The notes below the pieces were generated by a model. That model was not told where the DNA came from, did not search any database, and saw only the letters and a program-made list of their open reading frames with translations. Below, piece by piece: positions 1 to 64,000 of a stretch of 64,000 nucleotides of DNA (positions are counted from its first letter, which is position 1; each line of letters begins with the position of its first letter). Source of the DNA: Winogradskyella sp. (GTDB lineage: Bacteria > Bacteroidota > Bacteroidia > Flavobacteriales > Flavobacteriaceae); assembly GCF_028289625.1 (NCBI RefSeq), contig NZ_JANQOM010000028.1:1-64000 (forward strand), read 5' to 3'. The translations under genes were made by a program, and so were the position numbers.

Positions 1-92
1 AAGTCTATGTGCTTATTCAGGAACTCTGAAATTTTTCCCCAAGTATTACTTTCCGCGACTTTTTCTTCAATCTTTTTTAAATCTTGTATCAT
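1..92 (-). CDS. Partial CDS, N-terminus only, function unknown
   Basis: An open frame begins with ATG at 92-90, three bases after the stop of the ABC permease, and runs off the left edge. The 30 visible codons start MIQDLKKIEEKVAES and are hydrophilic and helical. The tight spacing suggests it is the third gene of the ABC transporter operon. In related bacteria a mechanosensitive channel often follows this pair, but nothing visible here proves that. Confidence 0.6.
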   Translation of the reverse strand, partial: MIQDLKKIEEKVAESNTWGKISEFLNKHID

Positions 93-95
93 TTG

Positions 96-1409
96 CTAAT
101 ACTTCAACCATTTGAAAAGCTCCTTGTATGTCGGCTTTTTGCCATACATCAGAATACCAACACGATAAATTTTAGCTGCAAACCAAACCGCAAGCATAAA
201 TGTACCTATAAGAAGTAACAAAGACAGCCCTTGTTGCCATAGTGGAACACCAAAAGGAATGCGCATTAACATTACGACGGGAGATGTCAAAGGTATAAAC
301 GAAAATACAGTCGAAACGGTTCCATGAGGATCTTCTATAACCGTAAACACACCTACATAAACTGCCAAAATCAATGGCATCAGTATAGGCAACATAAACT
401 GTTGCGTATCGGTTTCATTATCTACCGCAGCTCCTATGGCTGCATAAAGCGAACTGTACAATAAATAACCTCCAATAAAAAAGAACATAAAAGCTATAAC
501 CAGATTCAATATGGGCAAGTTGTTAATACTTGTAATTAAATTTTCTACTATAGTTTGCGCACCCTCAGTCTGCATGGCTTGATTCATTAATTCTTGTTGC
601 TGACTTGATGCTTGGGTCATATCAATACCGAAAATTGCAGATACAATGACCATTAAAACCCCACCTAATACTACCCAAATGGCGAATTGTGTCACTCCAG
701 CAAGAGATGTTCCAATAATCTTACCCATCATTAATTGAATCGGTTTTACAGAGGAAATGATAACTTCAATAATTCTACTGGTTTTTTCTTCAATAACACT
801 TCTCATAATCATATTACCGTATATAATGATAAACATAAACAGCAGATAACCCGCAATACCACCAAAGGCCAACTTAATAATATTATCTATTTTAGAACTT
901 TTCTCGCCATCAAAACTCTCTTGTGCAATATCCACACTTGTTTTAGAGGCTTCTATCTGTGCTAATGTCACGCCATCCTTTTGTAGTTTCATTTCACGCA
1001 GACGCTTCTCGATTTTTCGCTCAATACCAGAGATGACTGTTAAAGATGGTGATTCTTCAGAATAAAATTTGATATTACTGGAAACCTCATCTAAAGCATC
1101 TACTTTGGCAATATGAAGCAAACCATATTCTTCAGTTTCCTTAACCAAAGTTATGGCTTCCGCTAGGCTAAAATCGCTAAGACTATTATACGTTGTATTT
1201 TCTGTATTCTGAAAAACATCTTTTAAATAACCTGTTTCATCCAAAATTGAGATCGTTCGTTTTTTATCGTTATTTAATTGCGATAAATAAGCAACTACGG
1301 CAATAAGCGCTATCATTATTAAGGGACTTAAAAATGTCATTATGATAAATGATTTATTCTTCACCTTTGTGAGATATTCGCGCTTTATAATAAGTGGTAG
1401 ATGATTCAT
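96..1409 (-). CDS. ABC-2 type exporter permease (NatB-like)
   Basis: Membrane subunit of an ABC exporter. The 437-residue protein has one N-terminal membrane segment (about residues 20-42), a large extracytoplasmic region, then about five C-terminal membrane segments (from about residue 180 to 425). This is the layout of the ABC-2/NatB family, often annotated as a sodium or drug exporter. It lies 2 bp downstream of its ATPase gene in the same orientation. The substrate cannot be told from sequence. Confidence 0.88.
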   Translation of the reverse strand: MNHLPLIIKREYLTKVKNKSFIIMTFLSPLIMIALIAVVAYLSQLNNDKKRTISILDETGYLKDVFQNTENTTYNSLSDFSLAEAITLVKETEEYGLLHIAKVDALDEVSSNIKFYSEESPSLTVISGIERKIEKRLREMKLQKDGVTLAQIEASKTSVDIAQESFDGEKSSKIDNIIKLAFGGIAGYLLFMFIIIYGNMIMRSVIEEKTSRIIEVIISSVKPIQLMMGKIIGTSLAGVTQFAIWVVLGGVLMVIVSAIFGIDMTQASSQQQELMNQAMQTEGAQTIVENLITSINNLPILNLVIAFMFFFIGGYLLYSSLYAAIGAAVDNETDTQQFMLPILMPLILAVYVGVFTVIEDPHGTVSTVFSFIPLTSPVVMLMRIPFGVPLWQQGLSLLLLIGTFMLAVWFAAKIYRVGILMYGKKPTYKELFKWLKY

Positions 1410-1411
1410 CT

Positions 1412-2338
1412 TTAGTTGTTTTTTACAGTTTCAATAAAAATATCGTTTGCTGTGGGAATCACTTCCACGAAGTGATGTACTTCTGCTTTCGAAGCTAAAA
1501 AAGACAACAAATCATTTGATGATGTAGATTCATCTATTTTTACGTTCAGCTTAATATCGTCATTCAAATTCTTAAATGTCGCAGGAAGTACTTGGTACTT
1601 ATCCTTTATTTCAGCCAAAACGGCACTGCTATTATTGGATTGCAGACCAACTTCAAAGGTGTTGGTCTTAAACTGACGTTTGATATCATTGAGCTTGCCG
1701 TCCAAAATTTTATTTGATTTATCAAGAAGTGCTATATGGTCACAGAGTTCCTCGACCGATTCCATACGATGGGTCGAAAAAATAACCGTGGCACCTTCGT
1801 CTCTTAGTTTTAAGATTTCATCCTTAATAAGGTTGGCATTAATAGGGTCAAAACCCGAAAACGGCTCATCAAAAATTAAAAGTTTTGGTTTATGAAGCAC
1901 AGTGACCACAAACTGAATCTTCTGCGCTTGCCCTTTGCTCAATTCTTGGATTTTCTTATTCCACCAATCTCCTATTTCCAACTTATCAAACCAATATTTC
2001 AATCTACTTTTTGCTTCAGACTTCGCCATACCTTTAAGTTGTGCCAAATACAAAGCTTGTTCGCCCACTTTCATGGATTTGTACAATCCGCGTTCTTCGG
2101 GTAAATATCCAATATCCCTTATATGCTCTGGTTTTAAAGGTTGCCCATCTAGCTGAACGGTCCCTTCGTCGGGCATGGTAATTTGATTAATAATGCGAAT
2201 CAGCGTTGTTTTTCCTGCTCCATTTGGACCTAACAATCCAAATATACTGCCTTTAGGCACGGCAATAGATACTTCATTTAGTGCTTTAAAATTCCCAAAG
2301 TTCTTAGACACGGAATCAGCAACTAATAAGTCATTCAT
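1412..2338 (-). CDS. ABC transporter ATP-binding protein (NatA-like)
   Basis: ATPase subunit of the exporter encoded with the next gene. The 308-residue protein has Walker A GPNGAGKTT near residue 38, an ABC signature-like stretch LSKGQAQK near residue 138 (the usual second S of LSGGQ is replaced), Walker B LLIFDEP near residue 158 and the switch histidine in STHRM. The C-terminal roughly 90 residues resemble the DUF4162 tail common in NatA-type ATPases. First gene of a three-gene minus-strand operon. Confidence 0.92.
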   Translation of the reverse strand: MNDLLVADSVSKNFGNFKALNEVSIAVPKGSIFGLLGPNGAGKTTLIRIINQITMPDEGTVQLDGQPLKPEHIRDIGYLPEERGLYKSMKVGEQALYLAQLKGMAKSEAKSRLKYWFDKLEIGDWWNKKIQELSKGQAQKIQFVVTVLHKPKLLIFDEPFSGFDPINANLIKDEILKLRDEGATVIFSTHRMESVEELCDHIALLDKSNKILDGKLNDIKRQFKTNTFEVGLQSNNSSAVLAEIKDKYQVLPATFKNLNDDIKLNVKIDESTSSNDLLSFLASKAEVHHFVEVIPTANDIFIETVKNN

Positions 2339-2528
2339 ATACTAAGCGATTTTCTATAAGAGGTTAGAGCGTAAATATATTAAATGTTAGTAAGTTTTAA
2401 TGCATAAAGACTACTTATTCGCTTTTTCATAATGGTGAAGCATAAATGAGATCCCACTCTTAAGCAGGATTAGTATAACCAACAATTTTTGAATGTGCCA
2501 TAAAGGCTTTTCAAAAGTGGATTTTAAT

Positions 2529-2568
2529 AAAAAAACAAAACCCACCCTTACGGTTAGATAAGGATGGG
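2529..2568 (-). terminator. Rho-independent terminator after grpE-dnaJ
   Basis: Inverted repeat with arms 2541-2550 and 2559-2568 (9 of 10 bases pair), followed on the minus strand by a T-rich run (2529-2540). It lies about 90 bp beyond the dnaJ stop. A second 7-bp perfect hairpin (CGCTAAT / ATTAGCG) lies at about 2598-2615, between the stop and the terminator. The rest of the 317-bp gap 2339-2655 shows no gene. Confidence 0.75.
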
Positions 2569-2655
2569 AAAAAATTGCTATGAAAAAGAAAAATTACCGC
2601 TAATTAGCATTAGCGATAATTCAAAGATAGTATTTTTTATTAAACAGAGGCTTTT

Positions 2656-3768
2656 TTATGAAAACATATCTTTAACCTTTTCAAAAAAAGATTTGTCTGA
2701 ACTTTCGGGTTTTGGCTCAAAATGCTCGTCTTCTCTCATGTTTTCAAAAAACTCCTTTTGTGTTTTGCTCAAAGTCTTTGGTGTCCAAACATTTACATGA
2801 ACCAGTAAATCTCCCTTACCGTAACCATTAATGCTCGGAATACCTTTGCCTCTAAGTCTTAAAATTTTTCCGGACTGCACACCAGCTTCAATTTTAATCC
2901 GCACTTTACCTGTAACAGTATCTATTTCTTTAGAGGTGCCTAAAACTGCATCTGGCAAGCTCACATACATATCGTAATGTAGATTATCGCCTTCGCGCTT
3001 CAAGGTTGGGTGTTCCTCTTCCGAGATGACCACTAATAAGTCACCTGCAATACCATTGCCAGGTGCATCATTACCTTTTCCTGTCACTTTAAGTTGCATG
3101 CCATCAACAACACCTGCTGGTATTTTAACAGATACCGTTTCTTCAGTCGTTATAAGACCTTGAGCATCTGCATTTGTTGGTTTTTTATCTATGATTTGCC
3201 CTGTACCACCACATGTTTGGCAAGTACTAGCTGTTTGCATTCGTCCTAAAATGGTGTTGGTTATACGCGTTACTTGTCCTGAACCGTTACAAGTGGTACA
3301 CGTCTTATAGGTCGTCCCCTTAGCTTGAATTTTACGCTTTACTTTAATCTTCTTTTCGATACCATTAGCGACTTCCTCTAAAGACAGTTTAACACGAATT
3401 CTTAGGTTACTGCCTTTTACAACACGTCGTCCTCCGCCACCGAAGCCACTAAATCCGCCACCACCAAAAGCTCCTCCAAAAATGTCACCAAACTGACTAA
3501 AGATGTCATCCATGTTCATGCCACCTCCACCAAAGCCACCTGCACCTTCAAAGGCTTGATGCCCAAACTGGTCATAACGTGCTTTCTTATCAGGATTACT
3601 TAAAACCTCATAAGCTTCAGCGGCTTGCTTAAATTTTTCCTCAGCTTCTTTATCATCTGGATTCTTATCAGGATGATATTTTAGAGCCATTTTACGATAG
3701 GCTTTTTTTATCTCTGAGTCCGAAGCACCTTTACTTACTCCTAATACGTCGTAATAATCTTCTTTCAT
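2656..3768 (-). CDS. dnaJ: Chaperone protein DnaJ
   Basis: Hsp40 co-chaperone that delivers clients to DnaK and stimulates its ATPase. From the chosen start ([13 protein letters not shown] at 3768) the protein is 370 residues. The J domain has HPD at residues 32-34. A Gly/Phe-rich linker follows (about 75-120), then the C-terminal client-binding domains. Only two CxxCxGxG motifs are visible (CTTCNGSG and CQTCGGTG) where classical DnaJ has four, so one of the two zinc centres seems to be missing. An upstream in-frame start adding eight residues is possible but less like the family. It lies 35 bp downstream of grpE. Confidence 0.95.
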
Positions 3769-3803
3769 AATTCTTTTGCGCCCCAAGCGCAATTATCTTT
3801 TTA

Positions 3804-4352
3804 TTATTGCCCAATCACCACTTTTGGGAATCGAATCACTTTATCACCTAGTTTGTAGCCGCGCTCAACAACATCGATGATTTTTCCTTTTAAATCCTCA
3901 CTTGGTGCAGGAATTTGGGTTACTGCTTCATGATCATCAGCGTTAAAGGCATCTCCTTGATTCACCTCTATCTTAGATAAGCCTTTCTGTTCTAGGGTAT
4001 TTAAAAGCTTATTGTAAATCAACAATACACCTTTGCGCAATTCCTCAGCTTCCTTATCCTCTTCGATATGCATTAAAGCACGTTCAAAATCATCGAGTAC
4101 AGGAAGCATTGCCAACATGACGCCCTCACTTGCTGTCTTAAACAATTCAAGGCGTTCCCTGTTCGTACGCTTTTTATAATTTTCAAACTCAGCGAACAAA
4201 CGCATAAATTTATCTTTCTCGGCAGCGAGCTGATCTTGCAACTGCTCCTCGGCCGACTTTTCTTTTTTTTGTTCTTCAGCTTCCGCTGTAGCCGTTGCTG
4301 TATCTTCTACTTGTGGTTCTTCGACCTCGTTATTCTTATCTTTTTTACTCAT
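3804..4352 (-). CDS. grpE: Nucleotide exchange factor GrpE
   Basis: Releases ADP from DnaK. The 182-residue protein has an acidic, low-complexity N-terminus (residues 1-35), a long coiled coil (about 35-85, containing RLFAEFENYKKRTNRER) and the C-terminal beta domain ending VIRFPKVVIGQ, typical of GrpE. It is co-directional with dnaJ and preceded by a clear Bacteroidetes promoter, so grpE-dnaJ is a heat-shock type operon. Confidence 0.96.
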   Translation of the reverse strand: MSKKDKNNEVEEPQVEDTATATAEAEEQKKEKSAEEQLQDQLAAEKDKFMRLFAEFENYKKRTNRERLELFKTASEGVMLAMLPVLDDFERALMHIEEDKEAEELRKGVLLIYNKLLNTLEQKGLSKIEVNQGDAFNADDHEAVTQIPAPSEDLKGKIIDVVERGYKLGDKVIRFPKVVIGQ

Positions 4353-4400
4353 TTTGAGTTTTGTTTTAAAACTTAATTTTAAATCTTCGATTTAGAGTTG

Positions 4401-4432
4401 CAAAAGTACTGCCATTATTATAAAAATGTCAA
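4401..4432 (-). promoter_or_regulatory. Promoter of grpE-dnaJ
   Basis: Read on the minus strand: TTG (4432-4430), a 21-bp spacer, then TACTTTTG (4408-4401), a perfect TAnnTTTG minus-7 box of the Bacteroidetes primary sigma factor. It lies about 50 bp upstream of the grpE start. Confidence 0.7.
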
Positions 4433-4477
4433 AATGTCATTAACATTTTTTTATAAGTCTTCAGGGAAGAATCTAAT

Positions 4478-4485
4478 TAACTTTG
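4478..4485 (+). promoter_or_regulatory. Minus-7 box of the YceI-family gene
   Basis: TAACTTTG, a perfect TAnnTTTG box, 35 bp upstream of the ATG at 4521. This supports the internal start over the longer open frame beginning at 4398, which would contain the promoter. Confidence 0.6.
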
Positions 4486-4520
4486 CGACTCACGAACAAA
4501 TTCAAAAAAAACACACTCAC

Positions 4521-5174
4521 ATGAAAACTTCATTTTTAAAAATTTTTGCTTTAGTAGCATTCGTAGCTTTCTCTAGCTGTAAAGATAAAGCCAAAGAGGC
4601 CGAAACTACTGAAGCCGAAGAAGCAGCTGTTGCTGAGGCCTCTGCCGTAACATTTAATGCTGATACCAACAAATCGACTATTGAATGGAAGGGTTTTAAG
4701 CCAACAGGATCTCACACAGGAACTATTTCTATTGCAGAAGGGGTTGTTAATGTTAATGACGGTGCCGTAGAGAGCGGTAATTTTGTTATTGATATGAGTT
4801 CTATTGCTGTTACTGATATTCCAGCAGAAGAAGAAGGCAATGCTAAATTAACAGGACACTTAACCAGTGCTGACTTTTTTGATGTTGAAACCTATCCGCA
4901 AGCCAAATTTGAGGTTACTGGTATAGAAACTGTTGATGGAAAAACGATGCTATCTGGTAATTTAACCATGAAAGATGCTACCAACAATATTAGTATTCCT
5001 GTGACTACAAGCATGGATGGAGACAACATGACCTTAACAAGTGAAACATTTACTATAGACCGCTCTAAGTGGAATATAAAGTATGGCTCTAAATCATTTT
5101 TTGACAACTTGGGTGATAAGTTTATCAACGATGATATTGAGCTAAAAGTTAACTTGGTTGCTGTTAAGGCTTAA
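4521..5174 (+). CDS. YceI-family lipoprotein
   Basis: The 217-residue protein starts MKTSFLKIFALVAFVAFSSC, a lipoprotein signal peptide with its lipobox cysteine at residue 20. A short acidic linker follows. From about residue 42 comes a YceI-type lipocalin-like domain (FNADTNKSTIEWKGFKPTGS, then EGNAKLTGHLTSADFFDVE). YceI proteins bind long-chain isoprenoids or amphiphiles in the periplasm; the ligand here is unknown. Monocistronic, with a strong terminator downstream. Confidence 0.9.
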   Translation: MKTSFLKIFALVAFVAFSSCKDKAKEAETTEAEEAAVAEASAVTFNADTNKSTIEWKGFKPTGSHTGTISIAEGVVNVNDGAVESGNFVIDMSSIAVTDIPAEEEGNAKLTGHLTSADFFDVETYPQAKFEVTGIETVDGKTMLSGNLTMKDATNNISIPVTTSMDGDNMTLTSETFTIDRSKWNIKYGSKSFFDNLGDKFINDDIELKVNLVAVKA

Positions 5175-5188
5175 AAAGCTAAAAAGTC

Positions 5189-5280
5189 CGTTCGAGTTTT
5201 TCTGAAAGAAAAGTATCGAGAACTTCTTAATTAAAACTTCTCGATACATCCTGACTATACTGTCAGGACACTCGAAGTGA
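5189..5280. repeat. Dispersed palindromic repeat, copy A
   Basis: Contains the 10-bp inverted repeat GTATCGAGAA (5213-5222) / TTCTCGATAC (5238-5247), a second small hairpin CCTGAC/GTCAGG (5250-5267) and imperfect outer arms with GTTCGAGT / ACTCGAA. The same core recurs at 25365-25457, so this is a dispersed extragenic palindrome. Confidence 0.7.
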
Positions 5281-5301
5281 CAATTTTGCAATTACAAATC
5301 A

Positions 5302-5336
5302 AAAAGCACTTACAGTACTGTAAGTGCTTTTCTCTT
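5302..5336 (+). terminator. Strong palindromic terminator downstream of the YceI gene
   Basis: A 28-bp perfect palindrome (5303-5330, half-site AAAGCACTTACAGT) continued by T-rich sequence. It can form a 12-13 bp stem and probably ends the YceI transcript. On the minus strand it lies about 115 bp beyond the fasciclin stop and could serve both. Confidence 0.8.
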
Positions 5337-5449
5337 TCATAGCAATTTTATAACTAAAATTGCTTCGCTATTAATCAATTACCATCAACCAAAATATCAA
5401 CTAATAGCGTTTTGTAGTAATGCGCCTCTAACTATTAACACTAAAACCA

Positions 5450-5962
5450 TTATTTAGGCATTACTACTGTGTCAATTACGTGAATCACACCATTACTTCC
5501 TGCTACATCTGTCGCAGTGATTTCACTGTAATTGCCCGCTTGGTCTTTCAACCAAATTTTTCCATCTTTTTGCATTACGGTTAGCTTTTGTCCAGCAAGG
5601 GTTTCTACCACAACTTTTCCTTTACCTTTCTTTAAAGCAGCAACAACATCGTTAGCCATTAACTTACCAGACACCACATGGTATGTTAAGATTTTAGCTA
5701 AGGTCTTTTTGTTTTCTGGCTTCAATAAGTTACCTAAAGTCTCTTTGTCGATTTTTGCGAATGCATCGTTGGTTGGTGCAAATACGGTAAAAGGGCCATC
5801 ACCTTGTAAGGCTCCTACTAAATCTGCAGCTTTTAATGCAGCTACTAAGGTTGAGAAATTTTCATTTCCTACGGCTGCATCTACAATAGTCCCTTGTGCT
5901 TTTGATGTTTGTGCGAATGCTAAGGCAACAACGGTTGTCAATACAAATACTAATTTTTTCAT
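5450..5962 (-). CDS. Secreted fasciclin (FAS1) domain protein
   Basis: The 170-residue protein has a signal peptide (MKKLVFVLTTVVALAFAQ, cleavage likely after the next few residues) and one FAS1 domain. The two conserved FAS1 motifs are visible: GPFTVFAPTNDAF near residue 60 and the C-terminal VAGSNGVIHVIDTVVMPK. FAS1 domains mediate adhesion or protein contacts outside the cell. It is transcribed divergently from the ECF sigma operon, a common arrangement for sigma/anti-sigma targets, though that link is inference. Confidence 0.92.
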   Translation of the reverse strand: MKKLVFVLTTVVALAFAQTSKAQGTIVDAAVGNENFSTLVAALKAADLVGALQGDGPFTVFAPTNDAFAKIDKETLGNLLKPENKKTLAKILTYHVVSGKLMANDVVAALKKGKGKVVVETLAGQKLTVMQKDGKIWLKDQAGNYSEITATDVAGSNGVIHVIDTVVMPK

Positions 5963-6090
5963 GATTTTTTTAAATTTATGGTTAAACTATTTTGCACTTA
6001 TTCGTTTTTTGTAGTGCTTTCGTTTATATTTACACAGGCTTGTATGTGCTGGATGAGCAAAGCCTTACATTTGGGAAATCTTTAACATTA

Positions 6091-6645
6091 ATGCAAAACG
6101 ACAACCAACTTATTCAACAACTGCAAAATAAGGATGAGCGTGCGTTATCGTTACTCTATGACAACTATGCTGGTGCCATTTACAGTGTCATCCTAAAAAT
6201 GATTAAAGATGAAGGTAAAGCCCAAAATTTACTTCAAGATACCTTTATGACGGTTTGGGAAAAAGCGGAAAGCTATGATGCCACCAAAGGCCGTTTTTAC
6301 ACTTGGATTTATCGGATTGCAAAAAATAAAGTGTTAAATGTTTTGAGAAAAACCGATCCGCTCATCCAAACCGATGATTTTAGTGTATATAATCAAAAAG
6401 AAGATGCTATAAGTATAGATGCTGAGTATTTAGAGCTTAATGGAGCGGTAACACAACTCGAAGCACACCACAAGGAAGCCATCGAATTGGTTTACTTTAA
6501 AGGCCTAACACATCGTGAAGCACACCAAGAAATGGATGTGCCTTTAGGTACGTTTAAATCTTATGTGCGACAAGCCTTAAAGCAATTGCGAGAAAGCTAT
6601 ACCAAAATGCTAAGTTTACTATTACTAATACTAAATGCGCTGTGA
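6091..6645 (+). CDS. ECF RNA polymerase sigma factor
   Basis: The 184-residue sigma-70 family protein starts MQNDNQLIQQLQNKDERAL (ATG 6091). The open frame extends further upstream, but that part reads like untranslated DNA. Region 2 covers about residues 20-85 (LLQDTFMTVWEKA, then YTWIYRIAKNKVLNVLRK) and region 4 the C-terminal helix-turn-helix (THREAHQEMDVPLGTFKSYV). It overlaps its anti-sigma gene at the stop/start junction. Confidence 0.92.
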   Translation: MQNDNQLIQQLQNKDERALSLLYDNYAGAIYSVILKMIKDEGKAQNLLQDTFMTVWEKAESYDATKGRFYTWIYRIAKNKVLNVLRKTDPLIQTDDFSVYNQKEDAISIDAEYLELNGAVTQLEAHHKEAIELVYFKGLTHREAHQEMDVPLGTFKSYVRQALKQLRESYTKMLSLLLLILNAL

Positions 6646-7430
6646 TGATGGACAAGAAAACGCTATTAGAGAATGGATTACTAGAGCAATATCTGCTTGG
6701 AGAACTCAACGCTAAGGAATGCGAACAGATTGAGCAGTTCTTAGCATCCGATACTGAACTCAAAACTTATTTTGATCAATTGGAGCAGGACTTTGAAACG
6801 CTTGGATTGGAAAATGCCATTACACCACCTTCAGCAATAAAGTCCCAATTGTTAGACACCATAACATCATCTTCTGGAACTTCTAAGGTGGTTGAATTAA
6901 AACCTAACACCAATTCTAAATGGTATTTGGGTATTGCAGCGAGTGTTGCTGCATTATTACTCGTTGGTAGTTTTTGGCTATACAACCAACTGAATGAGGT
7001 TAAACAGCAGTTGAAAACGGTTGAAAACGAAAAAACTGAGCTTAATGATAAGCTTAATGAGCTTAACCAACAAATTGAAGACGAGACGGCACTTTTTGCC
7101 ACGCTTGTTCATCCCGATACGGAACAATACATTTTAAAAGGTAATACTTTAATACCTAATGGTAAAGTGGTGAGTTATGTGAACCATGAGACCAAATCCG
7201 TAGTGATTAATACCGAACGCTTACCAGAACTCGATGCTGAGCACGACTACCAAATGTGGGCCGATGTGGAAGGCGAAATGATTAATATGGGAGTCATTTC
7301 TAAAGACTCCAACTTAATGGCTATGAATTATATTGACCATGCCGAATCCCTTAACATCACCATTGAGCCTGCAGGTGGCAATGACCATCCTACGGTTGAG
7401 AAGTTAGTAACCAATATCTACCTTAACTAG
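6645..7430 (+). CDS. Anti-sigma factor with C-terminal RskA-like domain
   Basis: Membrane-anchored inhibitor of the sigma factor encoded just upstream. An N-terminal zinc-less anti-sigma domain (LLEQYLLGELNAKECEQIEQ) is followed by a membrane segment near residue 95 (LGIAASVAALLLVGSFWL), a short coiled coil and the periplasmic RskA_C domain (from about residue 135, with YQMWADVEGEMINMGVI). The start overlaps the sigma stop as TGATG; ATG at 6645 or 6648 and GTG at 6642 are all possible. The pair probably responds to an envelope signal, and the divergent fasciclin gene is a plausible target. Confidence 0.9.
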   Translation: MMDKKTLLENGLLEQYLLGELNAKECEQIEQFLASDTELKTYFDQLEQDFETLGLENAITPPSAIKSQLLDTITSSSGTSKVVELKPNTNSKWYLGIAASVAALLLVGSFWLYNQLNEVKQQLKTVENEKTELNDKLNELNQQIEDETALFATLVHPDTEQYILKGNTLIPNGKVVSYVNHETKSVVINTERLPELDAEHDYQMWADVEGEMINMGVISKDSNLMAMNYIDHAESLNITIEPAGGNDHPTVEKLVTNIYLN

Positions 7431-7527
7431 CCTTAAAAATACGTAGTTCTACGTATAAAAGTTAATATCAGATTATTTACCTTTAATTTATAGATTAATT
7501 GTTTAACCGCAGTTTAAAATTGAATTA

Positions 7528-8307
7528 ATGAAAAATGAGAATATAATTGAAATAAATGATCTTAAAGACTTTGTTGAGTCAGTTAGAAAGATAAATGATG
7601 AATTTCAGACCACTTGGTTTCGAGGTCATGAAAACTCTATATATACTCTTACCCCATCTATTTTTCGAGATCCTTTTAATTGTGGATTAGAAAAGGATTT
7701 TCTTTTACACTTTCAATCTAAATCAATACCTTATTTAACCAAAGATTTTACTGCAAAAAATGATTTTGAATGGTTTTTCCTAATGCAACATTTTGGAATG
7801 CCAACCAGATTGCTAGATTGGACAACTTCCGCAATCACCGCTCTAGCTTTTTCTGTTTTTTTCAGAGATGACATGAGCAAAACAGGTAAACACTTTGAAA
7901 AAGATATTGATATTTGGTGCTTAGCCCCTCTTAAACTAAATGAATTAGCTAAAATTGATGAGACAGATAAAATCCCAAACATAACGGCTGACGATCAAAT
8001 TCAGACTTTTTATAAAACAGGTTCTAAAGTCCCAAGTTATCCTGTTGCAATTTTTGGCCCTTTAAATAATGAGCGAATTGTATCTCAAAAGGGGGTTTTC
8101 ACTTTATACCCTACATCTGATGAAGTTCCAAAGCTTGAAGAAGACCCCAAAGCTAATGACTTTTTAAAAAGAATTGTGATTAAAGGGCAGGATAAAATAT
8201 ACAGTATAAAAAATGAATTGAGTGTTATAGGAATGAGTGAAACATCTTTATTCCCAGATTTAAACCATCTATCTCTTGAATTAAGAAGAGAGTTAACCCA
8301 AAAATAA
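7528..8307 (+). CDS. FRG domain protein, putative defence gene
   Basis: The 259-residue protein has the FRG signature near the N-terminus (TTWFRGHENSIYTLTPSIFR) and further conserved pieces (FFLMQHFGMPTRLLDWTTS, then RIVSQKGVFTLYP). FRG domains occur in phage-defence and nucleic-acid-related contexts, but their biochemical function is not settled. It is followed 13 bp later by a DUF262 gene in the same direction, so the two are probably co-transcribed. The stretch is more AT-rich than the flanking housekeeping genes, suggesting acquisition. Confidence 0.85.
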   Translation: MKNENIIEINDLKDFVESVRKINDEFQTTWFRGHENSIYTLTPSIFRDPFNCGLEKDFLLHFQSKSIPYLTKDFTAKNDFEWFFLMQHFGMPTRLLDWTTSAITALAFSVFFRDDMSKTGKHFEKDIDIWCLAPLKLNELAKIDETDKIPNITADDQIQTFYKTGSKVPSYPVAIFGPLNNERIVSQKGVFTLYPTSDEVPKLEEDPKANDFLKRIVIKGQDKIYSIKNELSVIGMSETSLFPDLNHLSLELRRELTQK

Positions 8308-8320
8308 ATGAGATAAAGCT

Positions 8321-9436
8321 ATGTATAAGATTTATCCAATAAATGAATTAGGAAAACAAACTGTTTCTAAAATTTATGATAACAGAAACAGGATTGATTT
8401 TATGCCATACTATCAAAGATTTGGCGGAATATGGAGTCCAGAAAAAAAGAAATTACTAATTGATACAATCATAAATGAATTTGATATCCCTAAGTTTTAT
8501 TTTAATTATTTTGTAGAGCAAGATAATCCCCTTAACATCAACGACAAAATATACGCCGTAATTGATGGAAAACAGAGACTTCAAGCAATTTTTGATTTTT
8601 TAGATAACAAATACAAACTTGACAAAAGTTGCAAAATAATTAATGATAATATTTCACTAAATAACTATGACTTTGAAAGACTAAATCTAGATTACCCTAC
8701 AACAGCCAAGAAGATATTGAATTATGTTTTAGATGTTGTTTTTATTGTTACGGATGAGGATAGTAGACTAGAGGAAATGTTTTTACGACTCAATGGCGGA
8801 ATTGCCCTAACAAATGCTGAAAAAAGAAATGCAATAAATAGCTTTCTTAATAGAGAAATAAGACAGATAATAATACAAAATCCTTTTTTTACACATAAAG
8901 TTCGCTTCAAAAACCCTCGTTATCAACATAATGACTTATTAACAAAACTATTATTTGTAGAATATAAAGGCCTACTAATAAATCTTGGGAACAAGGAACT
9001 TGAAAATTTTATAAGAGAATTTTCAAAGGAAAATCAAGATTCAATAGGCTTAATACAGAGAACTAAACATATGCTTGTCAAGTTCAATGAAGTTTTTGAG
9101 GAAAAAGATATGTTATTAAAAGGTAAAGGTGTAATTCCTGTCTATTACCAATTTTTAAAAGAATATTTTGGAAGAGACTCAAATCTTTTAAAATATTTCC
9201 TATCCGAGTTTGAAGATTTACGCAATGAAAACAGAAAGTCAGAAGACCAAAATGTGATGTTACAAGAATTTGATTTTTTCAATCAACAAGGAGTTCACAG
9301 AGAAAAATCATTAAACTTTAGGTTAAGAGTTTTAAATCTATTCTTTAGTTACTTTGAAGAAAATCAAACACTCAACGGAGCACTTGACAGAATAGAAGAT
9401 GAAGATGATAGTTTCGGAAACTTTGATGATTATTAA
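8321..9436 (+). CDS. DUF262 (ParB/Srx-fold, GmrS-like) domain protein
   Basis: The 371-residue protein has a DUF262 domain in the first 190 residues: DFMPYYQRFGGIWSPEKKKL, then the hallmark DGKQRLQAIFDFL near residue 87, and RLNGGIALTNAEKRNA near residue 156. DUF262 domains form the NTP-dependent half of GmrSD-type type IV restriction enzymes. No HNH/DUF1524 nuclease motif is visible in the C-terminal half. Its partner is the FRG gene 13 bp upstream. Confidence 0.85.
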   Translation: MYKIYPINELGKQTVSKIYDNRNRIDFMPYYQRFGGIWSPEKKKLLIDTIINEFDIPKFYFNYFVEQDNPLNINDKIYAVIDGKQRLQAIFDFLDNKYKLDKSCKIINDNISLNNYDFERLNLDYPTTAKKILNYVLDVVFIVTDEDSRLEEMFLRLNGGIALTNAEKRNAINSFLNREIRQIIIQNPFFTHKVRFKNPRYQHNDLLTKLLFVEYKGLLINLGNKELENFIREFSKENQDSIGLIQRTKHMLVKFNEVFEEKDMLLKGKGVIPVYYQFLKEYFGRDSNLLKYFLSEFEDLRNENRKSEDQNVMLQEFDFFNQQGVHREKSLNFRLRVLNLFFSYFEENQTLNGALDRIEDEDDSFGNFDDY

Positions 9437-9500
9437 CAATTAACAAACAATCTGAAAGAGAAAACAATAATATGGTTCGTTTATTAATAACTACAGTCAG

Positions 9501-10418
9501 TTAAATCAACAAATCCTCTAAAGCAGGTCTTAGATTAGCATAACTAAAATGAAAGCCTTTGTGTTCTATTTTTTGTGAACTGACACGTTGGCTTTCAAAT
9601 AACAACATATGCATATCTCCAAGTACGAGTTTCATGGCGAATTTTGGGATATTCGGTAAAATCAATGGTTTTTGTAAGACATTGGCAGCCACTTTAGTCA
9701 ATTCTTTATTGGTGACTGCGTTTGGTGCTACTCCATTATAAATTCCTTCGAGTTGGTGTTTTAGCACATACATAAAGATACTGGCCAAATCTTCGACATG
9801 AATCCAACTTTGCCATTGCTTGCCATCACCAAAAGCGGCTCCGGCTCCTAGTTTAATGGGCTTTACTATTTCAGGCAAAGCACCACCATCTTTAGCCAAA
9901 ACTAAACCGATTCTAATCTTAGCGACTTTACAACCTAATGCTTTAAAACCATCCACAGCCGCTTCCCACTGCTCCACCACGTCTCCTAAAAATGACTTGG
10001 ACACCTCATCATGGGTTTCTTCGTAATAATGCGTGTGGCATGTTGGGTAAATACCAATCGCACTGGCGGATACCACATGGTCAATGTTATAATTATGAGC
10101 CTTTATGGTTTCTTGTAATAATTGCGCCGTTTTGGTACGGCTTTCCAAGATTTCTTTTTTATAGTCGCTTGTCCAGCGCTTGGAAATGGAAGCTCCCACC
10201 AAGTTGATAATGGCAGATACGCCTTCAAAACAGGTATGGTCAATCTCATTGGCAGATGGATTCCAATAGAAACCTTTGTAGTTGGGTTCTATACTTAATT
10301 TAGATGTTGACGTCGTTAAATAATGCACAGCAATCCCTTCTGCATGACATTGCTTTACAATCTCCTCTCCTATGAGTCCTGTGGCTCCTGTGATTAAAAC
10401 GGTCTTTGGATATTCCAT
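9501..10418 (-). CDS. TIGR01777-family NAD(P)-dependent epimerase/dehydratase-like protein
   Basis: Extended SDR protein, 305 residues from the chosen start MEYPKTVLITGATGLIGEE. It has the dinucleotide motif GATGLIG at residues 11-17 and family motifs INLVGASISKRW, RIGLVLAKDGGALPEI and FGDGKQWQSWIHVEDL. It resembles SDR39U1/YfcH proteins of unknown substrate. A perfect TATCTTTG box lies at 10430-10423, only about 5 bp before the ATG, so the mRNA may be leaderless or the upstream in-frame ATG at 10436 may not be used. Confidence 0.88.
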   Translation of the reverse strand: MEYPKTVLITGATGLIGEEIVKQCHAEGIAVHYLTTSTSKLSIEPNYKGFYWNPSANEIDHTCFEGVSAIINLVGASISKRWTSDYKKEILESRTKTAQLLQETIKAHNYNIDHVVSASAIGIYPTCHTHYYEETHDEVSKSFLGDVVEQWEAAVDGFKALGCKVAKIRIGLVLAKDGGALPEIVKPIKLGAGAAFGDGKQWQSWIHVEDLASIFMYVLKHQLEGIYNGVAPNAVTNKELTKVAANVLQKPLILPNIPKFAMKLVLGDMHMLLFESQRVSSQKIEHKGFHFSYANLRPALEDLLI

Positions 10419-10512
10419 AGCGCAAAGATAGCGCAAGCCATAAGCCTCAGACGAAACTTTAGTTTGGATTTAACGTTTGGGATGTCATTGTGAGAAGTGA
10501 GGAATGCGATGT

Positions 10513-10662
10513 GCTGAGCCTGTCGAAGTGAACGACGAAGCAATCTAATGAATTAGTCCAGTTTTATGAGATTACCACGTCATTCTGACAGAAACGTCAG
10601 AATTCCTCGTAATGACATAATGCTTGAGTTAGTATATTTGGTTATGCTTCGACAGGCTCAGC
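10513..10662. repeat. Extragenic repeat cluster bounded by 16-bp inverted repeats
   Basis: GCTGAGCCTGTCGAAG (10513-10528) is repeated perfectly in inverted orientation at 10647-10662. Between them lies a second imperfect palindrome (about 10582-10617, with TCTGAC / GTCAGA). The sequence type (CTTCGACAGGCTCAG) is a widespread dispersed repeat. It fills the 295-bp gap 10419-10713 with no gene. Confidence 0.65.
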
Positions 10663-10713
10663 ATGACAAGTAGATTAGATTTTACGCGCTCGTAACATTT
10701 GGCTCGCTTCGCT

Positions 10714-11478
10714 TCACCGAATGCTAAGAGCTCTTAGCATTTCACGCTTGCCAGGTGGTCCAGGAAGACGTTCTACTGCAAAACCTACCGCCTCCATGGC
10801 ACGTCTTACACTGCCTTTTGCAGAATAGGTGACCAAAACACCCTTTTTCTTTAAGGCTTTAAACATAATGGCAAAGATAGCCTCGGTCCAAAGTTCGGGT
10901 TGTACACGTGCTCCAAAGGCATCAAAATAAATAATATCAAAGGTATCTTTTGCTTTAATGTCTTTAAAAAACTTTTGTTGTTTTTCGAGCTGAAAATGAG
11001 GTGTAATTTGGTGTTGTGCTTCCCAAGGCACTTCATGTAGTTTTTCGAATTCAGATTGATGGTTTTGGGAAATCAATTCTACATAATTCAGTTTTTCGAT
11101 CTCATCGGTTGCTACAGGATAGGCTTCCACACCAACATAATTGATGCTTTGCTTGAGTTGCTTCGCTTGTATTAAGGTGAGAAAGGCATTGAGACCTGTG
11201 CCAAAGCCGATTTCGAGAATGTTGATTGGTTGTGACCCTGAAACAAGTTCAGGATGACGAGGGGATTCTTCACTGGCATTTAGACTCTTTTCGGATTGCA
11301 CCTCGACTGCGCTCGGTGTGACATCCTTAATAAGCCCAAAATGAAAAAGCAAACCATGTTTTATAAACACATGATTTGCTTCTTGTATGGCACCATGAAT
11401 GGAATGGTATTGCTCGTTCCAATCTTCTATCTGAATGGTCTTTGAACCATCGGAAGTGGTGATTATTCTACGCTTCAA
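10714..11478 (-). CDS. mnmD: MnmD-like tRNA U34 aminomethyl methyltransferase
   Basis: SAM-dependent methyltransferase for the final methylation of mnm5(s2)U34 in tRNA, without the FAD domain of MnmC. The 254 residues show N-terminal TTSDGSKTIQIEDWNEQYHS, the SAM motif EIGFGTGLNAFL at residues 89-100, the substrate motif YFDAFGARVQPELW, and the C-terminal GPPGKREMLRA. Residues about 50-83 look like an in-frame insertion made of two dispersed repeats (KDVTPSAVEV and SPRHPELVSGSQ), just before the SAM motif. A 20-bp perfect palindrome (10721-10740) covers the last codons. Confidence 0.85.
   Translation of the reverse strand: MKRRIITTSDGSKTIQIEDWNEQYHSIHGAIQEANHVFIKHGLLFHFGLIKDVTPSAVEVQSEKSLNASEESPRHPELVSGSQPINILEIGFGTGLNAFLTLIQAKQLKQSINYVGVEAYPVATDEIEKLNYVELISQNHQSEFEKLHEVPWEAQHQITPHFQLEKQQKFFKDIKAKDTFDIIYFDAFGARVQPELWTEAIFAIMFKALKKKGVLVTYSAKGSVRRAMEAVGFAVERLPGPPGKREMLRALSIR
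11232..11330. repeat. Dispersed repeats embedded in the mnmD coding sequence
   Basis: Two repeat-like segments lie in frame inside mnmD: about 11232-11266 (encoding RHPELVSGSQ) and about 11298-11326 (encoding DVTPSAVEVQ). The second shares the core ACTGCGCTC with 37491-37522 inside icmF, as expected of a mobile palindromic repeat rather than of conserved protein sequence. Confidence 0.65.
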
Positions 11479-11931
11479 TTATTGAATCAGTAATTTTTTG
11501 ATCTTAGGAATCGGTCCTGTACATTCGGTTTTATGACATGCCAAACAATTATTTATGGCTGTATTATAGCGCTCTTTTAATTGTGTGTTAGACATCGTAT
11601 CTATAACCGATTGCTGTGATTCAATAAAAACATTTACAAAACTATTCCAGACAGCAGTTCTCTCATGGCCATTACTCATTTCAGCGGAATGCAACTTCAT
11701 CAAATCCAACGGTATGGATGCTGGCATTTCACCATTAACAATCTGTTGCTTCAGTTGTAAATTATAAGCATACAAGGCATTCATAAAATTTGCCATCTCA
11801 GAAGGCTGATACATTACCAATTCGGGTTTGGTATCAGCTTCAGCAGCTTTCTGTTCAGGTTCTTGTTTACAACCCAAACACAAAACCAGAAGTGCTAGAA
11901 TTTTAAGCTTATTGCTTGAGCAGGACACCAT
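11479..11931 (-). CDS. Lipoprotein with a single haem-binding CxxCH motif
   Basis: The 150-residue protein from MVSCSSNKLKILALLVLC has a lipobox cysteine (CLGC) and one CLACH motif near the C-terminus, as in cytochrome c. Except for a short helical region it has no other recognised domain. The chosen start overlaps the DUF4920 gene by 23 bp; an upstream extension of 26 residues is highly basic and unlikely. Role unknown; it may be a small periplasmic electron carrier. Confidence 0.7.
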   Translation of the reverse strand: MVSCSSNKLKILALLVLCLGCKQEPEQKAAEADTKPELVMYQPSEMANFMNALYAYNLQLKQQIVNGEMPASIPLDLMKLHSAEMSNGHERTAVWNSFVNVFIESQQSVIDTMSNTQLKERYNTAINNCLACHKTECTGPIPKIKKLLIQ

Positions 11932-12412
11932 CAGCGAGGAATTGATATTCGAATTTTGGCGCTGTGATTGCCGCAATTTCTTCTTCCGATTTTCCTGCGT
12001 CTTCCGCATAATGTCTTAGCTCATCCACAGACGTTTCGGTCACAAAAGCTTTACCATTTACTACCACTTCGCCTTCAGCATTTAACGGCATAAAAAAGCC
12101 ATAATCCTTAAACTTCACCATCACTTCGTTGTTATCTCCCATATCCAGCTTCATCCAACAACCTTTCTTAGAGCACACATCAACAATTTTTCCTTTCATC
12201 TTGGCATTAACGGTGTCACCTGCTTTGAGGTCTTTATAATGCACCATCATACGCTCAGACGATAATGCATCGGCATCATTAATCTCCATACCGAACGATG
12301 CGTAAGCGATTTCCTGTTTGACATCTTCGACTTTTTCTTCTGTGGCCTTAGTTTCATTTTTACATGAAAACACTAAAGTTACTAAGGCCAATACACAAAC
12401 TAATTTTTTCAT
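11909..12412 (-). CDS. DUF4920 family lipoprotein
   Basis: The 167-residue protein has a lipoprotein signal peptide (MKKLVCVLALVTLVFSC) and a DUF4920 domain with a central KIVDVCSKKGCWMKLDMGD segment whose two cysteines may bind metal. The domain resembles OB-like folds; function unknown. A TAAATTTG box (12453-12446) lies about 33 bp upstream of the ATG. It is translated with the haem-motif lipoprotein, which overlaps its end. Confidence 0.85.
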   Translation of the reverse strand: MKKLVCVLALVTLVFSCKNETKATEEKVEDVKQEIAYASFGMEINDADALSSERMMVHYKDLKAGDTVNAKMKGKIVDVCSKKGCWMKLDMGDNNEVMVKFKDYGFFMPLNAEGEVVVNGKAFVTETSVDELRHYAEDAGKSEEEIAAITAPKFEYQFLADGVLLKQ

Positions 12413-12498
12413 TTTTTATATGTTCAATTGATTTTTTTCGAATTACAAATTTACGAAATTTAAGAGAATATTACCTTTTATTAACGGCTTTGATTTTG

Positions 12499-12506
12499 TA
12501 ATTTTG
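12499..12506 (+). promoter_or_regulatory. Minus-7 box of ilvE
   Basis: TAATTTTG, a perfect TAnnTTTG box, 22 bp before the ilvE ATG. No good TTG is seen at the expected upstream spacing. Confidence 0.55.
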
Positions 12507-12528
12507 CAGCTAATTAAACCAGCTTTTC

Positions 12529-13599
12529 ATGGCAGAAATCCAATCGAACGAAGTCCTTGTTGTAAAATCTGAAACCTCTAAAATCAACGCTGTTGATTTT
12601 AGTAATTTAACCTTTGGTCGTGTCTTTACCGATCATATGTTTGTTTGTGATTTTGAAGATGGCAAATGGCAGTCTCCAAAGATTATGCCTTATCAAGCCC
12701 TAACGATAGAGCCTTCTGCCAGAGTATTTCATTATGGTCAAGCTGTTTTTGAAGGCATGAAAGCCTACAAAGACGATGATGGCAACATCTTTTTGTTTAG
12801 ACCTGATGAAAACTACAGACGAATCAATAAATCTGCAGTACGATTGGCAATTCCTGAATTTCCAGAATCCTATTTTTTTGACGGGATGAAAACCTTATTA
12901 AAATTGGATAGCGACTGGATTAAACCTGGTGTTGGTAACTCGCTATACATTCGTCCGTTTATAATTGCTACCGAACCCGCCATTTCGGCGTCGCCAGCAG
13001 CAACCTATCGCTTCATGATTATTTGTTCGCCTGCAAAAGCATACTACAATGAACCTGTACGCGTGCTTTTTGCCGAAAAGTACAGCCGTTCTGCTGATGG
13101 TGGTGTTGGTTTTGCAAAAGCAGCGGGTAACTATGCGGCACAATTCTATCCAACAAATTTAGCTCAGGAAAAAGGATATCAACAAATTATCTGGACCGAT
13201 GCTTCGACACACGACTATCTTGAAGAGGCAGGTACGATGAACATTTTTTTTAGAATTGGTGACAAATTGATTACCGCTCCAAACAATGATCGCATATTGG
13301 ATGGTGTTACCCGTAAAAGTGTCATTCAATTGGCTGAGGATTTGGGTATTGATTGTGAAGTTCGCCGTGTAAGTGTCAAAGAGATTAAGGAAGCCGCAAA
13401 AAATGGGAGCCTCAAAGAAATTTTTGGCACTGGTACCGCAGCGGTAGTTAGTCCAGTTTCGGCATTTGAACATACAGGTGATGTTTTTGAACTTCCAGAA
13501 GTTGAAAACTCATACGCATCCCTATTTAAAAAGACCTTAATGAACATTCAGCATAATCTATCTGAGGATAAGCATGGCTGGAGATATGGAGTACGTTAG
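12529..13599 (+). CDS. ilvE: Branched-chain amino acid aminotransferase
   Basis: PLP enzyme transferring amino groups between 2-oxoglutarate and valine, leucine or isoleucine. The 356-residue length and motifs fit the BCAT class IIIa family: FHYGQAVFEGMKAYK near residue 73, SLYIRPFIIATEP, and VGFAKAAGNYAAQF with the probable PLP lysine, followed by EEAGTMNIFF and GTGTAAVVSPV. Monocistronic by position. Confidence 0.95.
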   Translation: MAEIQSNEVLVVKSETSKINAVDFSNLTFGRVFTDHMFVCDFEDGKWQSPKIMPYQALTIEPSARVFHYGQAVFEGMKAYKDDDGNIFLFRPDENYRRINKSAVRLAIPEFPESYFFDGMKTLLKLDSDWIKPGVGNSLYIRPFIIATEPAISASPAATYRFMIICSPAKAYYNEPVRVLFAEKYSRSADGGVGFAKAAGNYAAQFYPTNLAQEKGYQQIIWTDASTHDYLEEAGTMNIFFRIGDKLITAPNNDRILDGVTRKSVIQLAEDLGIDCEVRRVSVKEIKEAAKNGSLKEIFGTGTAAVVSPVSAFEHTGDVFELPEVENSYASLFKKTLMNIQHNLSEDKHGWRYGVR

Positions 13600-13651
13600 G
13601 TGTTAGGTTAAACTACTTCACATACGTTTTTTGAAAAGCTTCGCGTCTCAA

Positions 13652-14038
13652 TTATTTTTCTAAAATTTCTTTTATATGTGGTTTAAAATAATTTGGGCCT
13701 TTTAAGACTTTACCATCTTCTCTGTAAATGGGTTCTCCGTCTTCTCCCAACTTGCTCATATTACTGCGTTGAATTTCTTCGAAAACTTCTTCAATTTTGT
13801 GTTGTAGGCCGTGTTCTATAATCGTTCCGCATAAAATATAGAGCATATCACCAAGGGCATCTGCCACTTCAACCAAATCGTTATCATTAGCCGCTTCGAG
13901 GTATTCTTCATTTTCTTCGCGCATTAGCTTGTAGCGTAGCATATTCTTTTCCAATCCTAAATTGGCTTTTGGTGTTTCTCGGTATCCTAGCTTAAAAGCG
14001 GTGTGGAATGCCTTTACAGCATTGATTTTGTCTTGCAT
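13652..14038 (-). CDS. MazG-like nucleoside triphosphate pyrophosphohydrolase
   Basis: The 128-residue all-helical protein has the MazG-type metal motif: REENEEYLEA followed by DLVEVADALGDMLYI. It probably hydrolyses (d)NTPs to monophosphates as a house-cleaning enzyme; the substrate is not known. It is divergent from the small membrane protein gene at 14091. Confidence 0.85.
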   Translation of the reverse strand: MQDKINAVKAFHTAFKLGYRETPKANLGLEKNMLRYKLMREENEEYLEAANDNDLVEVADALGDMLYILCGTIIEHGLQHKIEEVFEEIQRSNMSKLGEDGEPIYREDGKVLKGPNYFKPHIKEILEK

Positions 14039-14059
14039 AAACGTTTCGTTTTTAGTGCC

Positions 14060-14067
14060 TAAATTTG
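14060..14067 (+). promoter_or_regulatory. Minus-7 box of the small membrane protein gene
   Basis: TAAATTTG, 24 bp before ATG 14091. It supports the short start over the longer open frame beginning at 13962, which would overlap mazG. Confidence 0.55.
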
Positions 14068-14090
14068 TATCTTCGCATAAAAATACGCTA

Positions 14091-14276
14091 ATGTTTTCTA
14101 CAGGTCAATTGATTTTTGCAATTTTATTTTTTATAGCTTTTGTTATCGCCATTGCGTATCAATATCGTAAAGACAAAAAGATACACAAAGCTTATTACAA
14201 AGGCACGGTTTGGATACTGATAGCCTTTATTGGTTTTATTGGTATGATTGCGACTGTTAAGTTTCTTTTGACATGA
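14091..14276 (+). CDS. Small two-helix membrane protein
   Basis: A 61-residue protein, MFSTGQLIFAILFFIAFVIA, then a cytoplasmic YQYRKDKKIHKAYYK loop and a second helix ending KFLLT. Similar short proteins are common in Flavobacteriaceae; function unknown. The start is set by the TAAATTTG box just upstream. Confidence 0.75.
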   Translation: MFSTGQLIFAILFFIAFVIAIAYQYRKDKKIHKAYYKGTVWILIAFIGFIGMIATVKFLLT

Positions 14277-14414
14277 GTTTTTATAGGTGTTGCGGATAAC
14301 TTTTTCCCATTAAAATAGGCTCTCGGTTTATATTTCTTAAATATTCAAAATCCTTTTTTGCTGAATTCAATCAAAATTTACTAACTTGATTGAGACTATT
14401 AATCAAACAACCAA

Positions 14415-15743
14415 ATGCTAACAGCATATAAAGTCGTTAGTCTCACAGTACTTTTATCTTTCATACTATTTCCGTGTCGAAGTCAGAATTACTTAGGTTA
14501 TACTGTAGACAACTATGCTGGTGTACATGCCGTCAGTTATAATCCGGCTATGATTGTATCCAAATATCAAAAAACTGATATAAATCTTGCCTCCGTAAGT
14601 GCTTTTGGCGGAAGCGACTATTTCGGTATTGATGTAGGAAGCCTTATAAGTACCCATGATGTTTTTACATTTGATGACGATGCTATTAGATTTCCTGAAG
14701 ATAATAACAACTTCTTTGCCAATGCAGATATTTTAGGGCCATCGGCCATGTTTAGATTGAACCATAAAAGCAGTATAGGTTTCATCACTAGAGTACGTGG
14801 TCTTTTTAATCTGAGTGAAATCAATGGTAGGCTTTATGAAAATTTAGTGAATCAGTTTGAAAATGATGAGGATTTTAGTTTCGACTCCCAAAATCTTACC
14901 GGAACACTCCATGCTTGGACAGAGATTGGTGTGTCTTATGGTCGGGTATTACTAAAAAGAAGTCAGCATGAATTGACAGGTGGAATCACCCTTAAGTATT
15001 TGATGGGTGCAGGTGGTCTTTTTGCCAGCAGTCCCGGATTGGAAGGCGAATTTATTGGTGATACCGAAACCCTACAAACACAAGGGTTTTTAAACTATGG
15101 GAAGACACAGGATTTTGACAGGGACAATGTGTTATTCGATAATTTGGAATATGGCTTGGGCTTGGATTTAGGATTTGTTTATAAATGGTCTAAAAATACG
15201 GACGGAGACGACGCTCCATCACAAAATTCCTATAAATTAAAAATTGGTGTTTCGGTCACTGATATTGGTTCTATTAATTACGACCAAGCCGAAATCACCT
15301 CTTACAATTTAAATGCCTCAGTAAGCACATCGACGTTTCAAGAAGATATCGAGGAATTTTTGGATAATAATTACGACAGTACCGCTGACAACCAAAATGC
15401 CAGAATTCAATTACCTACAGCCTTGCACCTCTTAGTGGACTACCATCTTACCAAAAAATGGTTTGTGAGTGTACAGTCCGATGTATCCTTGGTGGAAAGA
15501 CGTGTTGAACGCAGTAATACCATCACCAATGTATTGACATTCTCCCCTCGATTTGAAACCAAATGGTTTAGTTTTTATCTACCCGTAAGTCTTAGGCAAT
15601 CTGAAGATGTCGTCGTTGGTGGTGGTTTTAGATTGGGCCCACTAAGTGTTGGTTCTGGATCTGTATTTAGCAACTTCTTATCCGATAGCTCGAAGACGGC
15701 AGACGTCTTTGTTGGCCTAAAAATACCGTTATACAACAAGTAG
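14415..15743 (+). CDS. DUF5723-type outer membrane beta-barrel protein
   Basis: The 442-residue protein has a signal peptide (about residues 1-24) and an N-terminal YLGYTVDNYAGVHAVSYNPA segment typical of DUF5723. Alternating beta strands run to the C-terminus, ending VGLKIPLYNK. It resembles PorV/FadL-like barrels of Bacteroidetes of unknown cargo. It stands alone with gaps on both sides. Confidence 0.8.
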   Translation: MLTAYKVVSLTVLLSFILFPCRSQNYLGYTVDNYAGVHAVSYNPAMIVSKYQKTDINLASVSAFGGSDYFGIDVGSLISTHDVFTFDDDAIRFPEDNNNFFANADILGPSAMFRLNHKSSIGFITRVRGLFNLSEINGRLYENLVNQFENDEDFSFDSQNLTGTLHAWTEIGVSYGRVLLKRSQHELTGGITLKYLMGAGGLFASSPGLEGEFIGDTETLQTQGFLNYGKTQDFDRDNVLFDNLEYGLGLDLGFVYKWSKNTDGDDAPSQNSYKLKIGVSVTDIGSINYDQAEITSYNLNASVSTSTFQEDIEEFLDNNYDSTADNQNARIQLPTALHLLVDYHLTKKWFVSVQSDVSLVERRVERSNTITNVLTFSPRFETKWFSFYLPVSLRQSEDVVVGGGFRLGPLSVGSGSVFSNFLSDSSKTADVFVGLKIPLYNK

Positions 15744-15811
15744 GTTTTGTTAAAACTGACATTACGTTTAGGGATTTTTGGCTTTTAGTTGTTCTATAAT
15801 AAAAAGCAGCG

Positions 15812-15898
15812 ATGATCTTTCTTTATATTATTTTGGTTTTGGTTTTAATTAATGGCCTCTTGTTAACTTACAGCGTTAATAAAAAAGATAACACTTAA
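15812..15898 (+). CDS. Possible 28-residue hydrophobic peptide
   Basis: An ATG-started frame in the 351-bp gap 15744-16094 encodes one membrane helix (FLYIILVLVLINGLLLTY) followed by SVNKKDNT. The composition is convincing for a small membrane peptide, but no promoter or ribosome site decides it. The rest of the gap is AT-rich with no other visible gene. Confidence 0.3.
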   Translation: MIFLYIILVLVLINGLLLTYSVNKKDNT

Positions 15899-16094
15899 AA
15901 CTTAGCACCATCCGATTCCTTATTTATCTCCTTTAAATTCATAAGTATTATTTTGATATACGCTTGCTTAGAGCTATCTTTAAGCATCCCTTCCCTTAAT
16001 TGATTATATTAAAATACCCGATACTAGGTATGGTTTAGTGTTTGGTATTAATACACCTTTGTAATGTTGACTAATTAATCTTAAAACTGTATAT

Positions 16095-16547
16095 ATGAAA
16101 ACTGAATTATTAAAAATTGGTGTTTTATTTACATTTATTATCTTACTTATGGGGTGTTGTGACTGTAATTATATTTCTTTCTCGATTGACGAGAGAAACG
16201 GTAGGGACATAAAGCATGACATTTGCTCGTCAAAAGATGCAATCATAAGTGGCAAGTATAACACAAATAAGGGAGAAGCAGAATTTTCAATTCCAGTTCC
16301 TAAAAATCACTCACTTAAAAAAATAAAACAAACAAAGAATAGCGTCGATTTCATAACTACTGGTGAGGATTTTACAAACGAATTTGTAATTTATAATGTC
16401 AAACTAGGTGGATTTGAAACTGGACGACCACAAGCAATCATTACCATCAATTTAGAGGTGAATTATACTGAAAGAAATTTGTGTCCTAGTTTACGTGGGG
16501 AAAGAAAGAAGCAATCTGAAGTTACTGGAGCACCTAAAAGAAATTGA
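16095..16547 (+). CDS. Hypothetical lipoprotein
   Basis: The 150-residue protein has a lipoprotein signal (MKTELLKIGVLFTFIILLMG followed by Cys) and several further cysteines (CCDCN, then DICSSK and NLCPS). No known domain is recognised; the middle predicts beta strands. Its stop overlaps the start of the histidine kinase gene by 4 bp, so the two are probably translated together and it may be an accessory sensor. Confidence 0.7.
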   Translation: MKTELLKIGVLFTFIILLMGCCDCNYISFSIDERNGRDIKHDICSSKDAIISGKYNTNKGEAEFSIPVPKNHSLKKIKQTKNSVDFITTGEDFTNEFVIYNVKLGGFETGRPQAIITINLEVNYTERNLCPSLRGERKKQSEVTGAPKRN

Positions 16548-18388
16548 AAATAGAAAAAAAAATATTTACAACTCTAGCAATCTTTTTTTTCAAATCATTC
16601 TGCTTTTCGCAGAATGACTCATCTTATTATTACTTTGATAGAATTACACCGATTGAATCAGTTATAAATAAAATAAATAAAACTGAAGACCAAGTATTAA
16701 AAGACTATTTCAAGTTAATTTATCATAGCAAGTTAAGAAACAAAGATTCAATTATTTTTTATGTGAACAAAATTGAATCAAAAAACAAACTACCTCAGCA
16801 TCTAAGAGCAAAACTAATTTTCTTCAAAGCTTATTATTATAGGATTTCGCAAAATGATTCATTAAGTTTCAAGTACCATAATGAGGCATTCAAAACTGCT
16901 AAGCATAATAATGATACTTTGACAATCTTGTCAACATTATCAGGGTTGTCTCAGTCGTATGACTATAACGATGACTTACCATACAGAATCGATTATTTAG
17001 AGGAATTAAAAAAACAAGCGTTTAAGTTCAATAACAACAATTACAAAATTACTCAGTCTTTTCTAAAAGGGAATTATTATTTGTTTCGGGATAGGGATAG
17101 TCTTGCACTTGAAAATTATAAAATCACCTTAAATTATAATTTTTCAAAAAGAGATAGTACAATTCTTTTGAATACACTTACGAATATTGGAATTCTTTAT
17201 AACGAAAATTTGAATTTGCCAGATTCGGCATTACATTATTATAATAAACGACTAAAATTAATAAACACTAATAAAGTATTCCAAAGTAAAACCAATTATT
17301 TTAATTCTTTTTTGAATATCGGAACCGCACATAACTATAAAAACGATTTAGATAAAGCGCTTTTGTTTACTTTGAAAGCTGATTCAATACCGATAGTCGA
17401 GAATGTACTGACCAGAAAATTAATCATAAAACAAAATTTAAGTGATATATATACTAAACTTGGAGATTATAAAAAAGCATTTTATTTCTTGTCTGAATAC
17501 AACAAACTTAATGATAGTTTAAATCGTAGGGAATTAGCTAGAGGAATTGCAAAGTATGAAAATCAGGAACTTAGAATTCAAAACTTAGAAAGCGAAGCCA
17601 AACGCAAACAAAACAGAAACCTATTTTTCGGCGCTTTAGGATTAATCCTTTTTGGTAGTATCGTTTTCTATCTCATCCAAAAAAACACCAAACGCCAACA
17701 AAAACTAGCAGAGCAAGAAAAAGCTTTAGAATCTCAAAAGCTAGCAACGGTTTTAAAGGAACAAGAGCTCGTCACTATTGATGCGATGATCGAAGGCCAG
17801 GAAAAAGAACGGCAACGCATTGCCAATGACCTGCATGATGATTTAGGTGGGTTGATGGCCACCGTAAAGCTACATTTCAATGCGCTGAAGGATAAAGAGT
17901 CTCCCGAACTGTTTGATAAAACCAATGCACTTATCGAAGAAGCTTACCAAAAAGTACGTTCGGTCGCGCATGCCAAAAACTCGGGTGTCATTGCCAAACA
18001 AGGGCTCTTAAAAGCTGTCAAAGATATGGCGGATAAAGTGTCGGCTTCCAATACCCTTAGCATCGAGGTGATTGATCATGGTTTGGACCAACGCTTAGAA
18101 AACAGCTTAGAACTCACCTTATTTAGAATTATCCAAGAACTGATTACCAATGTCGTCAAACATGCGGAAGCTTCAGAAGCCACAGTACATTTAACCAATC
18201 ACGACGACAGTATTAACATTATGGTTGAGGATAATGGTAAAGGTTTTAACCCCAGCCAAATTACCAAAACCAAAAAAGGGATGGGCATTAGTAGCATCGA
18301 TAAACGGGTAGAGCATTTAGACGGCAAACTCACCATTGAGTCCGAACAAAATAAAGGCACTACCATAATTATAGACATTCCAATATGA
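16544..18388 (+). CDS. TPR-containing sensor histidine kinase (HisKA_3 type)
   Basis: The 614-residue protein uses a TTG start at 16544, overlapping the previous stop (TTGA). The resulting MKIEKKIFTTLAIFFFKSFC is a good signal peptide. Extracytoplasmic TPR-like helices cover about residues 90-340, with one membrane segment near 356-376 and a coiled coil. The dimerisation domain has the phospho-acceptor histidine in NDLHDDLGG near residue 430. A C-terminal HATPase has ELITNVVKHA, EDNGKGF and GMGISSI. Partner: the response regulator that overlaps by 4 bp. Confidence 0.92.
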   Translation: MKIEKKIFTTLAIFFFKSFCFSQNDSSYYYFDRITPIESVINKINKTEDQVLKDYFKLIYHSKLRNKDSIIFYVNKIESKNKLPQHLRAKLIFFKAYYYRISQNDSLSFKYHNEAFKTAKHNNDTLTILSTLSGLSQSYDYNDDLPYRIDYLEELKKQAFKFNNNNYKITQSFLKGNYYLFRDRDSLALENYKITLNYNFSKRDSTILLNTLTNIGILYNENLNLPDSALHYYNKRLKLINTNKVFQSKTNYFNSFLNIGTAHNYKNDLDKALLFTLKADSIPIVENVLTRKLIIKQNLSDIYTKLGDYKKAFYFLSEYNKLNDSLNRRELARGIAKYENQELRIQNLESEAKRKQNRNLFFGALGLILFGSIVFYLIQKNTKRQQKLAEQEKALESQKLATVLKEQELVTIDAMIEGQEKERQRIANDLHDDLGGLMATVKLHFNALKDKESPELFDKTNALIEEAYQKVRSVAHAKNSGVIAKQGLLKAVKDMADKVSASNTLSIEVIDHGLDQRLENSLELTLFRIIQELITNVVKHAEASEATVHLTNHDDSINIMVEDNGKGFNPSQITKTKKGMGISSIDKRVEHLDGKLTIESEQNKGTTIIIDIPI

Positions 18389-19005
18389 TACGATTAGCCA
18401 TCGCCGAAGATCATCAATCGCTTATTGACGGTATTAAACTGCTTCTGGAATACGAAGACGATATCGAAATTATTGGTACGGCCAATGATGGAGAGGCTTT
18501 ATTAAAATTGGTACGTTTAAAACAACCCAATGTGGTGATTATGGACATCAGAATGCCAAAAGTGGATGGGATTTCAGCCACAAAGCAAATCAAAAAAGAA
18601 TTCCCACACACCAAAATATTAGGTTTTACAATGTTCGATCAACAAGATGCGATTCGGCAAATGTTAGAGGCTGGTGCTTCTGGGTATTTACTCAAAAACT
18701 CACCTTTAGACGAAGTCCTAAAAGCAGTACGTGCTGTACATAAAGGTCAGACCTATTTTGATGCCAATATCAAGGTAGAAGCCGAAAATGATAGCAACAA
18801 AAAAGCAAAAGGCACTTTGACCAAACGACAGATAGAAATTTTAGGGTTGATTGCGCAAGGCAAAACGTCACGAGAAATTGCCGACGAATTGTTTATCGGA
18901 GTTCATACGGTGGATACGCATCGTAAAAACATGGCGCGTATTTTAGGTTTGCATGGTAAAGGAGAACTCCTACGCTACGCTATAGAAAAAAAATACAAGT
19001 TTTAA
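18385..19005 (+). CDS. LuxR/NarL-family response regulator
   Basis: The 206-residue regulator has a receiver domain with phospho-acceptor D54 (VVIMDIRMPK), acidic residues at 8-9 and lysine in the LLKNSPLDEV stretch. A C-terminal LuxR helix-turn-helix follows (LTKRQIEILGLIAQGKTSRE). Its start overlaps the kinase stop (ATGA). The targets are not visible in the window. Confidence 0.95.
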   Translation: MIRLAIAEDHQSLIDGIKLLLEYEDDIEIIGTANDGEALLKLVRLKQPNVVIMDIRMPKVDGISATKQIKKEFPHTKILGFTMFDQQDAIRQMLEAGASGYLLKNSPLDEVLKAVRAVHKGQTYFDANIKVEAENDSNKKAKGTLTKRQIEILGLIAQGKTSREIADELFIGVHTVDTHRKNMARILGLHGKGELLRYAIEKKYKF

Positions 19006-19146
19006 AATTTTAATTAAAAAATTAATCTTGCTATAGCTGCTTTTATCCTACCAACTAATGGTTAACCTCTTTCGCAAAAAGCTACACGTCATACTATTTT
19101 TTAACTTTTACTATTAGAGTCTAAAAGATGCTCTTATTATAATTAC

Positions 19147-19154
19147 TATCTTTG
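19147..19154 (+). promoter_or_regulatory. Minus-7 box of the SRPBCC gene
   Basis: TATCTTTG, a perfect TAnnTTTG box, 32 bp upstream of ATG 19187. Confidence 0.5.
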
Positions 19155-19186
19155 AGTAGGCACTAACTAATTAATCAGGTTATAAA

Positions 19187-20200
19187 ATGAAAGCATTAAA
19201 GTACATCTTATTATTGCTACTTATCCTTATTATAGGATTTTCAATTTACGTTGCAGTACAACCCAACTCTTTTGAAGTAGAACGTAGCAGAACAATGAAG
19301 GCTCCCACGTCAATGGTTTATGATAACATTATTGATTTTAAAAATTGGGAAGCATGGTCATCATGGGCTGAAGCCGACCCAGATATGAAAATTACATTAC
19401 CCGAAAAAACTGAAGGCGTTGGAGGTTCTTACTCTTGGGAGGATAAAGACGGCATTGGCACTATGAAAACTACGGCAGCCATACCCAGCACCTCCATTAC
19501 GCAAGAAATGCAATTTGGAGATTTCCCCTCATCAGATATTGCATGGGACTTAAAACCTAATGAAGACGGTACCACAGAAGTCACCTGGAAGATTAAAGGC
19601 GAAAATCTTCCCTTTATTTTCAAAATGTTTTCTGTAATGATGGGTGGTATGGAATCACAAATTGGGCCGCATTACGAACGTAGTTTAGAAAAACTCGATA
19701 GTATTTTAATTGCAGATATGGAACGTTACAATATAGACATCAATGGTATTACCGAATATGGTGGTGGTTTCTACCTTTACAAAACCACCAATGCCAATTC
19801 CACAAATATCAGTGCTAAAATGGGTGAAAATTTTGGTGCTATTATGGAATTTATGGGGCAAAACGGATTGAAACAGTCTGGTATGCCACTTACCGTTTAC
19901 AATGAAATGGCTGAAACTGTGATTATGAGCAATGGCATTCCTGTGAAAGAACGTGTTGAAATTCCTGATGGTTCTGATGTCTCATTGGGTTTTACCCCAA
20001 AAATAAAAGTCTTAAAAACAACATTGACGGGAAACTATACCAATCTCCCCAAAGCTTGGGAAGCGACTATGAAGCATATTGAAGAACAAGGTTTGGAACA
20101 ATCGGAACTTAAACCTTTTGAAATTTACACGACTGATCCTGGGCTCTATCCTAATCCAGCCGATTGGAAAACTGAAATTTATATTCCTCTAAAAGAATAA
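19187..20200 (+). CDS. SRPBCC + GyrI-like effector-binding domain protein
   Basis: The 337-residue protein begins with one membrane helix (residues 5-25). An SRPBCC/polyketide-cyclase-like domain follows (about 35-170: VERSRTMKAPTSMVYDNII, WSSWAEADPDM). The C-terminal AraC effector-binding/GyrI-like domain covers about 200-337 and ends PADWKTEIYIPLKE. Both folds bind small hydrophobic molecules; ligand unknown. Its stop is immediately followed by the crcB start. Confidence 0.85.
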   Translation: MKALKYILLLLLILIIGFSIYVAVQPNSFEVERSRTMKAPTSMVYDNIIDFKNWEAWSSWAEADPDMKITLPEKTEGVGGSYSWEDKDGIGTMKTTAAIPSTSITQEMQFGDFPSSDIAWDLKPNEDGTTEVTWKIKGENLPFIFKMFSVMMGGMESQIGPHYERSLEKLDSILIADMERYNIDINGITEYGGGFYLYKTTNANSTNISAKMGENFGAIMEFMGQNGLKQSGMPLTVYNEMAETVIMSNGIPVKERVEIPDGSDVSLGFTPKIKVLKTTLTGNYTNLPKAWEATMKHIEEQGLEQSELKPFEIYTTDPGLYPNPADWKTEIYIPLKE

Positions 20201-20569
20201 ATGAAGCAACTTATTCTGGTTTTTGTTGGTGGTGGCTTCGGTAGTGTACTTCGGTTTTTAGTTGGCAAGTGGCTCAATAATCCTAGCGACGGAATTCCAT
20301 ACGGTACTTTTGCCGCCAATATTATCGGTAGTTTATTAATTGGTATTATCCTAGGTCTTGCCGCTAAGAACAATAGCCTTTCTGAAAATCAAATTCTTTT
20401 ATTGGCAACGGGATTTTGTGGTGGCTTTACTACATTCTCGACCTTTGCTTACGAAAACCATGTGTTTTTAAAGTCAGGGGATTTTTCAAGCTTCGCTATT
20501 TATACTATTGCTAGTTTTATTATCGGATTTTTGGCTGTTTTCTTAGGCATCTATTTGGTGAAAACTTAA
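20201..20569 (+). CDS. crcB: CrcB/Fluc fluoride channel
   Basis: A 122-residue protein with four membrane helices. It carries the Fluc motifs GGGFGSVLRFLVG near residue 9 and GFCGGFTTFSTFAYE near residue 65 (with the Phe-box). It exports toxic fluoride as a dual-topology dimer. The ATG follows the preceding stop with no gap. No fluoride riboswitch is visible. Confidence 0.93.
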   Translation: MKQLILVFVGGGFGSVLRFLVGKWLNNPSDGIPYGTFAANIIGSLLIGIILGLAAKNNSLSENQILLLATGFCGGFTTFSTFAYENHVFLKSGDFSSFAIYTIASFIIGFLAVFLGIYLVKT

Positions 20570-21168
20570 TGCTTTTTAAAATTTTTTAAACCAGCTTCGA
20601 TTTTAATTGGCACATAATTTTCTCTTGGGACAATTGGGCAAGAATACTTTTCATTATAAGCACAGTAAGGATTGTAGGCTTTGTTAAAATCTATCTCTAT
20701 AGAGTCACCTTCTGGAGTCATTAAATCGATATATCGCCCTCCAGCATATGTGCTGCTACCATTAGTATCGTCTAAAAAAGGGAGGAATAATTTATAACTG
20801 CCAAAACGTCCCATCTGCATACTTTCCTCTCCGACATAAGAATTTAATTTAAAGGTCTTCCCTTTCAAGTTAAAGCTTAGAACGCCATAAACCCGTTCTA
20901 TGTTAACGTCGCCTGTTGTGGTTTTCATCTCAAACCATTCAGAATTTGGTGTTTTTTCCAAACTGGCTTTGACCACGTAACTCGAATCGAACGGAAAAAA
21001 ATCCAGAGCCTTAAAACTCTTAAGATCTTTCTTTTTTAAAGGAGATTTTGAAGCATCCTTAAAATCGGCATTCATCTGCTTTTGCCATTCTGTATCTCCT
21101 AGCAGTTTTTCTTTTTGAGAACAGCTTAATACGCTCAAGACCAAAAGACCAATTAAAAATCGCTTCAT
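20566..21168 (-). CDS. DUF1684 family lipoprotein
   Basis: The 200-residue protein has a lipoprotein signal (MKRFLIGLLVLSVLSC) and the DUF1684 core, ending in YNPYCAYNEKYSCPIVPREN. Function unknown. It meets crcB tail to tail with a 4-bp overlap. A TATTTTTG box lies at 21196-21189, about 20 bp upstream of the ATG. Confidence 0.85.
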   Translation of the reverse strand: MKRFLIGLLVLSVLSCSQKEKLLGDTEWQKQMNADFKDASKSPLKKKDLKSFKALDFFPFDSSYVVKASLEKTPNSEWFEMKTTTGDVNIERVYGVLSFNLKGKTFKLNSYVGEESMQMGRFGSYKLFLPFLDDTNGSSTYAGGRYIDLMTPEGDSIEIDFNKAYNPYCAYNEKYSCPIVPRENYVPIKIEAGLKNFKKH

Positions 21169-21352
21169 TATGATAAACTTTTGAATTTCAAAAATACAAC
21201 ATATCAGATTTTATTGTAAGTTTGATTTGTAAAATAAAAATAACAATGTTACACGTGAATAGATATACTAAGCAAGACGCTGTGATTTCTTCGGAAGGCA
21301 TACGGATGCATTATCTATTGTAACTATTTTAATATACGATTAAACAATATTT

Positions 21353-21386
21353 AAAAGTCCGGCCTTAGCGTCGGACTTTTTATTTT
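21353..21386 (+). terminator. Orphan Rho-independent terminator
   Basis: Arms AAAAGTCCG (21353-21361) and CGGACTTTT (21372-21380) form a 9-bp stem followed by more T. No plus-strand gene precedes it in the 315-bp gap 21169-21483, so a short non-coding transcript may end here. The rest of the gap shows no gene. Confidence 0.55.
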
Positions 21387-21483
21387 AGTGAAGTTCTTAA
21401 TTCAAAAGTTTACGCATTGAATTATTATAACCGAACTAATCCCGATAGCTATCGGAATCTAAACCTTAAAAAACCAATGCGTA

Positions 21484-22695
21484 ATGAAAAAGCTATACTT
21501 TAACTACCTTGAATCCTTTAAAGGATTATCTACCGAAATCTGGTATCTCGCTTTAATTAGCTTGGTTAACAGAGCTGGTACCATGGTCATTCCTTTTTTG
21601 TCTTTATATCTCAAGAAGGAGATGGGCTTTACAGAAACTGATATTGGTTCAATTTTTGTCTTCTTTGGTATGGGGTCTGTTATTGGGTCATGGCTAGGCG
21701 GCAAACTGACTGACATTTTGGGATTTTATAAAATAATGGTTGCAAGTCTTTTCTTAACAGGTCTATGCTTTATCACCTTGCAATACATCAATTCATTTTG
21801 GGGATTTTGTATTGGCATCCTAATGACCATGTCCATCGCAGATAGTTTTCGCCCTGCAATTTTCGTAGCTATTAAGGCTTACAGTAAACCCGAAAATCAA
21901 ACAAGATCAGTCGGATTGATACGATTGGCCATTAATGCTGGTATGGGCATAGGTCCAACCTTAGCAGGTTTAATCATAGTTCTTGAAGGTTATCATATTT
22001 TATTCTGGATTGATGGATTAACATGTATTGCAGCTATACTACTATTTAACTATTTAGTTAAAGACCCAAAAATAAAACCGTCCGAAACACGAAAAAAGCA
22101 TCAAAATTTGGATAAGAATCTAGTTTATAAGGACACCTCATTCTGGATTCATTCTTTTATATGCTTTCTTTTCGGGATGGCTTTTTTTCAATTGTTTACG
22201 ACGATTCCATTGTACTATGATGAGATTTTTTACCTTAATGAATTCAAAATTGGAGTCATCTTATTTTTGAACGTTGCTATTATTGTAGTTTTTGAAATGC
22301 CACTTCTAAATTATTTGGAGAAGCGACTAATTCCTGTCACCAAACACATTATTATGTCTTGTGTACTCTTGGCAATAAGCTTTTTGGTATTGTATCAAAA
22401 TTTCTGGATAGGCATTTTAATTGTTAACATGGTACTCCTAACACTTAGTGAGATGCTCGGTTTCCCTTATACTAATAAATTTGCATTACAACGCGCCAAA
22501 GAAGGATTAGAAGGTAGTTATATGGCGATGTATGCGATGTCATTTTCTTTGGCACATATATTCGGTCCTAAAATCGGTTTGAGCATTGTGGACCTTTATG
22601 GTTATCAAATCAACTGGTTAATTACTTTTAGTTATGGAATAATAGCTATTATTTTGGCATACTGGTTACACAAACGTATAAAACAACATTTATAA
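21484..22695 (+). CDS. MFS transporter
   Basis: The 403-residue protein has about twelve membrane segments. The MFS loop-2/3 signature appears as GSWLGGKLTDILGF near residue 65, and the second half repeats the fold from about residue 215. Substrate unknown; it resembles drug/sugar efflux proteins. It overlaps the VOC gene by one base and probably forms an operon with the VOC and DJ-1 genes. Confidence 0.9.
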   Translation: MKKLYFNYLESFKGLSTEIWYLALISLVNRAGTMVIPFLSLYLKKEMGFTETDIGSIFVFFGMGSVIGSWLGGKLTDILGFYKIMVASLFLTGLCFITLQYINSFWGFCIGILMTMSIADSFRPAIFVAIKAYSKPENQTRSVGLIRLAINAGMGIGPTLAGLIIVLEGYHILFWIDGLTCIAAILLFNYLVKDPKIKPSETRKKHQNLDKNLVYKDTSFWIHSFICFLFGMAFFQLFTTIPLYYDEIFYLNEFKIGVILFLNVAIIVVFEMPLLNYLEKRLIPVTKHIIMSCVLLAISFLVLYQNFWIGILIVNMVLLTLSEMLGFPYTNKFALQRAKEGLEGSYMAMYAMSFSLAHIFGPKIGLSIVDLYGYQINWLITFSYGIIAIILAYWLHKRIKQHL

Positions 22696-23078
22696 TGAAT
22701 CTAAATCAAATCACTATTCCGTCGTTGGATGTAATAACCGCGACGGAATTCTACAAAAAACTTGGATTATTGCTCATAGTGGACGCTTTACCTAGATATG
22801 TAAGGTTTGAATGCCCTGATGGAGACAGTACGTTCTCTATTCACGTTGTTGAAGAATTGCCTACTGGAAAAGATCGCATTACTATATATTTTCAGAATGA
22901 AAATTTAGACGATGTGGTATCCCAACTCCAACAAAAAGGCATTACTTTTACGAGTGGACCAGAAGATAAACCTTGGCTTTGGAGAGAAGCCCATTTGTAC
23001 GATCCTGATGGTAACCATATCATTTTATACAGTGCTGGCGAGAACAGAAAAAATCCACCTTGGCGAATAAAAGACTAA
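22695..23078 (+). CDS. VOC superfamily (glyoxalase-like) protein
   Basis: A 127-residue vicinal-oxygen-chelate domain with N-terminal ITIPSLDVITATEFYKKLG and C-terminal REAHLYDPDGNHIILYSAGE, where the last Glu/His positions are typical metal ligands. It could be a glyoxalase, a dioxygenase or a resistance protein. It overlaps the MFS stop (TAATG). Confidence 0.87.
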   Translation: MNLNQITIPSLDVITATEFYKKLGLLLIVDALPRYVRFECPDGDSTFSIHVVEELPTGKDRITIYFQNENLDDVVSQLQQKGITFTSGPEDKPWLWREAHLYDPDGNHIILYSAGENRKNPPWRIKD

Positions 23079-23085
23079 AACACCA

Positions 23086-23853
23086 ATGACAAAATTCAAA
23101 TTTCAAATCATTCTAATTTTAGTTTGCTTTTTTACTCATTTTAGTTGTAACGATTCTAATGAGAAGTCGAAAGTATCAAATCAGATTCTGAATCAAGGTC
23201 AGAATGACAAACCGTTTCCTAAATTGGAAGCCAATCGCTATAACGTTGCCTTCTTAATTATGGATGGGGTTTATAATACTGAGCTTACAGCTCCTTACGA
23301 TATTTTTCAGCATACCGTATTCAGAAAAGGTATCAAGGCCATGAATGTCTTTACAGTTGCAAATACGGATACTCCTATTACTACTTTTGAAGGAATGCGT
23401 TTGTTGCCAGACTTTAACTATACAAGAGATGAATTACCAAAAATTGACATTCTTGTAGTACCTAGTGCAGAGCATCATTTAGATACCGATTTGGAAGATG
23501 AGGTAATGCTGAATTTTGTGAGAAAAGTGGATGAAGAAGCACAATTCATAACCTCGCATTGCGATGGCGCTTTTGTCCTCGCCAAAGCAGGCTTGCTAAA
23601 CAATGTGGTCTCCACGACCTTTCCTAGTGATATTGATAAAATGCGTGAGATGTTTCCAGATTTGGATATTAGAAAAGATGTACTTTTTGTGCATGATGGC
23701 AAGTATATTACCTCTGCAGGAGGAGCAAAATCTTTTGAAGCAGCACTTTACTTGAGTGAGTATTTATACGGGAAAGCTATTGCCCAATCTTTGGCAGATG
23801 GATTGGTCATTGATTGGGATCTGAATGAAGTACCACATCTTGTAATTGAATAA
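23086..23853 (+). CDS. DJ-1/PfpI family lipoprotein
   Basis: The 255-residue protein has a lipoprotein signal (Cys in THFSCND near residue 21) and a DJ-1/PfpI domain from about residue 55 (YNVAFLIMDGVYNTELTAPY). The nucleophile-elbow region reads TSHCDGAFVLAKAG, with the cysteine retained but preceded by SH instead of the usual AxC context. The lipoprotein anchor is unusual for the family. It is the third gene of the MFS-VOC operon, 7 bp after VOC. Confidence 0.85.
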   Translation: MTKFKFQIILILVCFFTHFSCNDSNEKSKVSNQILNQGQNDKPFPKLEANRYNVAFLIMDGVYNTELTAPYDIFQHTVFRKGIKAMNVFTVANTDTPITTFEGMRLLPDFNYTRDELPKIDILVVPSAEHHLDTDLEDEVMLNFVRKVDEEAQFITSHCDGAFVLAKAGLLNNVVSTTFPSDIDKMREMFPDLDIRKDVLFVHDGKYITSAGGAKSFEAALYLSEYLYGKAIAQSLADGLVIDWDLNEVPHLVIE

Positions 23854-23859
23854 ATACAT

Positions 23860-24303
23860 TTAATCTAGAGGTTTTATCTCGCTATGTTTTATGACATGTG
23901 ATAATACAATTTGTGTCTTGGTCTCACCATAAATAATCAGTTGATCAATAAAAGACTCCAAATGTTTCTGGTTTTTTAATACAACTTCCATAACGATATT
24001 ATCATTACCTGTGATTCTGTAACAATTCACAACCTCATCATAAGTTTTCACTTTCTCCAAAAAGGGTTTTAGCATACCCATAAACGCCCTTAGTGTGATG
24101 ATGGCTTTTAATTGATAGTCCGCTTTAAATGGAGATACAAAGGTGGTATAGCCTTGAATAATTTCGGCATCTTCCATCTTCTTAATACGCTCGCTTACAG
24201 CTGGTGAGCTTACTCCAACACGTCTTCCAATCTCTGCATTAGACATGCGTGCATTCTGTTGAAGGCATTTTAAAATCTTCCAATTTAAACTATCAATACT
24301 CAT
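23860..24303 (-). CDS. Lrp/AsnC family transcriptional regulator
   Basis: The 147-residue protein has an N-terminal helix-turn-helix (LNWKILKCLQQNARMSNAEI, then RVGVSSPAVSERIKKM) and a C-terminal RAM domain (YDEVVNCYRITGNDNIVMEV). It responds to an amino acid or related ligand. It is convergent with the MFS-VOC-DJ-1 operon, which is an inferred target. A TATATTTG box at 24347-24340 is its likely promoter. Confidence 0.93.
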   Translation of the reverse strand: MSIDSLNWKILKCLQQNARMSNAEIGRRVGVSSPAVSERIKKMEDAEIIQGYTTFVSPFKADYQLKAIITLRAFMGMLKPFLEKVKTYDEVVNCYRITGNDNIVMEVVLKNQKHLESFIDQLIIYGETKTQIVLSHVIKHSEIKPLD

Positions 24304-24417
24304 TTAATGTTTTTTTTAAAAAAAATATTTATTTTAAAGCAAATATAGTCTTTTGCCTTAATATCTAAAGTAAAATATCAAATGTACTCCGTAATTTCGT
24401 ATCAATTGCTATTGAAA

Positions 24418-24813
24418 ATGAATTGTAACCTACCGTCCCACTTATCAAATTTGCCTGTATATAAAAAGGCATTAGACATTATTACGCTGTCTCGAAGCAT
24501 ATCCACGTATTTAAATCACGATTTATCTTATTTAAATGATGATGGCTCTGAGGATAACGATATTTATTTCTCAGGAGATATCGTTCAACAATCCTCTAAT
24601 CTGGCACCTGAGATAATCAATGCTGAACGCGAACGCTATTCCGAAAAGAAACATAAGCATTTAGAAAGCCTTGAGCGTTTAACCAATAAATTATACAGTA
24701 ATTGTAGACGCTTAGAACGCTCTAAAAGCAATGGCAGGGATTATTTACCGATTTTAAAAGGTGAACTTAAAACATTCAGAAAACTACAGCGTAGTTGGAT
24801 GATGACGCTCTAA
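24418..24813 (+). CDS. Hypothetical all-helical protein
   Basis: 131 residues from MNCNLPSHLSNLPVYKKALD, rich in helices and with paired basic stretches (EKKHKHLESLERLTNKLYSN). No family is recognised; the N-terminal half is loosely like four-helix-bundle proteins. Its end overlaps the sigZ-like stop by 4 bp in the opposite direction. Confidence 0.6.
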   Translation: MNCNLPSHLSNLPVYKKALDIITLSRSISTYLNHDLSYLNDDGSEDNDIYFSGDIVQQSSNLAPEIINAERERYSEKKHKHLESLERLTNKLYSNCRRLERSKSNGRDYLPILKGELKTFRKLQRSWMMTL

Positions 24814-25352
24814 TTGCAGACTTTACAATCTTCTTTTTCCTGTATTTCTCCAACAAGGTATCCTTGTTCATTCATTGTATAGCCACAGCAGTCCATAAAA
24901 CCTTTAGCTATTTGCTTTCTCCCTCTTTGAATTTGGGACTTTAGTGTTGGTAAGGGAAGTTGTAATCGTTCCGCTATTTCTTTTTGCTTTAAACCCATAA
25001 TATCAAAAAGAAATATAGGATCTCTGTACTTCTTTGGGAGATTAATTAAAATTCCTCTGAGACAATCCTTTTCAGAATGTTCAGTAATCTCAGTATCCAT
25101 TTCTTCTTGAAAATTATTTAATTCAATGGTTCTCTTTGACGTTTTAAAATAATCTAGAATCGTATACCGTGCTACCGAATACAACCAAGGTTTTAATTTC
25201 TCATTATTCTTTAACGTATGAAGTTTGGTATGAACTTTAATAAATGTGTCTTGCAGAATATCATCTGCAATCATCTCTTGATCTACCTTACTTAAGATGA
25301 AACGCTTTACATCGGCCGAATATATATCCCAAACTAGTTTTGTAGTCATCAT
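24810..25352 (-). CDS. sigZ: SigZ-like ECF sigma factor
   Basis: 180 residues with region 2 (ADDILQDTFIKVHTKLHTLK, then WLYSVARYTILDYFK) and region 4 (GLKQKEIAERLQLPLPTLKS). Instead of a free C-terminus it has a tail with cysteines (DCCGYTMNEQGYLVGE, ending EDCKVCN) as in the SigZ group, which may sense metal or redox state. A cysteine-rich small gene lies upstream in the same direction. Confidence 0.85.
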   Translation of the reverse strand: MMTTKLVWDIYSADVKRFILSKVDQEMIADDILQDTFIKVHTKLHTLKNNEKLKPWLYSVARYTILDYFKTSKRTIELNNFQEEMDTEITEHSEKDCLRGILINLPKKYRDPIFLFDIMGLKQKEIAERLQLPLPTLKSQIQRGRKQIAKGFMDCCGYTMNEQGYLVGEIQEKEDCKVCN

Positions 25353-25364
25353 CTATATAAATTT

Positions 25365-25457
25365 GTCAGTTCGAGTGAATTTCTTTTAGAAAATAGTATC
25401 GAGAAGTTAAGTAGTTCTCGATACAAATTTGGTTTCACCAAATTCACTCGAACTGAC
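25365..25457. repeat. Dispersed palindromic repeat, copy B (93-bp long hairpin)
   Basis: 18-bp perfect outer inverted repeat (25365-25382 with 25440-25457) and a 10-bp inner repeat GTATCGAGAA (25396-25405) / TTCTCGATAC (25415-25424). The inner core and the GTTCGAGT outer motif are shared with 5189-5280. It separates the Cys-rich small gene from sigZ and may end or process their transcript. Confidence 0.75.
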
Positions 25458-25464
25458 CACAAAT

Positions 25465-25569
25465 TTAACAATTACAATCTGTACAAGTGCAATTATCACA
25501 AGTACAGTCTGTACATTTTCCATTATTACAAGGTTCACAACTGCAGATGCAGTCTTTAGCAGTTCTCAT
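25465..25569 (-). CDS. Metallothionein-like 34-residue Cys-rich peptide
   Basis: An ATG at 25569 opens a 34-codon frame starting MRTAKDCICSCEPCNNGKC and continuing with TDC, TC, DNC, TC, TDC and NC, giving 11 cysteines in 34 residues, mostly CxC and CxxC. It is too short for usual gene calling. It resembles metallothioneins in composition; no homologue can be confirmed here. It lies just upstream of the SigZ-like gene with its CxxC tail, in the same orientation, separated by repeat copy B. Confidence 0.6.
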   Translation of the reverse strand: MRTAKDCICSCEPCNNGKCTDCTCDNCTCTDCNC

Positions 25570-25782
25570 AGTAAAAATTTTAGTATTCCTTTAATAGACG
25601 ATGTTACTATGAAAAAGATGCAAATAGTATTCACTATTTTAAGAGATGATTTGACGGTGCTATTTATTTGAAATACTATGTATAGTAGCTGGGAATTGCT
25701 TTGGCTGCGCCGAATCTCGCCCAGTCATCTTAAATTGCCTATGACCTTTACAACGATTGGGCTTTGGTGCTTGAACTTTGAT

Positions 25783-28700
25783 TTTTCATTTAGATTTCAG
25801 TTCCTTAATTTTATGGATGATTCACAGGCCGTGTAATATTTTTTAGTCTTCTTTTGGTGTTGTGAATTGCTTTCAGTTCCTTAATTTTATGGATGATTCA
25901 CAGGAAAAGATACAAGATATTTAAGTAAAAGCGAGTTGTGAATTGCTTTCAGTTCCTTAATTTTATGGATGATTCACAGGAGTTAAGCAGAAATTGGGCG
26001 ATAAGGCGGAGTTGTGAATTGCTTTCAGTTCCTTAATTTTATGGATGATTCACAGGTAGGAAAAGGCATTGAAAGAGCAGATGAAAGTTGTGAATTGCTT
26101 TCAGTTCCTTAATTTTATGGATGATTCACAGGTATATGAAAAAGGTTACATCGATGACAGTAGTTGTGAATTGCTTTCAGTTCCTTAATTTTATGGATGA
26201 TTCACAGGGTTCATAAAACCAACTCGTTTACCTTCTGTGTTGTGAATTGCTTTCAGTTCCTTAATTTTATGGATGATTCACAGGATCACTAACTTTTACT
26301 TTTTGTCTAATGTCGTTGTGAATTGCTTTCAGTTCCTTAATTTTATGGATGATTCACAGGTGTAGGCGTAAGCGTCAGAGTACACTACTAGTTGTGAATT
26401 GCTTTCAGTTCCTTAATTTTATGGATGATTCACAGGACGGTCTGAGACAATAGATAGGGCGTACAAGTTGTGAATTGCTTTCAGTTCCTTAATTTTATGG
26501 ATGATTCACAGGTTTCATAAGCTTTTTTGGTTTGTCTTCATAGTTGTGAATTGCTTTCAGTTCCTTAATTTTATGGATGATTCACAGGTGGAACTTCAAA
26601 GATAGTATTTCTTCGTTAGTTGTGAATTGCTTTCAGTTCCTTAATTTTATGGATGATTCACAGGCTTTTCGTCTGCAAGTGTTAATCAATGTCGGTTGTG
26701 AATTGCTTTCAGTTCCTTAATTTTATGGATGATTCACAGGTGTTTTTGCATCAAGTCAAGACGAAAGAAAGTTGTGAATTGCTTTCAGTTCCTTAATTTT
26801 ATGGATGATTCACAGGAACAATTGCACCAAAACGCTGTTGAACTGAGTTGTGAATTGCTTTCAGTTCCTTAATTTTATGGATGATTCACAGGTTTGCCTT
26901 TTTCTGTTGCGTGCGCTTCAGTGTTGTGAATTGCTTTCAGTTCCTTAATTTTATGGATGATTCACAGGAACGTTTGCTCTTGTCGATGAGGGAAGCAAGT
27001 TGTGAATTGCTTTCAGTTCCTTAATTTTATGGATGATTCACAGGAATCCACAAAATCTTTGTCACTCAATTGAAGTTGTGAATTGCTTTCAGTTCCTTAA
27101 TTTTATGGATGATTCACAGGTTGCTATGCCTTGATTTTTAGTTCTTTTAAGTTGTGAATTGCTTTCAGTTCCTTAATTTTATGGATGATTCACAGGTTTA
27201 TCACCATCAAAACCAAGTTCATCAAAGTTGTGAATTGCTTTCAGTTCCTTAATTTTATGGATGATTCACAGGAGTTGCTTACAACGCCAGTACATCCAAG
27301 TAGTTGTGAATTGCTTTCAGTTCCTTAATTTTATGGATGATTCACAGGGAGCACAAGCTCTTTTGAAAAGATGCCGAGTTGTGAATTGCTTTCAGTTCCT
27401 TAATTTTATGGATGATTCACAGGTGTACGTCCACCTGAAAATGACACTACCAAGTTGTGAATTGCTTTCAGTTCCTTAATTTTATGGATGATTCACAGGT
27501 TCCTGGTTTAAATTGTCTGCCTGGTAGGAGTTGTGAATTGCTTTCAGTTCCTTAATTTTATGGATGATTCACAGGAGATCGAGGTATTTGTACCATTGGT
27601 GCAAAGTTGTGAATTGCTTTCAGTTCCTTAATTTTATGGATGATTCACAGGGTTGATGCTCACGTCCAAACTGTCACGATTGTTGTGAATTGCTTTCAGT
27701 TCCTTAATTTTATGGATGATTCACAGGTAAGTTTGAAAAACCTCGGCAGATGTTATAGTTGTGAATTGCTTTCAGTTCCTTAATTTTATGGATGATTCAC
27801 AGGAAGTGCCAAACATGGGTATGATGGGACTTGGTTGTGAATTGCTTTCAGTTCCTTAATTTTATGGATGATTCACAGGAGTAGGTAGTATAATATCTAG
27901 TATTTATCAGTTGTGAATTGCTTTCAGTTCCTTAATTTTATGGATGATTCACAGGTCATCTTCTTACTACATTAAGAGATACTTAGTTGTGAATTGCTTT
28001 CAGTTCCTTAATTTTATGGATGATTCACAGGCTCTGAATGATGAAAATACTCTACTTGTGGGTTGTGAATTGCTTTCAGTTCCTTAATTTTATGGATGAT
28101 TCACAGGAATACTAATAGAAATAAGAGATATTCAATAGTTGTGAATTGCTTTCAGTTCCTTAATTTTATGGATGATTCACAGGTTACCGGTAAGATTGTC
28201 TAAGTTGAAATAAGTTGTGAATTGCTTTCAGTTCCTTAATTTTATGGATGATTCACAGGATAGAATACGGCATCGCTGGATAGCATATCGTTGTGAATTG
28301 CTTTCAGTTCCTTAATTTTATGGATGATTCACAGGCCCATCCTCATCACAAGGCACGAACATAGAGTTGTGAATTGCTTTCAGTTCCTTAATTTTATGGA
28401 TGATTCACAGGTCCAAAACGCTATCGGTATCCGTAATAAGAGTTGTGAATTGCTTTCAGTTCCTTAATTTTATGGATGATTCACAGGGCCTGTTCAATAT
28501 CAATTCCGCTCTTGCAAGTTGTGAATTGCTTTCAGTTCCTTAATTTTATGGATGATTCACAGGCGCTCACATTGAGCTGGACGACTTATTCGAGTTGTGA
28601 ATTGCTTTCAGTTCCTTAATTTTATGGATGATTCACAGGTACGGACAACATACCGCCATCGAAAGCCTTGTTGTGAATTGCTTTCAGTTCCTTAATTTTA

Positions 28701-29019
28701 TGGATGATTCACAGGAACAACTCAAATCAAACTCCAATGCGATAAGTTGTGAATTGCTTTCAGTTCCTTAATTTTATGGATGATTCACAGGTACGACCAT
28801 TTCTTCAATTCATTGAACCAAGTTGTGAATTGCTTTCAGTTCCTTAATTTTATGGATGATTCACAGGCAGTTCACCGTAATACGTATCCTTGCTCGAGTT
28901 GTGAATTGCTTTCAGTTCCTTAATTTTATGGATGATTCACAGGTGATGGGTGACTTTACCAAGGCACACGTTAGTTGTGAATTGCTTTCAGTTCCTTAAT
29001 TTTATGGATGATTCACAGG
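25783..29019 (+). CRISPR. Type II-C CRISPR array: 42 perfect repeats plus 1 degenerate
   Basis: The 46-bp repeat starts GTTGTGAATTGCTTTCAG and ends GATGATTCACAGG. Full copies start at 25859 and every 76 bp until 27303; the next starts at 27378 (a 29-bp spacer) and the last at 28974. All other spacers are 30 bp. A degenerate repeat (25783-25828) keeps only the 3' part from about 25795. The tracrRNA anti-repeat (34706-34723) is complementary to the repeat 5' end as read on the plus strand, so crRNAs are transcribed left to right, convergent with the cas operon. The 213 bp before the array (25570-25782) hold no gene and no obvious leader. Confidence 0.99.
25860..25889 (+). promoter_or_regulatory. 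Promoter inside each CRISPR repeat (first full copy shown)
   Basis: Repeat positions 2-4 are TTG and positions 24-31 are TAATTTTA, separated by exactly 19 bp. This is the same spacing and a nearly identical minus-7 box to the tracrRNA promoter at 34672-34701 (TTG, 19 bp, TATCTTTA). Since it lies in the repeat, it recurs in all 42 full copies. Type II-C arrays of Neisseria and Campylobacter are known to be transcribed from repeat-borne promoters. Confidence 0.6.
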
Positions 29020-29100
29020 TTACTTGCCGTAATAGGCTGGTATCCTGTTTTTTAGAATGCCTGTCAGAAATTACTAAAGAGATTGTACAAGATAGATGAG

Positions 29101-29120
29101 ATTCCTGCTTTCGCAGGAAT
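29101..29120. repeat. Short dispersed palindrome between the array and cas2
   Basis: ATTCCTGC / GCAGGAAT, an 8-bp perfect stem with a 4-base loop. No T-run follows on either strand, so it is unlikely to be a terminator. This CCTGC-GCAGG type is a common dispersed repeat. The remaining 29020-29100 holds no gene. Confidence 0.5.
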
Positions 29121-29127
29121 AGCAATC

Positions 29128-29478
<351 letters not shown>

Positions 29479-29486
29479 TTACCATA

Positions 29487-30407
29487 TTAACCAACAAAAG
29501 TTTCTAAAGATGACTTAAACTCCGGATAAAGCACCTTGCGCCTACTTCCTTCAAAACATTCGTACAAACTGGTTGTGGTCCGGCTCATAGCATTCATAAG
29601 CGGACTCTGTTTGCCGTCGATAAGTACATCCATAGCTGGAATCATCAACAAATCGGACTTGATATTTTTATTCAGTTCCTCAATTTGGCAACCCGATTCC
29701 ACAATGTCATACACCAAAGCATCCACAAAAGGTCGGTAGGGTTCCATAACGTCATCGGCCAAGCAAAAGGCATTGTATTTATTGTGATGAAAAATACCCA
29801 AGGAAGGTAACAGCCCACTGCTTACCAAAGCTCTTGCTGCAACCGCTCTTAAAATGGCATAGCCATAATTAAGCAAATTATTGGGTGGAACGCCTTTTTG
29901 GTTGCGACTAAACTCTTCAATTTCAAACAGATTCTGAAAGTAAAAGGCGGCAGCCAAAGCTTCCTGGTTATTCCAATCTCCTGTTTTCACATCCTTGGCG
30001 TAACGTTTTAAACGCAGTGCATTTTTGCCCCTTGCCAAAAAGTGATTGGCCTGATTGTCTATTTTGGCAATAACGGTTTGTTGCCACAAATTCTTCTTTA
30101 AAGGCACACTGGCATTAAGTTGGTGGCGCATACGCTCGGTTTGTTCGGTATGACCCACCAAGGGTTGTAAAAAGCCCATCGGTAGATGTTGTTGGTTACA
30201 GGTAATGACGGCCGTTTTATTGTCAATCAGTTTGCGCAACAAACCATTGGTGATGGTAATCTGTGGGTCTTCTAAAACCACATAGCCCAAATCTTCAATA
30301 GGGATGGTAGCTTCCTTTTTATCTTCTTCTGGAAAGTTGACCACCAATTGTTCATTTTTGGTGCTGAGATAAGCAGGATTGCCGAAAAAAAGAGTGCGTT
30401 TAATCAT
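29487..30407 (-). CDS. cas1: CRISPR integrase Cas1
   Basis: 306 residues of the type II Cas1 family. The metal-binding catalytic residues are in place: E149 in NNQEALAAAFYF, H207/H208 in LGIFHHNKYN and E222 in DDVMEPYRPFVD. It integrates new spacers with Cas2. The start is 4 bp after the cas9 stop, so translation is tightly coupled. Confidence 0.98.
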   Translation of the reverse strand: MIKRTLFFGNPAYLSTKNEQLVVNFPEEDKKEATIPIEDLGYVVLEDPQITITNGLLRKLIDNKTAVITCNQQHLPMGFLQPLVGHTEQTERMRHQLNASVPLKKNLWQQTVIAKIDNQANHFLARGKNALRLKRYAKDVKTGDWNNQEALAAAFYFQNLFEIEEFSRNQKGVPPNNLLNYGYAILRAVAARALVSSGLLPSLGIFHHNKYNAFCLADDVMEPYRPFVDALVYDIVESGCQIEELNKNIKSDLLMIPAMDVLIDGKQSPLMNAMSRTTTSLYECFEGSRRKVLYPEFKSSLETFVG

Positions 30408-30411
30408 AATC

Positions 30412-33400
30412 TTAATATTCGCCTAATTGTACAATGTGACCTAAATGGTTTAAACGCACTTTTACTAGATTCTTAAGATAAGAGAGACTCTTTATATTGT
30501 AATAAGTAACATCTTTCAACTCTTTTTTATCAATTAATTCAGTTTCTAAATGATGTCTAAAAACATACTCCCTGACAAACGAATTACCATATTGCAATTT
30601 CGAAAATTTTTGTACTCTAAACAGATTAGGCGATATGAGATTTTGATTTTTGACATCTAAAAGGTCAATTTCTGAAGGTTCAAAATTATCACTTGGAAAG
30701 ACAAACATTTCATTTTGTTTAAGTGTAAACAAAAGTGGCCAGCCTTTATCATTTTTAGTTCTTACAATGGGTAAATCATGACTTTTTCTTATAACTGCAT
30801 CATAAAAAGTTACGACCTCATCATCTAATTCACCCTCTTCATTCTGATATATTGCAACATGATGGTTATTGCCAGTACTCACATAATCTACAGGAATTTC
30901 CTTGCCATCCTCATCGGTTAAAACCTCTCCTAAATGGTTTTTCGCGGTATGAAGCGGTTCGGCATTGCTTACACCTGTAATAGTCACTCTTTTTACGGTT
31001 ATTCCTTTTTGATCATTAAGATAAATTGGATTGGTATCTAAATCAGAAAAGGCCTTTTTGTAATCGTTATTGTAGTCAACTATGCGTTTTTTTAGTGCTT
31101 CTTTGACACCTTCGTCCAAAATCTTATCAATATGCTTAACATTTTTAAAGTTCTCTGAATTAATGTCTTTACGTATGGTATAGATTTCTTCGAAACATAA
31201 AACTTCTTTTAATTGTTCTCCTCCATACAATAGTGGTTCCTTTTTAAGGGTCTTGTTATCGAAAGCCGTTTCATGATTATTGCTGTATTTAGCCAAATGC
31301 TCTAAAACCGCCTTGCGCTCATTGAAATTTACAATGAGGCTGGCCTCTTTCAGCGTAAATCTTTTATTGATTTTGGTAGGCTTGGCGAGTTGTCTTTTTG
31401 ATTTACCATAAACTGTCTCTTTGTGCAACTGTCCGCGTGGTGTTAGTTGAACTTTTTTGTTGAAACCACCTTCTTTTTTACTTTTGTTGATGTTTTTGGT
31501 CACAACTTTGTTCTTGTTCTTAAAACTGACCAAAATGGATTCAATCTGTTTTTTAGCCTGCTCTCTAAAATTGGGCATTGGGCTTTTAAATACACGCTTC
31601 CCTTTCCCATTTCGTTCCGTAATGAGAGCTTCTATGTTTTTTATTCTTGGATGATTGTCTCTTGATGTATCTTTTCTTGCACTTAGATTATTGATATATT
31701 GAATATGATTATACGTGGTAAAGGCAACCGTTAAGGCATCCATGGCATGGTGACGATGGTCGTTGCGCTTTGTCCATTCCTTGATGATTTCATGCTTTTT
31801 TAATTTACCTGTTGAAACATTTAACCGCTCTTCAAATTCGGTAAGACCTAAAGCACGATATTTTGGCAAATTGAGCTCCTTCATCACATTAATCAAATCC
31901 CAATCGTTTCTAAGTTTATCCGTTATTTTTCCGGACGTAGACACTATAGGTTCTTTAACCAATTCTTGTAACACTTCTTTTGCCTTTTTGGCAATATATT
32001 GGCTGTTGCGCAGGTCGCGTTCAATAAAACCATCTGGAATTTTGGATAGTGGTGTCAATAGCTTGTTGCGTTTTGCTCGGTTAATATGCCCATCTTTGTG
32101 CATACTTTCCACCCGCTCAACAAAGGCTTCTAAATTAGCATTGTAATCTTGTGAGATAAAATCGTAAGCAGTACGGTTAGCTTTTTTTAAATTGTCTTTT
32201 TTAAAAGCCAGGGTCTTGTTGGAAAAGGAATCATCAAACAATAAAGCTTTTGGAATAATGTGTTCAATGTCTATGTCTTTTGAAAAAAGTATTTCAGGCT
32301 TTATGTAAGTGTCCGTGAATAAATCCTTATGTCCTCGAGATTCCAATTCTTGGTACAATCGATAACGAATAACGTCATTTCTTGTAGGATTGGGAATACC
32401 AAACTTCTGGCTGATGATTTTTCGTATCTCATCATTTCGTCTTGTGGCATCGGCAATACCTTTAGTCATCTCAGCGCGTTCCGTAGCTGATTTTTTAAGC
32501 TCTCGAGCCAATTCAATCCTAACTTCATGAATTTCTCCATAGGTATCAATAATTTGGTTGACCACATTAACCATTTGGTTCAAGATTTTTTCTACAACAG
32601 GATTTCGTAAACTTTTCTTCTTAAGAATTTCCAATTTTGGCCTCAATTCCCTGTTTGCCAATTCATTCTTGTCATAGCTTTTGGAATGGTTATAACCGGC
32701 TCTATGGCAGGCTTCAGAATACAAATCGCCATCTTCTAAATAAGGTAGAATATTACGTATGGCCTTGGCTGAAAGATTTCCGTAGCCTTGCGAAAACGTT
32801 ACATTGGCCAGCATAGAAGCGTATTCGGGTCTAAAGCCAAATTTTTTATACAATTTTTTCTTTAGGGATACGCTAGAGTTGCCGTATATCAATCGGTCTT
32901 CTTCTGAAATCTTGTCGTCGTCGTCCGTAGCATAAAGCAAATGCCATAATTGGTAACTTAATTGCTTATCAAAATTATCTGCCAAGGCATCAAACTCAAG
33001 GATACGCTTGTCAATTCCCATTTCAGGAAACGTTTTTAAAAGTTCTTCCTTAATAGCTTTTGCCGTTAGTTTTTTCCAATCAATTCCATAACCTTCCCGT
33101 TCTGAAATAGTTTGATAAATGCCTAAGAGTGCTTGATTGGTTCGATTACCTTCAACCTTCTCAAAATTGCATTTCCATTGGTTTTTTTTACCAATGTCCA
33201 TATATCCTGATAAAATTTTGAGGATGTCATTTGGACTGAGGTCACCTCGAAGATTTAATTCCCCAAATAGGGCTTGCCGTATTTCAGCATCGAGTTCCTT
33301 AACCTCAATTCTCGTCTTTGCTCCGGCATTTATAAAAATAAGGTGATTAAGGTTCTGCCATATCTTAAACTCTTGAAATAGGGGCGAGGACTTCGGAATT

Positions 33401-34611
33401 ACTCTTCTTCCAACGATTCGCTTTTTTGTTTTACCAGTTTCTTTTTCAACATACTCTTGTTCCCAACTTTCAAATTGGCAGAAGCTTATCAGGGACTTTT
33501 GGGATTTTAACTTGCGTTGGTAGAAAATTACAATATCACGGATGGTCTCCTTTAAATCTTCAGTAAGTTCTTGATGAAACTTGGCTTGTGTGTCCCAAAT
33601 GTGTTCAAATTCATCTAAATAATCCTGACGATAAAAAACTTGATTTTTAAGAGATGTGTGAGGGTTACGAAGCAGTTGTTTGTACAAGTATTGACCAACC
33701 GTTTCCTTATTAAGAAACAATTGTTTGCTCCGGTCTGAAATGGCTCCAAGATAACCACTAGATTTATTGATGTCATTATTTATTTCCTGAAGTACAATTG
33801 CCAAATGCTCCAATTCCAATTTTTCATTGAGTCCGTCAACACGCCATCTATAATTTTCCAATCGTTTATCCTTAGCATTTCCTGTTCTTTTGATACCAAC
33901 GATTTCAAAAGGTTTTTGACAAATGGCCCAAGTTTGATTCTTGTTTTTACCTTGAAGAGCTATAAAAAGATTGTCCGTTAGGATTTCTGAATAAAAGTGC
34001 TTTTGAACCTTCCATATGTTTTTAAATTCTTCCTGTAAATCTGACCTATAAAAATCTGGAATGTATTTTCCATCGTGCCTTAGAATCCTTAATGCATATT
34101 GCGCAGGTGTTAGGTTCTCTTCATATAATGCTTTGGCAACTGCCATTCCATCGATAGCCTGACCCTCTTCTTCATTTTTAGCTTTTCGGCTACTTTTATA
34201 ACCACGCTTTTTGTTGATGGCTAATAGGACTTTGGCAAAATCCTCAAGAGCTATCTTTTCAGTTGCGGCTTTAGCTCTAAGTGAAAGTGTTTGGTGTGTG
34301 GTGTTTTTACCAACTTCGGTTAATGGTGAGTTCCCCGATATGAAGTTATTGTCTTTTAAGATTTTTATGAGTTCTTTTCTTCTAAGTTTATAGCGTTGTA
34401 GGTTACGTCTCGCACCACGTTTTAAGGTTCGGTCTGCGTTTGTGGATAAAGGCCTACCTTTTTCAAAGTTGGTTTTCTCATCGACGCTTAGCGGATTTAC
34501 CCGAACACCCAATTTAACTATTGAAGAGGTTTCATTATCGTTTTCTGCTTCTCCAACCAACGCCCACCCAATTGAGTTAGTGCCTAAATCCAGACCTAAA
34601 ATTCGTTTCAT
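30412..34611 (-). CDS. cas9: Type II-C CRISPR nuclease Cas9
   Basis: RNA-guided DNA endonuclease, 1399 residues, within the long range seen in Bacteroidetes II-C Cas9. RuvC-I has D8 in ILGLDLGTNSIGWAL; an Arg-rich bridge helix covers about residues 57-85; RuvC-II has E700 in VRIELARELK; HNH has H784 in DIEHIIPKAL with N798; RuvC-III has H955 and D958 in HHAMDALTVA. All catalytic residues are present, so both nicking activities should work. The roughly 400-residue tail after RuvC-III would hold the PAM-interacting domain. No Cas4 or Csn2 is present, as expected for II-C. The ATG at 34611 lacks a clear Shine-Dalgarno, as is usual in this phylum. Confidence 0.99.
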   Translation of the reverse strand: MKRILGLDLGTNSIGWALVGEAENDNETSSIVKLGVRVNPLSVDEKTNFEKGRPLSTNADRTLKRGARRNLQRYKLRRKELIKILKDNNFISGNSPLTEVGKNTTHQTLSLRAKAATEKIALEDFAKVLLAINKKRGYKSSRKAKNEEEGQAIDGMAVAKALYEENLTPAQYALRILRHDGKYIPDFYRSDLQEEFKNIWKVQKHFYSEILTDNLFIALQGKNKNQTWAICQKPFEIVGIKRTGNAKDKRLENYRWRVDGLNEKLELEHLAIVLQEINNDINKSSGYLGAISDRSKQLFLNKETVGQYLYKQLLRNPHTSLKNQVFYRQDYLDEFEHIWDTQAKFHQELTEDLKETIRDIVIFYQRKLKSQKSLISFCQFESWEQEYVEKETGKTKKRIVGRRVIPKSSPLFQEFKIWQNLNHLIFINAGAKTRIEVKELDAEIRQALFGELNLRGDLSPNDILKILSGYMDIGKKNQWKCNFEKVEGNRTNQALLGIYQTISEREGYGIDWKKLTAKAIKEELLKTFPEMGIDKRILEFDALADNFDKQLSYQLWHLLYATDDDDKISEEDRLIYGNSSVSLKKKLYKKFGFRPEYASMLANVTFSQGYGNLSAKAIRNILPYLEDGDLYSEACHRAGYNHSKSYDKNELANRELRPKLEILKKKSLRNPVVEKILNQMVNVVNQIIDTYGEIHEVRIELARELKKSATERAEMTKGIADATRRNDEIRKIISQKFGIPNPTRNDVIRYRLYQELESRGHKDLFTDTYIKPEILFSKDIDIEHIIPKALLFDDSFSNKTLAFKKDNLKKANRTAYDFISQDYNANLEAFVERVESMHKDGHINRAKRNKLLTPLSKIPDGFIERDLRNSQYIAKKAKEVLQELVKEPIVSTSGKITDKLRNDWDLINVMKELNLPKYRALGLTEFEERLNVSTGKLKKHEIIKEWTKRNDHRHHAMDALTVAFTTYNHIQYINNLSARKDTSRDNHPRIKNIEALITERNGKGKRVFKSPMPNFREQAKKQIESILVSFKNKNKVVTKNINKSKKEGGFNKKVQLTPRGQLHKETVYGKSKRQLAKPTKINKRFTLKEASLIVNFNERKAVLEHLAKYSNNHETAFDNKTLKKEPLLYGGEQLKEVLCFEEIYTIRKDINSENFKNVKHIDKILDEGVKEALKKRIVDYNNDYKKAFSDLDTNPIYLNDQKGITVKRVTITGVSNAEPLHTAKNHLGEVLTDEDGKEIPVDYVSTGNNHHVAIYQNEEGELDDEVVTFYDAVIRKSHDLPIVRTKNDKGWPLLFTLKQNEMFVFPSDNFEPSEIDLLDVKNQNLISPNLFRVQKFSKLQYGNSFVREYVFRHHLETELIDKKELKDVTYYNIKSLSYLKNLVKVRLNHLGHIVQLGEY

Positions 34612-34671
34612 ATGGTTAATTTTTATTCAATATCGTTCAATTATACATTTTTTGTTTACGGAAATCCGTAT

Positions 34672-34701
34672 TTGTGATTCTCATTTCTTTAGCTATCTTT
34701 A
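34672..34701 (+). promoter_or_regulatory. Promoter of the canonical tracrRNA
   Basis: TTG (34672-34674), 19 bp, then TATCTTTA (34694-34701), close to the Bacteroidetes consensus. It places the RNA start at about 34706, exactly at the anti-repeat. Confidence 0.7.
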
Positions 34702-34705
34702 TAAT

Positions 34706-34780
34706 CTGAAAGCAATTCACAATAAGGATTATTCCGTTGTGAAAACATTTAAGGTGGTACTTCATGTATCGCCTTTTTTT
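34706..34780 (+). ncRNA. tracrRNA
   Basis: The 18-nt anti-repeat at 34706-34723 pairs with the first 18 nt of the CRISPR repeat (17 Watson-Crick pairs, one G-U). A nexus follows (AAGGATTATTCCG, with GGA/TCC stem), then a linker GTTGTGAAAACATTTAAGG. A terminator hairpin has arms near 34752-34760 and 34766-34774 (with wobbles) and a T-run to about 34780. Length about 75 nt. It is divergent from cas9. Function: pairs with pre-crRNA for maturation and binds Cas9. Confidence 0.92.
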
Positions 34781-34793
34781 TATAATGTTTCAG

Positions 34794-34862
34794 TATTCCA
34801 TTACAAAAAATCTAGAGCTAAAACATTGAAAATGATACTCCAATTTGATGTGTATCCTTTTT
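34794..34862 (+). ncRNA. Possible decayed tracrRNA-like 3' module
   Basis: Right after the tracrRNA terminator the order of elements partly repeats: TATTCC (34794-34799), AAAACATT (34820-34827), then GATAC (34834-34838) / GTATC (34852-34856) and a T-run. Both flanking tracr-like genes show the same order. There is no anti-repeat. The match is weak, so this may be a degraded copy or chance. Confidence 0.3.
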
Positions 34863-34868
34863 ATTTGT

Positions 34869-34876
34869 CAAATATA
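34869..34876 (-). promoter_or_regulatory. Minus-strand TATATTTG box, possible cas9 promoter
   Basis: Perfect TAnnTTTG on the minus strand (34876-34869), pointing to cas9 with a leader of about 250 nt that would run antisense to the tracrRNA. No TTG is visible at the expected upstream spacing. A closer alternative, TATAATTG on the minus strand upstream of the ATG, has one mismatch. Start point unproven. Confidence 0.4.
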
Positions 34877-34883
34877 AAAAATT

Positions 34884-34898
34884 TACATACATAATTGT
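34884..34898 (-). promoter_or_regulatory. Putative Cas9 self-target site between divergent promoters
   Basis: The minus strand reads ACAATTATGTATGTA, identical in 14 of 15 bases to 35022-35036, the segment immediately 5' of the scaffold-like hairpin of the second tracr-like RNA. The last 10 bases next to the scaffold match without a gap. The site covers the TTG (34895-34897) of the plus-strand promoter and lies 8 bp upstream of the minus-strand TATATTTG box, so Cas9 bound there could block both. Confidence 0.6.
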
Positions 34899-34926
34899 TT
34901 TTAAAACAGAATTTCAGTTATATTTG
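34895..34926 (+). promoter_or_regulatory. Promoter of the tracr-L-like RNA
   Basis: TTG (34895-34897), 21 bp, then TATATTTG (34919-34926), a perfect minus-7 box. RNA would start at about 34932. Confidence 0.65.
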
Positions 34927-34931
34927 TCAAA

Positions 34932-35130
34932 AGCAAGAAAAGAATAATACGTGTGTTATTTTAGAATTGGCCTCCAAAACCAATTCTTGGTTTTCAAACT
35001 TACTTGCTTATTTATTTTTTTACAACTATGTATGTATTAGGAATTGTTAGACAACAACTCCTAACAAGGATTATTCCGTTGTGCAAACATTTAAAGTGGC
35101 ATTAGTTAATTCTAGTGTCGCTTTCTTTTT
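34932..35130 (+). ncRNA. Natural single-guide-like (tracr-L-like) RNA
   Basis: 34 nt at 35066-35099 match the tracrRNA scaffold (34724-34757 region) with two changes, covering the nexus and linker. The anti-repeat is absent. In its place is a self-complementary hairpin: TTAGGA (35037-35042) with TCCTAA (35059-35064), an A/C mismatch, and TTGTT (35044-35048) with AACAA (35053-35057), closed by the loop AGAC. A terminator stem of 13 pairs (35093-35105 with 35112-35124, three G-U) and a T-run end it at about 35130. Its sequence differs from the tracrRNA terminator while the fold is kept. The 5' part has a further hairpin (34963-34970 / 34980-34987) and the guide-like stretch 35022-35036. Confidence 0.7.
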
Positions 35131-35485
35131 GCTTTAAATTCAACAAAACTATTGCGATAACCCATCGACTAAGATCCATAAGTTAGAATTACCATTATTA
35201 AAAGGGTCTTATCAAAAACTTAAACTTGTAGATTGCGCTCATCGTTTAAGTTGCTATTAATCAGAAGGGTTAATACGTTAAATGTAAGTATTTACCTTAT
35301 AAAATCCAAGAGTTTTACATTTTTTAAAACGCCAAGATACTTCAGCTTCACTAAGTGCAACACTAAGGGGATACGACTCATATACTATTCACAATATAGA
35401 AAGTGATTTCCTGCCGAAATAGACCCTTCGACGAGCTCAGGGTAAGCGACCTCTAAAACTTTTCTTCGAAAAGTTAAGAGTCTGC
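35131..35485. other. Gap with no gene; one dispersed repeat
   Basis: 355 bp between the tracr-L-like RNA and the icmF stop. No convincing reading frame. At about 35424-35450 there is a CCTTCGACGAGCTCAGGG-type dispersed repeat related to 10513-10662. Confidence 0.6.
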
Positions 35486-38400
35486 TTACATATTCCTGCG
35501 ATACTGACCTCCTACTTCAAATAGTGCAGATGTAATCTGGCCCAAAGAACAAACTTTACACACTTCCATCAGTGCCTCAAAAATGTTTTTGTTATTGATA
35601 GCTTTCATCTGTAGGTCTTTCAACAACTCAGAAGTGTCATGAGCATTATGCAAATTCTGAAGTGTCATAATTTGAAATTCCTTTTCGTCTTCGGTCGCTC
35701 TAATAACCTCCGCTGGTTGAACCGTAGGTGAACCTTTACTACTCAAAAACGTATTTACTCCAATAATCGGGAATTCTCCATTATGCTTCAAGGTTTCATA
35801 ATACAAACTTTCCTCTTGAATTTTCGAACGCTGATACATAGTTTCCATAGCGCCCAAAACTCCTCCGCGTTCTGTAATTCTATCAAATTCTGCTAACACC
35901 GCTTCTTCCACTAAATCAGTTAATTCTTCAATAATAAATGAGCCTTGAATTGGGTTTTCGTTCTTGGCTAATCCCAACTCTTTATTAATAATTAATTGAA
36001 TCGCCATAGCACGACGCACCGATTCTTCTGTTGGAGTTGTGATGGCTTCATCGTATGCATTAGTGTGTAATGAATTACAATTATCATAAATTGCATACAA
36101 TGCTTGAAGCGTGGTTCTGATATCATTAAAATCGATTTCTTGGGCATGCAAACTACGACCAGAAGTTTGAATATGGTACTTCAACATTTGTGCTCTTGGA
36201 TTTGCTCCATACTTATGCTTTAAGGCTTTCGCCCAAATCTTACGTGCTACACGTCCAATAACAGCGTATTCTGGATCAATACCGTTTGAGAAGAAGAAAG
36301 ATAAATTTGGACCAAACTTATTAATATCCATACCTCTGCTCAAGTAGTACTCTACATACGTAAATCCATTAGCCAATGTAAATGCTAATTGAGAAATTGG
36401 ATTTGCACCAGCTTCGGCAATATGATACCCAGAAATGGATACCGAATAAAAATTGCGGACATTGTTATCAATAAAATAGTCTTGCACATCTCCCATTAAG
36501 CGCAGCGCAAACTCCGTTGAAAAAATACAAGTGTTTTGTGCTTGGTCTTCCTTTAAAATATCGGCTTGTACCGTTCCCCTTACCTGAGCAATCGTTTTTC
36601 CTTTTATGTCTTCATATATATCCTTAGGCAACACTTGGTCACCTGTAACTCCTAAAAGCATTAAACCTAAACCGTCGTTACCTTCAGGAATGTCACCCTT
36701 ATAAGTTGGTCGCTCCTTGCCTTTATAGATGGCCTTAATTTTTTGCTCTACCTCTTTTTCAAGCCCATTCTCCTTGATGTAAATTTCACATTGTTGGTCA
36801 ATGGCAGCATTCATAAAAAAGCCTAATAACATTGGTGCAGGACCATTAATGGTCATACTTACCGATGTCATTGGATCTGCTAAATTAAAACCAGAGTATA
36901 ACTTCTTAGCATCATCCAAACAGCAAATACTTACTCCAGCATTTCCTATTTTTCCATAGATATCTGGTCTGTAATCTGGGTCATTTCCATAAAGTGTGAC
37001 ACTATCAAATGCTGTAGATAAACGTTTAGCTGGCATATCCAAACTCACATAATGAAAACGTCGATTGGTACGCTCTGGACCGCCTTCTCCTGCAAACATA
37101 CGTGTCGGGTCCTCACCTGTTCTTTTAAAAGGATACAGGCCTGATGCATAAGGAAATTCACCAGGCACATTTTCTTGTAAGCACCATCTTAAAATATCTC
37201 CCCAAGCTTGATACTTTGGTAAAGCCACTTTTGGAATATCAGAGTGTGACAATGATTTTGTATGCGTTTCAATCTTAATCTCTTTGTCTCTTACTTTAAA
37301 CGAATAGATTGGTGCCTTGTAGCGATTCACTTTTTCGTCCCAACCTGTAATAATTTCCCAGTTATAGGGATCTAAGTTCAACTTGACACGGTCGAATTCA
37401 TTGATAAGAAGCTCCAAAAAATCTTTATCATTTTCATTCTGTGCTTGTTGAAGAATCTCATCTTGATTTATTCCTTGTTTTCCTAAAAAAGACCTTTCGA
37501 CTGCGCTCAAGGTGACATCTGCTACTGAACATATAGTTTTAAATATACCATATAGCTTTTGAGCAACCTCAACTTGAGCATTGGCTGTTTTGTCATAAGC
37601 ACGATTATTCTCGGCTATTTCGGATAAATAGCGCGTACGAGCTGGTGGAATGACAAAAATCTTCTCGCTCATTTCTTTAGATATTTCAAAAGTAGATTTC
37701 AAATCTGCTTCTGTTTTCTCCACAATTTTATCCATTATGGCTTTGTAGAGCGTATTCATTCCTGGATCGTTAAATTGGGATGCGATAGTTCCAAAAACTG
37801 GCATTGTGTCTGGATCTGCATGCCATAAATTATGATTGCGCATGTACTGTTTCTTCACATCGCGTAAGGCATCTAAAGCACCACGTTTATCAAACTTGTT
37901 TATGGCCACCAAATCTGCAAAATCGAGCATATCAATTTTCTCTAGTTGCGTTGCTGCACCAAACTCAGGAGTCATTACATATAATGACACATCACTGTGC
38001 TCTAAAATTTCAGTGTCAGATTGCCCAATTCCAGAGGTTTCCAGAATAATTAAATCATACTCAGCAGCTTTTAAAACCTCAATAGCTTCATTAACATATT
38101 TTGACAACGCCAAATTAGATTGTCGCGTGGCCAAACTTCGCATATACACTCTAGGAGAATTAATGGCGTTCATACGGATTCTATCACCTAATAATGCACC
38201 ACCTGTTTTGCGTTTTGATGGATCTACGGAAATTAATCCAACGGTTTTTTCGGGAAAATCCATTAAGAATCGTCTCACTAATTCATCTACTAAAGACGAC
38301 TTCCCTGAACCACCAGTGCCTGTTATTCCCAATACTGGAGTGGCTTCCTTTCCCGTTTTCTTTAAAGGTGAAAAACTTTCAGAGTTGGCTTCAACTAAAG

Positions 38401-38953
38401 TGTCGAACTTCTCCGGTTCATTTTCGGCTACTGTAATAAGTCTTGCAATAGTATTAACATCTTTCTTTTTTAGCTCGCCATTAATTCTCTTCCCTTCGGG
38501 AAGTGTTAGAGATGCGCTCGTATCAGATTTTTGTACCAAATCGTTTATCATACCTTGCAGTCCCATTTCTCTACCATCATCTGGTGAATAAATTCTGGTA
38601 ATGCCATAATCCATGAGAGTCTCAATTTCCTCAGGAAGAATGACACCTCCACCTCCACCAAAGATTTTTATATGATCGGCACCCTTTTCTTTCAAGAGGT
38701 CGTACATGTACTTGAAGTACTCATTATGACCTCCTTGATATGATGTCATGGCTATGGCATTGGCATCTTCTTGAATAGCTGTATTTACAACTTCTTCAAC
38801 ACTTCTATCATGACCTAAATGAATAACCTCTACACCTGTAGCTTGAATTATTCTTCTCATAATATTAATGGCTGCATCATGACCATCAAATAAAGATGCT
38901 GCTGTTACAATTCTTACTTTATGTTTTGGCTTGTAAGGTGCGATTTGTTCCAT
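35486..38953 (-). CDS. icmF: IcmF-type fused acyl-CoA mutase with G-protein chaperone
   Basis: The 1155-residue cobalamin enzyme fuses three parts. The B12-binding domain covers about residues 10-140 with [13 protein letters not shown] (H25 as lower axial ligand). The MeaB-like GTPase covers about 205-480, with P-loop GTGGSGKSS at about 212-220. The mutase TIM barrel follows from about 560 ([20 protein letters not shown] is typical of IcmF). IcmF interconverts isobutyryl- and n-butyryl-CoA; other branched acyl-CoAs are possible. Around residues 478-489 ([10 protein letters not shown]) an in-frame dispersed repeat lies in the linker. TAAATTTG at 38988-38981 is a likely promoter. Confidence 0.93.
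37491..37522. repeat. Dispersed repeat inside icmF
   Basis: The plus strand reads CTTTCGACTGCGCTCAAGG and then GTGACATC. It shares the core ACTGCGCTC and the flanking GTGACATC with the repeat inside mnmD (about 11298-11326). It lies in the linker between GTPase and mutase domains, where extra residues are tolerated. Confidence 0.6.
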
Positions 38954-39098
38954 TCGTAAAAAAATGACTTAATTTGATGGCAAATTTAAGGAATATTCAA
39001 AAAAGTATTACAATAATTAACAATTATCTAAAACTTTCACAAAGTCAACGTAGCTAGGTATTTTGATTAATTTTAACAGCTCATTTAAGTTACTTTTT

Positions 39099-39953
39099 AT
39101 GAATAAAATAACTTTATTAATCCATTGTAATGACCAGCCAAACATTATTGCTTCTGTTACTCATTTTATAGCGAATAATAGCGGTAATATTGTCTATATA
39201 GATCAACACGTTGATAGCGAGCAAAACATATTTTTTATGCGCTTGGAATGTGAGTTTGAATCCGATTCATTTTCGGTTGAAAATTTCAAGGAATCATTCA
39301 GCAACACATTGGTAGATAAATTCAACCTTGAATGGCGAATGTATGCTGCAGACAAAAAACCAAAAATGGCTCTGTTTGTCTCTAAATATGACCATTGTTT
39401 ATATGATATCTTAGGGCGTTATAATTCAGGGGAGCTTTTTCTAGATATCCCTTTCATTTTAAGTAATCATAATGACCTTAAATCCATAGCAGATAGTTTT
39501 AAAGTTCCTTTTCATCACATCCCAGTAACTAAAGACACTAAACACGAAGCCGAAAAAAAGCAATTAGAATTATTAGATTCCCATAACATTGATTTTATTG
39601 TCTTGGCAAGATATATGCAAATCGTATCTAATCGTCTCATAGATAAATATCCTTATAAGATTATTAATATTCACCATTCATTTTTACCTGCATTTATTGG
39701 CGCTAAACCTTATCATTCTGCTTATAAAAGAGGTGTGAAGATTATAGGTGCAACAAGTCATTACATTACCGAAGAACTAGATGCCGGCCCAATAATCGAA
39801 CAAGACGTCACACGCGTTTCGCATGCACACTCTATCAAAGATCTTATTGCAAAAGGACGCGATTTAGAAAAGATTGTGTTATCCAATGCTATTAAACTTC
39901 ATGCTAACCGTAAAGTAATGGTCTATAACAATAAAACCGTTGTATTTTCTTAG
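39099..39953 (+). CDS. purU: Formyltetrahydrofolate deformylase
   Basis: Hydrolyses 10-formyl-THF to formate and THF, supplying formate to PurT. 284 residues from MNKITLLIHCNDQPNII. An N-terminal ACT domain (residues 1-85) is followed by a formyltransferase-like domain with the catalytic Asn/His in INIHHSFLPAF and Asp in DAGPIIEQD. The longer frame from 39063 adds an unlikely N-terminus. Confidence 0.95.
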   Translation: MNKITLLIHCNDQPNIIASVTHFIANNSGNIVYIDQHVDSEQNIFFMRLECEFESDSFSVENFKESFSNTLVDKFNLEWRMYAADKKPKMALFVSKYDHCLYDILGRYNSGELFLDIPFILSNHNDLKSIADSFKVPFHHIPVTKDTKHEAEKKQLELLDSHNIDFIVLARYMQIVSNRLIDKYPYKIINIHHSFLPAFIGAKPYHSAYKRGVKIIGATSHYITEELDAGPIIEQDVTRVSHAHSIKDLIAKGRDLEKIVLSNAIKLHANRKVMVYNNKTVVFS

Positions 39954-39955
39954 GC

Positions 39956-40921
39956 CTATAAGCCAAAATTATCTCCTTCTTTTGCGAACTTAAATCCAAG
40001 CTTTTGGAGACTGTCTTTTAGGTGATGATTTTCTTTTATGGCCGGGTTTGTATGATTAAAATGAATGAAATGAATTTTATTCTTGGTCTCAAAGGTTTCA
40101 TTCTCAAATAATGTTGTTGTTTCTGTAGTAAATGGATGTGGAATTTTGCTCATATCCCTTTCGAGCTCACCATCCCTAAAGAAAGAAGCATCCAAAAATG
40201 CATAGTCTACCTTTTTTACTTCTTCAATAATATTTCTATCCCACCTTTCCCATTTATCAATATCTGGAATGAATAATGCCGACTTTTGTTTTCCTTTAAT
40301 TATATAACCTACAGTTTCGGAATACTCTTCGCGATGTGGAACTAAAATAGGTATAACTTTCAAACTATTATTCAAAGCTATTACAGAATCATTTTTTAGT
40401 GTTTTCAAATTAATATTATTTAGAGTTACCAATTGACTCCAAGGACCGTTAGACTCTAAAAAACTTCTCATATTTGGCATAGCATAAATTGGTATGTCTT
40501 TAGAACCCAAAGCTTCTTTACCTAAATATATTAAACCTGTATAATGCCCAATATGTGCATGTGTTAAAAAAATACCATCTATAATCTTATCATTATCTAT
40601 GTGCTCTTTTTTTAATATCTGAGTTTGCGCAATAATATCTGGAGTAGCATCAAATAGCCATTTTTGATTTGAAGCTTTATCAACTAAGCCTAAACATGAA
40701 ACAAATTTTTTTGATTCTTCCCCCTTATAATAAGCATTACAACATTTCTTTTCACAATTAATTTGAGGGAATCCAGCATCTTGGGCAATACCTAAAACAG
40801 TAATATACTGTTCTGCTTTTACTTTTTCGGAATCATTTTTAGTAATATTCTCAGTTGGCTTTTGAGAACAACTAAAAACTGTGGTAATAAATATTAGACA
40901 CAAGTATTGAAATCTTTTCAT
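39956..40921 (-). CDS. PqqB-like metallo-beta-lactamase fold lipoprotein
   Basis: The 321-residue protein has a lipoprotein signal (MKRFQYLCLIFITTVFSC). The MBL-fold metal motif appears as LTHAHIGHYTG, with later conserved LFIPDIDKW and HFNHTNPA. N-terminal GIAQDAGFPQINC and following CC resemble PqqB proteins. No PQQ genes are near, so a role in PQQ synthesis is not supported. Confidence 0.85.
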   Translation of the reverse strand: MKRFQYLCLIFITTVFSCSQKPTENITKNDSEKVKAEQYITVLGIAQDAGFPQINCEKKCCNAYYKGEESKKFVSCLGLVDKASNQKWLFDATPDIIAQTQILKKEHIDNDKIIDGIFLTHAHIGHYTGLIYLGKEALGSKDIPIYAMPNMRSFLESNGPWSQLVTLNNINLKTLKNDSVIALNNSLKVIPILVPHREEYSETVGYIIKGKQKSALFIPDIDKWERWDRNIIEEVKKVDYAFLDASFFRDGELERDMSKIPHPFTTETTTLFENETFETKNKIHFIHFNHTNPAIKENHHLKDSLQKLGFKFAKEGDNFGL

Positions 40922-40931
40922 ATGTAAAATA

Positions 40932-40939
40932 TATCTTTG
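40932..40939 (+). promoter_or_regulatory. Minus-7 box of the DUF4197 gene
   Basis: TATCTTTG, a perfect box, 23 bp before ATG 40963. Confidence 0.55.
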
Positions 40940-40962
40940 TTAAAGATAAAAAACCTAAATCC

Positions 40963-41667
40963 ATGATCAAAAGAATTTTAGCCTTACTCATAGTATTTAA
41001 CTTAAGTGCTTGTGCAGAATTGCAAAATGTTATTAACGAACTACCACAAGGAGGGGGACTTAGCAATGCGGATATGGCTGCCGGATTACGCCAAGCTCTC
41101 GATTTTGGCATCGAGAAACAAGTCACCAAACTCACCCAAGAAGACGGTTTTTACAAAAATGAATTGGTTAAGATTCTACTACCTGATGAATTGCAAAAAG
41201 TCGATAATGCTTTGCGAAAAATCGGGTTAAGTAGTTTAGCTGACGAAGGTATAAAAGCATTAAATAGAGCTGCCGAAGATGCCGTTAAGGAAGCTACACC
41301 GATTTTTGTTAACGCTGTTAAGGACATTACATTTAACGATGCAAAGAACATTCTCCTTGGCGAAGATAATGCGGCTACAACTTATTTAACATCCAAAACC
41401 CAAACAGCGCTTTACAATAAGTTTAAGCCCGTAATTAGTAAGTCTTTTGGTAAAGTTGGTGCTGACCAAATTTGGACCAACCTTATAACTAAATACAATG
41501 ACCTTCCGCTTACTAACGATGTCAACCCAGACTTAACGGATTACGTTACCTCTGAAGCTTTAGAAGGTGTTTATACTATGATAGCCGTAGAGGAAAAAGA
41601 AATTAGAAATAAAGTATCCTCAAGGACGACTGACTTATTAAAAAAGGTATTTGCACTTCAAGACTAA
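40963..41667 (+). CDS. DUF4197 family lipoprotein
   Basis: The 234-residue protein has a lipoprotein signal (ILALLIVFNLSAC) and the all-helical DUF4197 domain (GGGLSNADMAAGLRQALDFG, then FNDAKNILLGEDNAATTYL). Function unknown, conserved in Bacteroidetes and Proteobacteria. Confidence 0.88.
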   Translation: MIKRILALLIVFNLSACAELQNVINELPQGGGLSNADMAAGLRQALDFGIEKQVTKLTQEDGFYKNELVKILLPDELQKVDNALRKIGLSSLADEGIKALNRAAEDAVKEATPIFVNAVKDITFNDAKNILLGEDNAATTYLTSKTQTALYNKFKPVISKSFGKVGADQIWTNLITKYNDLPLTNDVNPDLTDYVTSEALEGVYTMIAVEEKEIRNKVSSRTTDLLKKVFALQD

Positions 41668-41770
41668 TAATGAATTCGTTGTTGATTTTTTTTAAAAATT
41701 TTATAAACAAATTAAGATATCGTAACTGATTATTTATTAATTTAACAACATATAATTAATAATCATCATT

Positions 41771-41968
41771 GTGTCAAACTCAAAGAAGTTGCTACAAAAG
41801 AAAACCAAGTTAAAGCAACAATACCTTCAACTTATTGAAGATGCGTATAATTTAAGACAGACGGATCACGCCCTTAGCGATATTTCTGAATATAGAGCCA
41901 CTAAAGTTTTGTACGAAATAAACAAATTGAAATTCATCATTGGAGATTCGCAAATCCAAGCCAACTAA
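41771..41968 (+). CDS. Small conserved-looking helical protein with GTG start
   Basis: 65 residues, MSNSKKLLQKKTKLKQQYLQ, then LSDISEYRATKVLYEINKL. Two basic amphipathic helices; similar small proteins of unknown function are seen in Flavobacteriaceae. The start must be GTG at 41771. It overlaps the next gene tail to tail by 4 bp. Confidence 0.6.
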   Translation: MSNSKKLLQKKTKLKQQYLQLIEDAYNLRQTDHALSDISEYRATKVLYEINKLKFIIGDSQIQAN

Positions 41969-42471
41969 TCTTTTCTCTTATACAGACCATCAAAAGCAAT
42001 CGCAACTTCTTTACCTTCTGTAACAGTTTCCCACAATTGTCTTACTGACCCATCATCATTATCCGTCCACGTTACGCGATGGAAAAACGTTTTACCTTCC
42101 GCGTTGGTTTCGTCTTCCGTTCTTAAAATCATTTGATTTCCAACTTTATTGCCTTTTAAATGTAAACTCTGTCCTTGGTTATCTACCCATATTTGCTCCC
42201 ATTGGTTAGCTTTATAATTATAGAAGTTATTGCTGGTACCTGTATAGCCTGGTGTAGCACTTATCCAATTCTCTTGTAGGATACAATTGTTTTGTACTTT
42301 TTTAATAACATTGACTCCAGCTCTAGTACCATTAGGATTGGTGACTTCCCAAGTACCGAGCCAAAAGTCAAATTCAGAATACTTTTCTGTACAGCAATTA
42401 CAAGTCTTATCCTGGGCAACTAAAGTTATTGTAAAAAAGAGTGATAGTGCAAGTGAAATATACGTTTTCAT
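41965..42471 (-). CDS. Secreted hypothetical protein (DUF1579-like)
   Basis: The 168-residue protein has a signal peptide (about residues 1-19), a CNCC cluster, then FDFWLGTWEVTNPNGTRAG, typical of the lipocalin-like DUF1579-type fold, with further beta strands to the end. Ligand unknown. Confidence 0.75.
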   Translation of the reverse strand: MKTYISLALSLFFTITLVAQDKTCNCCTEKYSEFDFWLGTWEVTNPNGTRAGVNVIKKVQNNCILQENWISATPGYTGTSNNFYNYKANQWEQIWVDNQGQSLHLKGNKVGNQMILRTEDETNAEGKTFFHRVTWTDNDDGSVRQLWETVTEGKEVAIAFDGLYKRKD

Positions 42472-42556
42472 GATTGATATAGTTTATTTTAAAGTTATTA
42501 AACTATATTTAATTATATCCTAATATTAGCATAACATTTAAACGGCAAAAAGTCAA

Positions 42557-42632
42557 CATCTTTGCAACACAAAAGAGATTAGAACAGTTAGTTAGATTAA
42601 GGTCGGTATTTTAGTTAGGTGCCGGCTTTTTT
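42557..42632 (+). ncRNA. Candidate short transcript with orphan terminator
   Basis: A near-consensus box CATCTTTG (42557-42564) is followed by about 35 nt and then a 9-bp hairpin with three G-U pairs (42599-42607 with 42621-42629) and a T-run to 42632. No plus-strand gene precedes it. It may instead end nothing of importance. Confidence 0.35.
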
Positions 42633-42642
42633 GATTTATTGA

Positions 42643-43893
42643 CTATAAAAATTGGTATCCTAATGTTATTGCAACCATACTAAGAGGACTCTCAATCACC
42701 CTACTCTTTGATGTTACATCCCTTGCTGTATAAGCTCTGGTTTCTATGCTAAGCTTGTTTTTAAATTCATAACCAACACCTAAACCTAAAGATTCCCCAG
42801 AGCTAAAAGGTGTATCTAGCGAAGTGGCATTTGGATCAGAACCATAATCTACATTATCTGATAAATCACTAGTAATAACAAAAAATACATTAACAAAGAG
42901 TTTGGAATCATTATCATCTCCTAAATAAAAATAATGTCTTATACCAATAGGTAACTCAATTGCCTTGTAATCTACATCAACAACATCTGTAGATGTAGTG
43001 ATAAGATTAGGGCGATCGTCATCTGTCGCTGCATTGGATGAATAACTGATGAAAGTAGGCTCAACAAAAACTGCCCATTTGTGCCTATTAAAGGAAAATA
43101 CATACTCAAGTTCAGCTCCGAGTCGTAGCGTCACGTTATTATCAAGTGTAGAAACAGATAATGGATCTTCTGATCCTGATAACCTTGAATTTATTTCCAT
43201 ACCTGTAAAACCAACCCCAACCTTTGCTCTTAAATTAAACTTTGGTTTAGTTTTTGGCTTTTCAAAAGTTATATAGTCAGAGTTAACACATTCATTATAC
43301 AAAATAAATAGCGAAACTAAATCATCTTCTTTATAATCAGTATTTCTGATAACATCAAGATTTAATTCAGAACATTTTAACTCGTCAAAAAGCACCTTTT
43401 TATAAGCAGTATTCTCTTTTATTGTAAAATTATTATTGAAGTAATACTTTTTGAATACTAATTGCAATATATCTCCATCACCCAATTTGTAGAAAAATAG
43501 ACGTAAGCCATTATCATAGTATGAATATAAACTTGCCTTACCATCTATTAGCTGTTTTATAAATGCCACTTCAGTCTTAAAATTCGGTTCAGCACTATAG
43601 GTATAATTTGCTGTTTTTTGAGAAGATTGGTCTACTTCAATTTGAGCTCTCACGTATTTAACATCATTTCCTATTTGGAAACCATTTATAGAATTAATAT
43701 CTGCCTCTAATACATCAGAGGTATCCGTAAGCTTATATTGAATTGTTTTCGGATTTTTTATCAAACCCTGATTTTTTATCAAACAAGCCTCTCTTTCTCC
43801 AGATTTTTTAATTATGTATCCTGCCTCAAAAGATATTTGTCCAAAAGAAAAGGAAGATGTAAGGAAAAAAAGTAAGTAGAATTTTAATTGCAT
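42643..43893 (-). CDS. Outer membrane beta-barrel protein
   Basis: The 416-residue protein has a signal peptide (FYLLFFLTSSFSFG), an N-terminal domain (residues 20-210) of unknown fold, and a C-terminal eight-stranded-like porin region (from about 220: FNLRAKVGVGFTGMEINSRL) ending MVAITLGYQFL. Proteins of this kind are often misnamed tRNA modification GTPase; no GTPase motif is present. Confidence 0.75.
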   Translation of the reverse strand: MQLKFYLLFFLTSSFSFGQISFEAGYIIKKSGEREACLIKNQGLIKNPKTIQYKLTDTSDVLEADINSINGFQIGNDVKYVRAQIEVDQSSQKTANYTYSAEPNFKTEVAFIKQLIDGKASLYSYYDNGLRLFFYKLGDGDILQLVFKKYYFNNNFTIKENTAYKKVLFDELKCSELNLDVIRNTDYKEDDLVSLFILYNECVNSDYITFEKPKTKPKFNLRAKVGVGFTGMEINSRLSGSEDPLSVSTLDNNVTLRLGAELEYVFSFNRHKWAVFVEPTFISYSSNAATDDDRPNLITTSTDVVDVDYKAIELPIGIRHYFYLGDDNDSKLFVNVFFVITSDLSDNVDYGSDPNATSLDTPFSSGESLGLGVGYEFKNKLSIETRAYTARDVTSKSRVIESPLSMVAITLGYQFL

Positions 43894-43927
43894 AATTTAT
43901 TTTTATTTAACAATAAATATACAAATG

Positions 43928-44707
43928 TCAGAATAAACTTTCAAAATAATTGTAAACTTTTTGTAGCCGACTTCCATACCAAGAGAACATCTCACCATCA
44001 ACAATTTCAATCTTTTTATCTGGAAATTGGCTTTTTAGTTCTAAAACATGTTCTGTTTTAAAAGGGTAAGGCTCACTAGATAGCATTACAATATCAACAT
44101 CCTTCAGTTTTGGATTATTTAAATGAATTTCTGGATAACGCAAGTCATCTCTAAACACATTTATAAATCCGGCTTCAGTAATCATTGTATCTATAAATGT
44201 ATGTGATGCAGCTACCATCCAGGGGTTTTTCCATATGAAATAAACCACTTTAAGCATTTTTTGATTATTTATTTTATTTTGAAATTGAGTTCGCTCTTTT
44301 TGAATACTATCAACTATTTCCGAAGCTTTTGATGTAACTTGAAAAAGCTCTCCGTACATTTCAATTAACTCAAAGCAATCATTTAAATTATTAATGTTAC
44401 TGATATGTATTGGTGCTATTAGCCCCAATTCCTCTATCATGTCTTTCGTATTCTCTTCTTTGTTACAAAGGATAATATCTGGTTGAAGTGCTTCTATTTT
44501 ATCGAAACGAACTTGCTTTGTTCCACCAACGACAGCTTTCTCTTTTCGTAAAGCTCTTGGATGTACACAAAATTTTGTAACCCCAACAATTGAAGATTCC
44601 AATCCTAAGTCTACCAAAAGTTCAGTTTGGGATGGCACTAAAGAGATAATTCTCTTGGGAATTTCTTTTATTTGAATTTCTCGGCTAAGTTGATCTTTAA
44701 TGGTCAT
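43928..44707 (-). CDS. BtuF-like helical-backbone metal/corrinoid receptor
   Basis: The 259-residue protein has the periplasmic-binding-protein core of the FecB/BtuF class ([20 protein letters not shown], later [19 protein letters not shown]) but no signal peptide, so it may be cytoplasmic or use another export route. Its start overlaps the pyrF stop (ATGA). Cobalamin use would fit the B12-dependent IcmF in the window, but the substrate is inference. Confidence 0.8.
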
Positions 44708-45531
44708 TGCGCTAAATAACGCTTTAGCTCTGTTTCCATTTGTTTTTGAAGTTCTTCGGCCTTTTTGGCTGCTGCTTGTGCAAAATCCTCTTCTTGGGAT
44801 GCATAAATAATACCTCTCGAAGAATTAACAATCAATCCAATAGAATCATTCATCCCGTACTTACAAACATCTTGCAAATTTCCACCTTGTGCGCCAATAC
44901 CTGGAACCAGAAAAAAGCCTTCTGGAACTATTTTACGAATATCTCCTAAAAACTCAGCTTTGGTAGCACCAACCACATACATTAAATTCTCAGAATTCCG
45001 CCAAGTTTTTGAAGTCTCTAGAACCTGCTTATAAAGTTCGATTCCATCAACTGATTTTGTCTGAAAGTCGAATGCCCCTTGATTAGAGGTTAAGGCTAAA
45101 AGTATCGTATGTTTATCTTTAAATGCGAGAAAAGGCTCAACGGAATCTTTTCCCATGTAAGGTGCAACTGTAACACTATCAAAACCTAAATCCTCAAAAA
45201 AAGCTTTAGCATACATGGTACTGGTGTTGCCAATATCGCCACGCTTGGCATCTGCAATTGTATAAATCTCAGAATAGTTGTTATTAAGATAATCTATGGT
45301 CTTTTCTAGGGCTTGCCAACCTTTTATACCATAAGCCTCATAAAATGCTGTATTCGGCTTGTAGGCCACACATAGATGATGCGTTGCATCAATAATCGCT
45401 TTATTAAACGCAAAAATGGGGTCTTCCTCCTCTAACAGATATTTTGGGATTTTATTTAAATCTACGTCTAACCCTATACAAAGAAAGGATTGTTTTTTGT
45501 GGATTTGAGCAACTAATTGCTGTTGGGTCAT
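44704..45531 (-). CDS. pyrF: Orotidine 5'-phosphate decarboxylase
   Basis: Last step of UMP synthesis. The 275 residues belong to the longer type-2 OMPDC group, with [17 protein letters not shown], the catalytic [11 protein letters not shown] near residue 88 and the phosphate-binding [12 protein letters not shown]. It is in the prfA-pyrF cluster; a 396-bp inverted-repeat unit lies directly before its ATG. Confidence 0.95.
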
Positions 45532-45927
45532 GGGTTTTAGGTATTAGATATTTGCTTTTGAGTATTTTATTAATGCATTTATTCGTTTCTGAAGCCTTTG
45601 AATTCCAAAAATCAGCTCTTTGTTCTCATTTAAATAGGATAACTCAAAACAAATAATCAAATGCGTTTCTAGCTCATATGCTGAGCCCAGACTAATTTGC
45701 AAAAATCTTATAAAGTCTTTCTGGGAATCTTTAGCACATCCTTCGGCAATATTTGCTGGAATGGAAATAGCACATCTCGATAACTGAGATTTAAGTCCAA
45801 ACTTTTCAGAATCAGGTAGCTGTTCTTTAATATTATAGATAATTTTCACCAAATCAATCGACTCCTTCCAAATCTCTAACTCTCTAAAATTCCTCATAAA
45901 TTAACTATTACCTAATACCTAAGACCC
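45532..45927. mobile_element. Mini mobile unit with inverted-repeat ends carrying a four-helix-bundle gene
   Basis: Left end GGGTTTTAGGTATTAG (45532-45547) and right end the inverted copy at 45912-45927 match in 15 of 16 bases. The 396-bp unit holds one gene (45544-45897) and sits between prfA and pyrF, normally adjacent genes. No transposase is inside, so it would move in trans, if at all. Confidence 0.55.
45544..45897 (-). CDS. Four-helix bundle protein (23S rRNA IVS-protein family)
   Basis: 117 residues with the family pattern: FRELEIWKESIDLVKIIYNI, then FGLKSQLSRCAISIPANIAE and the C-terminal helices. These proteins occur within 23S rRNA intervening sequences and as scattered single genes; function unknown. 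The gene fills the inverted-repeat unit. Confidence 0.9.
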   Translation of the reverse strand: MRNFRELEIWKESIDLVKIIYNIKEQLPDSEKFGLKSQLSRCAISIPANIAEGCAKDSQKDFIRFLQISLGSAYELETHLIICFELSYLNENKELIFGIQRLQKRINALIKYSKANI

Positions 45928-45934
45928 ACAACCA

Positions 45935-47011
45935 TCATATTATATCATCATTAGCTTTTAACAACTCGGTATTTTCCGCTAACATTAATTCGTCTATTAT
46001 TTTTTGAATATCACCATTAATAATATTCTGTAAATCGTAAAGTGTCAACCCAATTCTATGGTCAGTAACACGTCCTTGTGGATAGTTATATGTTCTAATT
46101 TTCTCACTTCTATCTCCACGCTTAATGATACTCTTTCTTCTCTCAGAATCAGCTTCTAATTGTTTTTCAAGTTCCCTCTCATATAGTCTTGAACGTAAAA
46201 CTTTAAGTGCTTTTTCTAAATTTTTATGAGAGGACTTTTGATCTTGACAACTTACTATCATTCCTGTAGGCTCATGATGCAACTTAATGGCGGAATACGT
46301 TGTGTTTACGGATTGCCCTCCTGGTCCTGTTGATGTGGTGCGCTCTATTCGAACTTCAGTCATATCAAGTTCATAATCAAACTCCTCAACCTCTGGAGAT
46401 ACCATTACAGTCGTAGTACTTGTATGGACTCGTCCTTGGGTTTCTGTTTGCGGTACACGCTGTACACGGTGCACTCCTGCTTCAAATTTTAGAGTCCCAT
46501 AAACATCTTCTCCGTTGACTTCAAAAATAATTTCTTTAAAGCCTCCTGAAGTTCCTTCGCTAATGTTCACAACACTTGTACTCCAGCCTTTATCCGAGCA
46601 GAATTTTGTATACATCCTATATAAATCGCCCGCAAAAATACTGGCTTCATCTCCACCTGCTCCTGCTCTAATTTCCACAACGGCATTTTTACCGTCATCT
46701 GGATCTTTAGGAATTAATAAAAATCTGATTTCTTCTTCTATCTTTGGTAATGCCTCCTTGGCTTCATCGAGCTGCATCTTCGCCATCTCTATCATCTCGG
46801 CATCCGAACCATCTGCAATAATCTCTTCTGCTTCAGAAATATTATCCAAAAGTTCTTTGTATATACTTCCCTTATCAACAATTTGTTTAAGATCTTTATA
46901 CTCCTTATTCAACTGTATATAACGTTTTTGGTCAGCTATTATATCTGGTTGAATAATAAGATCGTTTACTTCATCAAATCGTTGTTTTACAATCTGTATT
47001 TTCTCTAACAT
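45935..47011 (-). CDS. prfA: Peptide chain release factor 1
   Basis: Recognises UAA/UAG and triggers peptide release. The 358-residue length is normal. The catalytic GGQ is in [18 protein letters not shown] near residue 230. [20 protein letters not shown] and the C-terminal [17 protein letters not shown] are RF1 signatures. A TACTTTTG box at 47040-47033 lies about 20 bp upstream. Confidence 0.97.
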
Positions 47012-47121
47012 CGCTCTTCAAAAAATTGATGTCAAAAGTACAATTTTTTATGGATTTTATTGAAAATGAAATTTGTGAATCCCTAAGAAAATAAATTTAT
47101 TTGTTTTGGCGTTGTATGTTT

Positions 47122-47412
47122 ATGCTAAGGCAGTTCACCTCTATACTAAACTATTATAAACCGCTGGCAATATGGTCTTTTTTAGTGACTATTGCCATTA
47201 CGGTAATCAATCCTGAATTGATATTGGCGCTATGCACCAAATTATTTTTGGTCTTTTTACTCTGGATTATGGTTAGTGACAGAAGATTGAGACAGCGTTT
47301 AAAATTTTATAAAATAAGGGGTGTCTCCCATTTTAAATTTTTCAGCACCATCTTTATCCTTGATAGTCTACTAACTTGTACTTTTTTATTACTTATAAAG
47401 GGATTTATTTAG
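47122..47412 (+). CDS. Hypothetical three-helix membrane protein
   Basis: About 96 residues from MLRQFTSILNYYKPLAIWSF, with helices near residues 16-35, 40-55 and 80-95 and a basic loop (SDRRLRQRLKFYK). No family recognised. An earlier ATG at 47116 is also possible. It meets purM tail to tail. Confidence 0.65.
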   Translation: MLRQFTSILNYYKPLAIWSFLVTIAITVINPELILALCTKLFLVFLLWIMVSDRRLRQRLKFYKIRGVSHFKFFSTIFILDSLLTCTFLLLIKGFI

Positions 47413-47413
47413 A

Positions 47414-48592
47414 CTAATATTTAAAAGTACCATACTCACTTTTTATCGTGAGTTTTTTTGAATCTGAGCGTTCTACTTTACCTATAATTTGAGCATCTAC
47501 ATTAAATGACTTTGATATTGCAATAATGTCTTCTGCAACTTCAGGTTTTACGTAGAGTTCCATTCGATGTCCACAATTAAATACTTGATACATCTCTTTC
47601 CAATCGGTTTTGGATTGCTCTTGAATTAATTTGAATAAAGGAGGAATGCTAAACATATTATCTTTAACAATATGTAAATTCTCAATAAAATGTAGAATCT
47701 TGGTTTGTGCTCCGCCACTACAATGTATCATACCATGAATGGCCTCATTGTTGTACTTGTTTAAAATTGACTTTATAATCGGAGCATAGGTCCTTGTTGG
47801 CGAAAGTACTAGCTTGCCTGCGTCTAGTGGTGAGTTTTCGACATTATCAATTAATTTTATGCTTCCTGAATATACCAGTGCTTCTGGTACAGCAGCATCA
47901 AAACTTTCAGGATATTTTTTGGCTAAGTATTTCGAAAACACATCATGCCTAGCTGACGTTAAGCCATTGCTTCCCATACCACCATTATACTCCGTTTCAT
48001 AGGATGCTTGTCCAAAAGAAGCCAACCCAACAATGACATCACCAGCAGAAATATTAGCATTATCAATAACATCTGAACGTTTCATTCGGGCAGTGACTGT
48101 AGAATCTACTATTATTGTCCTTACTAAATCCCCAACATCTGCTGTCTCGCCACCTGTAGAATGGATGGTCACGTCAAAGTTCTTCAAATCTTCTATCAAT
48201 TCTTCTGTTCCATTAATTATGGCTGAAATAACTTCGCCAGGAATTAAGTTCTTGTTTCTCCCAATCGTTGAAGACAGCATGATATTGTTCGTAGCTCCCA
48301 CGCACAAAAGATCATCGACATTCATTATTAAGGCATCTTGGGCTATACCCTTCCAAACTGAAAGATCACCCGTTTCCTTCCAGTACATATAAGCCAAAGA
48401 TGACTTTGTACCTGCGCCATCAGCATGCATGATGAGGCAATAGTCATCATCGTTAGTTAAATAATCTGGAACTATTTTACAAAAAGCTTTAGAAAATAAG
48501 CCTTTATCAATGTTTTTTATGGCGTTGTGTACATCCTCCTTTGAGGCAGAAACACCTCTTTGCGAATATCTCTTGCTTACCGAATTACTCAT
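47414..48592 (-). CDS. purM: AIR synthase (phosphoribosylformylglycinamidine cyclo-ligase) family
   Basis: ATP-dependent ring closure in purine synthesis. The 392-residue protein has the family core: MHADGAGTKSSLAYMYW near residue 53, NVDDLLCVGATN, and HSTGGETADVGDLV. It is longer and more diverged than Escherichia coli PurM, as in the Bacteroidetes group, so activity on AIR is inferred. A TACTTTTG box lies at 48626-48619. Start of the purM-prfA-pyrF cluster. Confidence 0.88.
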   Translation of the reverse strand: MSNSVSKRYSQRGVSASKEDVHNAIKNIDKGLFSKAFCKIVPDYLTNDDDYCLIMHADGAGTKSSLAYMYWKETGDLSVWKGIAQDALIMNVDDLLCVGATNNIMLSSTIGRNKNLIPGEVISAIINGTEELIEDLKNFDVTIHSTGGETADVGDLVRTIIVDSTVTARMKRSDVIDNANISAGDVIVGLASFGQASYETEYNGGMGSNGLTSARHDVFSKYLAKKYPESFDAAVPEALVYSGSIKLIDNVENSPLDAGKLVLSPTRTYAPIIKSILNKYNNEAIHGMIHCSGGAQTKILHFIENLHIVKDNMFSIPPLFKLIQEQSKTDWKEMYQVFNCGHRMELYVKPEVAEDIIAISKSFNVDAQIIGKVERSDSKKLTIKSEYGTFKY

Positions 48593-48640
48593 TGCAATTA
48601 ATTATGGTATTGGTCTTGCAAAAGTAAGAATTGAATTGAA

Positions 48641-49318
48641 TTATTTAATTAAATTAGACTTTATTACGGTGTCTATATCCTCCAATAAGCGTTCTCTTTT
48701 TTTGTTCCCGCCAAAATATATATTAACACCAAGAGCAATTCTAATGAATGACTCATCGTTATTTGGGACTATAAGGCCGTCTAACTCGTTAGAAAGTACA
48801 TAATTGTACTCACCAAAAAGTTTGATCCCTACACCTTCAGTAATTATATATTCCACACCTGTACCAGCTTGCACTTTAGTTTGGGTATTTTCAAAATCAT
48901 TAGATGCATTATACCCATATCCACCAAACAGGAATGGAGTAAATTTCTGATAAGGCAAAATCAAGTATTCTAAATTCAAATCAAAAGACATGAAATCTTC
49001 GTTAAAAGTATTATCAAATGCTAGATTATACCTGTTAAAAGTAACCCCAATGTTTAATTGTTCTGTAACGTGTTGCTTAAACCCAATTCTAAAATATAAC
49101 TCAAATTCTGGTTCTGGGTAGTCGTTATTAATTAGCGAAGTACCAACAGCAGCATCAATGGCACTTGTTCCTCGTAAATCGTAAAACTCTAACTTTCGGA
49201 ATAAATCTTTATTTTCCTGAGGACTCTTTTCTTCCTGAGGACTCTTTTCTTCCTGAGCATAACCTACAAGACTAAAAATAGTTAATACTATAAGTAGAAT
49301 TTGGTTTTTACCTATCAT
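48641..49318 (-). CDS. Outer membrane beta-barrel protein with 6-residue tandem repeat
   Basis: About 225 residues: a signal peptide (to about residue 20, ending VGYAQ), a tandem EEKSPQ EEKSPQ stretch encoded by two near-identical 18-bp DNA repeats, then an eight-strand porin-like barrel (FELYFRIGFKQHVTEQLNIG, IKLFGEYNYVLSNEL). ATG 49324 is an alternative start. Function unknown. Confidence 0.75.
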   Translation of the reverse strand: MIGKNQILLIVLTIFSLVGYAQEEKSPQEEKSPQENKDLFRKLEFYDLRGTSAIDAAVGTSLINNDYPEPEFELYFRIGFKQHVTEQLNIGVTFNRYNLAFDNTFNEDFMSFDLNLEYLILPYQKFTPFLFGGYGYNASNDFENTQTKVQAGTGVEYIITEGVGIKLFGEYNYVLSNELDGLIVPNNDESFIRIALGVNIYFGGNKKRERLLEDIDTVIKSNLIK

Positions 49319-49504
49319 AAACATAATTAATTAGCAAGTAAGTTTATATCATAATACATTTGGGAGCAGCGCAAATTAGGAAAATTATATTCAATAAATC
49401 TTAAAATATAAGATTAACAGCAATAAAAATAGGATAAAACCATAGTAATAGCTTTATCCTATTTTATCTTAATCGGCTTAAATGCCTATCGTAAGCCTTA
49501 AATT

Positions 49505-49642
49505 TTAAGATTCCGTCTGTAGCTCAGATTGAATATTTACAACCTCATCCTTTACAACATCTTTCATATCTTCGGAATTGTCTTGAGAAAGAATTAAAGT
49601 CGCACCCACAAGAATAGCTACACTTAATAGTAACTTCTTCAT
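49505..49642 (-). CDS. Small secreted peptide
   Basis: A 45-residue frame, MKKLLLSVAILVGATLILSQ followed by acidic DNSEDMKDVVKDEVVN. It has a convincing signal peptide and a short acidic mature part. Too short for most gene calling. The gap around it (49325-49504 and 49643-49860) shows nothing else. Confidence 0.6.
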   Translation of the reverse strand: MKKLLLSVAILVGATLILSQDNSEDMKDVVKDEVVNIQSELQTES

Positions 49643-49860
49643 TTTTACAAATATTGATTAATAGCACCATAAAAATACTAAATAAACTTATTGAGAAAGT
49701 GTCTCGAATCGCTTTTTTTTTAACAATTAACAAGGTTTTCGATAACGCGACATTAGTCATCGACAAACGACATAAAAAATAATTTTGAAAACAATTCCGT
49801 ACGTATAAATACTTACATAAAGCATTAAGAAAAAACAGCTTAGTTTGTTTAAGCTAAGTA

Positions 49861-52047
49861 TTATTTTGTAAATAAAAGCTCTCTATATTTTGTAAGTGGC
49901 CAAAGCTCATCATCTATCATTAGCTCAAGCTTATCGCAATGATATCTTATATCCTCAAAAAAGGGTTTAACTTCTTGACAATAACCACTTGCTTTCTTTT
50001 CTAGATTGACTTCCTTATTAAAATTTTTGCGTGCATCTATCATTTTAGTCACCAAAGAATTGATAGCTTCAATATGCTTAGAAGTCTGCTCAATTAAGGT
50101 CAATTGTTCTTGAGCAAAATCTTTAAACTTAGTCCCATAAATAACCTTTAGTCCAGTAACATTTTCTATGAGCATATTTTGATACCTTACCGCTGTTGGC
50201 ACAACATGATTACGCGCTATATCTCCAAGGACTCTACTCTCTATTTGGATATGGAGAATATATTCCTCCATTTCAATTTCATAGCGTGCTTGTGCTTCAA
50301 CTTTGTTCATAACGCCTAAATTTTCAAAAAGCTCAATTGAATGTTTAGAAACCTTCACTTTTAAGGCTTCGGGTGTTGTTTTGTTATTGCTTAAACCTCT
50401 CTTTTTAGCTTCTTTTTCCCATTCACCACTATAACCATTCCCTTCAAAAAGAATGGCTTTAGATGTTTTTATATATTCTCTCAAAACATTGAAAATAGCA
50501 TCGTCTTTTTTCATTGATTTTTTATCAATTAAAATATCGACCTCTTCCTTAAAATCAATAAGTTGCTTGGCAACTATTGTATTTAAAACCGTCATAGGAT
50601 TTGCACAATTAGCTTTAGATCCAACAGCCCTAAATTCAAATTTATTACCTGTAAACGCAAAAGGGGATGTTCTATTTCTGTCCGTATTGTCAAGAAGTAT
50701 TTCAGGAATCTTTCCAACAACATTGAGTTTTAAATCTGTTTTTTCTTGTGGAGATAGTTTTCCCTTGGTCACAGTTTCTAATTCTTCTAAAACTTTGGTT
50801 AATTGCGCTCCAATAAAGACAGAAATAATAGCCGGTGGTGCTTCATTGGCACCCAAACGATGATCATTACTTGCAGAAGCTATCGCAGCCCTAAGTAACT
50901 CCTCATAAGTCTGAACAGCCTTAATTGTATTGATAAAAAATGCTAGAAATTGAAGATTACTCATTGGTGTTTTTCCTGGCGACAATAGGTTAATCCCAGT
51001 ATCAGTAGTCAAACTCCAGTTATTGTGTTTACCCGAACCATTGACACCTGCAAACGGTTTCTCATGTAACAATACCTTAAAATCATGGCGTCTTGCAACT
51101 TTTTGCATTATATCCATTAGCAACGAGTTATGATCTACCGCTAAGTTGGCTTCTTCATAAATTGGAGCTAACTCAAACTGATTTGGTGCTACTTCATTAT
51201 GTCGTGTTTTCACAGGAATGCCCAATACCATACATTCATTTTCCAAATCACGCATGTATGCCATCGCCCTCGAAGGTATTGTCCCAAAATAATGGTCATC
51301 TAGTTGTTGTCCTTTTGCTGGTGAATGTCCTAGTAATGTTCTACCCGTTAATACCAAATCTGGTCTCGACGTCGCCAAGGCATTATCTATTAAGAAGTAC
51401 TCTTGCTCCCAACCTAACGAGGCGCTAACCTTTTTAACATTTTTGTCAAAGTATTTACAAATAGCAACCGCTGCTTTATCTACGGCATGTAATGCCCTAA
51501 GTAGTGGTGTTTTATAATCTAGGGCTTCACCCGTGTATGATACAAAAACAGTAGGGATACATAAGGTTGTACCATATATAAATGCTGGAGATGTAGGATC
51601 CCAAGCCGTATAACCTCTCGCTTCAAAAGTATTCCTAATACCACCATGCGGAAAACTGGAAGCATCTGGCTCTTGTTGAACCAACTGACTGCCCCCAAAC
51701 TTCTCTATGGCCAAACCGTCTCCAATAGTCTCAAAAAAAGCATCATGTTTCTCTGCAGTTGCTCCTGTTAATGGCTGAAACCAATGTGTATAATGCGTAG
51801 CACCTTTTGAAATAGCCCACTCTTTCATTGCTGTAGAAATATGGTCAGCCAGAACCCTATCTATTTTAGAGCCTTTTTCTATGGCTTCCATAATACTTTT
51901 AAGAGCATCCTTGGTTAAATATTGGCGCATCGAAGCTTCATTAAAGACATTTGCTCCAAAAACCTCTGAACGTCTTTTTGTTTCTTCAATATGTAATGGT
52001 GTTCTTTTTAAGGACTCTTTTACAGCGTGGAATCTTAATGTTGACAT
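49861..52047 (-). CDS. glnN: Glutamine synthetase type III
   Basis: Makes glutamine from glutamate, ammonia and ATP. 728 residues from MSTLRFHAVKESLKR, the usual length for dodecameric GSIII. Family marks: GATHYTHWFQPLTGATAEKH, KHNNWSLTTDTG and RTSPFAFTGNKFEFRAVGS. A TATTTTTG box (52073-52066) lies inside the longer frame to 52095, supporting the shorter start. Divergent from a second, unrelated-type GS gene. Confidence 0.96.
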   Translation of the reverse strand: MSTLRFHAVKESLKRTPLHIEETKRRSEVFGANVFNEASMRQYLTKDALKSIMEAIEKGSKIDRVLADHISTAMKEWAISKGATHYTHWFQPLTGATAEKHDAFFETIGDGLAIEKFGGSQLVQQEPDASSFPHGGIRNTFEARGYTAWDPTSPAFIYGTTLCIPTVFVSYTGEALDYKTPLLRALHAVDKAAVAICKYFDKNVKKVSASLGWEQEYFLIDNALATSRPDLVLTGRTLLGHSPAKGQQLDDHYFGTIPSRAMAYMRDLENECMVLGIPVKTRHNEVAPNQFELAPIYEEANLAVDHNSLLMDIMQKVARRHDFKVLLHEKPFAGVNGSGKHNNWSLTTDTGINLLSPGKTPMSNLQFLAFFINTIKAVQTYEELLRAAIASASNDHRLGANEAPPAIISVFIGAQLTKVLEELETVTKGKLSPQEKTDLKLNVVGKIPEILLDNTDRNRTSPFAFTGNKFEFRAVGSKANCANPMTVLNTIVAKQLIDFKEEVDILIDKKSMKKDDAIFNVLREYIKTSKAILFEGNGYSGEWEKEAKKRGLSNNKTTPEALKVKVSKHSIELFENLGVMNKVEAQARYEIEMEEYILHIQIESRVLGDIARNHVVPTAVRYQNMLIENVTGLKVIYGTKFKDFAQEQLTLIEQTSKHIEAINSLVTKMIDARKNFNKEVNLEKKASGYCQEVKPFFEDIRYHCDKLELMIDDELWPLTKYRELLFTK

Positions 52048-52065
52048 ATTCACAAAATTTTGGTT

Positions 52066-52073
52066 CAAAAATA
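52066..52073 (-). promoter_or_regulatory. Minus-7 box of the GSIII gene
   Basis: TATTTTTG on the minus strand, 18 bp before the ATG at 52047. Confidence 0.6.
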
Positions 52074-52163
52074 CGAATTTATTAAAATCACGCATTTAAC
52101 CCTATAAAAAACAGGGTTATCAACAAGTATTAATAACATTTCATCTAAAAGACCCTGTATTTT

Positions 52164-52193
52164 TTGACCAATTAAAAAAAAAGCTAATCTTTG
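52164..52193 (+). promoter_or_regulatory. Promoter of the GSII gene
   Basis: TTG (52164-52166), 19 bp, then AATCTTTG (52186-52193), one mismatch from TAnnTTTG. RNA would start at about 52199, which excludes the ATG-like start at 52191. Confidence 0.6.
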
Positions 52194-52220
52194 CATGGTC
52201 AAATTATAAATTGTATAATG

Positions 52221-53237
52221 ATGAGTAAATCTAAATTAGAGTACATATGGCTAGATGGTTATAAGCCAACTCAAAACATGAGAAGTAAAACTAAAATTGA
52301 GGAGAATTTTAGTGGTAAGTTAGAAGATTGCCCTATATGGTCTTTTGATGGTAGTTCTACAAGACAAGCTACAGGTGATTCTTCGGATTGTTTATTAAAG
52401 CCTGTTGCAATCTATCCTGATCCAGCAAGAAAAGATGGCTATTTAGTAATGACTGAAGTATTAAATGCTGATGGGACCCCACATGAGTCTAATGGTAGAG
52501 CAACTATAGATGATGATGATAATGACTTCTGGTTCGGTTTTGAGCAAGAGTACTTTATAATGGATAGAAAAACACAATTGCCTTTAGGTTTCCCCGTAGG
52601 TGGTTACCCTGCACCTCAAGGTTTATACTATTGCTCTGTTGGTGGACGTAACACCCATGGTAGAGAACTTGTTGAACGCCATGCCGATTATTGTATCGCA
52701 GCAGGTCTTAATTTTGAAGGTATCAATCAAGAAGTGGCCTCTGGTCAGTGGGAATTTCAATTATTTGCTAAAGGGGCTAAAAAAGCTGGTGATGAAATTT
52801 GGATTGCACGTTACATGTTAGATCGTTTAACTGAAGAATACGGGTACTATATTGAATATCATCCTAAGCCATTAGGGAAAGAAATGGATTGGAATGGTTC
52901 TGGGATGCACGCTAACTTTTCTAACACAACTCTTAGAACAGCTGGTAGCCAAGAAATCTATGAAAAAATCTGTGAAGCATTTAGACCTGTTGTTAAAGAA
53001 CACATTGCCGTATATGGTGAGTTTAATGACCAGCGTTTAACAGGTGAGCATGAAACGCAATCTATCGATGAGTTTAGCTATGGTGTATCCGATAGAGGTG
53101 CATCGATCCGTATTCCTATTATTACGGTAGAAAAAGGATGGAAAGGTTGGTTAGAGGATCGTCGTCCTGCATCTAATGCAGATCCTTATAAAGTTGCAGG
53201 AAGAATTGTTAAAACTGTAAAAAGTGCAGATGTTTAA
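52221..53237 (+). CDS. glnA: Glutamine synthetase, eukaryotic-like type II
   Basis: 338 residues from MSKSKLEYIWLDGYKPTQNM. Typical GSII pieces: PIWSFDGSSTRQATGDSSDC, FWFGFEQEYFIMD, NFEGINQEVASGQWEFQ and DRGASIRIPI. The length and first motif match eukaryotic and some Bacteroidetes GSII rather than GSI or GSIII. Divergent from GSIII; the two probably share nitrogen control. Confidence 0.94.
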   Translation: MSKSKLEYIWLDGYKPTQNMRSKTKIEENFSGKLEDCPIWSFDGSSTRQATGDSSDCLLKPVAIYPDPARKDGYLVMTEVLNADGTPHESNGRATIDDDDNDFWFGFEQEYFIMDRKTQLPLGFPVGGYPAPQGLYYCSVGGRNTHGRELVERHADYCIAAGLNFEGINQEVASGQWEFQLFAKGAKKAGDEIWIARYMLDRLTEEYGYYIEYHPKPLGKEMDWNGSGMHANFSNTTLRTAGSQEIYEKICEAFRPVVKEHIAVYGEFNDQRLTGEHETQSIDEFSYGVSDRGASIRIPIITVEKGWKGWLEDRRPASNADPYKVAGRIVKTVKSADV

Positions 53238-53263
53238 AATTTGCAATTAATACTATATGAGAG

Positions 53264-53290
53264 AAAGTCCGCAATTGCGGACTTTTTTAT
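53264..53290. terminator. Bidirectional terminator between GSII and the antiporter
   Basis: A 22-bp perfect palindrome (53264-53285, half-site AAAGTCCGCAA) with a T-run to 53288 on the plus strand and an A-rich approach on the other side. It overlaps nothing but the last bases of the antiporter stop region. Confidence 0.8.
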
Positions 53291-54237
53291 TTTAGAGCTA
53301 ACACGATAAAGACAATATAGCCACCAAACAAAAGGAGTCCCTTAATTCGATTAATTTGAAAACGTTTGGGTATAAGAATTAAAGGCACCAAAATTGCGGC
53401 AAAAGCAATCATCCAAAAAATGTTGGTGGATAATATCTCAGGTGTATTCGGATTTACTTCTATCGGTTTTACAATGGCCGTCAAACCTAAAACAGAAGCA
53501 ATATTAAAGATATTAGAACCTATAAGATTCCCAAGAGAAATTGCCTTTTCCTTTTTTAATGCCGCAATGACAGAAGCAGCTAATTCCGGAACACTTGTAC
53601 CAATCGCTATAACCGTAACAGAAATGGCATAGTCACTTACACCAACCGTCTTGGCTAATTGTTTCGCCCCATCAACAAGCCATTCTGACCCAAAATACAA
53701 ACCGGCCGCACCTATTAAAAGCCAAGCTACTATTTTAAAATTTGAAACAACAGCCAAGGTATCATCAACATCTTCTAAATTAGCCTTCATCGATTTCCTT
53801 GAACTCCTTATCAGTATATAGAGGAATAAAATAAGGGCGACAAATAAAATTGCACCCTCAATGGTCGATAATACCATATCATTCTTCAAAAAGAAATAAA
53901 GTACAAAAGAGACCAACATCATCATTGGCCAATTGAACTTATAAAAATCCTTATCGACCGCCAAGGGTGAGATGATTGCTGTTATCCCTAAAACCAAGCC
54001 GATATTTGCAATATTAGACCCTATGACATTACCTAAGGCTATATCGGTAACCCCATCAAAAGCAGCTTGTAAACTCACCAATAATTCTGGTGCTGATGTT
54101 GCAAACGACACAACGGTCATGCCAATAACCAACTTAGAGATTTTGAGCTTAAAGGAAAGTCCAACGGACGCCCTCACCAAAAAATCACCACCTACAACAA
54201 GCGACGCCAAACCAATAAGCACAAGAAATACACTCAT
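53287..54237 (-). CDS. Calcium/sodium antiporter (CaCA family)
   Basis: 316 residues with about ten membrane helices. The two inverted alpha-repeats show the GNVIGSNIANIG motif near residue 72 and GNLIGSNIFNIASVLG near residue 237, with acidic ATSAPELLVS and GTSVPELAAS. Exchanges Ca2+ for Na+ or similar ions. Monocistronic. Confidence 0.94.
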   Translation of the reverse strand: MSVFLVLIGLASLVVGGDFLVRASVGLSFKLKISKLVIGMTVVSFATSAPELLVSLQAAFDGVTDIALGNVIGSNIANIGLVLGITAIISPLAVDKDFYKFNWPMMMLVSFVLYFFLKNDMVLSTIEGAILFVALILFLYILIRSSRKSMKANLEDVDDTLAVVSNFKIVAWLLIGAAGLYFGSEWLVDGAKQLAKTVGVSDYAISVTVIAIGTSVPELAASVIAALKKEKAISLGNLIGSNIFNIASVLGLTAIVKPIEVNPNTPEILSTNIFWMIAFAAILVPLILIPKRFQINRIKGLLLFGGYIVFIVLALK

Positions 54238-54347
54238 CTTATTATCAAATATCTAATCCTTTTTTTAATTGAACGGCGAAGATAACACTTCATTTTTAAA
54301 GCAACGAAAAACTAAAATTTTCGTTAAATAACTATTATTTTAGTTTT

Positions 54348-54372
54348 ATAACTATAAAAATAGTTATATTTG
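54348..54372 (+). promoter_or_regulatory. Palindromic operator overlapping the BlaI promoter
   Basis: A perfect inverted repeat ATAACTAT-AAAA-ATAGTTAT (54348-54367) ends inside the minus-7 box TATATTTG (54365-54372), 27 bp before the blaI-like ATG. BlaI/MecI repressors bind such dyads, so this is probably the autoregulatory site. Another repeat, ACTAAAAT / ATTTTAGT, flanks it upstream. Confidence 0.65.
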
Positions 54373-54399
54373 AATCTCGGATACCAAAACTAATATCAA

Positions 54400-54759
54400 A
54401 TGCAAAAGTTAACAAATAAAGAAGAAGAAATAATGCATATTCTATGGAAGCTCAAAAAAGCTTTTGTAAAAGATGTACTAGCAGAGATTAAAACCGAAAA
54501 ACCACATTACAATACATTGTCTACAATTATTAGACATTTAGAAGATAAAGGGTATGTAAGTTACAATGCATTTGGTAAGACACATCAATATTATCCTATT
54601 GTATCAAAGGAAGATTACAAAAAGCGTTTTATGACAACTGCTATCGAGAATTATTTTAACAACTCTTACAAAAATGTAGTATCCTTCTTTGCCAAAGAAG
54701 AAAAGATAAGCGTCGACGAACTCAAAGAGATTATTTCACTAATTGAAAACAAGGAATAA
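54400..54759 (+). CDS. BlaI/MecI/CopY family repressor
   Basis: 119 residues with an N-terminal winged helix (LTNKEEEIMHILWKLKKAFV, YNTLSTIIRHLEDKGYVSY) and a short C-terminal dimerisation helix (FFAKEEKISVDELKEIISLI). It represses its own operon until the partner peptidase signals. It lies 2 bp before the M56 gene. Confidence 0.93.
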   Translation: MQKLTNKEEEIMHILWKLKKAFVKDVLAEIKTEKPHYNTLSTIIRHLEDKGYVSYNAFGKTHQYYPIVSKEDYKKRFMTTAIENYFNNSYKNVVSFFAKEEKISVDELKEIISLIENKE

Positions 54760-54761
54760 CC

Positions 54762-56702
54762 ATGGAATATTTATTAAAAGCATCAGCCGTAATCGTTATA
54801 TTTTATGTACTCTATAAGTTATTTCTGCAACGCGAAACTTTCTTTCAGACCAATCGTGGTTATTTACTGATTGGGCTTTTAGCTTCTGTTTTGCTGCCAC
54901 TAATCGTCATACCAATTTATGTCGAATACACACCAACAGTTATGGATAGCTCTATATTATACATTAATTCTCCTGAGGTATTAGAGAATCCTAACGAAAT
55001 GGCATTTGATTGGATTGGGTTGGCCTCTATAGTTTATACTTTTGGTGCAATTTTCTTTTTAGGAAAGTTACTGATTGAACTTGCCTCACTTAAATTATTA
55101 TTTAAAAAACATAGATTTTTTAAAAATGGCTCCTACATTTTTATCGAAACCGAGAATGATATTCCTCCTTTTTCGTTTTTTAATTGGATTGTTTATAACC
55201 CAAAGAAGTATACCCGTGAAGAATTGCAGCACATCCTTAATCATGAAAAAGCTCACGCAAGGGAATTACACTCTATTGACATTATTTTGACTCAGCTGTC
55301 ATGCGTATTACTTTGGTTCAATCCATTAATATGGTTATACAAAAAAGAGGTACAGCAAAATCTAGAATTTATAGCAGATAAAAAGGCCCAGGACTTTTCT
55401 TCCTGTGAAAAAAGCTATCAGCTTATTTTATTGAAAGCAAGCGCTCCGCAGCATAAATACTTAACCACTAATAATTTTTATAATTCACAAATCAAAAAAA
55501 GAATAATTATGTTACACAAATCGAAATCAAAAAAAGCAAATGTTTGGAAGTATAGCTTAGTCTTACCAATCCTCGCACTTTTTTTAATGAGCTTTAATAC
55601 TAAGGAAATCTTCATTGAAAAAGAAAGACCAAAGGATTCAGCAAATACAGCACAAATTGAAGCTTCTAATCAATTAAATGATTTATATGAAAATTTAGAG
55701 TCTAAAGAAACTTCGACTTTAAAAACAGAAGAAGAAGAAGAAGCGACCAAAGTAGAAAACAACACCAAAACTACAGGTAAATTAACTGCTAAGGCCACTT
55801 CTAAAAGCGAAAATAGCACTTCGGATGTAGGTGGTATCTCAATTACGATAATTGATAAGAACACTACTGATGCCGAACTCGACAAAATAAAAGCAGATCT
55901 TAAGAAAGATGGCCTTACATTGAAGTTTAAAAGCGTAAAACGTAATCGCAGTAGGGAAATCACAGCTATTAAAATAGACGCAAAATCAAAAAACTCCAAT
56001 GCCAACTATAATATTAGTTCAGACGAAGCCATAAGCCCAATAAAAATTGTATATGATATCGAAAATGAGAGCATCTCAATTGGTAACGGCCATTCAAAAC
56101 ATGGAAAAAACACATTTGTTTACGAAACACATAAAGACGGAGATTATAAAATCCATAAATCAGGAAAAGGCAATAATGTATATGTTATCACCGAGGAGCA
56201 TGATAACGATGTGGATGTAGTACACGAGTCTAGAGTAGTTGTAAGGAACAACGGGAAAAAAGGAAAAGTAAAAACCGTAAAAAGATTAAAGAATGTAGAG
56301 GTGATTTCTGGAGATGACGATGTCATTGAAGTTATTGTTGAAGACGTGGATAACGACAATATCGAAACCATAGTAATTGATAGCTTAGAAGATGTAAATG
56401 TAAAAGCAGATATTATTATAGAAGAAAAAGGTAAAAATGTTTGGGTTAGTGACGACGACGAAACCAAAAGCACAATAATTATTGGGGATGAAGATGGAGA
56501 TAATAATATTTACATCTCAGGTCTTAACGGGGAAAACCCTTTATATATAGTGGATGGCAAAGAAGTTTCGAAAGAGAAATTTACGAAACTAAATCCAAAA
56601 AAAATTGAATCCGTAACTGTTCTTAAAGACGAAAGTGCTATTAAAAAGTATGGAGATAAAGGAAAAAACGGAGTAATTATAGTTAAAACAAAAAAGAATT
56701 AG
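54762..56702 (+). CDS. BlaR1-like M56 membrane peptidase with TonB-plug-like tail
   Basis: 646 residues. An N-terminal membrane part has about four helices (residues 5-110 and about 255-280). The M56 zinc motif HEKAH is near residue 160. After the last helix comes a long charged periplasmic region (about 290-600, with acidic repeats such as GDDDVIEVIVEDVDND), and a final LYIVDGKEVSKEKF and ESAIKKYGDKGKNGVIIVKT resembling a TonB-receptor plug. No penicillin-binding domain is present, so the signal is not a beta-lactam. It is co-transcribed with the BlaI-type repressor. Confidence 0.85.
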   Translation: MEYLLKASAVIVIFYVLYKLFLQRETFFQTNRGYLLIGLLASVLLPLIVIPIYVEYTPTVMDSSILYINSPEVLENPNEMAFDWIGLASIVYTFGAIFFLGKLLIELASLKLLFKKHRFFKNGSYIFIETENDIPPFSFFNWIVYNPKKYTREELQHILNHEKAHARELHSIDIILTQLSCVLLWFNPLIWLYKKEVQQNLEFIADKKAQDFSSCEKSYQLILLKASAPQHKYLTTNNFYNSQIKKRIIMLHKSKSKKANVWKYSLVLPILALFLMSFNTKEIFIEKERPKDSANTAQIEASNQLNDLYENLESKETSTLKTEEEEEATKVENNTKTTGKLTAKATSKSENSTSDVGGISITIIDKNTTDAELDKIKADLKKDGLTLKFKSVKRNRSREITAIKIDAKSKNSNANYNISSDEAISPIKIVYDIENESISIGNGHSKHGKNTFVYETHKDGDYKIHKSGKGNNVYVITEEHDNDVDVVHESRVVVRNNGKKGKVKTVKRLKNVEVISGDDDVIEVIVEDVDNDNIETIVIDSLEDVNVKADIIIEEKGKNVWVSDDDETKSTIIIGDEDGDNNIYISGLNGENPLYIVDGKEVSKEKFTKLNPKKIESVTVLKDESAIKKYGDKGKNGVIIVKTKKN

Positions 56703-56730
56703 TCTTTAATTTCATCAATCAATCAACAGA

Positions 56731-56768
56731 AAAAGCCAAACTCAGTATTATGAAGTTTGGCTTTTTTT
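56731..56768. terminator. Bidirectional terminator after the M56 gene
   Basis: Arms AAAAGCCAAACT (56731-56742) and AGTTTGGCTTTT (56754-56765) with flanking T-run to 56768. Serves the M56 gene and, on the other strand, the endonuclease gene. Confidence 0.8.
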
Positions 56769-56787
56769 ATTCTATCTATTAAATAGA

Positions 56788-58752
56788 TTATTTCACAATC
56801 AATTTTTGAACATAAGATTTGCCTTCATTAATCATCTTAAGGATGTATAAGCCCGAACTTAAGTTAAGTTCAACATAATTACTGAAGTTATCAAATCGTT
56901 TTAAGAGTTTTCCTTGTAAAGAATACACTTCAAGACTAACTACAGAATCACCCTTCAGATATATTCTGCCATCAGTAGGATTTGGATAAATTACTAAATT
57001 TTCTAATTCATTGTCTTCAATACTTAGTGACTGATCCCATAGCTCGCCAACATTGTTTCCCCATATATATTCTACCAAAAGTGGCTGGTCTATAAAAGGG
57101 TTCCTGTTTCTTTGCCAGTTATAAATGACATTATTTCTATTCATCTCAAAATCGTCTGGCGGGTCGTTTCTATGCCAATCCAAAAGTGTTGCTAAATCTC
57201 CCAATTGACCCACGGTGTCGGGAAACCCATTAACAACTTCTAAACCGTTGTATCTGATTTCCATATACAAAACACTACGAGCTACATCTCCCCTAAAACT
57301 TCCTAAAGTACCGGTTGGACCTACATATTGTCCATAATGCTGATTTCCTCGTGTGCTGTTTTCAGCAGCATCTGCTGCTCTTAACGCATGAGCATCTGAG
57401 TTTCCATGTCTTAGCGAATCTGCTTTCGTAGTCCAAAATACGTCAATACCATCCGCTATTTCATCGGCTTCAATATCATCAAATCCACCTCTAGACCTTG
57501 GAAAGGTATGCTCTCTATTCCACTTGCCAGCATTGTTACTACCCGTTTGTAAGTCTAATTTTGCACGTCCTTCTTCCCTATATAACAACCAAACTTGATT
57601 GCTGTTTTCTGGATTTTGGTCGGCTTCTTTTAAAATATCAATGACATCAGCATAGGTCTGGGCCCTAACTGTACTCGGATTTGCAATAATATCTTGTAAT
57701 GCTTGCCTCAGTGCCAAATCCGCCAGACCATCTAAACTATCGTAATAGCCATTTGGTTGCGTACTTTGCACTATACCTGTTGTAGGATTTACAGGAGTTC
57801 CCCAAGCAGCAATGGTAAAATCATTGTCCACTACCCTAACCTCTACATTATTGTTTGATGCTACAATAGGTTCTACTAGGTTCAAAAACCGAATTTCCAT
57901 CACCTCATCTCCTTCATCATTTGCATCGTCAATAATAGTTATGGTAGTGCTTGTCGTATTTTGACCACTAGCAATCGTAAGATTAACATTCCCAGTATAA
58001 TCCATGGTATTGAATGTGAAATTGTCTAAGTTAATCGTAAAGTTTAGGTCTGAAGTCACATTGCTTTCCGCTGTAAAGGTGATATCAAAAGTAGCACCCT
58101 CATTAAATTGAGTATCATTCACAGAAATTAATACTGGATTTATAGCGTTACCCGAACCATCATTTTCTCGTCTTGGAGTTGGTGTAGCTGTAGCATAAGA
58201 TTCATTATCCATAGCATCCACAAAGCGCTGAATGGATCTTGGATTTGCACTTGTACCATTATCATTGTACTGTATCGTCTCACCTAGCAAACCTAGAAGT
58301 ACGGTATCATCAGCATCATTTGTGCCATACACCATAGCATCTATGAGATTATTTTGGGTTGCTAAGGTACCTTCGGGAAAATCAGTAATGTTAGCCTGAT
58401 AAATCCCTACAGCATCTGCTCCATTTTGTATAACATTTTCAGCTATTATAAGCTGTGGAAATGGTGACACTCCTTCACTACCGATAACAAGCAGTCCATT
58501 ATTATCAGTCTGGAAGCCTTCCAAATCAATAACCATATAACTAGAATCTGCTCCGCTTGTGGAACCATTAAAAAACACAAGTATAAAGCCATTGGTAGAG
58601 AAATTTGGCACCTGTGACTTTAATTCTATAAACTCTGCAGTATCCGTACTTGGTGAGTCTGGATCAAACTCGTTAATGACCAAAATTTGCGTCCAAGAAA
58701 AGTTAAATACCAAAAATAAAAGTGCGGTAAATATTCTATGCATGTTATTCAT
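56788..58752 (-). CDS. Secreted endonuclease I with lamin-tail and T9SS sorting domain
   Basis: The 654-residue protein has a signal peptide, an N-terminal lamin-tail-like domain (about 20-200: LVINEFDPDSPSTDTAEFIE) and a Calx-beta-like region (about 205-320). The endonuclease I domain has NREHTFPRSRGG near residue 418 (likely catalytic H and metal site) and GDVARSVLYMEIRYNGLE. The C-terminal type 9 secretion domain starts VIYPNPTDGRIYLKG. It probably degrades extracellular DNA at the cell surface. ATG 58743 is an alternative start. Confidence 0.9.
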   Translation of the reverse strand: MNNMHRIFTALLFLVFNFSWTQILVINEFDPDSPSTDTAEFIELKSQVPNFSTNGFILVFFNGSTSGADSSYMVIDLEGFQTDNNGLLVIGSEGVSPFPQLIIAENVIQNGADAVGIYQANITDFPEGTLATQNNLIDAMVYGTNDADDTVLLGLLGETIQYNDNGTSANPRSIQRFVDAMDNESYATATPTPRRENDGSGNAINPVLISVNDTQFNEGATFDITFTAESNVTSDLNFTINLDNFTFNTMDYTGNVNLTIASGQNTTSTTITIIDDANDEGDEVMEIRFLNLVEPIVASNNNVEVRVVDNDFTIAAWGTPVNPTTGIVQSTQPNGYYDSLDGLADLALRQALQDIIANPSTVRAQTYADVIDILKEADQNPENSNQVWLLYREEGRAKLDLQTGSNNAGKWNREHTFPRSRGGFDDIEADEIADGIDVFWTTKADSLRHGNSDAHALRAADAAENSTRGNQHYGQYVGPTGTLGSFRGDVARSVLYMEIRYNGLEVVNGFPDTVGQLGDLATLLDWHRNDPPDDFEMNRNNVIYNWQRNRNPFIDQPLLVEYIWGNNVGELWDQSLSIEDNELENLVIYPNPTDGRIYLKGDSVVSLEVYSLQGKLLKRFDNFSNYVELNLSSGLYILKMINEGKSYVQKLIVK

Positions 58753-59254
58753 TTTTCACAAAGATAGTTGTAAAAAAATGCTTTTAAGGTTACGTGAAAT
58801 TTATTTACAAAAACTGTACAAGAAATACTATGATAATCATCAGTAAATCAAAACTCAAAAAAGATGAAATACCAAAAAATAGAGGTTTTAAAGATGAAAC
58901 GCCTCTACGTTTTTAAAATTTACCTAAAAAAGCACCTAGAAATATATAAAATTATAATCATAAATTACATTTTTAATTACAATTCAAATTTTATTTGAAG
59001 ACAAGTCACACATTTTAGTAATAGTTTTTATTTTTTTACTTATAAATTTAAATGCAAATTCATCGATTTTTATAAAAACGCTTGGAAGATTATTTGTTGC
59101 CTATATATATTGAAAACTCAATCAAGAAATTAAAGGAAATTATTAACCTCTAAACCAAAAATTATGATGACATTAGCAAAACTGATTATTGATATTATAT
59201 TTTCAATATTCTAAATTAAAACCAATCAAAAAACAAATCAAAAAAATGTAAAAC
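58753..59254. other. AT-rich gap with no convincing gene
   Basis: About 500 bp with no supported gene. A hairpin with TAGAGG / CCTCTA arms lies near 58880-58910, followed by T on the plus strand. A 16-codon frame starting at 59164 is too short to support. Nothing else is seen. Confidence 0.6.
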
Positions 59255-59284
59255 TTAGTTCTAGAATAAGTTTTACTATTTTTG
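59255..59284 (+). promoter_or_regulatory. Promoter of the 52-residue gene
   Basis: TTA (59255-59257), 19 bp, then TATTTTTG (59277-59284), a perfect minus-7 box 52 bp before the ATG. Confidence 0.6.
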
Positions 59285-59336
59285 CTTCCAACCCACAGTC
59301 AACAAAATTTATTAGTTTTTAGTACCAATGTAGAGC

Positions 59337-59495
59337 ATGAAGACATCCTTCTTCAAGATTATTGCAAAACTTAATAAGGTAGTTCTACCGAGTTACTCTA
59401 AAAGAAGATTAGACCTAAGCAAGGCCAGTAAACTACAACTGGCGATAATAGGTTGGCGTGCCTATATCACTAAAAATGCTTTAGATAAGGTCTAA
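59337..59495 (+). CDS. Conserved small basic protein (often mislabelled SsrA-binding)
   Basis: 52 residues: MKTSFFKIIAKLNKVVLPSY, then a basic DLSKASKLQLAIIGW and RAYITKNALDKV. Short proteins of this type are common in Flavobacteriaceae and are sometimes annotated as SsrA-binding; no SmpB fold is present. It overlaps the usp gene tail to tail by 4 bp. Confidence 0.65.
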   Translation: MKTSFFKIIAKLNKVVLPSYSKRRLDLSKASKLQLAIIGWRAYITKNALDKV

Positions 59496-60331
59496 TGGTG
59501 AAATATCATTAACGGAAGAATTAGATTTTTACTGATTTTAGTCTTACTCGAATCGCTAAACAAACGTTCAAAAAAGCCTTTAAATTGACCTACTAAGGTA
59601 ATCATATCCGCATCCTTGGATAAGTCTTCGTCCACTAAAACATTGGATAATGGAATGTTGGAAACCGTTTTATACATAAACCTATTTTCGTTGATGAGTT
59701 CTAGCAATAGTTCTTTGTCGAGATTTATCTTAGATTGGATATTGTTATCCGATGACACAAACCTTACTACATTGATAAAAGCTCCTAAATTATGAATGAG
59801 CTCCATGATGTCGATGACGGTTTTATGGTCGGCATAATCATCGGTATCTAAAGCTAATAGAATTGTGTTGGGTTTTTTATATTGGTAACCTTCAGGCACT
59901 ACTAAAGTATTACAATCAACATGTCTTAAAATTTTTAAGGCATTACTACCCATAATAGCTTCGCGCAAGTTAGAAGCTCCATTGGTTCCCATCACCACAT
60001 ATTCAATATTTTCCTTAGCTATCGTTTGTTTTACGGCAGCAATGAACAAGTCATAATCCACAATAGGCTTAAAGGTGTGTAATCTATCATTGGCGTTTAG
60101 TTTCAGACAATCTACTATACGCTTTAATTTATTTTTATTCTCCAAAATCAAAACCTCATAAAGACTTTCTCCAGATTTGCTCGCCATTAAATCGTCTGAA
60201 GCATAGCTCAACGAATCTTGAACATTAAGAACAAAAAAGTCGCAAAAGTCATTGTAGAACAGTTTCAACGCATAATTCATTGCATTAATTGAATTATCAG
60301 AAAAATCGGTTAGAAGCAATATTTTTTTCAT
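59492..60331 (-). CDS. Universal stress protein family protein, tandem domains
   Basis: 279 residues with two Usp-like halves. The first (residues 1-150) starts MKKILLLTDFSDNSINAMNY and has YVVMGTNGASNLREAIMGSN with a likely nucleotide-binding G-x2-G-x9-G(S/T)-like run. The second half (155-279) is degenerate. Two such genes flank a pyridoxamine-oxidase-like gene. Confidence 0.87.
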   Translation of the reverse strand: MKKILLLTDFSDNSINAMNYALKLFYNDFCDFFVLNVQDSLSYASDDLMASKSGESLYEVLILENKNKLKRIVDCLKLNANDRLHTFKPIVDYDLFIAAVKQTIAKENIEYVVMGTNGASNLREAIMGSNALKILRHVDCNTLVVPEGYQYKKPNTILLALDTDDYADHKTVIDIMELIHNLGAFINVVRFVSSDNNIQSKINLDKELLLELINENRFMYKTVSNIPLSNVLVDEDLSKDADMITLVGQFKGFFERLFSDSSKTKISKNLILPLMIFHH

Positions 60332-60487
60332 CGTCTATCTACTTTCCATCAATTTAAAAAAACAATATTAAAAAGCGAATGATAATTATCAGTTCATAAG
60401 TTATGCCATAACTTTCTTCGCAAAGCTGATTAATATCATTAAAAAATAGTGTTTTAGTTGGTATCTTTTAACTTAAATTTTTTGGTC

Positions 60488-60940
60488 ATGATTAAAAGTT
60501 TAGATTACAAAAGGTGCTCAGATGTATTGACAAACAATTACATAGGCTATCTATCCTATATTAGCAACAACAGACCTTATAGCATTCCCATCACCTTTTT
60601 TTACAATGAAAAAGAAAAGTACATTATCTGCTATTCTGGTAATGGGCATAAAATTGATGCCATGCGACGACAACCATCGGTCTCTCTGGCTGTTGCAGAC
60701 ATCTACGCTAATAATCAATGGCAATCGGTCTTAGCACATGGCCAATACAATGAGATTGATGGTGGCACAGCCAAACTATACTTGCATGAATTTTCTTTGG
60801 GCATTAAAGACATCATCTTAAAAAAGGAACATAAAGATCTGGATTATATCAGTGAGTTTTCGAGCAAAATTTACAATCAAGAAACACCAATCGTCTTTCT
60901 CATTAAAATTGAAGATATGACAGGTAAAATGAGAGCGTAG
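60488..60940 (+). CDS. Pyridoxamine 5'-phosphate oxidase-like flavin protein
   Basis: 150 residues from MIKSLDYKRCSDVLTNNYIG. FMN-binding split barrel with SIPITFFYNEKEKYIICYS and GHKIDAMRRQPSVSLAVADI; similar to NimA/heme-oxygenase-like small PPOX proteins. A second copy is cut by the right edge of the window. Confidence 0.85.
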   Translation: MIKSLDYKRCSDVLTNNYIGYLSYISNNRPYSIPITFFYNEKEKYIICYSGNGHKIDAMRRQPSVSLAVADIYANNQWQSVLAHGQYNEIDGGTAKLYLHEFSLGIKDIILKKEHKDLDYISEFSSKIYNQETPIVFLIKIEDMTGKMRA

Positions 60941-61138
60941 TCCAGATATTCCCTTCGTTAAAAACACGTACTTATTTAGATTATAAATAAAATATAAGCA
61001 ACAAACTGTTAATATTAGCTGAGGACTTGTTTTGTTATGTATTAAAGTCTGGGACCTTGTCTTAGCTGATAAATATCATGGGAAAATTTAAATGGCATCG
61101 GTAACTTTAATATCGAAGAAATTCAAAATCCATTAGCT

Positions 61139-61972
61139 ATGACATCTATCTTATTACCTACCGATTTTTCCCAGAATTCTGAAAATGCCATTAAATATGC
61201 TCTAGAATTTTATAAGGATGAAGATTGCAGATTTCATTTTTTACATTGTTATCCACCAGTAATTTTCTCATATGAGTATCAAATCGAAAAGGGTCTTGTC
61301 GGAAAGAATATTCATGAAGTGATTCAAGCCGAAACCAGAGAGCGACTTTATGATTTTGCATTTTCAATGATGGGAAACTATGGGAATAATCAAGAATTTG
61401 AAATAGAAGTGATCAAAGGGTTTTTGCCCGATCAGATTGCCCATGTTACCTCACAAAACAATATTGATCTCATAGTGATGGGAACTAAAGGAGAGACAGG
61501 TTCGGATAGAGTGGTATTTGGCACCAATACTATTCAGGTAATTAATAAACGCTGTTGCCCTGTGGTCGCGGTACCTGGCGATTATAAATTTAATGGTATT
61601 CAAAATATATTGTTCCCGTCAGATTTAAATTTGTCATTCTCATACAATCACTTAAAAACTATTGTTAAGGTCTTAGAATTGCATCAAAGTAAAATCAATA
61701 TTCTGCATATTTCATTGAAAGGGCTTACATCCACCCAACGTAGGCATAAAGTATTATTAAAAGAAGCTTTTTCTGATTTTAAAACCAACATTGTTATTAA
61801 AGAAGATAAAAACATTACGGATATTATATATGATTACCAACAAGAAAATGAATCCGAGCTCTTAGCAATGATTAACAATAAACGTATGTTTTTTGAAAAC
61901 CTATTTTTTAAGCCCACAATATCTAAGATTGCGATGCATTTAAGCACTCCTTTCTTAGTTATTCCAGCTTAG
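61139..61972 (+). CDS. Universal stress protein family protein
   Basis: 277 residues. The first half starts MTSILLPTDFSQNSENAIKY and has LIVMGTKGETGSDRVVFGTN, matching the ATP-binding motif of UspA types. The second half is degenerate. The 205 bp after it (61973-62177) hold nothing visible. Confidence 0.88.
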   Translation: MTSILLPTDFSQNSENAIKYALEFYKDEDCRFHFLHCYPPVIFSYEYQIEKGLVGKNIHEVIQAETRERLYDFAFSMMGNYGNNQEFEIEVIKGFLPDQIAHVTSQNNIDLIVMGTKGETGSDRVVFGTNTIQVINKRCCPVVAVPGDYKFNGIQNILFPSDLNLSFSYNHLKTIVKVLELHQSKINILHISLKGLTSTQRRHKVLLKEAFSDFKTNIVIKEDKNITDIIYDYQQENESELLAMINNKRMFFENLFFKPTISKIAMHLSTPFLVIPA

Positions 61973-62177
61973 AAAAATTGCAAATCATAGAATTGTGGTG
62001 TGTAATGCATACGGTAATCATATGTTTTTATCTGCATTTATGACCAAACTTATAGGTGCTAACAATAGATAAACTTTAATATAGAATTAGAAGTGTTATA
62101 TTGATGCCTAACAGTATGATAATTGATTTGTTCAAAAGAACATAAATTGTTAGGCCACTACAATGATATTCATCAAT

Positions 62178-63107
62178 TTAGAGGGTTTTGTAAAATTTTA
62201 AAATACGTAGTGCTCTTAGGGTATTCCATCGACTTGGTTGCCTAGCTTTTTCCATATCAAAATGGGTTTGTCCTGGGTGTTTGGCCCGCAAATTCCAAGT
62301 ACCATTTTTGTTACGCTTTTTTAAAATAATGTCAATAGCTTTTTGCATACGATAGTCCCAAGGTGTTTTAGAATGCTGAAAGTAGTCTAACGCGCTCAAA
62401 ATATCATAGCGCCAACGTCTTGGATATGAAAACTTTAAGAATCTTTTATCGATAATATTTCCTGTTTTATCTGAAAGAAATAGCTGGTGCATCAGTATAA
62501 ACTCCTTAGAGGATGCAATGGCATTCAAAACTTCCGCCTTTAGATAAGTATGGCCTGCATTGAGGTATTCCGTGAGCCCTTCAAGCACTGATAATGTGGT
62601 GTGGAGAGAACTGTGTACGGCACCAGACCGATTTACCCTGCAATTGAAGCCACCGTCTTGCATAAGCTTTTTAAGTATGCCACTAACAATAGGGCGCAAT
62701 CTTTTTTCTTCTGTATTAAAATAAGAGGCATACTTTAAAAACAAAGCATTAATACAAACATCGCTGTGTTTCATTGTTGATGGTCCTAATGGAATGCCAC
62801 CATCTTCCGCATAGCCATTCTTCAAAATCAAATGGATCGCATCTTTAACAACAGAATTATCTCTTGTTGGACTTAAGTTACAGAAATCGAGTAAGGTATA
62901 ATGCGTGGAAATCCACTTGGGCTGATAGAACGCCTCTCCCCAATGTCCATTGGGTTGTCGTTGTGATAAAAACTGTACACCAAAACCCTCAGTAGCTATT
63001 CTTTTTTGTAAATCAATCCTTTCTTCAAACAATAAATCACGATAAGTCTGGTATTGTATGGAAACATCACCTTTGAGTAACCAATCCATGAGTTCTGCGT
63101 AAGTCAT
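62178..63107 (-). CDS. Alpha-alpha toroid (prenyltransferase/cyclase-like) protein
   Basis: 309 residues of helical repeats with QW-like pieces (FLSQRQPNGHWGEAF, LMQDGGFNCRVNR, LKKRNKNGTWNLRAK). No DxDD cyclase motif is visible, so it is probably not a terpene cyclase; role unknown. It follows the GNAT gene by 7 bp in one operon. Confidence 0.75.
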   Translation of the reverse strand: MTYAELMDWLLKGDVSIQYQTYRDLLFEERIDLQKRIATEGFGVQFLSQRQPNGHWGEAFYQPKWISTHYTLLDFCNLSPTRDNSVVKDAIHLILKNGYAEDGGIPLGPSTMKHSDVCINALFLKYASYFNTEEKRLRPIVSGILKKLMQDGGFNCRVNRSGAVHSSLHTTLSVLEGLTEYLNAGHTYLKAEVLNAIASSKEFILMHQLFLSDKTGNIIDKRFLKFSYPRRWRYDILSALDYFQHSKTPWDYRMQKAIDIILKKRNKNGTWNLRAKHPGQTHFDMEKARQPSRWNTLRALRILKFYKTL

Positions 63108-63114
63108 AACTAAA

Positions 63115-63885
63115 TTAGAGGTTGAGCTCTTTTTTCAATATATTTTTAAAGCGTGTTGCACTAAGGTAGTGGTCATCAATGAGTTTACCATTATACAATA
63201 AACTAAAAACACCAAATCCTGATGGCGCATTTTTAGCTTGTTCGGAAGTTTCTAATTTAGTGAGTTTTAATTCTATCCCAAAATCCATGGCTGTATTTAA
63301 GAGATCGAATGCCGATTTTTCGTGCCATGGACATTGGTCGGCATACACCAAGTGCCAACCTTGATATTGTTTCTGTTTTTCGGTCCAATCTAAAAGTGTG
63401 GGGTGCTCTGCTGCAGAGTTCCATTTTTTTGATAGCAGTTCAAAACGGCCTCTTTTATCGACTTCTGTAAAACCATATTTTTCAAAAATAGTCTTGTTTG
63501 CTATCCACGATCCATTACTTGTCATAACACACAAACCTGATAGATTAAGTTTTTTGGCTTCTTTCTCGGCTTCCTGCACTAACATTTTACCGTACCCTTG
63601 ATTTCGGTCTTTTTTAGAGAGCACAGACATACAGTGTATAAACAGAAAATCGTCCCCATCAATTGGCCTCCAGGCTTTTGATACTGGAATAAACTCTACA
63701 AAACCAATCATTTTACCAGCACCATCTTTCAGAATCCTGAGGCTTAACCCTTCATTAAGGCGTTTTTCGAACCATTTGCGTTTGCTTTCAAAACCAGGTT
63801 TTTTAATATCTTTTATGCAGAACAACGTTTCCTTGTAAACGTTATCCTTTGTAACATCAATAATTTTTAAAGATTCTTCACTCAT
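63115..63885 (-). CDS. GNAT acetyltransferase with YoaP-like C-terminal domain
   Basis: 256 residues. The N-terminal GNAT domain (about 1-150) has the acetyl-CoA loop SKKDRNQGYGKMLVQEAEKE. The C-terminal YoaP-like part (about 165-256) has YADQCPWHEKSAFDLLNTAM, with a cysteine-containing motif close to a thioredoxin-like site. Substrate unknown. Confidence 0.85.
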   Translation of the reverse strand: MSEESLKIIDVTKDNVYKETLFCIKDIKKPGFESKRKWFEKRLNEGLSLRILKDGAGKMIGFVEFIPVSKAWRPIDGDDFLFIHCMSVLSKKDRNQGYGKMLVQEAEKEAKKLNLSGLCVMTSNGSWIANKTIFEKYGFTEVDKRGRFELLSKKWNSAAEHPTLLDWTEKQKQYQGWHLVYADQCPWHEKSAFDLLNTAMDFGIELKLTKLETSEQAKNAPSGFGVFSLLYNGKLIDDHYLSATRFKNILKKELNL

Positions 63886-63897
63886 TTGGGCTATTTT

Positions 63898-64000
63898 TTA
63901 TTTACGTTCTCTACCGGAGACATCACTTATGGCTATTTCAAACACCACAGGAGGCCCTTGTTTATATATCTTACTTGAAAATTCACTTATAAATTGAGGA
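63898..64000 (-). CDS. Partial CDS: pyridoxamine-oxidase-like paralogue, C-terminus
   Basis: The last 33 codons, ending DVSGRERK then stop, run off the right edge. The visible FISEFSSKIYKQGPPVVFEI matches the C-terminus of the gene at 60488-60940 (YISEFSSKIYNQETPIVFLI), so this is a paralogue of the same family. Confidence 0.7.
   Translation of the reverse strand, partial: PQFISEFSSKIYKQGPPVVFEIAISDVSGRERK

Follow-up and report, generated by a model that had tools for sequence, protein, structure and literature searches.

The closest described counterpart of the RNA analyzed here is tracr-L of the S. pyogenes type II-A system (Workman et al. 2021), a natural single guide that passages of PMC11417352 credit with an 11-nt match to Pcas. 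Passages of PMC8616872 also give 11 nt and describe the extended tracrRNA as absent from other subtypes, and passages of PMC8730458 give 9 bp and speak of many Streptococcus species in the tracr-L context. As outlined in these passages, tracr-L is a long isoform made from an upstream promoter of one tracrRNA locus. A second precedent is the Francisella novicida scaRNA, a degenerate repeat RNA that, in the part of PMC8730458 devoted to it, repurposes Cas9 through a short target match, requires a separate tracrRNA, and acts on lipoprotein gene targets. For type II-C, sections of Feussner et al. 2025 (PMC12080349) discuss unintended self-directed guides; the esgRNA presented there is an artificial fusion for an assay, built with an extraneous crRNA, and no natural fused RNA figures in those sections. 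Titles and abstract starts of the literature searched, a scope that subscription papers mostly fall outside, describe no natural single guide in II-C.

The window, which is the whole 64,000-nt stretch of Winogradskyella sp. DNA analyzed, probably encodes a dedicated natural single-guide RNA (sgRNA) that takes Cas9 to the region upstream of cas9 for autoregulation. This putative RNA shares with tracr-L, as portrayed in the above passages, the use of the Cas9 scaffold as a single guide, a short match at the cas promoter, here a candidate one (9–14 nt in the window and 12 nt in a second genome, G255), and an autorepression logic in which cleavage is not expected. Unlike tracr-L, it would come from a gene apart from the tracrRNA, equipped with a terminator and a candidate promoter of its own and situated in a Flavobacteriaceae cas9-cas1-cas2 locus. 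Because its own scaffold lies 342 nt downstream of the tracrRNA scaffold and is followed by its own terminator, it is not a tracr-L in the strict sense. It differs from scaRNA, as sketched above, in that a single RNA would do the work and the target would be cas9. There is also a likeness to noncanonical crRNAs, reportedly the subject of Jiao et al. 2021 (PMC8224270), where a cellular RNA likewise guides Cas9 and host transcripts are said to serve as the guides.

The cas9 locus of the window

The locus comprises the following elements.

30412..34611, minus strand: cas9 (1399 aa; TIGR01865, E 9.8e-149; the translation, inspected by eye, has RuvC and HNH motif stretches)
29487..30407, minus strand: type II cas1 (open reading frame and model match)
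29128..29472, minus strand: cas2 (open reading frame and model match)
25859..29020, plus strand: CRISPR array with a 46-nt repeat that starts with GTTGTGAATTGCTTTCAG
34706..34781, plus strand: canonical tracrRNA (anti-repeat 34706-34723, scaffold 34724-34757, then the terminator)
34784..34863, plus strand: tracrRNA-tail-like unit between the tracrRNA and the sgRNA (3' part CTAGAGCTAAAACATT, found by a fuzzy pattern with 2 changes)

The cas9 reading frame and the array appear intact, and the genes follow the order cas9-cas1-cas2, then the array, with no further open reading frame of at least 80 aa in the interval between cas2 and the array. The array holds 41 spacers, 40 of 30 nt and one of 29, and the first 30 nt of the repeat are exact in 42 copies. 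The tracrRNA lies on the plus strand, divergent from the minus-strand cas9, and 17 nt of its anti-repeat (34706-34723) are perfectly complementary to the array repeat. By gene content and order the system looks like type II-C, a label given with models that do not separate subtypes. The Csn2 model PF09711 gave no match in the window's genome, and the control genomes were without a match as well. A search of the whole window against Rfam returned no family reaching the gathering score and two chance-level matches near the locus.

Several smaller elements accompany the locus. The array repeat contains TAATTTTA, a near-match to TAnnTTTG, which we take to be the Bacteroidetes -7 box; this suggests promoters borne by the repeats. 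Promoters encoded in repeats have been proposed in F. psychrophilum (PMC10309648). A palindrome of the type ACGGAAATCCGT occupies 34657-34670 in the window and recurs at L046, L082, L090, L096, L105, and L111; it lies about 67 nt before the tracrRNA scaffold in seven of 65 cases, against 0.05 expected in shuffles, and is likely a regulator site between cas9 and the tracrRNA. Tandem tracrRNA-tail-like units stand downstream of tracrRNA terminators in the window and at L052, L053, L057, L083, L085, L099, and L106. Read by eye, there are one to three per locus, each self-complementary and consisting of AATGTTTCACGAACTCC...CGTGAGCTAAAACATT and a terminator-like hairpin. Across 65 scaffolds, the fuzzy pattern for these units matched 10 times, in 8 cases with both parts; the 5' part is missing by pattern in the window, where AATGTTTCAG failed and was read by eye, and at L043, a doubtful case. 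Elsewhere in the window, 49214-49257 is a perfect 18-nt tandem repeat of 2.4 copies.

A second scaffold with a self-hairpin

Downstream of the tail-like unit, a second set of elements follows.

34919..34926, plus strand: candidate -7 box of the sgRNA promoter (TATATTTG)
34932..35021, plus strand: 5' leader of the putative sgRNA transcript, with a hairpin AGAATTGG/CCAATTCT at 34963-34987
35036..35065, plus strand: self-hairpin in place of the crRNA:tracrRNA duplex (5' arm repeat-like, 3' arm anti-repeat-like)
35066..35092, plus strand: scaffold copy, predicted to bind Cas9 (the full copy extends over 35066-35099)
35093..35130, plus strand: intrinsic terminator of the sgRNA (stem 35093-35105/35112-35124, followed by a T-rich tail)

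The preliminary description had stated that the 34-nt scaffold recurs at 35066-35099 with two changes and that it is preceded by a self-hairpin with an A/C mismatch and a 4-nt loop, and both statements were borne out. The copy is identical to the tracrRNA scaffold (34724-34757) at 32 of 34 nt, and a 30-nt scaffold pattern with up to three mismatches occurs at exactly two places in the 3.65 Mb genome, side by side. The hairpin (35037-35064) pairs the arms TTAGGA/TCCTAA and TTGTT/AACAA around one A/C mismatch and the loop AGAC. Its stability is unusual for the composition of these 30 nt (z -4.1; equaled by 1 of 500 shuffles), and the 60-nt stretch up to the scaffold gives a weaker signal (z -2.13; 18 of 500 shuffles). 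The leader as a whole (34932-35035) has no significant structure (z -1.34; 21 of 200 shuffles). Between 34612 and 35060 the plus strand has a single TAnnTTTG, the candidate box at 34919-34926, which fits a start at about 34932.

The same description had the anti-repeat replaced by this hairpin. The hairpin is indeed there, but its arms are not unrelated to what they replace: judging by sequence, they derive from a repeat and an anti-repeat that have fused and diverged. Nine of 13 positions of the 5' arm ATTAGGAATTGTT are shared with the repeat start GTTGTGAATTGCT, which 1 of 5000 shuffles equaled. For the 3' arm and the anti-repeat the figure is 8 of 13, a level reached by 193 of 5000 shuffles and weak on its own. 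In a reading against the native duplex, both partners differ at pairs 4, 5, and 12 of 13 with pairing kept, pair 8 is broken, and pair 1 has gone from G.U to A/C. With these changes, the 3' arm would prefer its own 5' arm (-10.4 kcal/mol) over the array repeat (-5.7 kcal/mol), and the RNA would thus be insulated from crRNAs, as expected of a single-guide RNA. The tracrRNA anti-repeat pairs with the array repeat at -26.8 kcal/mol, so the complementarity to the array that marks a tracrRNA is not found in the sgRNA. What is found is an intact scaffold and terminator and an anti-repeat paired in cis to a repeat-like arm. Relative to the tracrRNA of its own locus, the sgRNA has nearly the same scaffold and a terminator of the same make, and an anti-repeat that pairs poorly with the array and is closed in cis.

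These pairing properties bear on the idea that the element serves, as a tracrRNA, some other CRISPR array of the genome whose repeat differs. An example in its favor is genome G483, where the scaffold is found on two contigs and stands next to a cas9 on both. Here, however, the 3' arm AACAACTCCTAAC pairs with its own 5' arm 4 nt away, that 5' arm is repeat-like, and the window's genome (G000) has one Cas9 match at E ≤1e-50, which makes a second array highly improbable as the explanation.

The terminator (35093-35124) has the claimed 13 pairs, three of them G-U by eye, when the RNA is folded from 35016, and 11 pairs in the fold of a longer transcript, 34934-35130. The further suggestion that it is a structure-preserving variant of the neighboring tracrRNA terminator did not hold in that form; it is not simply a compensated copy. 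Its nearest relatives by alignment score are the tracrRNA tails of L085, L047, L082, and L095, not its own neighbor, and the Cas9s of L085, L082, and L095 are 64-67% identical to that of the window.

Guides that match the regions upstream of cas9

Directly 5' of the hairpin lies a guide with a counterpart between the tracrRNA and the sgRNA.

35022..35035, plus strand: guide (seed) ACAACTATGTATGT, directly 5' of the repeat-like arm
34885..34898, minus strand: predicted target, protospacer 3' end ACAATTATGTATGT, matching the guide at 13 of 14 positions
34869..34876, minus strand: candidate -7 box of the cas9 promoter (TATATTTG), beside the target and about 260 nt before the cas9 start

If the repeat-like part begins with 35036, the guide has 35035 as its last base (...TTTTTTACAACTATGTATGT) and in full covers about 35016-35035. 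The match includes nine exact bases at the hairpin end (ten counting A35036), with the mismatch at seed position 10. Among 3000 shuffled cas9-upstream targets, 1 reached 13/14 and 20 had a run of nine; for 768 other 20-mers from this region, the corresponding counts are 6 and 24. Within one mismatch, the guide 14-mer has the cas9-upstream site as its only place in the 3.65 Mb genome besides the guide itself. A reversed control pattern of this 14-mer has two matches in the same genome, so about one or two chance matches are expected and it is the place beside cas9 that counts. Beyond 14 nt, guide and site differ (TTTT versus AAAA), and with no match there a cleavage-competent R-loop would not be expected. 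In the predicted fold, part of the guide pairs with the 3' side of the scaffold, a pairing that loaded Cas9 would have to open.

The same design was found in G255 (locus L039), where two scaffold copies, 90% alike over 70 nt, lie 130 nt apart and divergent from cas9; the public record CALDUQ010000020.1 has the same sequence at this locus. The copy nearer cas9 is preceded by a hairpin with arms TTGTGAAATGA/TCATTTCACAA (z -3.84; 2 of 500 shuffles). When the 20 nt before the scaffold were paired with the 68 nt further upstream at 74 scaffolds, this sgRNA had the lowest energy of all (z -4.86); the window's sgRNA is absent among the 22 rows listed because the fixed 20-nt split cuts its short hairpin. 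The G255 guide reaches right up to the hairpin, its last bases (...TAAATATAGATA) ending at 10736; a second TAAATATAGATA lies at 11004-11015 on the cas9 strand, 62 nt before the G255 cas9 start. None of 602 other 20-mers and 1 of 3000 shuffled targets equaled this 12-nt run, and 12 of 3000 shuffles reached 13/14. The genome has 13 further sites within one mismatch of the 14-mer, and the cas9 site is the sole one among the matches listed to keep the 12-nt run. As in the window, the predicted fold engages part of the guide in pairing. Although the guides of the two loci show no sequence relationship, each matches the region upstream of its own cas9 and has the sense sequence of cas9.

A sliding control, in which a 20-nt pseudo-guide was placed at 42 offsets upstream of 54 scaffolds under the same match criterion, put these matches in proportion. 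Fourteen of 2268 tests passed, three of them belonging to the two sgRNAs and 11 to five other loci, one of which (L054) has a run of 15. The background is therefore about 0.5% per offset, above the shuffle-based estimate, and at that background two hairpin-adjacent matches in two sgRNAs would arise by chance very roughly 1 time in 10,000.

The match to the cas9 upstream region is present in both loci, and weak boxes suggest that the target is a promoter. On the minus strand of the window a second TAnnTTTG starts at 35002, and by eye the candidate promoter has no clear -33 TTG. The cas9 strand of G255 has a single full TAnnTTTG (10827), which precedes the target by 177 nt; near the target there is an imperfect box (TATATTTT, 11040). 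Since the guide is cas9 sense sequence in both loci, it would pair with the template strand. In dCas9 experiments, strand geometry distinguishes promoter occlusion from a roadblock to elongation. Template-strand pairing would fit occlusion of the promoter better than an elongation roadblock. Because the candidate sgRNA box (34919-34926) follows the window target at a distance of about 20 nt, the RNA could also tune its own synthesis.

The would-be PAM flank of the window (34876-34884) reads AAATTTTTT on the minus strand and agrees with the corresponding G255 flank, CAAACTGAT, solely at positions 2, 3, 6, and 9. Comparing the 41 window spacers with phages gave 13 weak records (E 0.4-5) and no usable protospacer. 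Spacers pooled from related loci total 4432 nt, of which the first 1230 had no match at E ≤0.05, and three spacers used as exact 27-28-nt patterns were absent from the viral contigs searched. A seed of 9-12 nt could bind many sites, and the RNA might be a natural single guide acting mainly on another gene, for example of a mobile element, with the cas9 upstream match being secondary; scaRNA-type regulation of other genes by Cas9 does exist, according to passages of PMC8730458. We regard this as very unlikely, given that the cas9 site is unique within one mismatch over 14 nt in the window's genome and that in G255, too, the bases next to the hairpin match the region upstream of that genome's cas9.

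Occurrence, origin, and proposed role

The scaffold pattern matches 54 of 397 family, 64 of 395 order, 50 of 395 class, and 6 of 68 genus genomes, in samples that overlap and, the genus excepted, are draws from larger groups. Close scaffold pairs occur in those samples in the window's genome and in G255 only, the latter being the sole member of its genus sampled. The sgRNA form is present at 2 of 65 loci examined. Fifty-three of these have a cas9 match, and the 12 without one, each with one scaffold, were left out of the second-scaffold step; at the other 51 cas9 loci, the 2.5 kb before cas9 (492 nt at L107) contain no second full scaffold.

A contig scan for scaffolds preceded by A, C, or G returned 15 stretches, among them G255 again (L067). 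Five viral-contig stretches with the scaffold showed no fused form by eye. At L066 1912-1930 (same record as L130), a scaffold and terminator stand with no cas9 neighbor, and the MAG has no Cas9 match at E ≤1e-10. At L129 8434-8451 (L073 in extended form; Chitinophagaceae ACE_BAC12), a second scaffold has no anti-repeat to the array. Here cas9 is immediately preceded by a diverged tracrRNA, and about 635 nt before the cas9 start there is a perfect scaffold followed by a terminator. This second scaffold has no convincing hairpin, and no 9-mer of its leader occurs in the cas9 upstream region; it is possibly a third tracrRNA-derived regulator.

Cases such as this one bring up an alternative, namely that the window's element is a decaying tracrRNA duplicate whose anti-repeat has drifted and whose self-hairpin and guide match are accidental. 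The L129 scaffold, lacking anti-repeat, clear hairpin, and target, looks the way such a duplicate might, and tandem tracrRNA-tail-like units are found at some loci. The sgRNA form is rare and missing from the nearest Cas9 relatives, and guide matches this good are not extremely rare in these AT-rich regions. Decay does not sit well, however, with an anti-repeat that has changed in pairs (three double changes, one break) next to an intact scaffold and terminator, with a guide match that is located beside cas9 and is the sole one within one mismatch in the genome, or with the same design in a different sequence in G255. Owing to the paired changes, the intact scaffold, and the target match, we do not make decay our leading view and judge it unlikely.

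The preliminary description had left open whether the RNA is an independent or an ancestral counterpart of tracr-L and had proposed to look for it at related cas9 loci, counting a lack of conservation there as a refutation. That comparison gave a divided answer, in that the nearest Cas9 relatives are without the sgRNA, including the closest (L092, 71% identical), and the same design recurs in G255. A Cas9 tree was built from 24 of the 53 loci (kept at >1000 bits, >1200 aa, and a full start). The two sgRNA carriers among the 24 are not sisters, and a clade of single origin appears in 0% of 200 bootstrap trees. An independent origin is therefore favored over an ancestral one, and two gains are simpler than loss in many lineages. 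From the similarity of the tails, the window's copy seems to descend from the tracrRNA type of its own Cas9 clade, and the G255 copy, given the likeness of its two scaffolds, seems to stem from local tandem duplication. Within the genus, Cas9 comparison covered 4 of the 5 other members with a scaffold match; these (L141-L144, in G1198, G006, G033, and G040) carry another Cas9 clade, 26-28% identical in the best-scoring segments. L007 (G043) has a partial Cas9 that is 66% identical to the window's. The CRISPR system seems to have been exchanged within the genus.

Reading the element as a natural single guide, as the preliminary description did, is supported by the guide match upstream of cas9 and by the different, own-matching guide of G255. 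In the mechanism that we propose, 35036-35130 together with a guide at about 35016-35035 would form a paralogue of the tracrRNA in which anti-repeat and repeat-like arm are linked within one molecule, and could therefore load Cas9 without a crRNA. The guide end would pair with the region upstream of cas9, at the candidate promoter, over about 9-14 nt, and because the match is this short, Cas9 would bind without the long R-loop required for cleavage. Bound Cas9 would occlude RNA polymerase and lower its own synthesis, and rising Cas9 would bring rising repression of cas9.

On balance, we favor the view that in type II systems outside II-A a duplicated tracrRNA has become a free-standing sgRNA gene aimed at its own cas9 promoter at least twice independently, which would make guide-directed Cas9 autorepression a convergent solution within type II and not a streptococcal peculiarity. 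If true, the single-guide format would be a bacterial invention made more than once and serving as a Cas9 rheostat. The loci would also provide naturally evolved sgRNA architectures, with a 4-nt loop and a shortened stem, and the question of why some Cas9 systems need self-repression would become directly testable.
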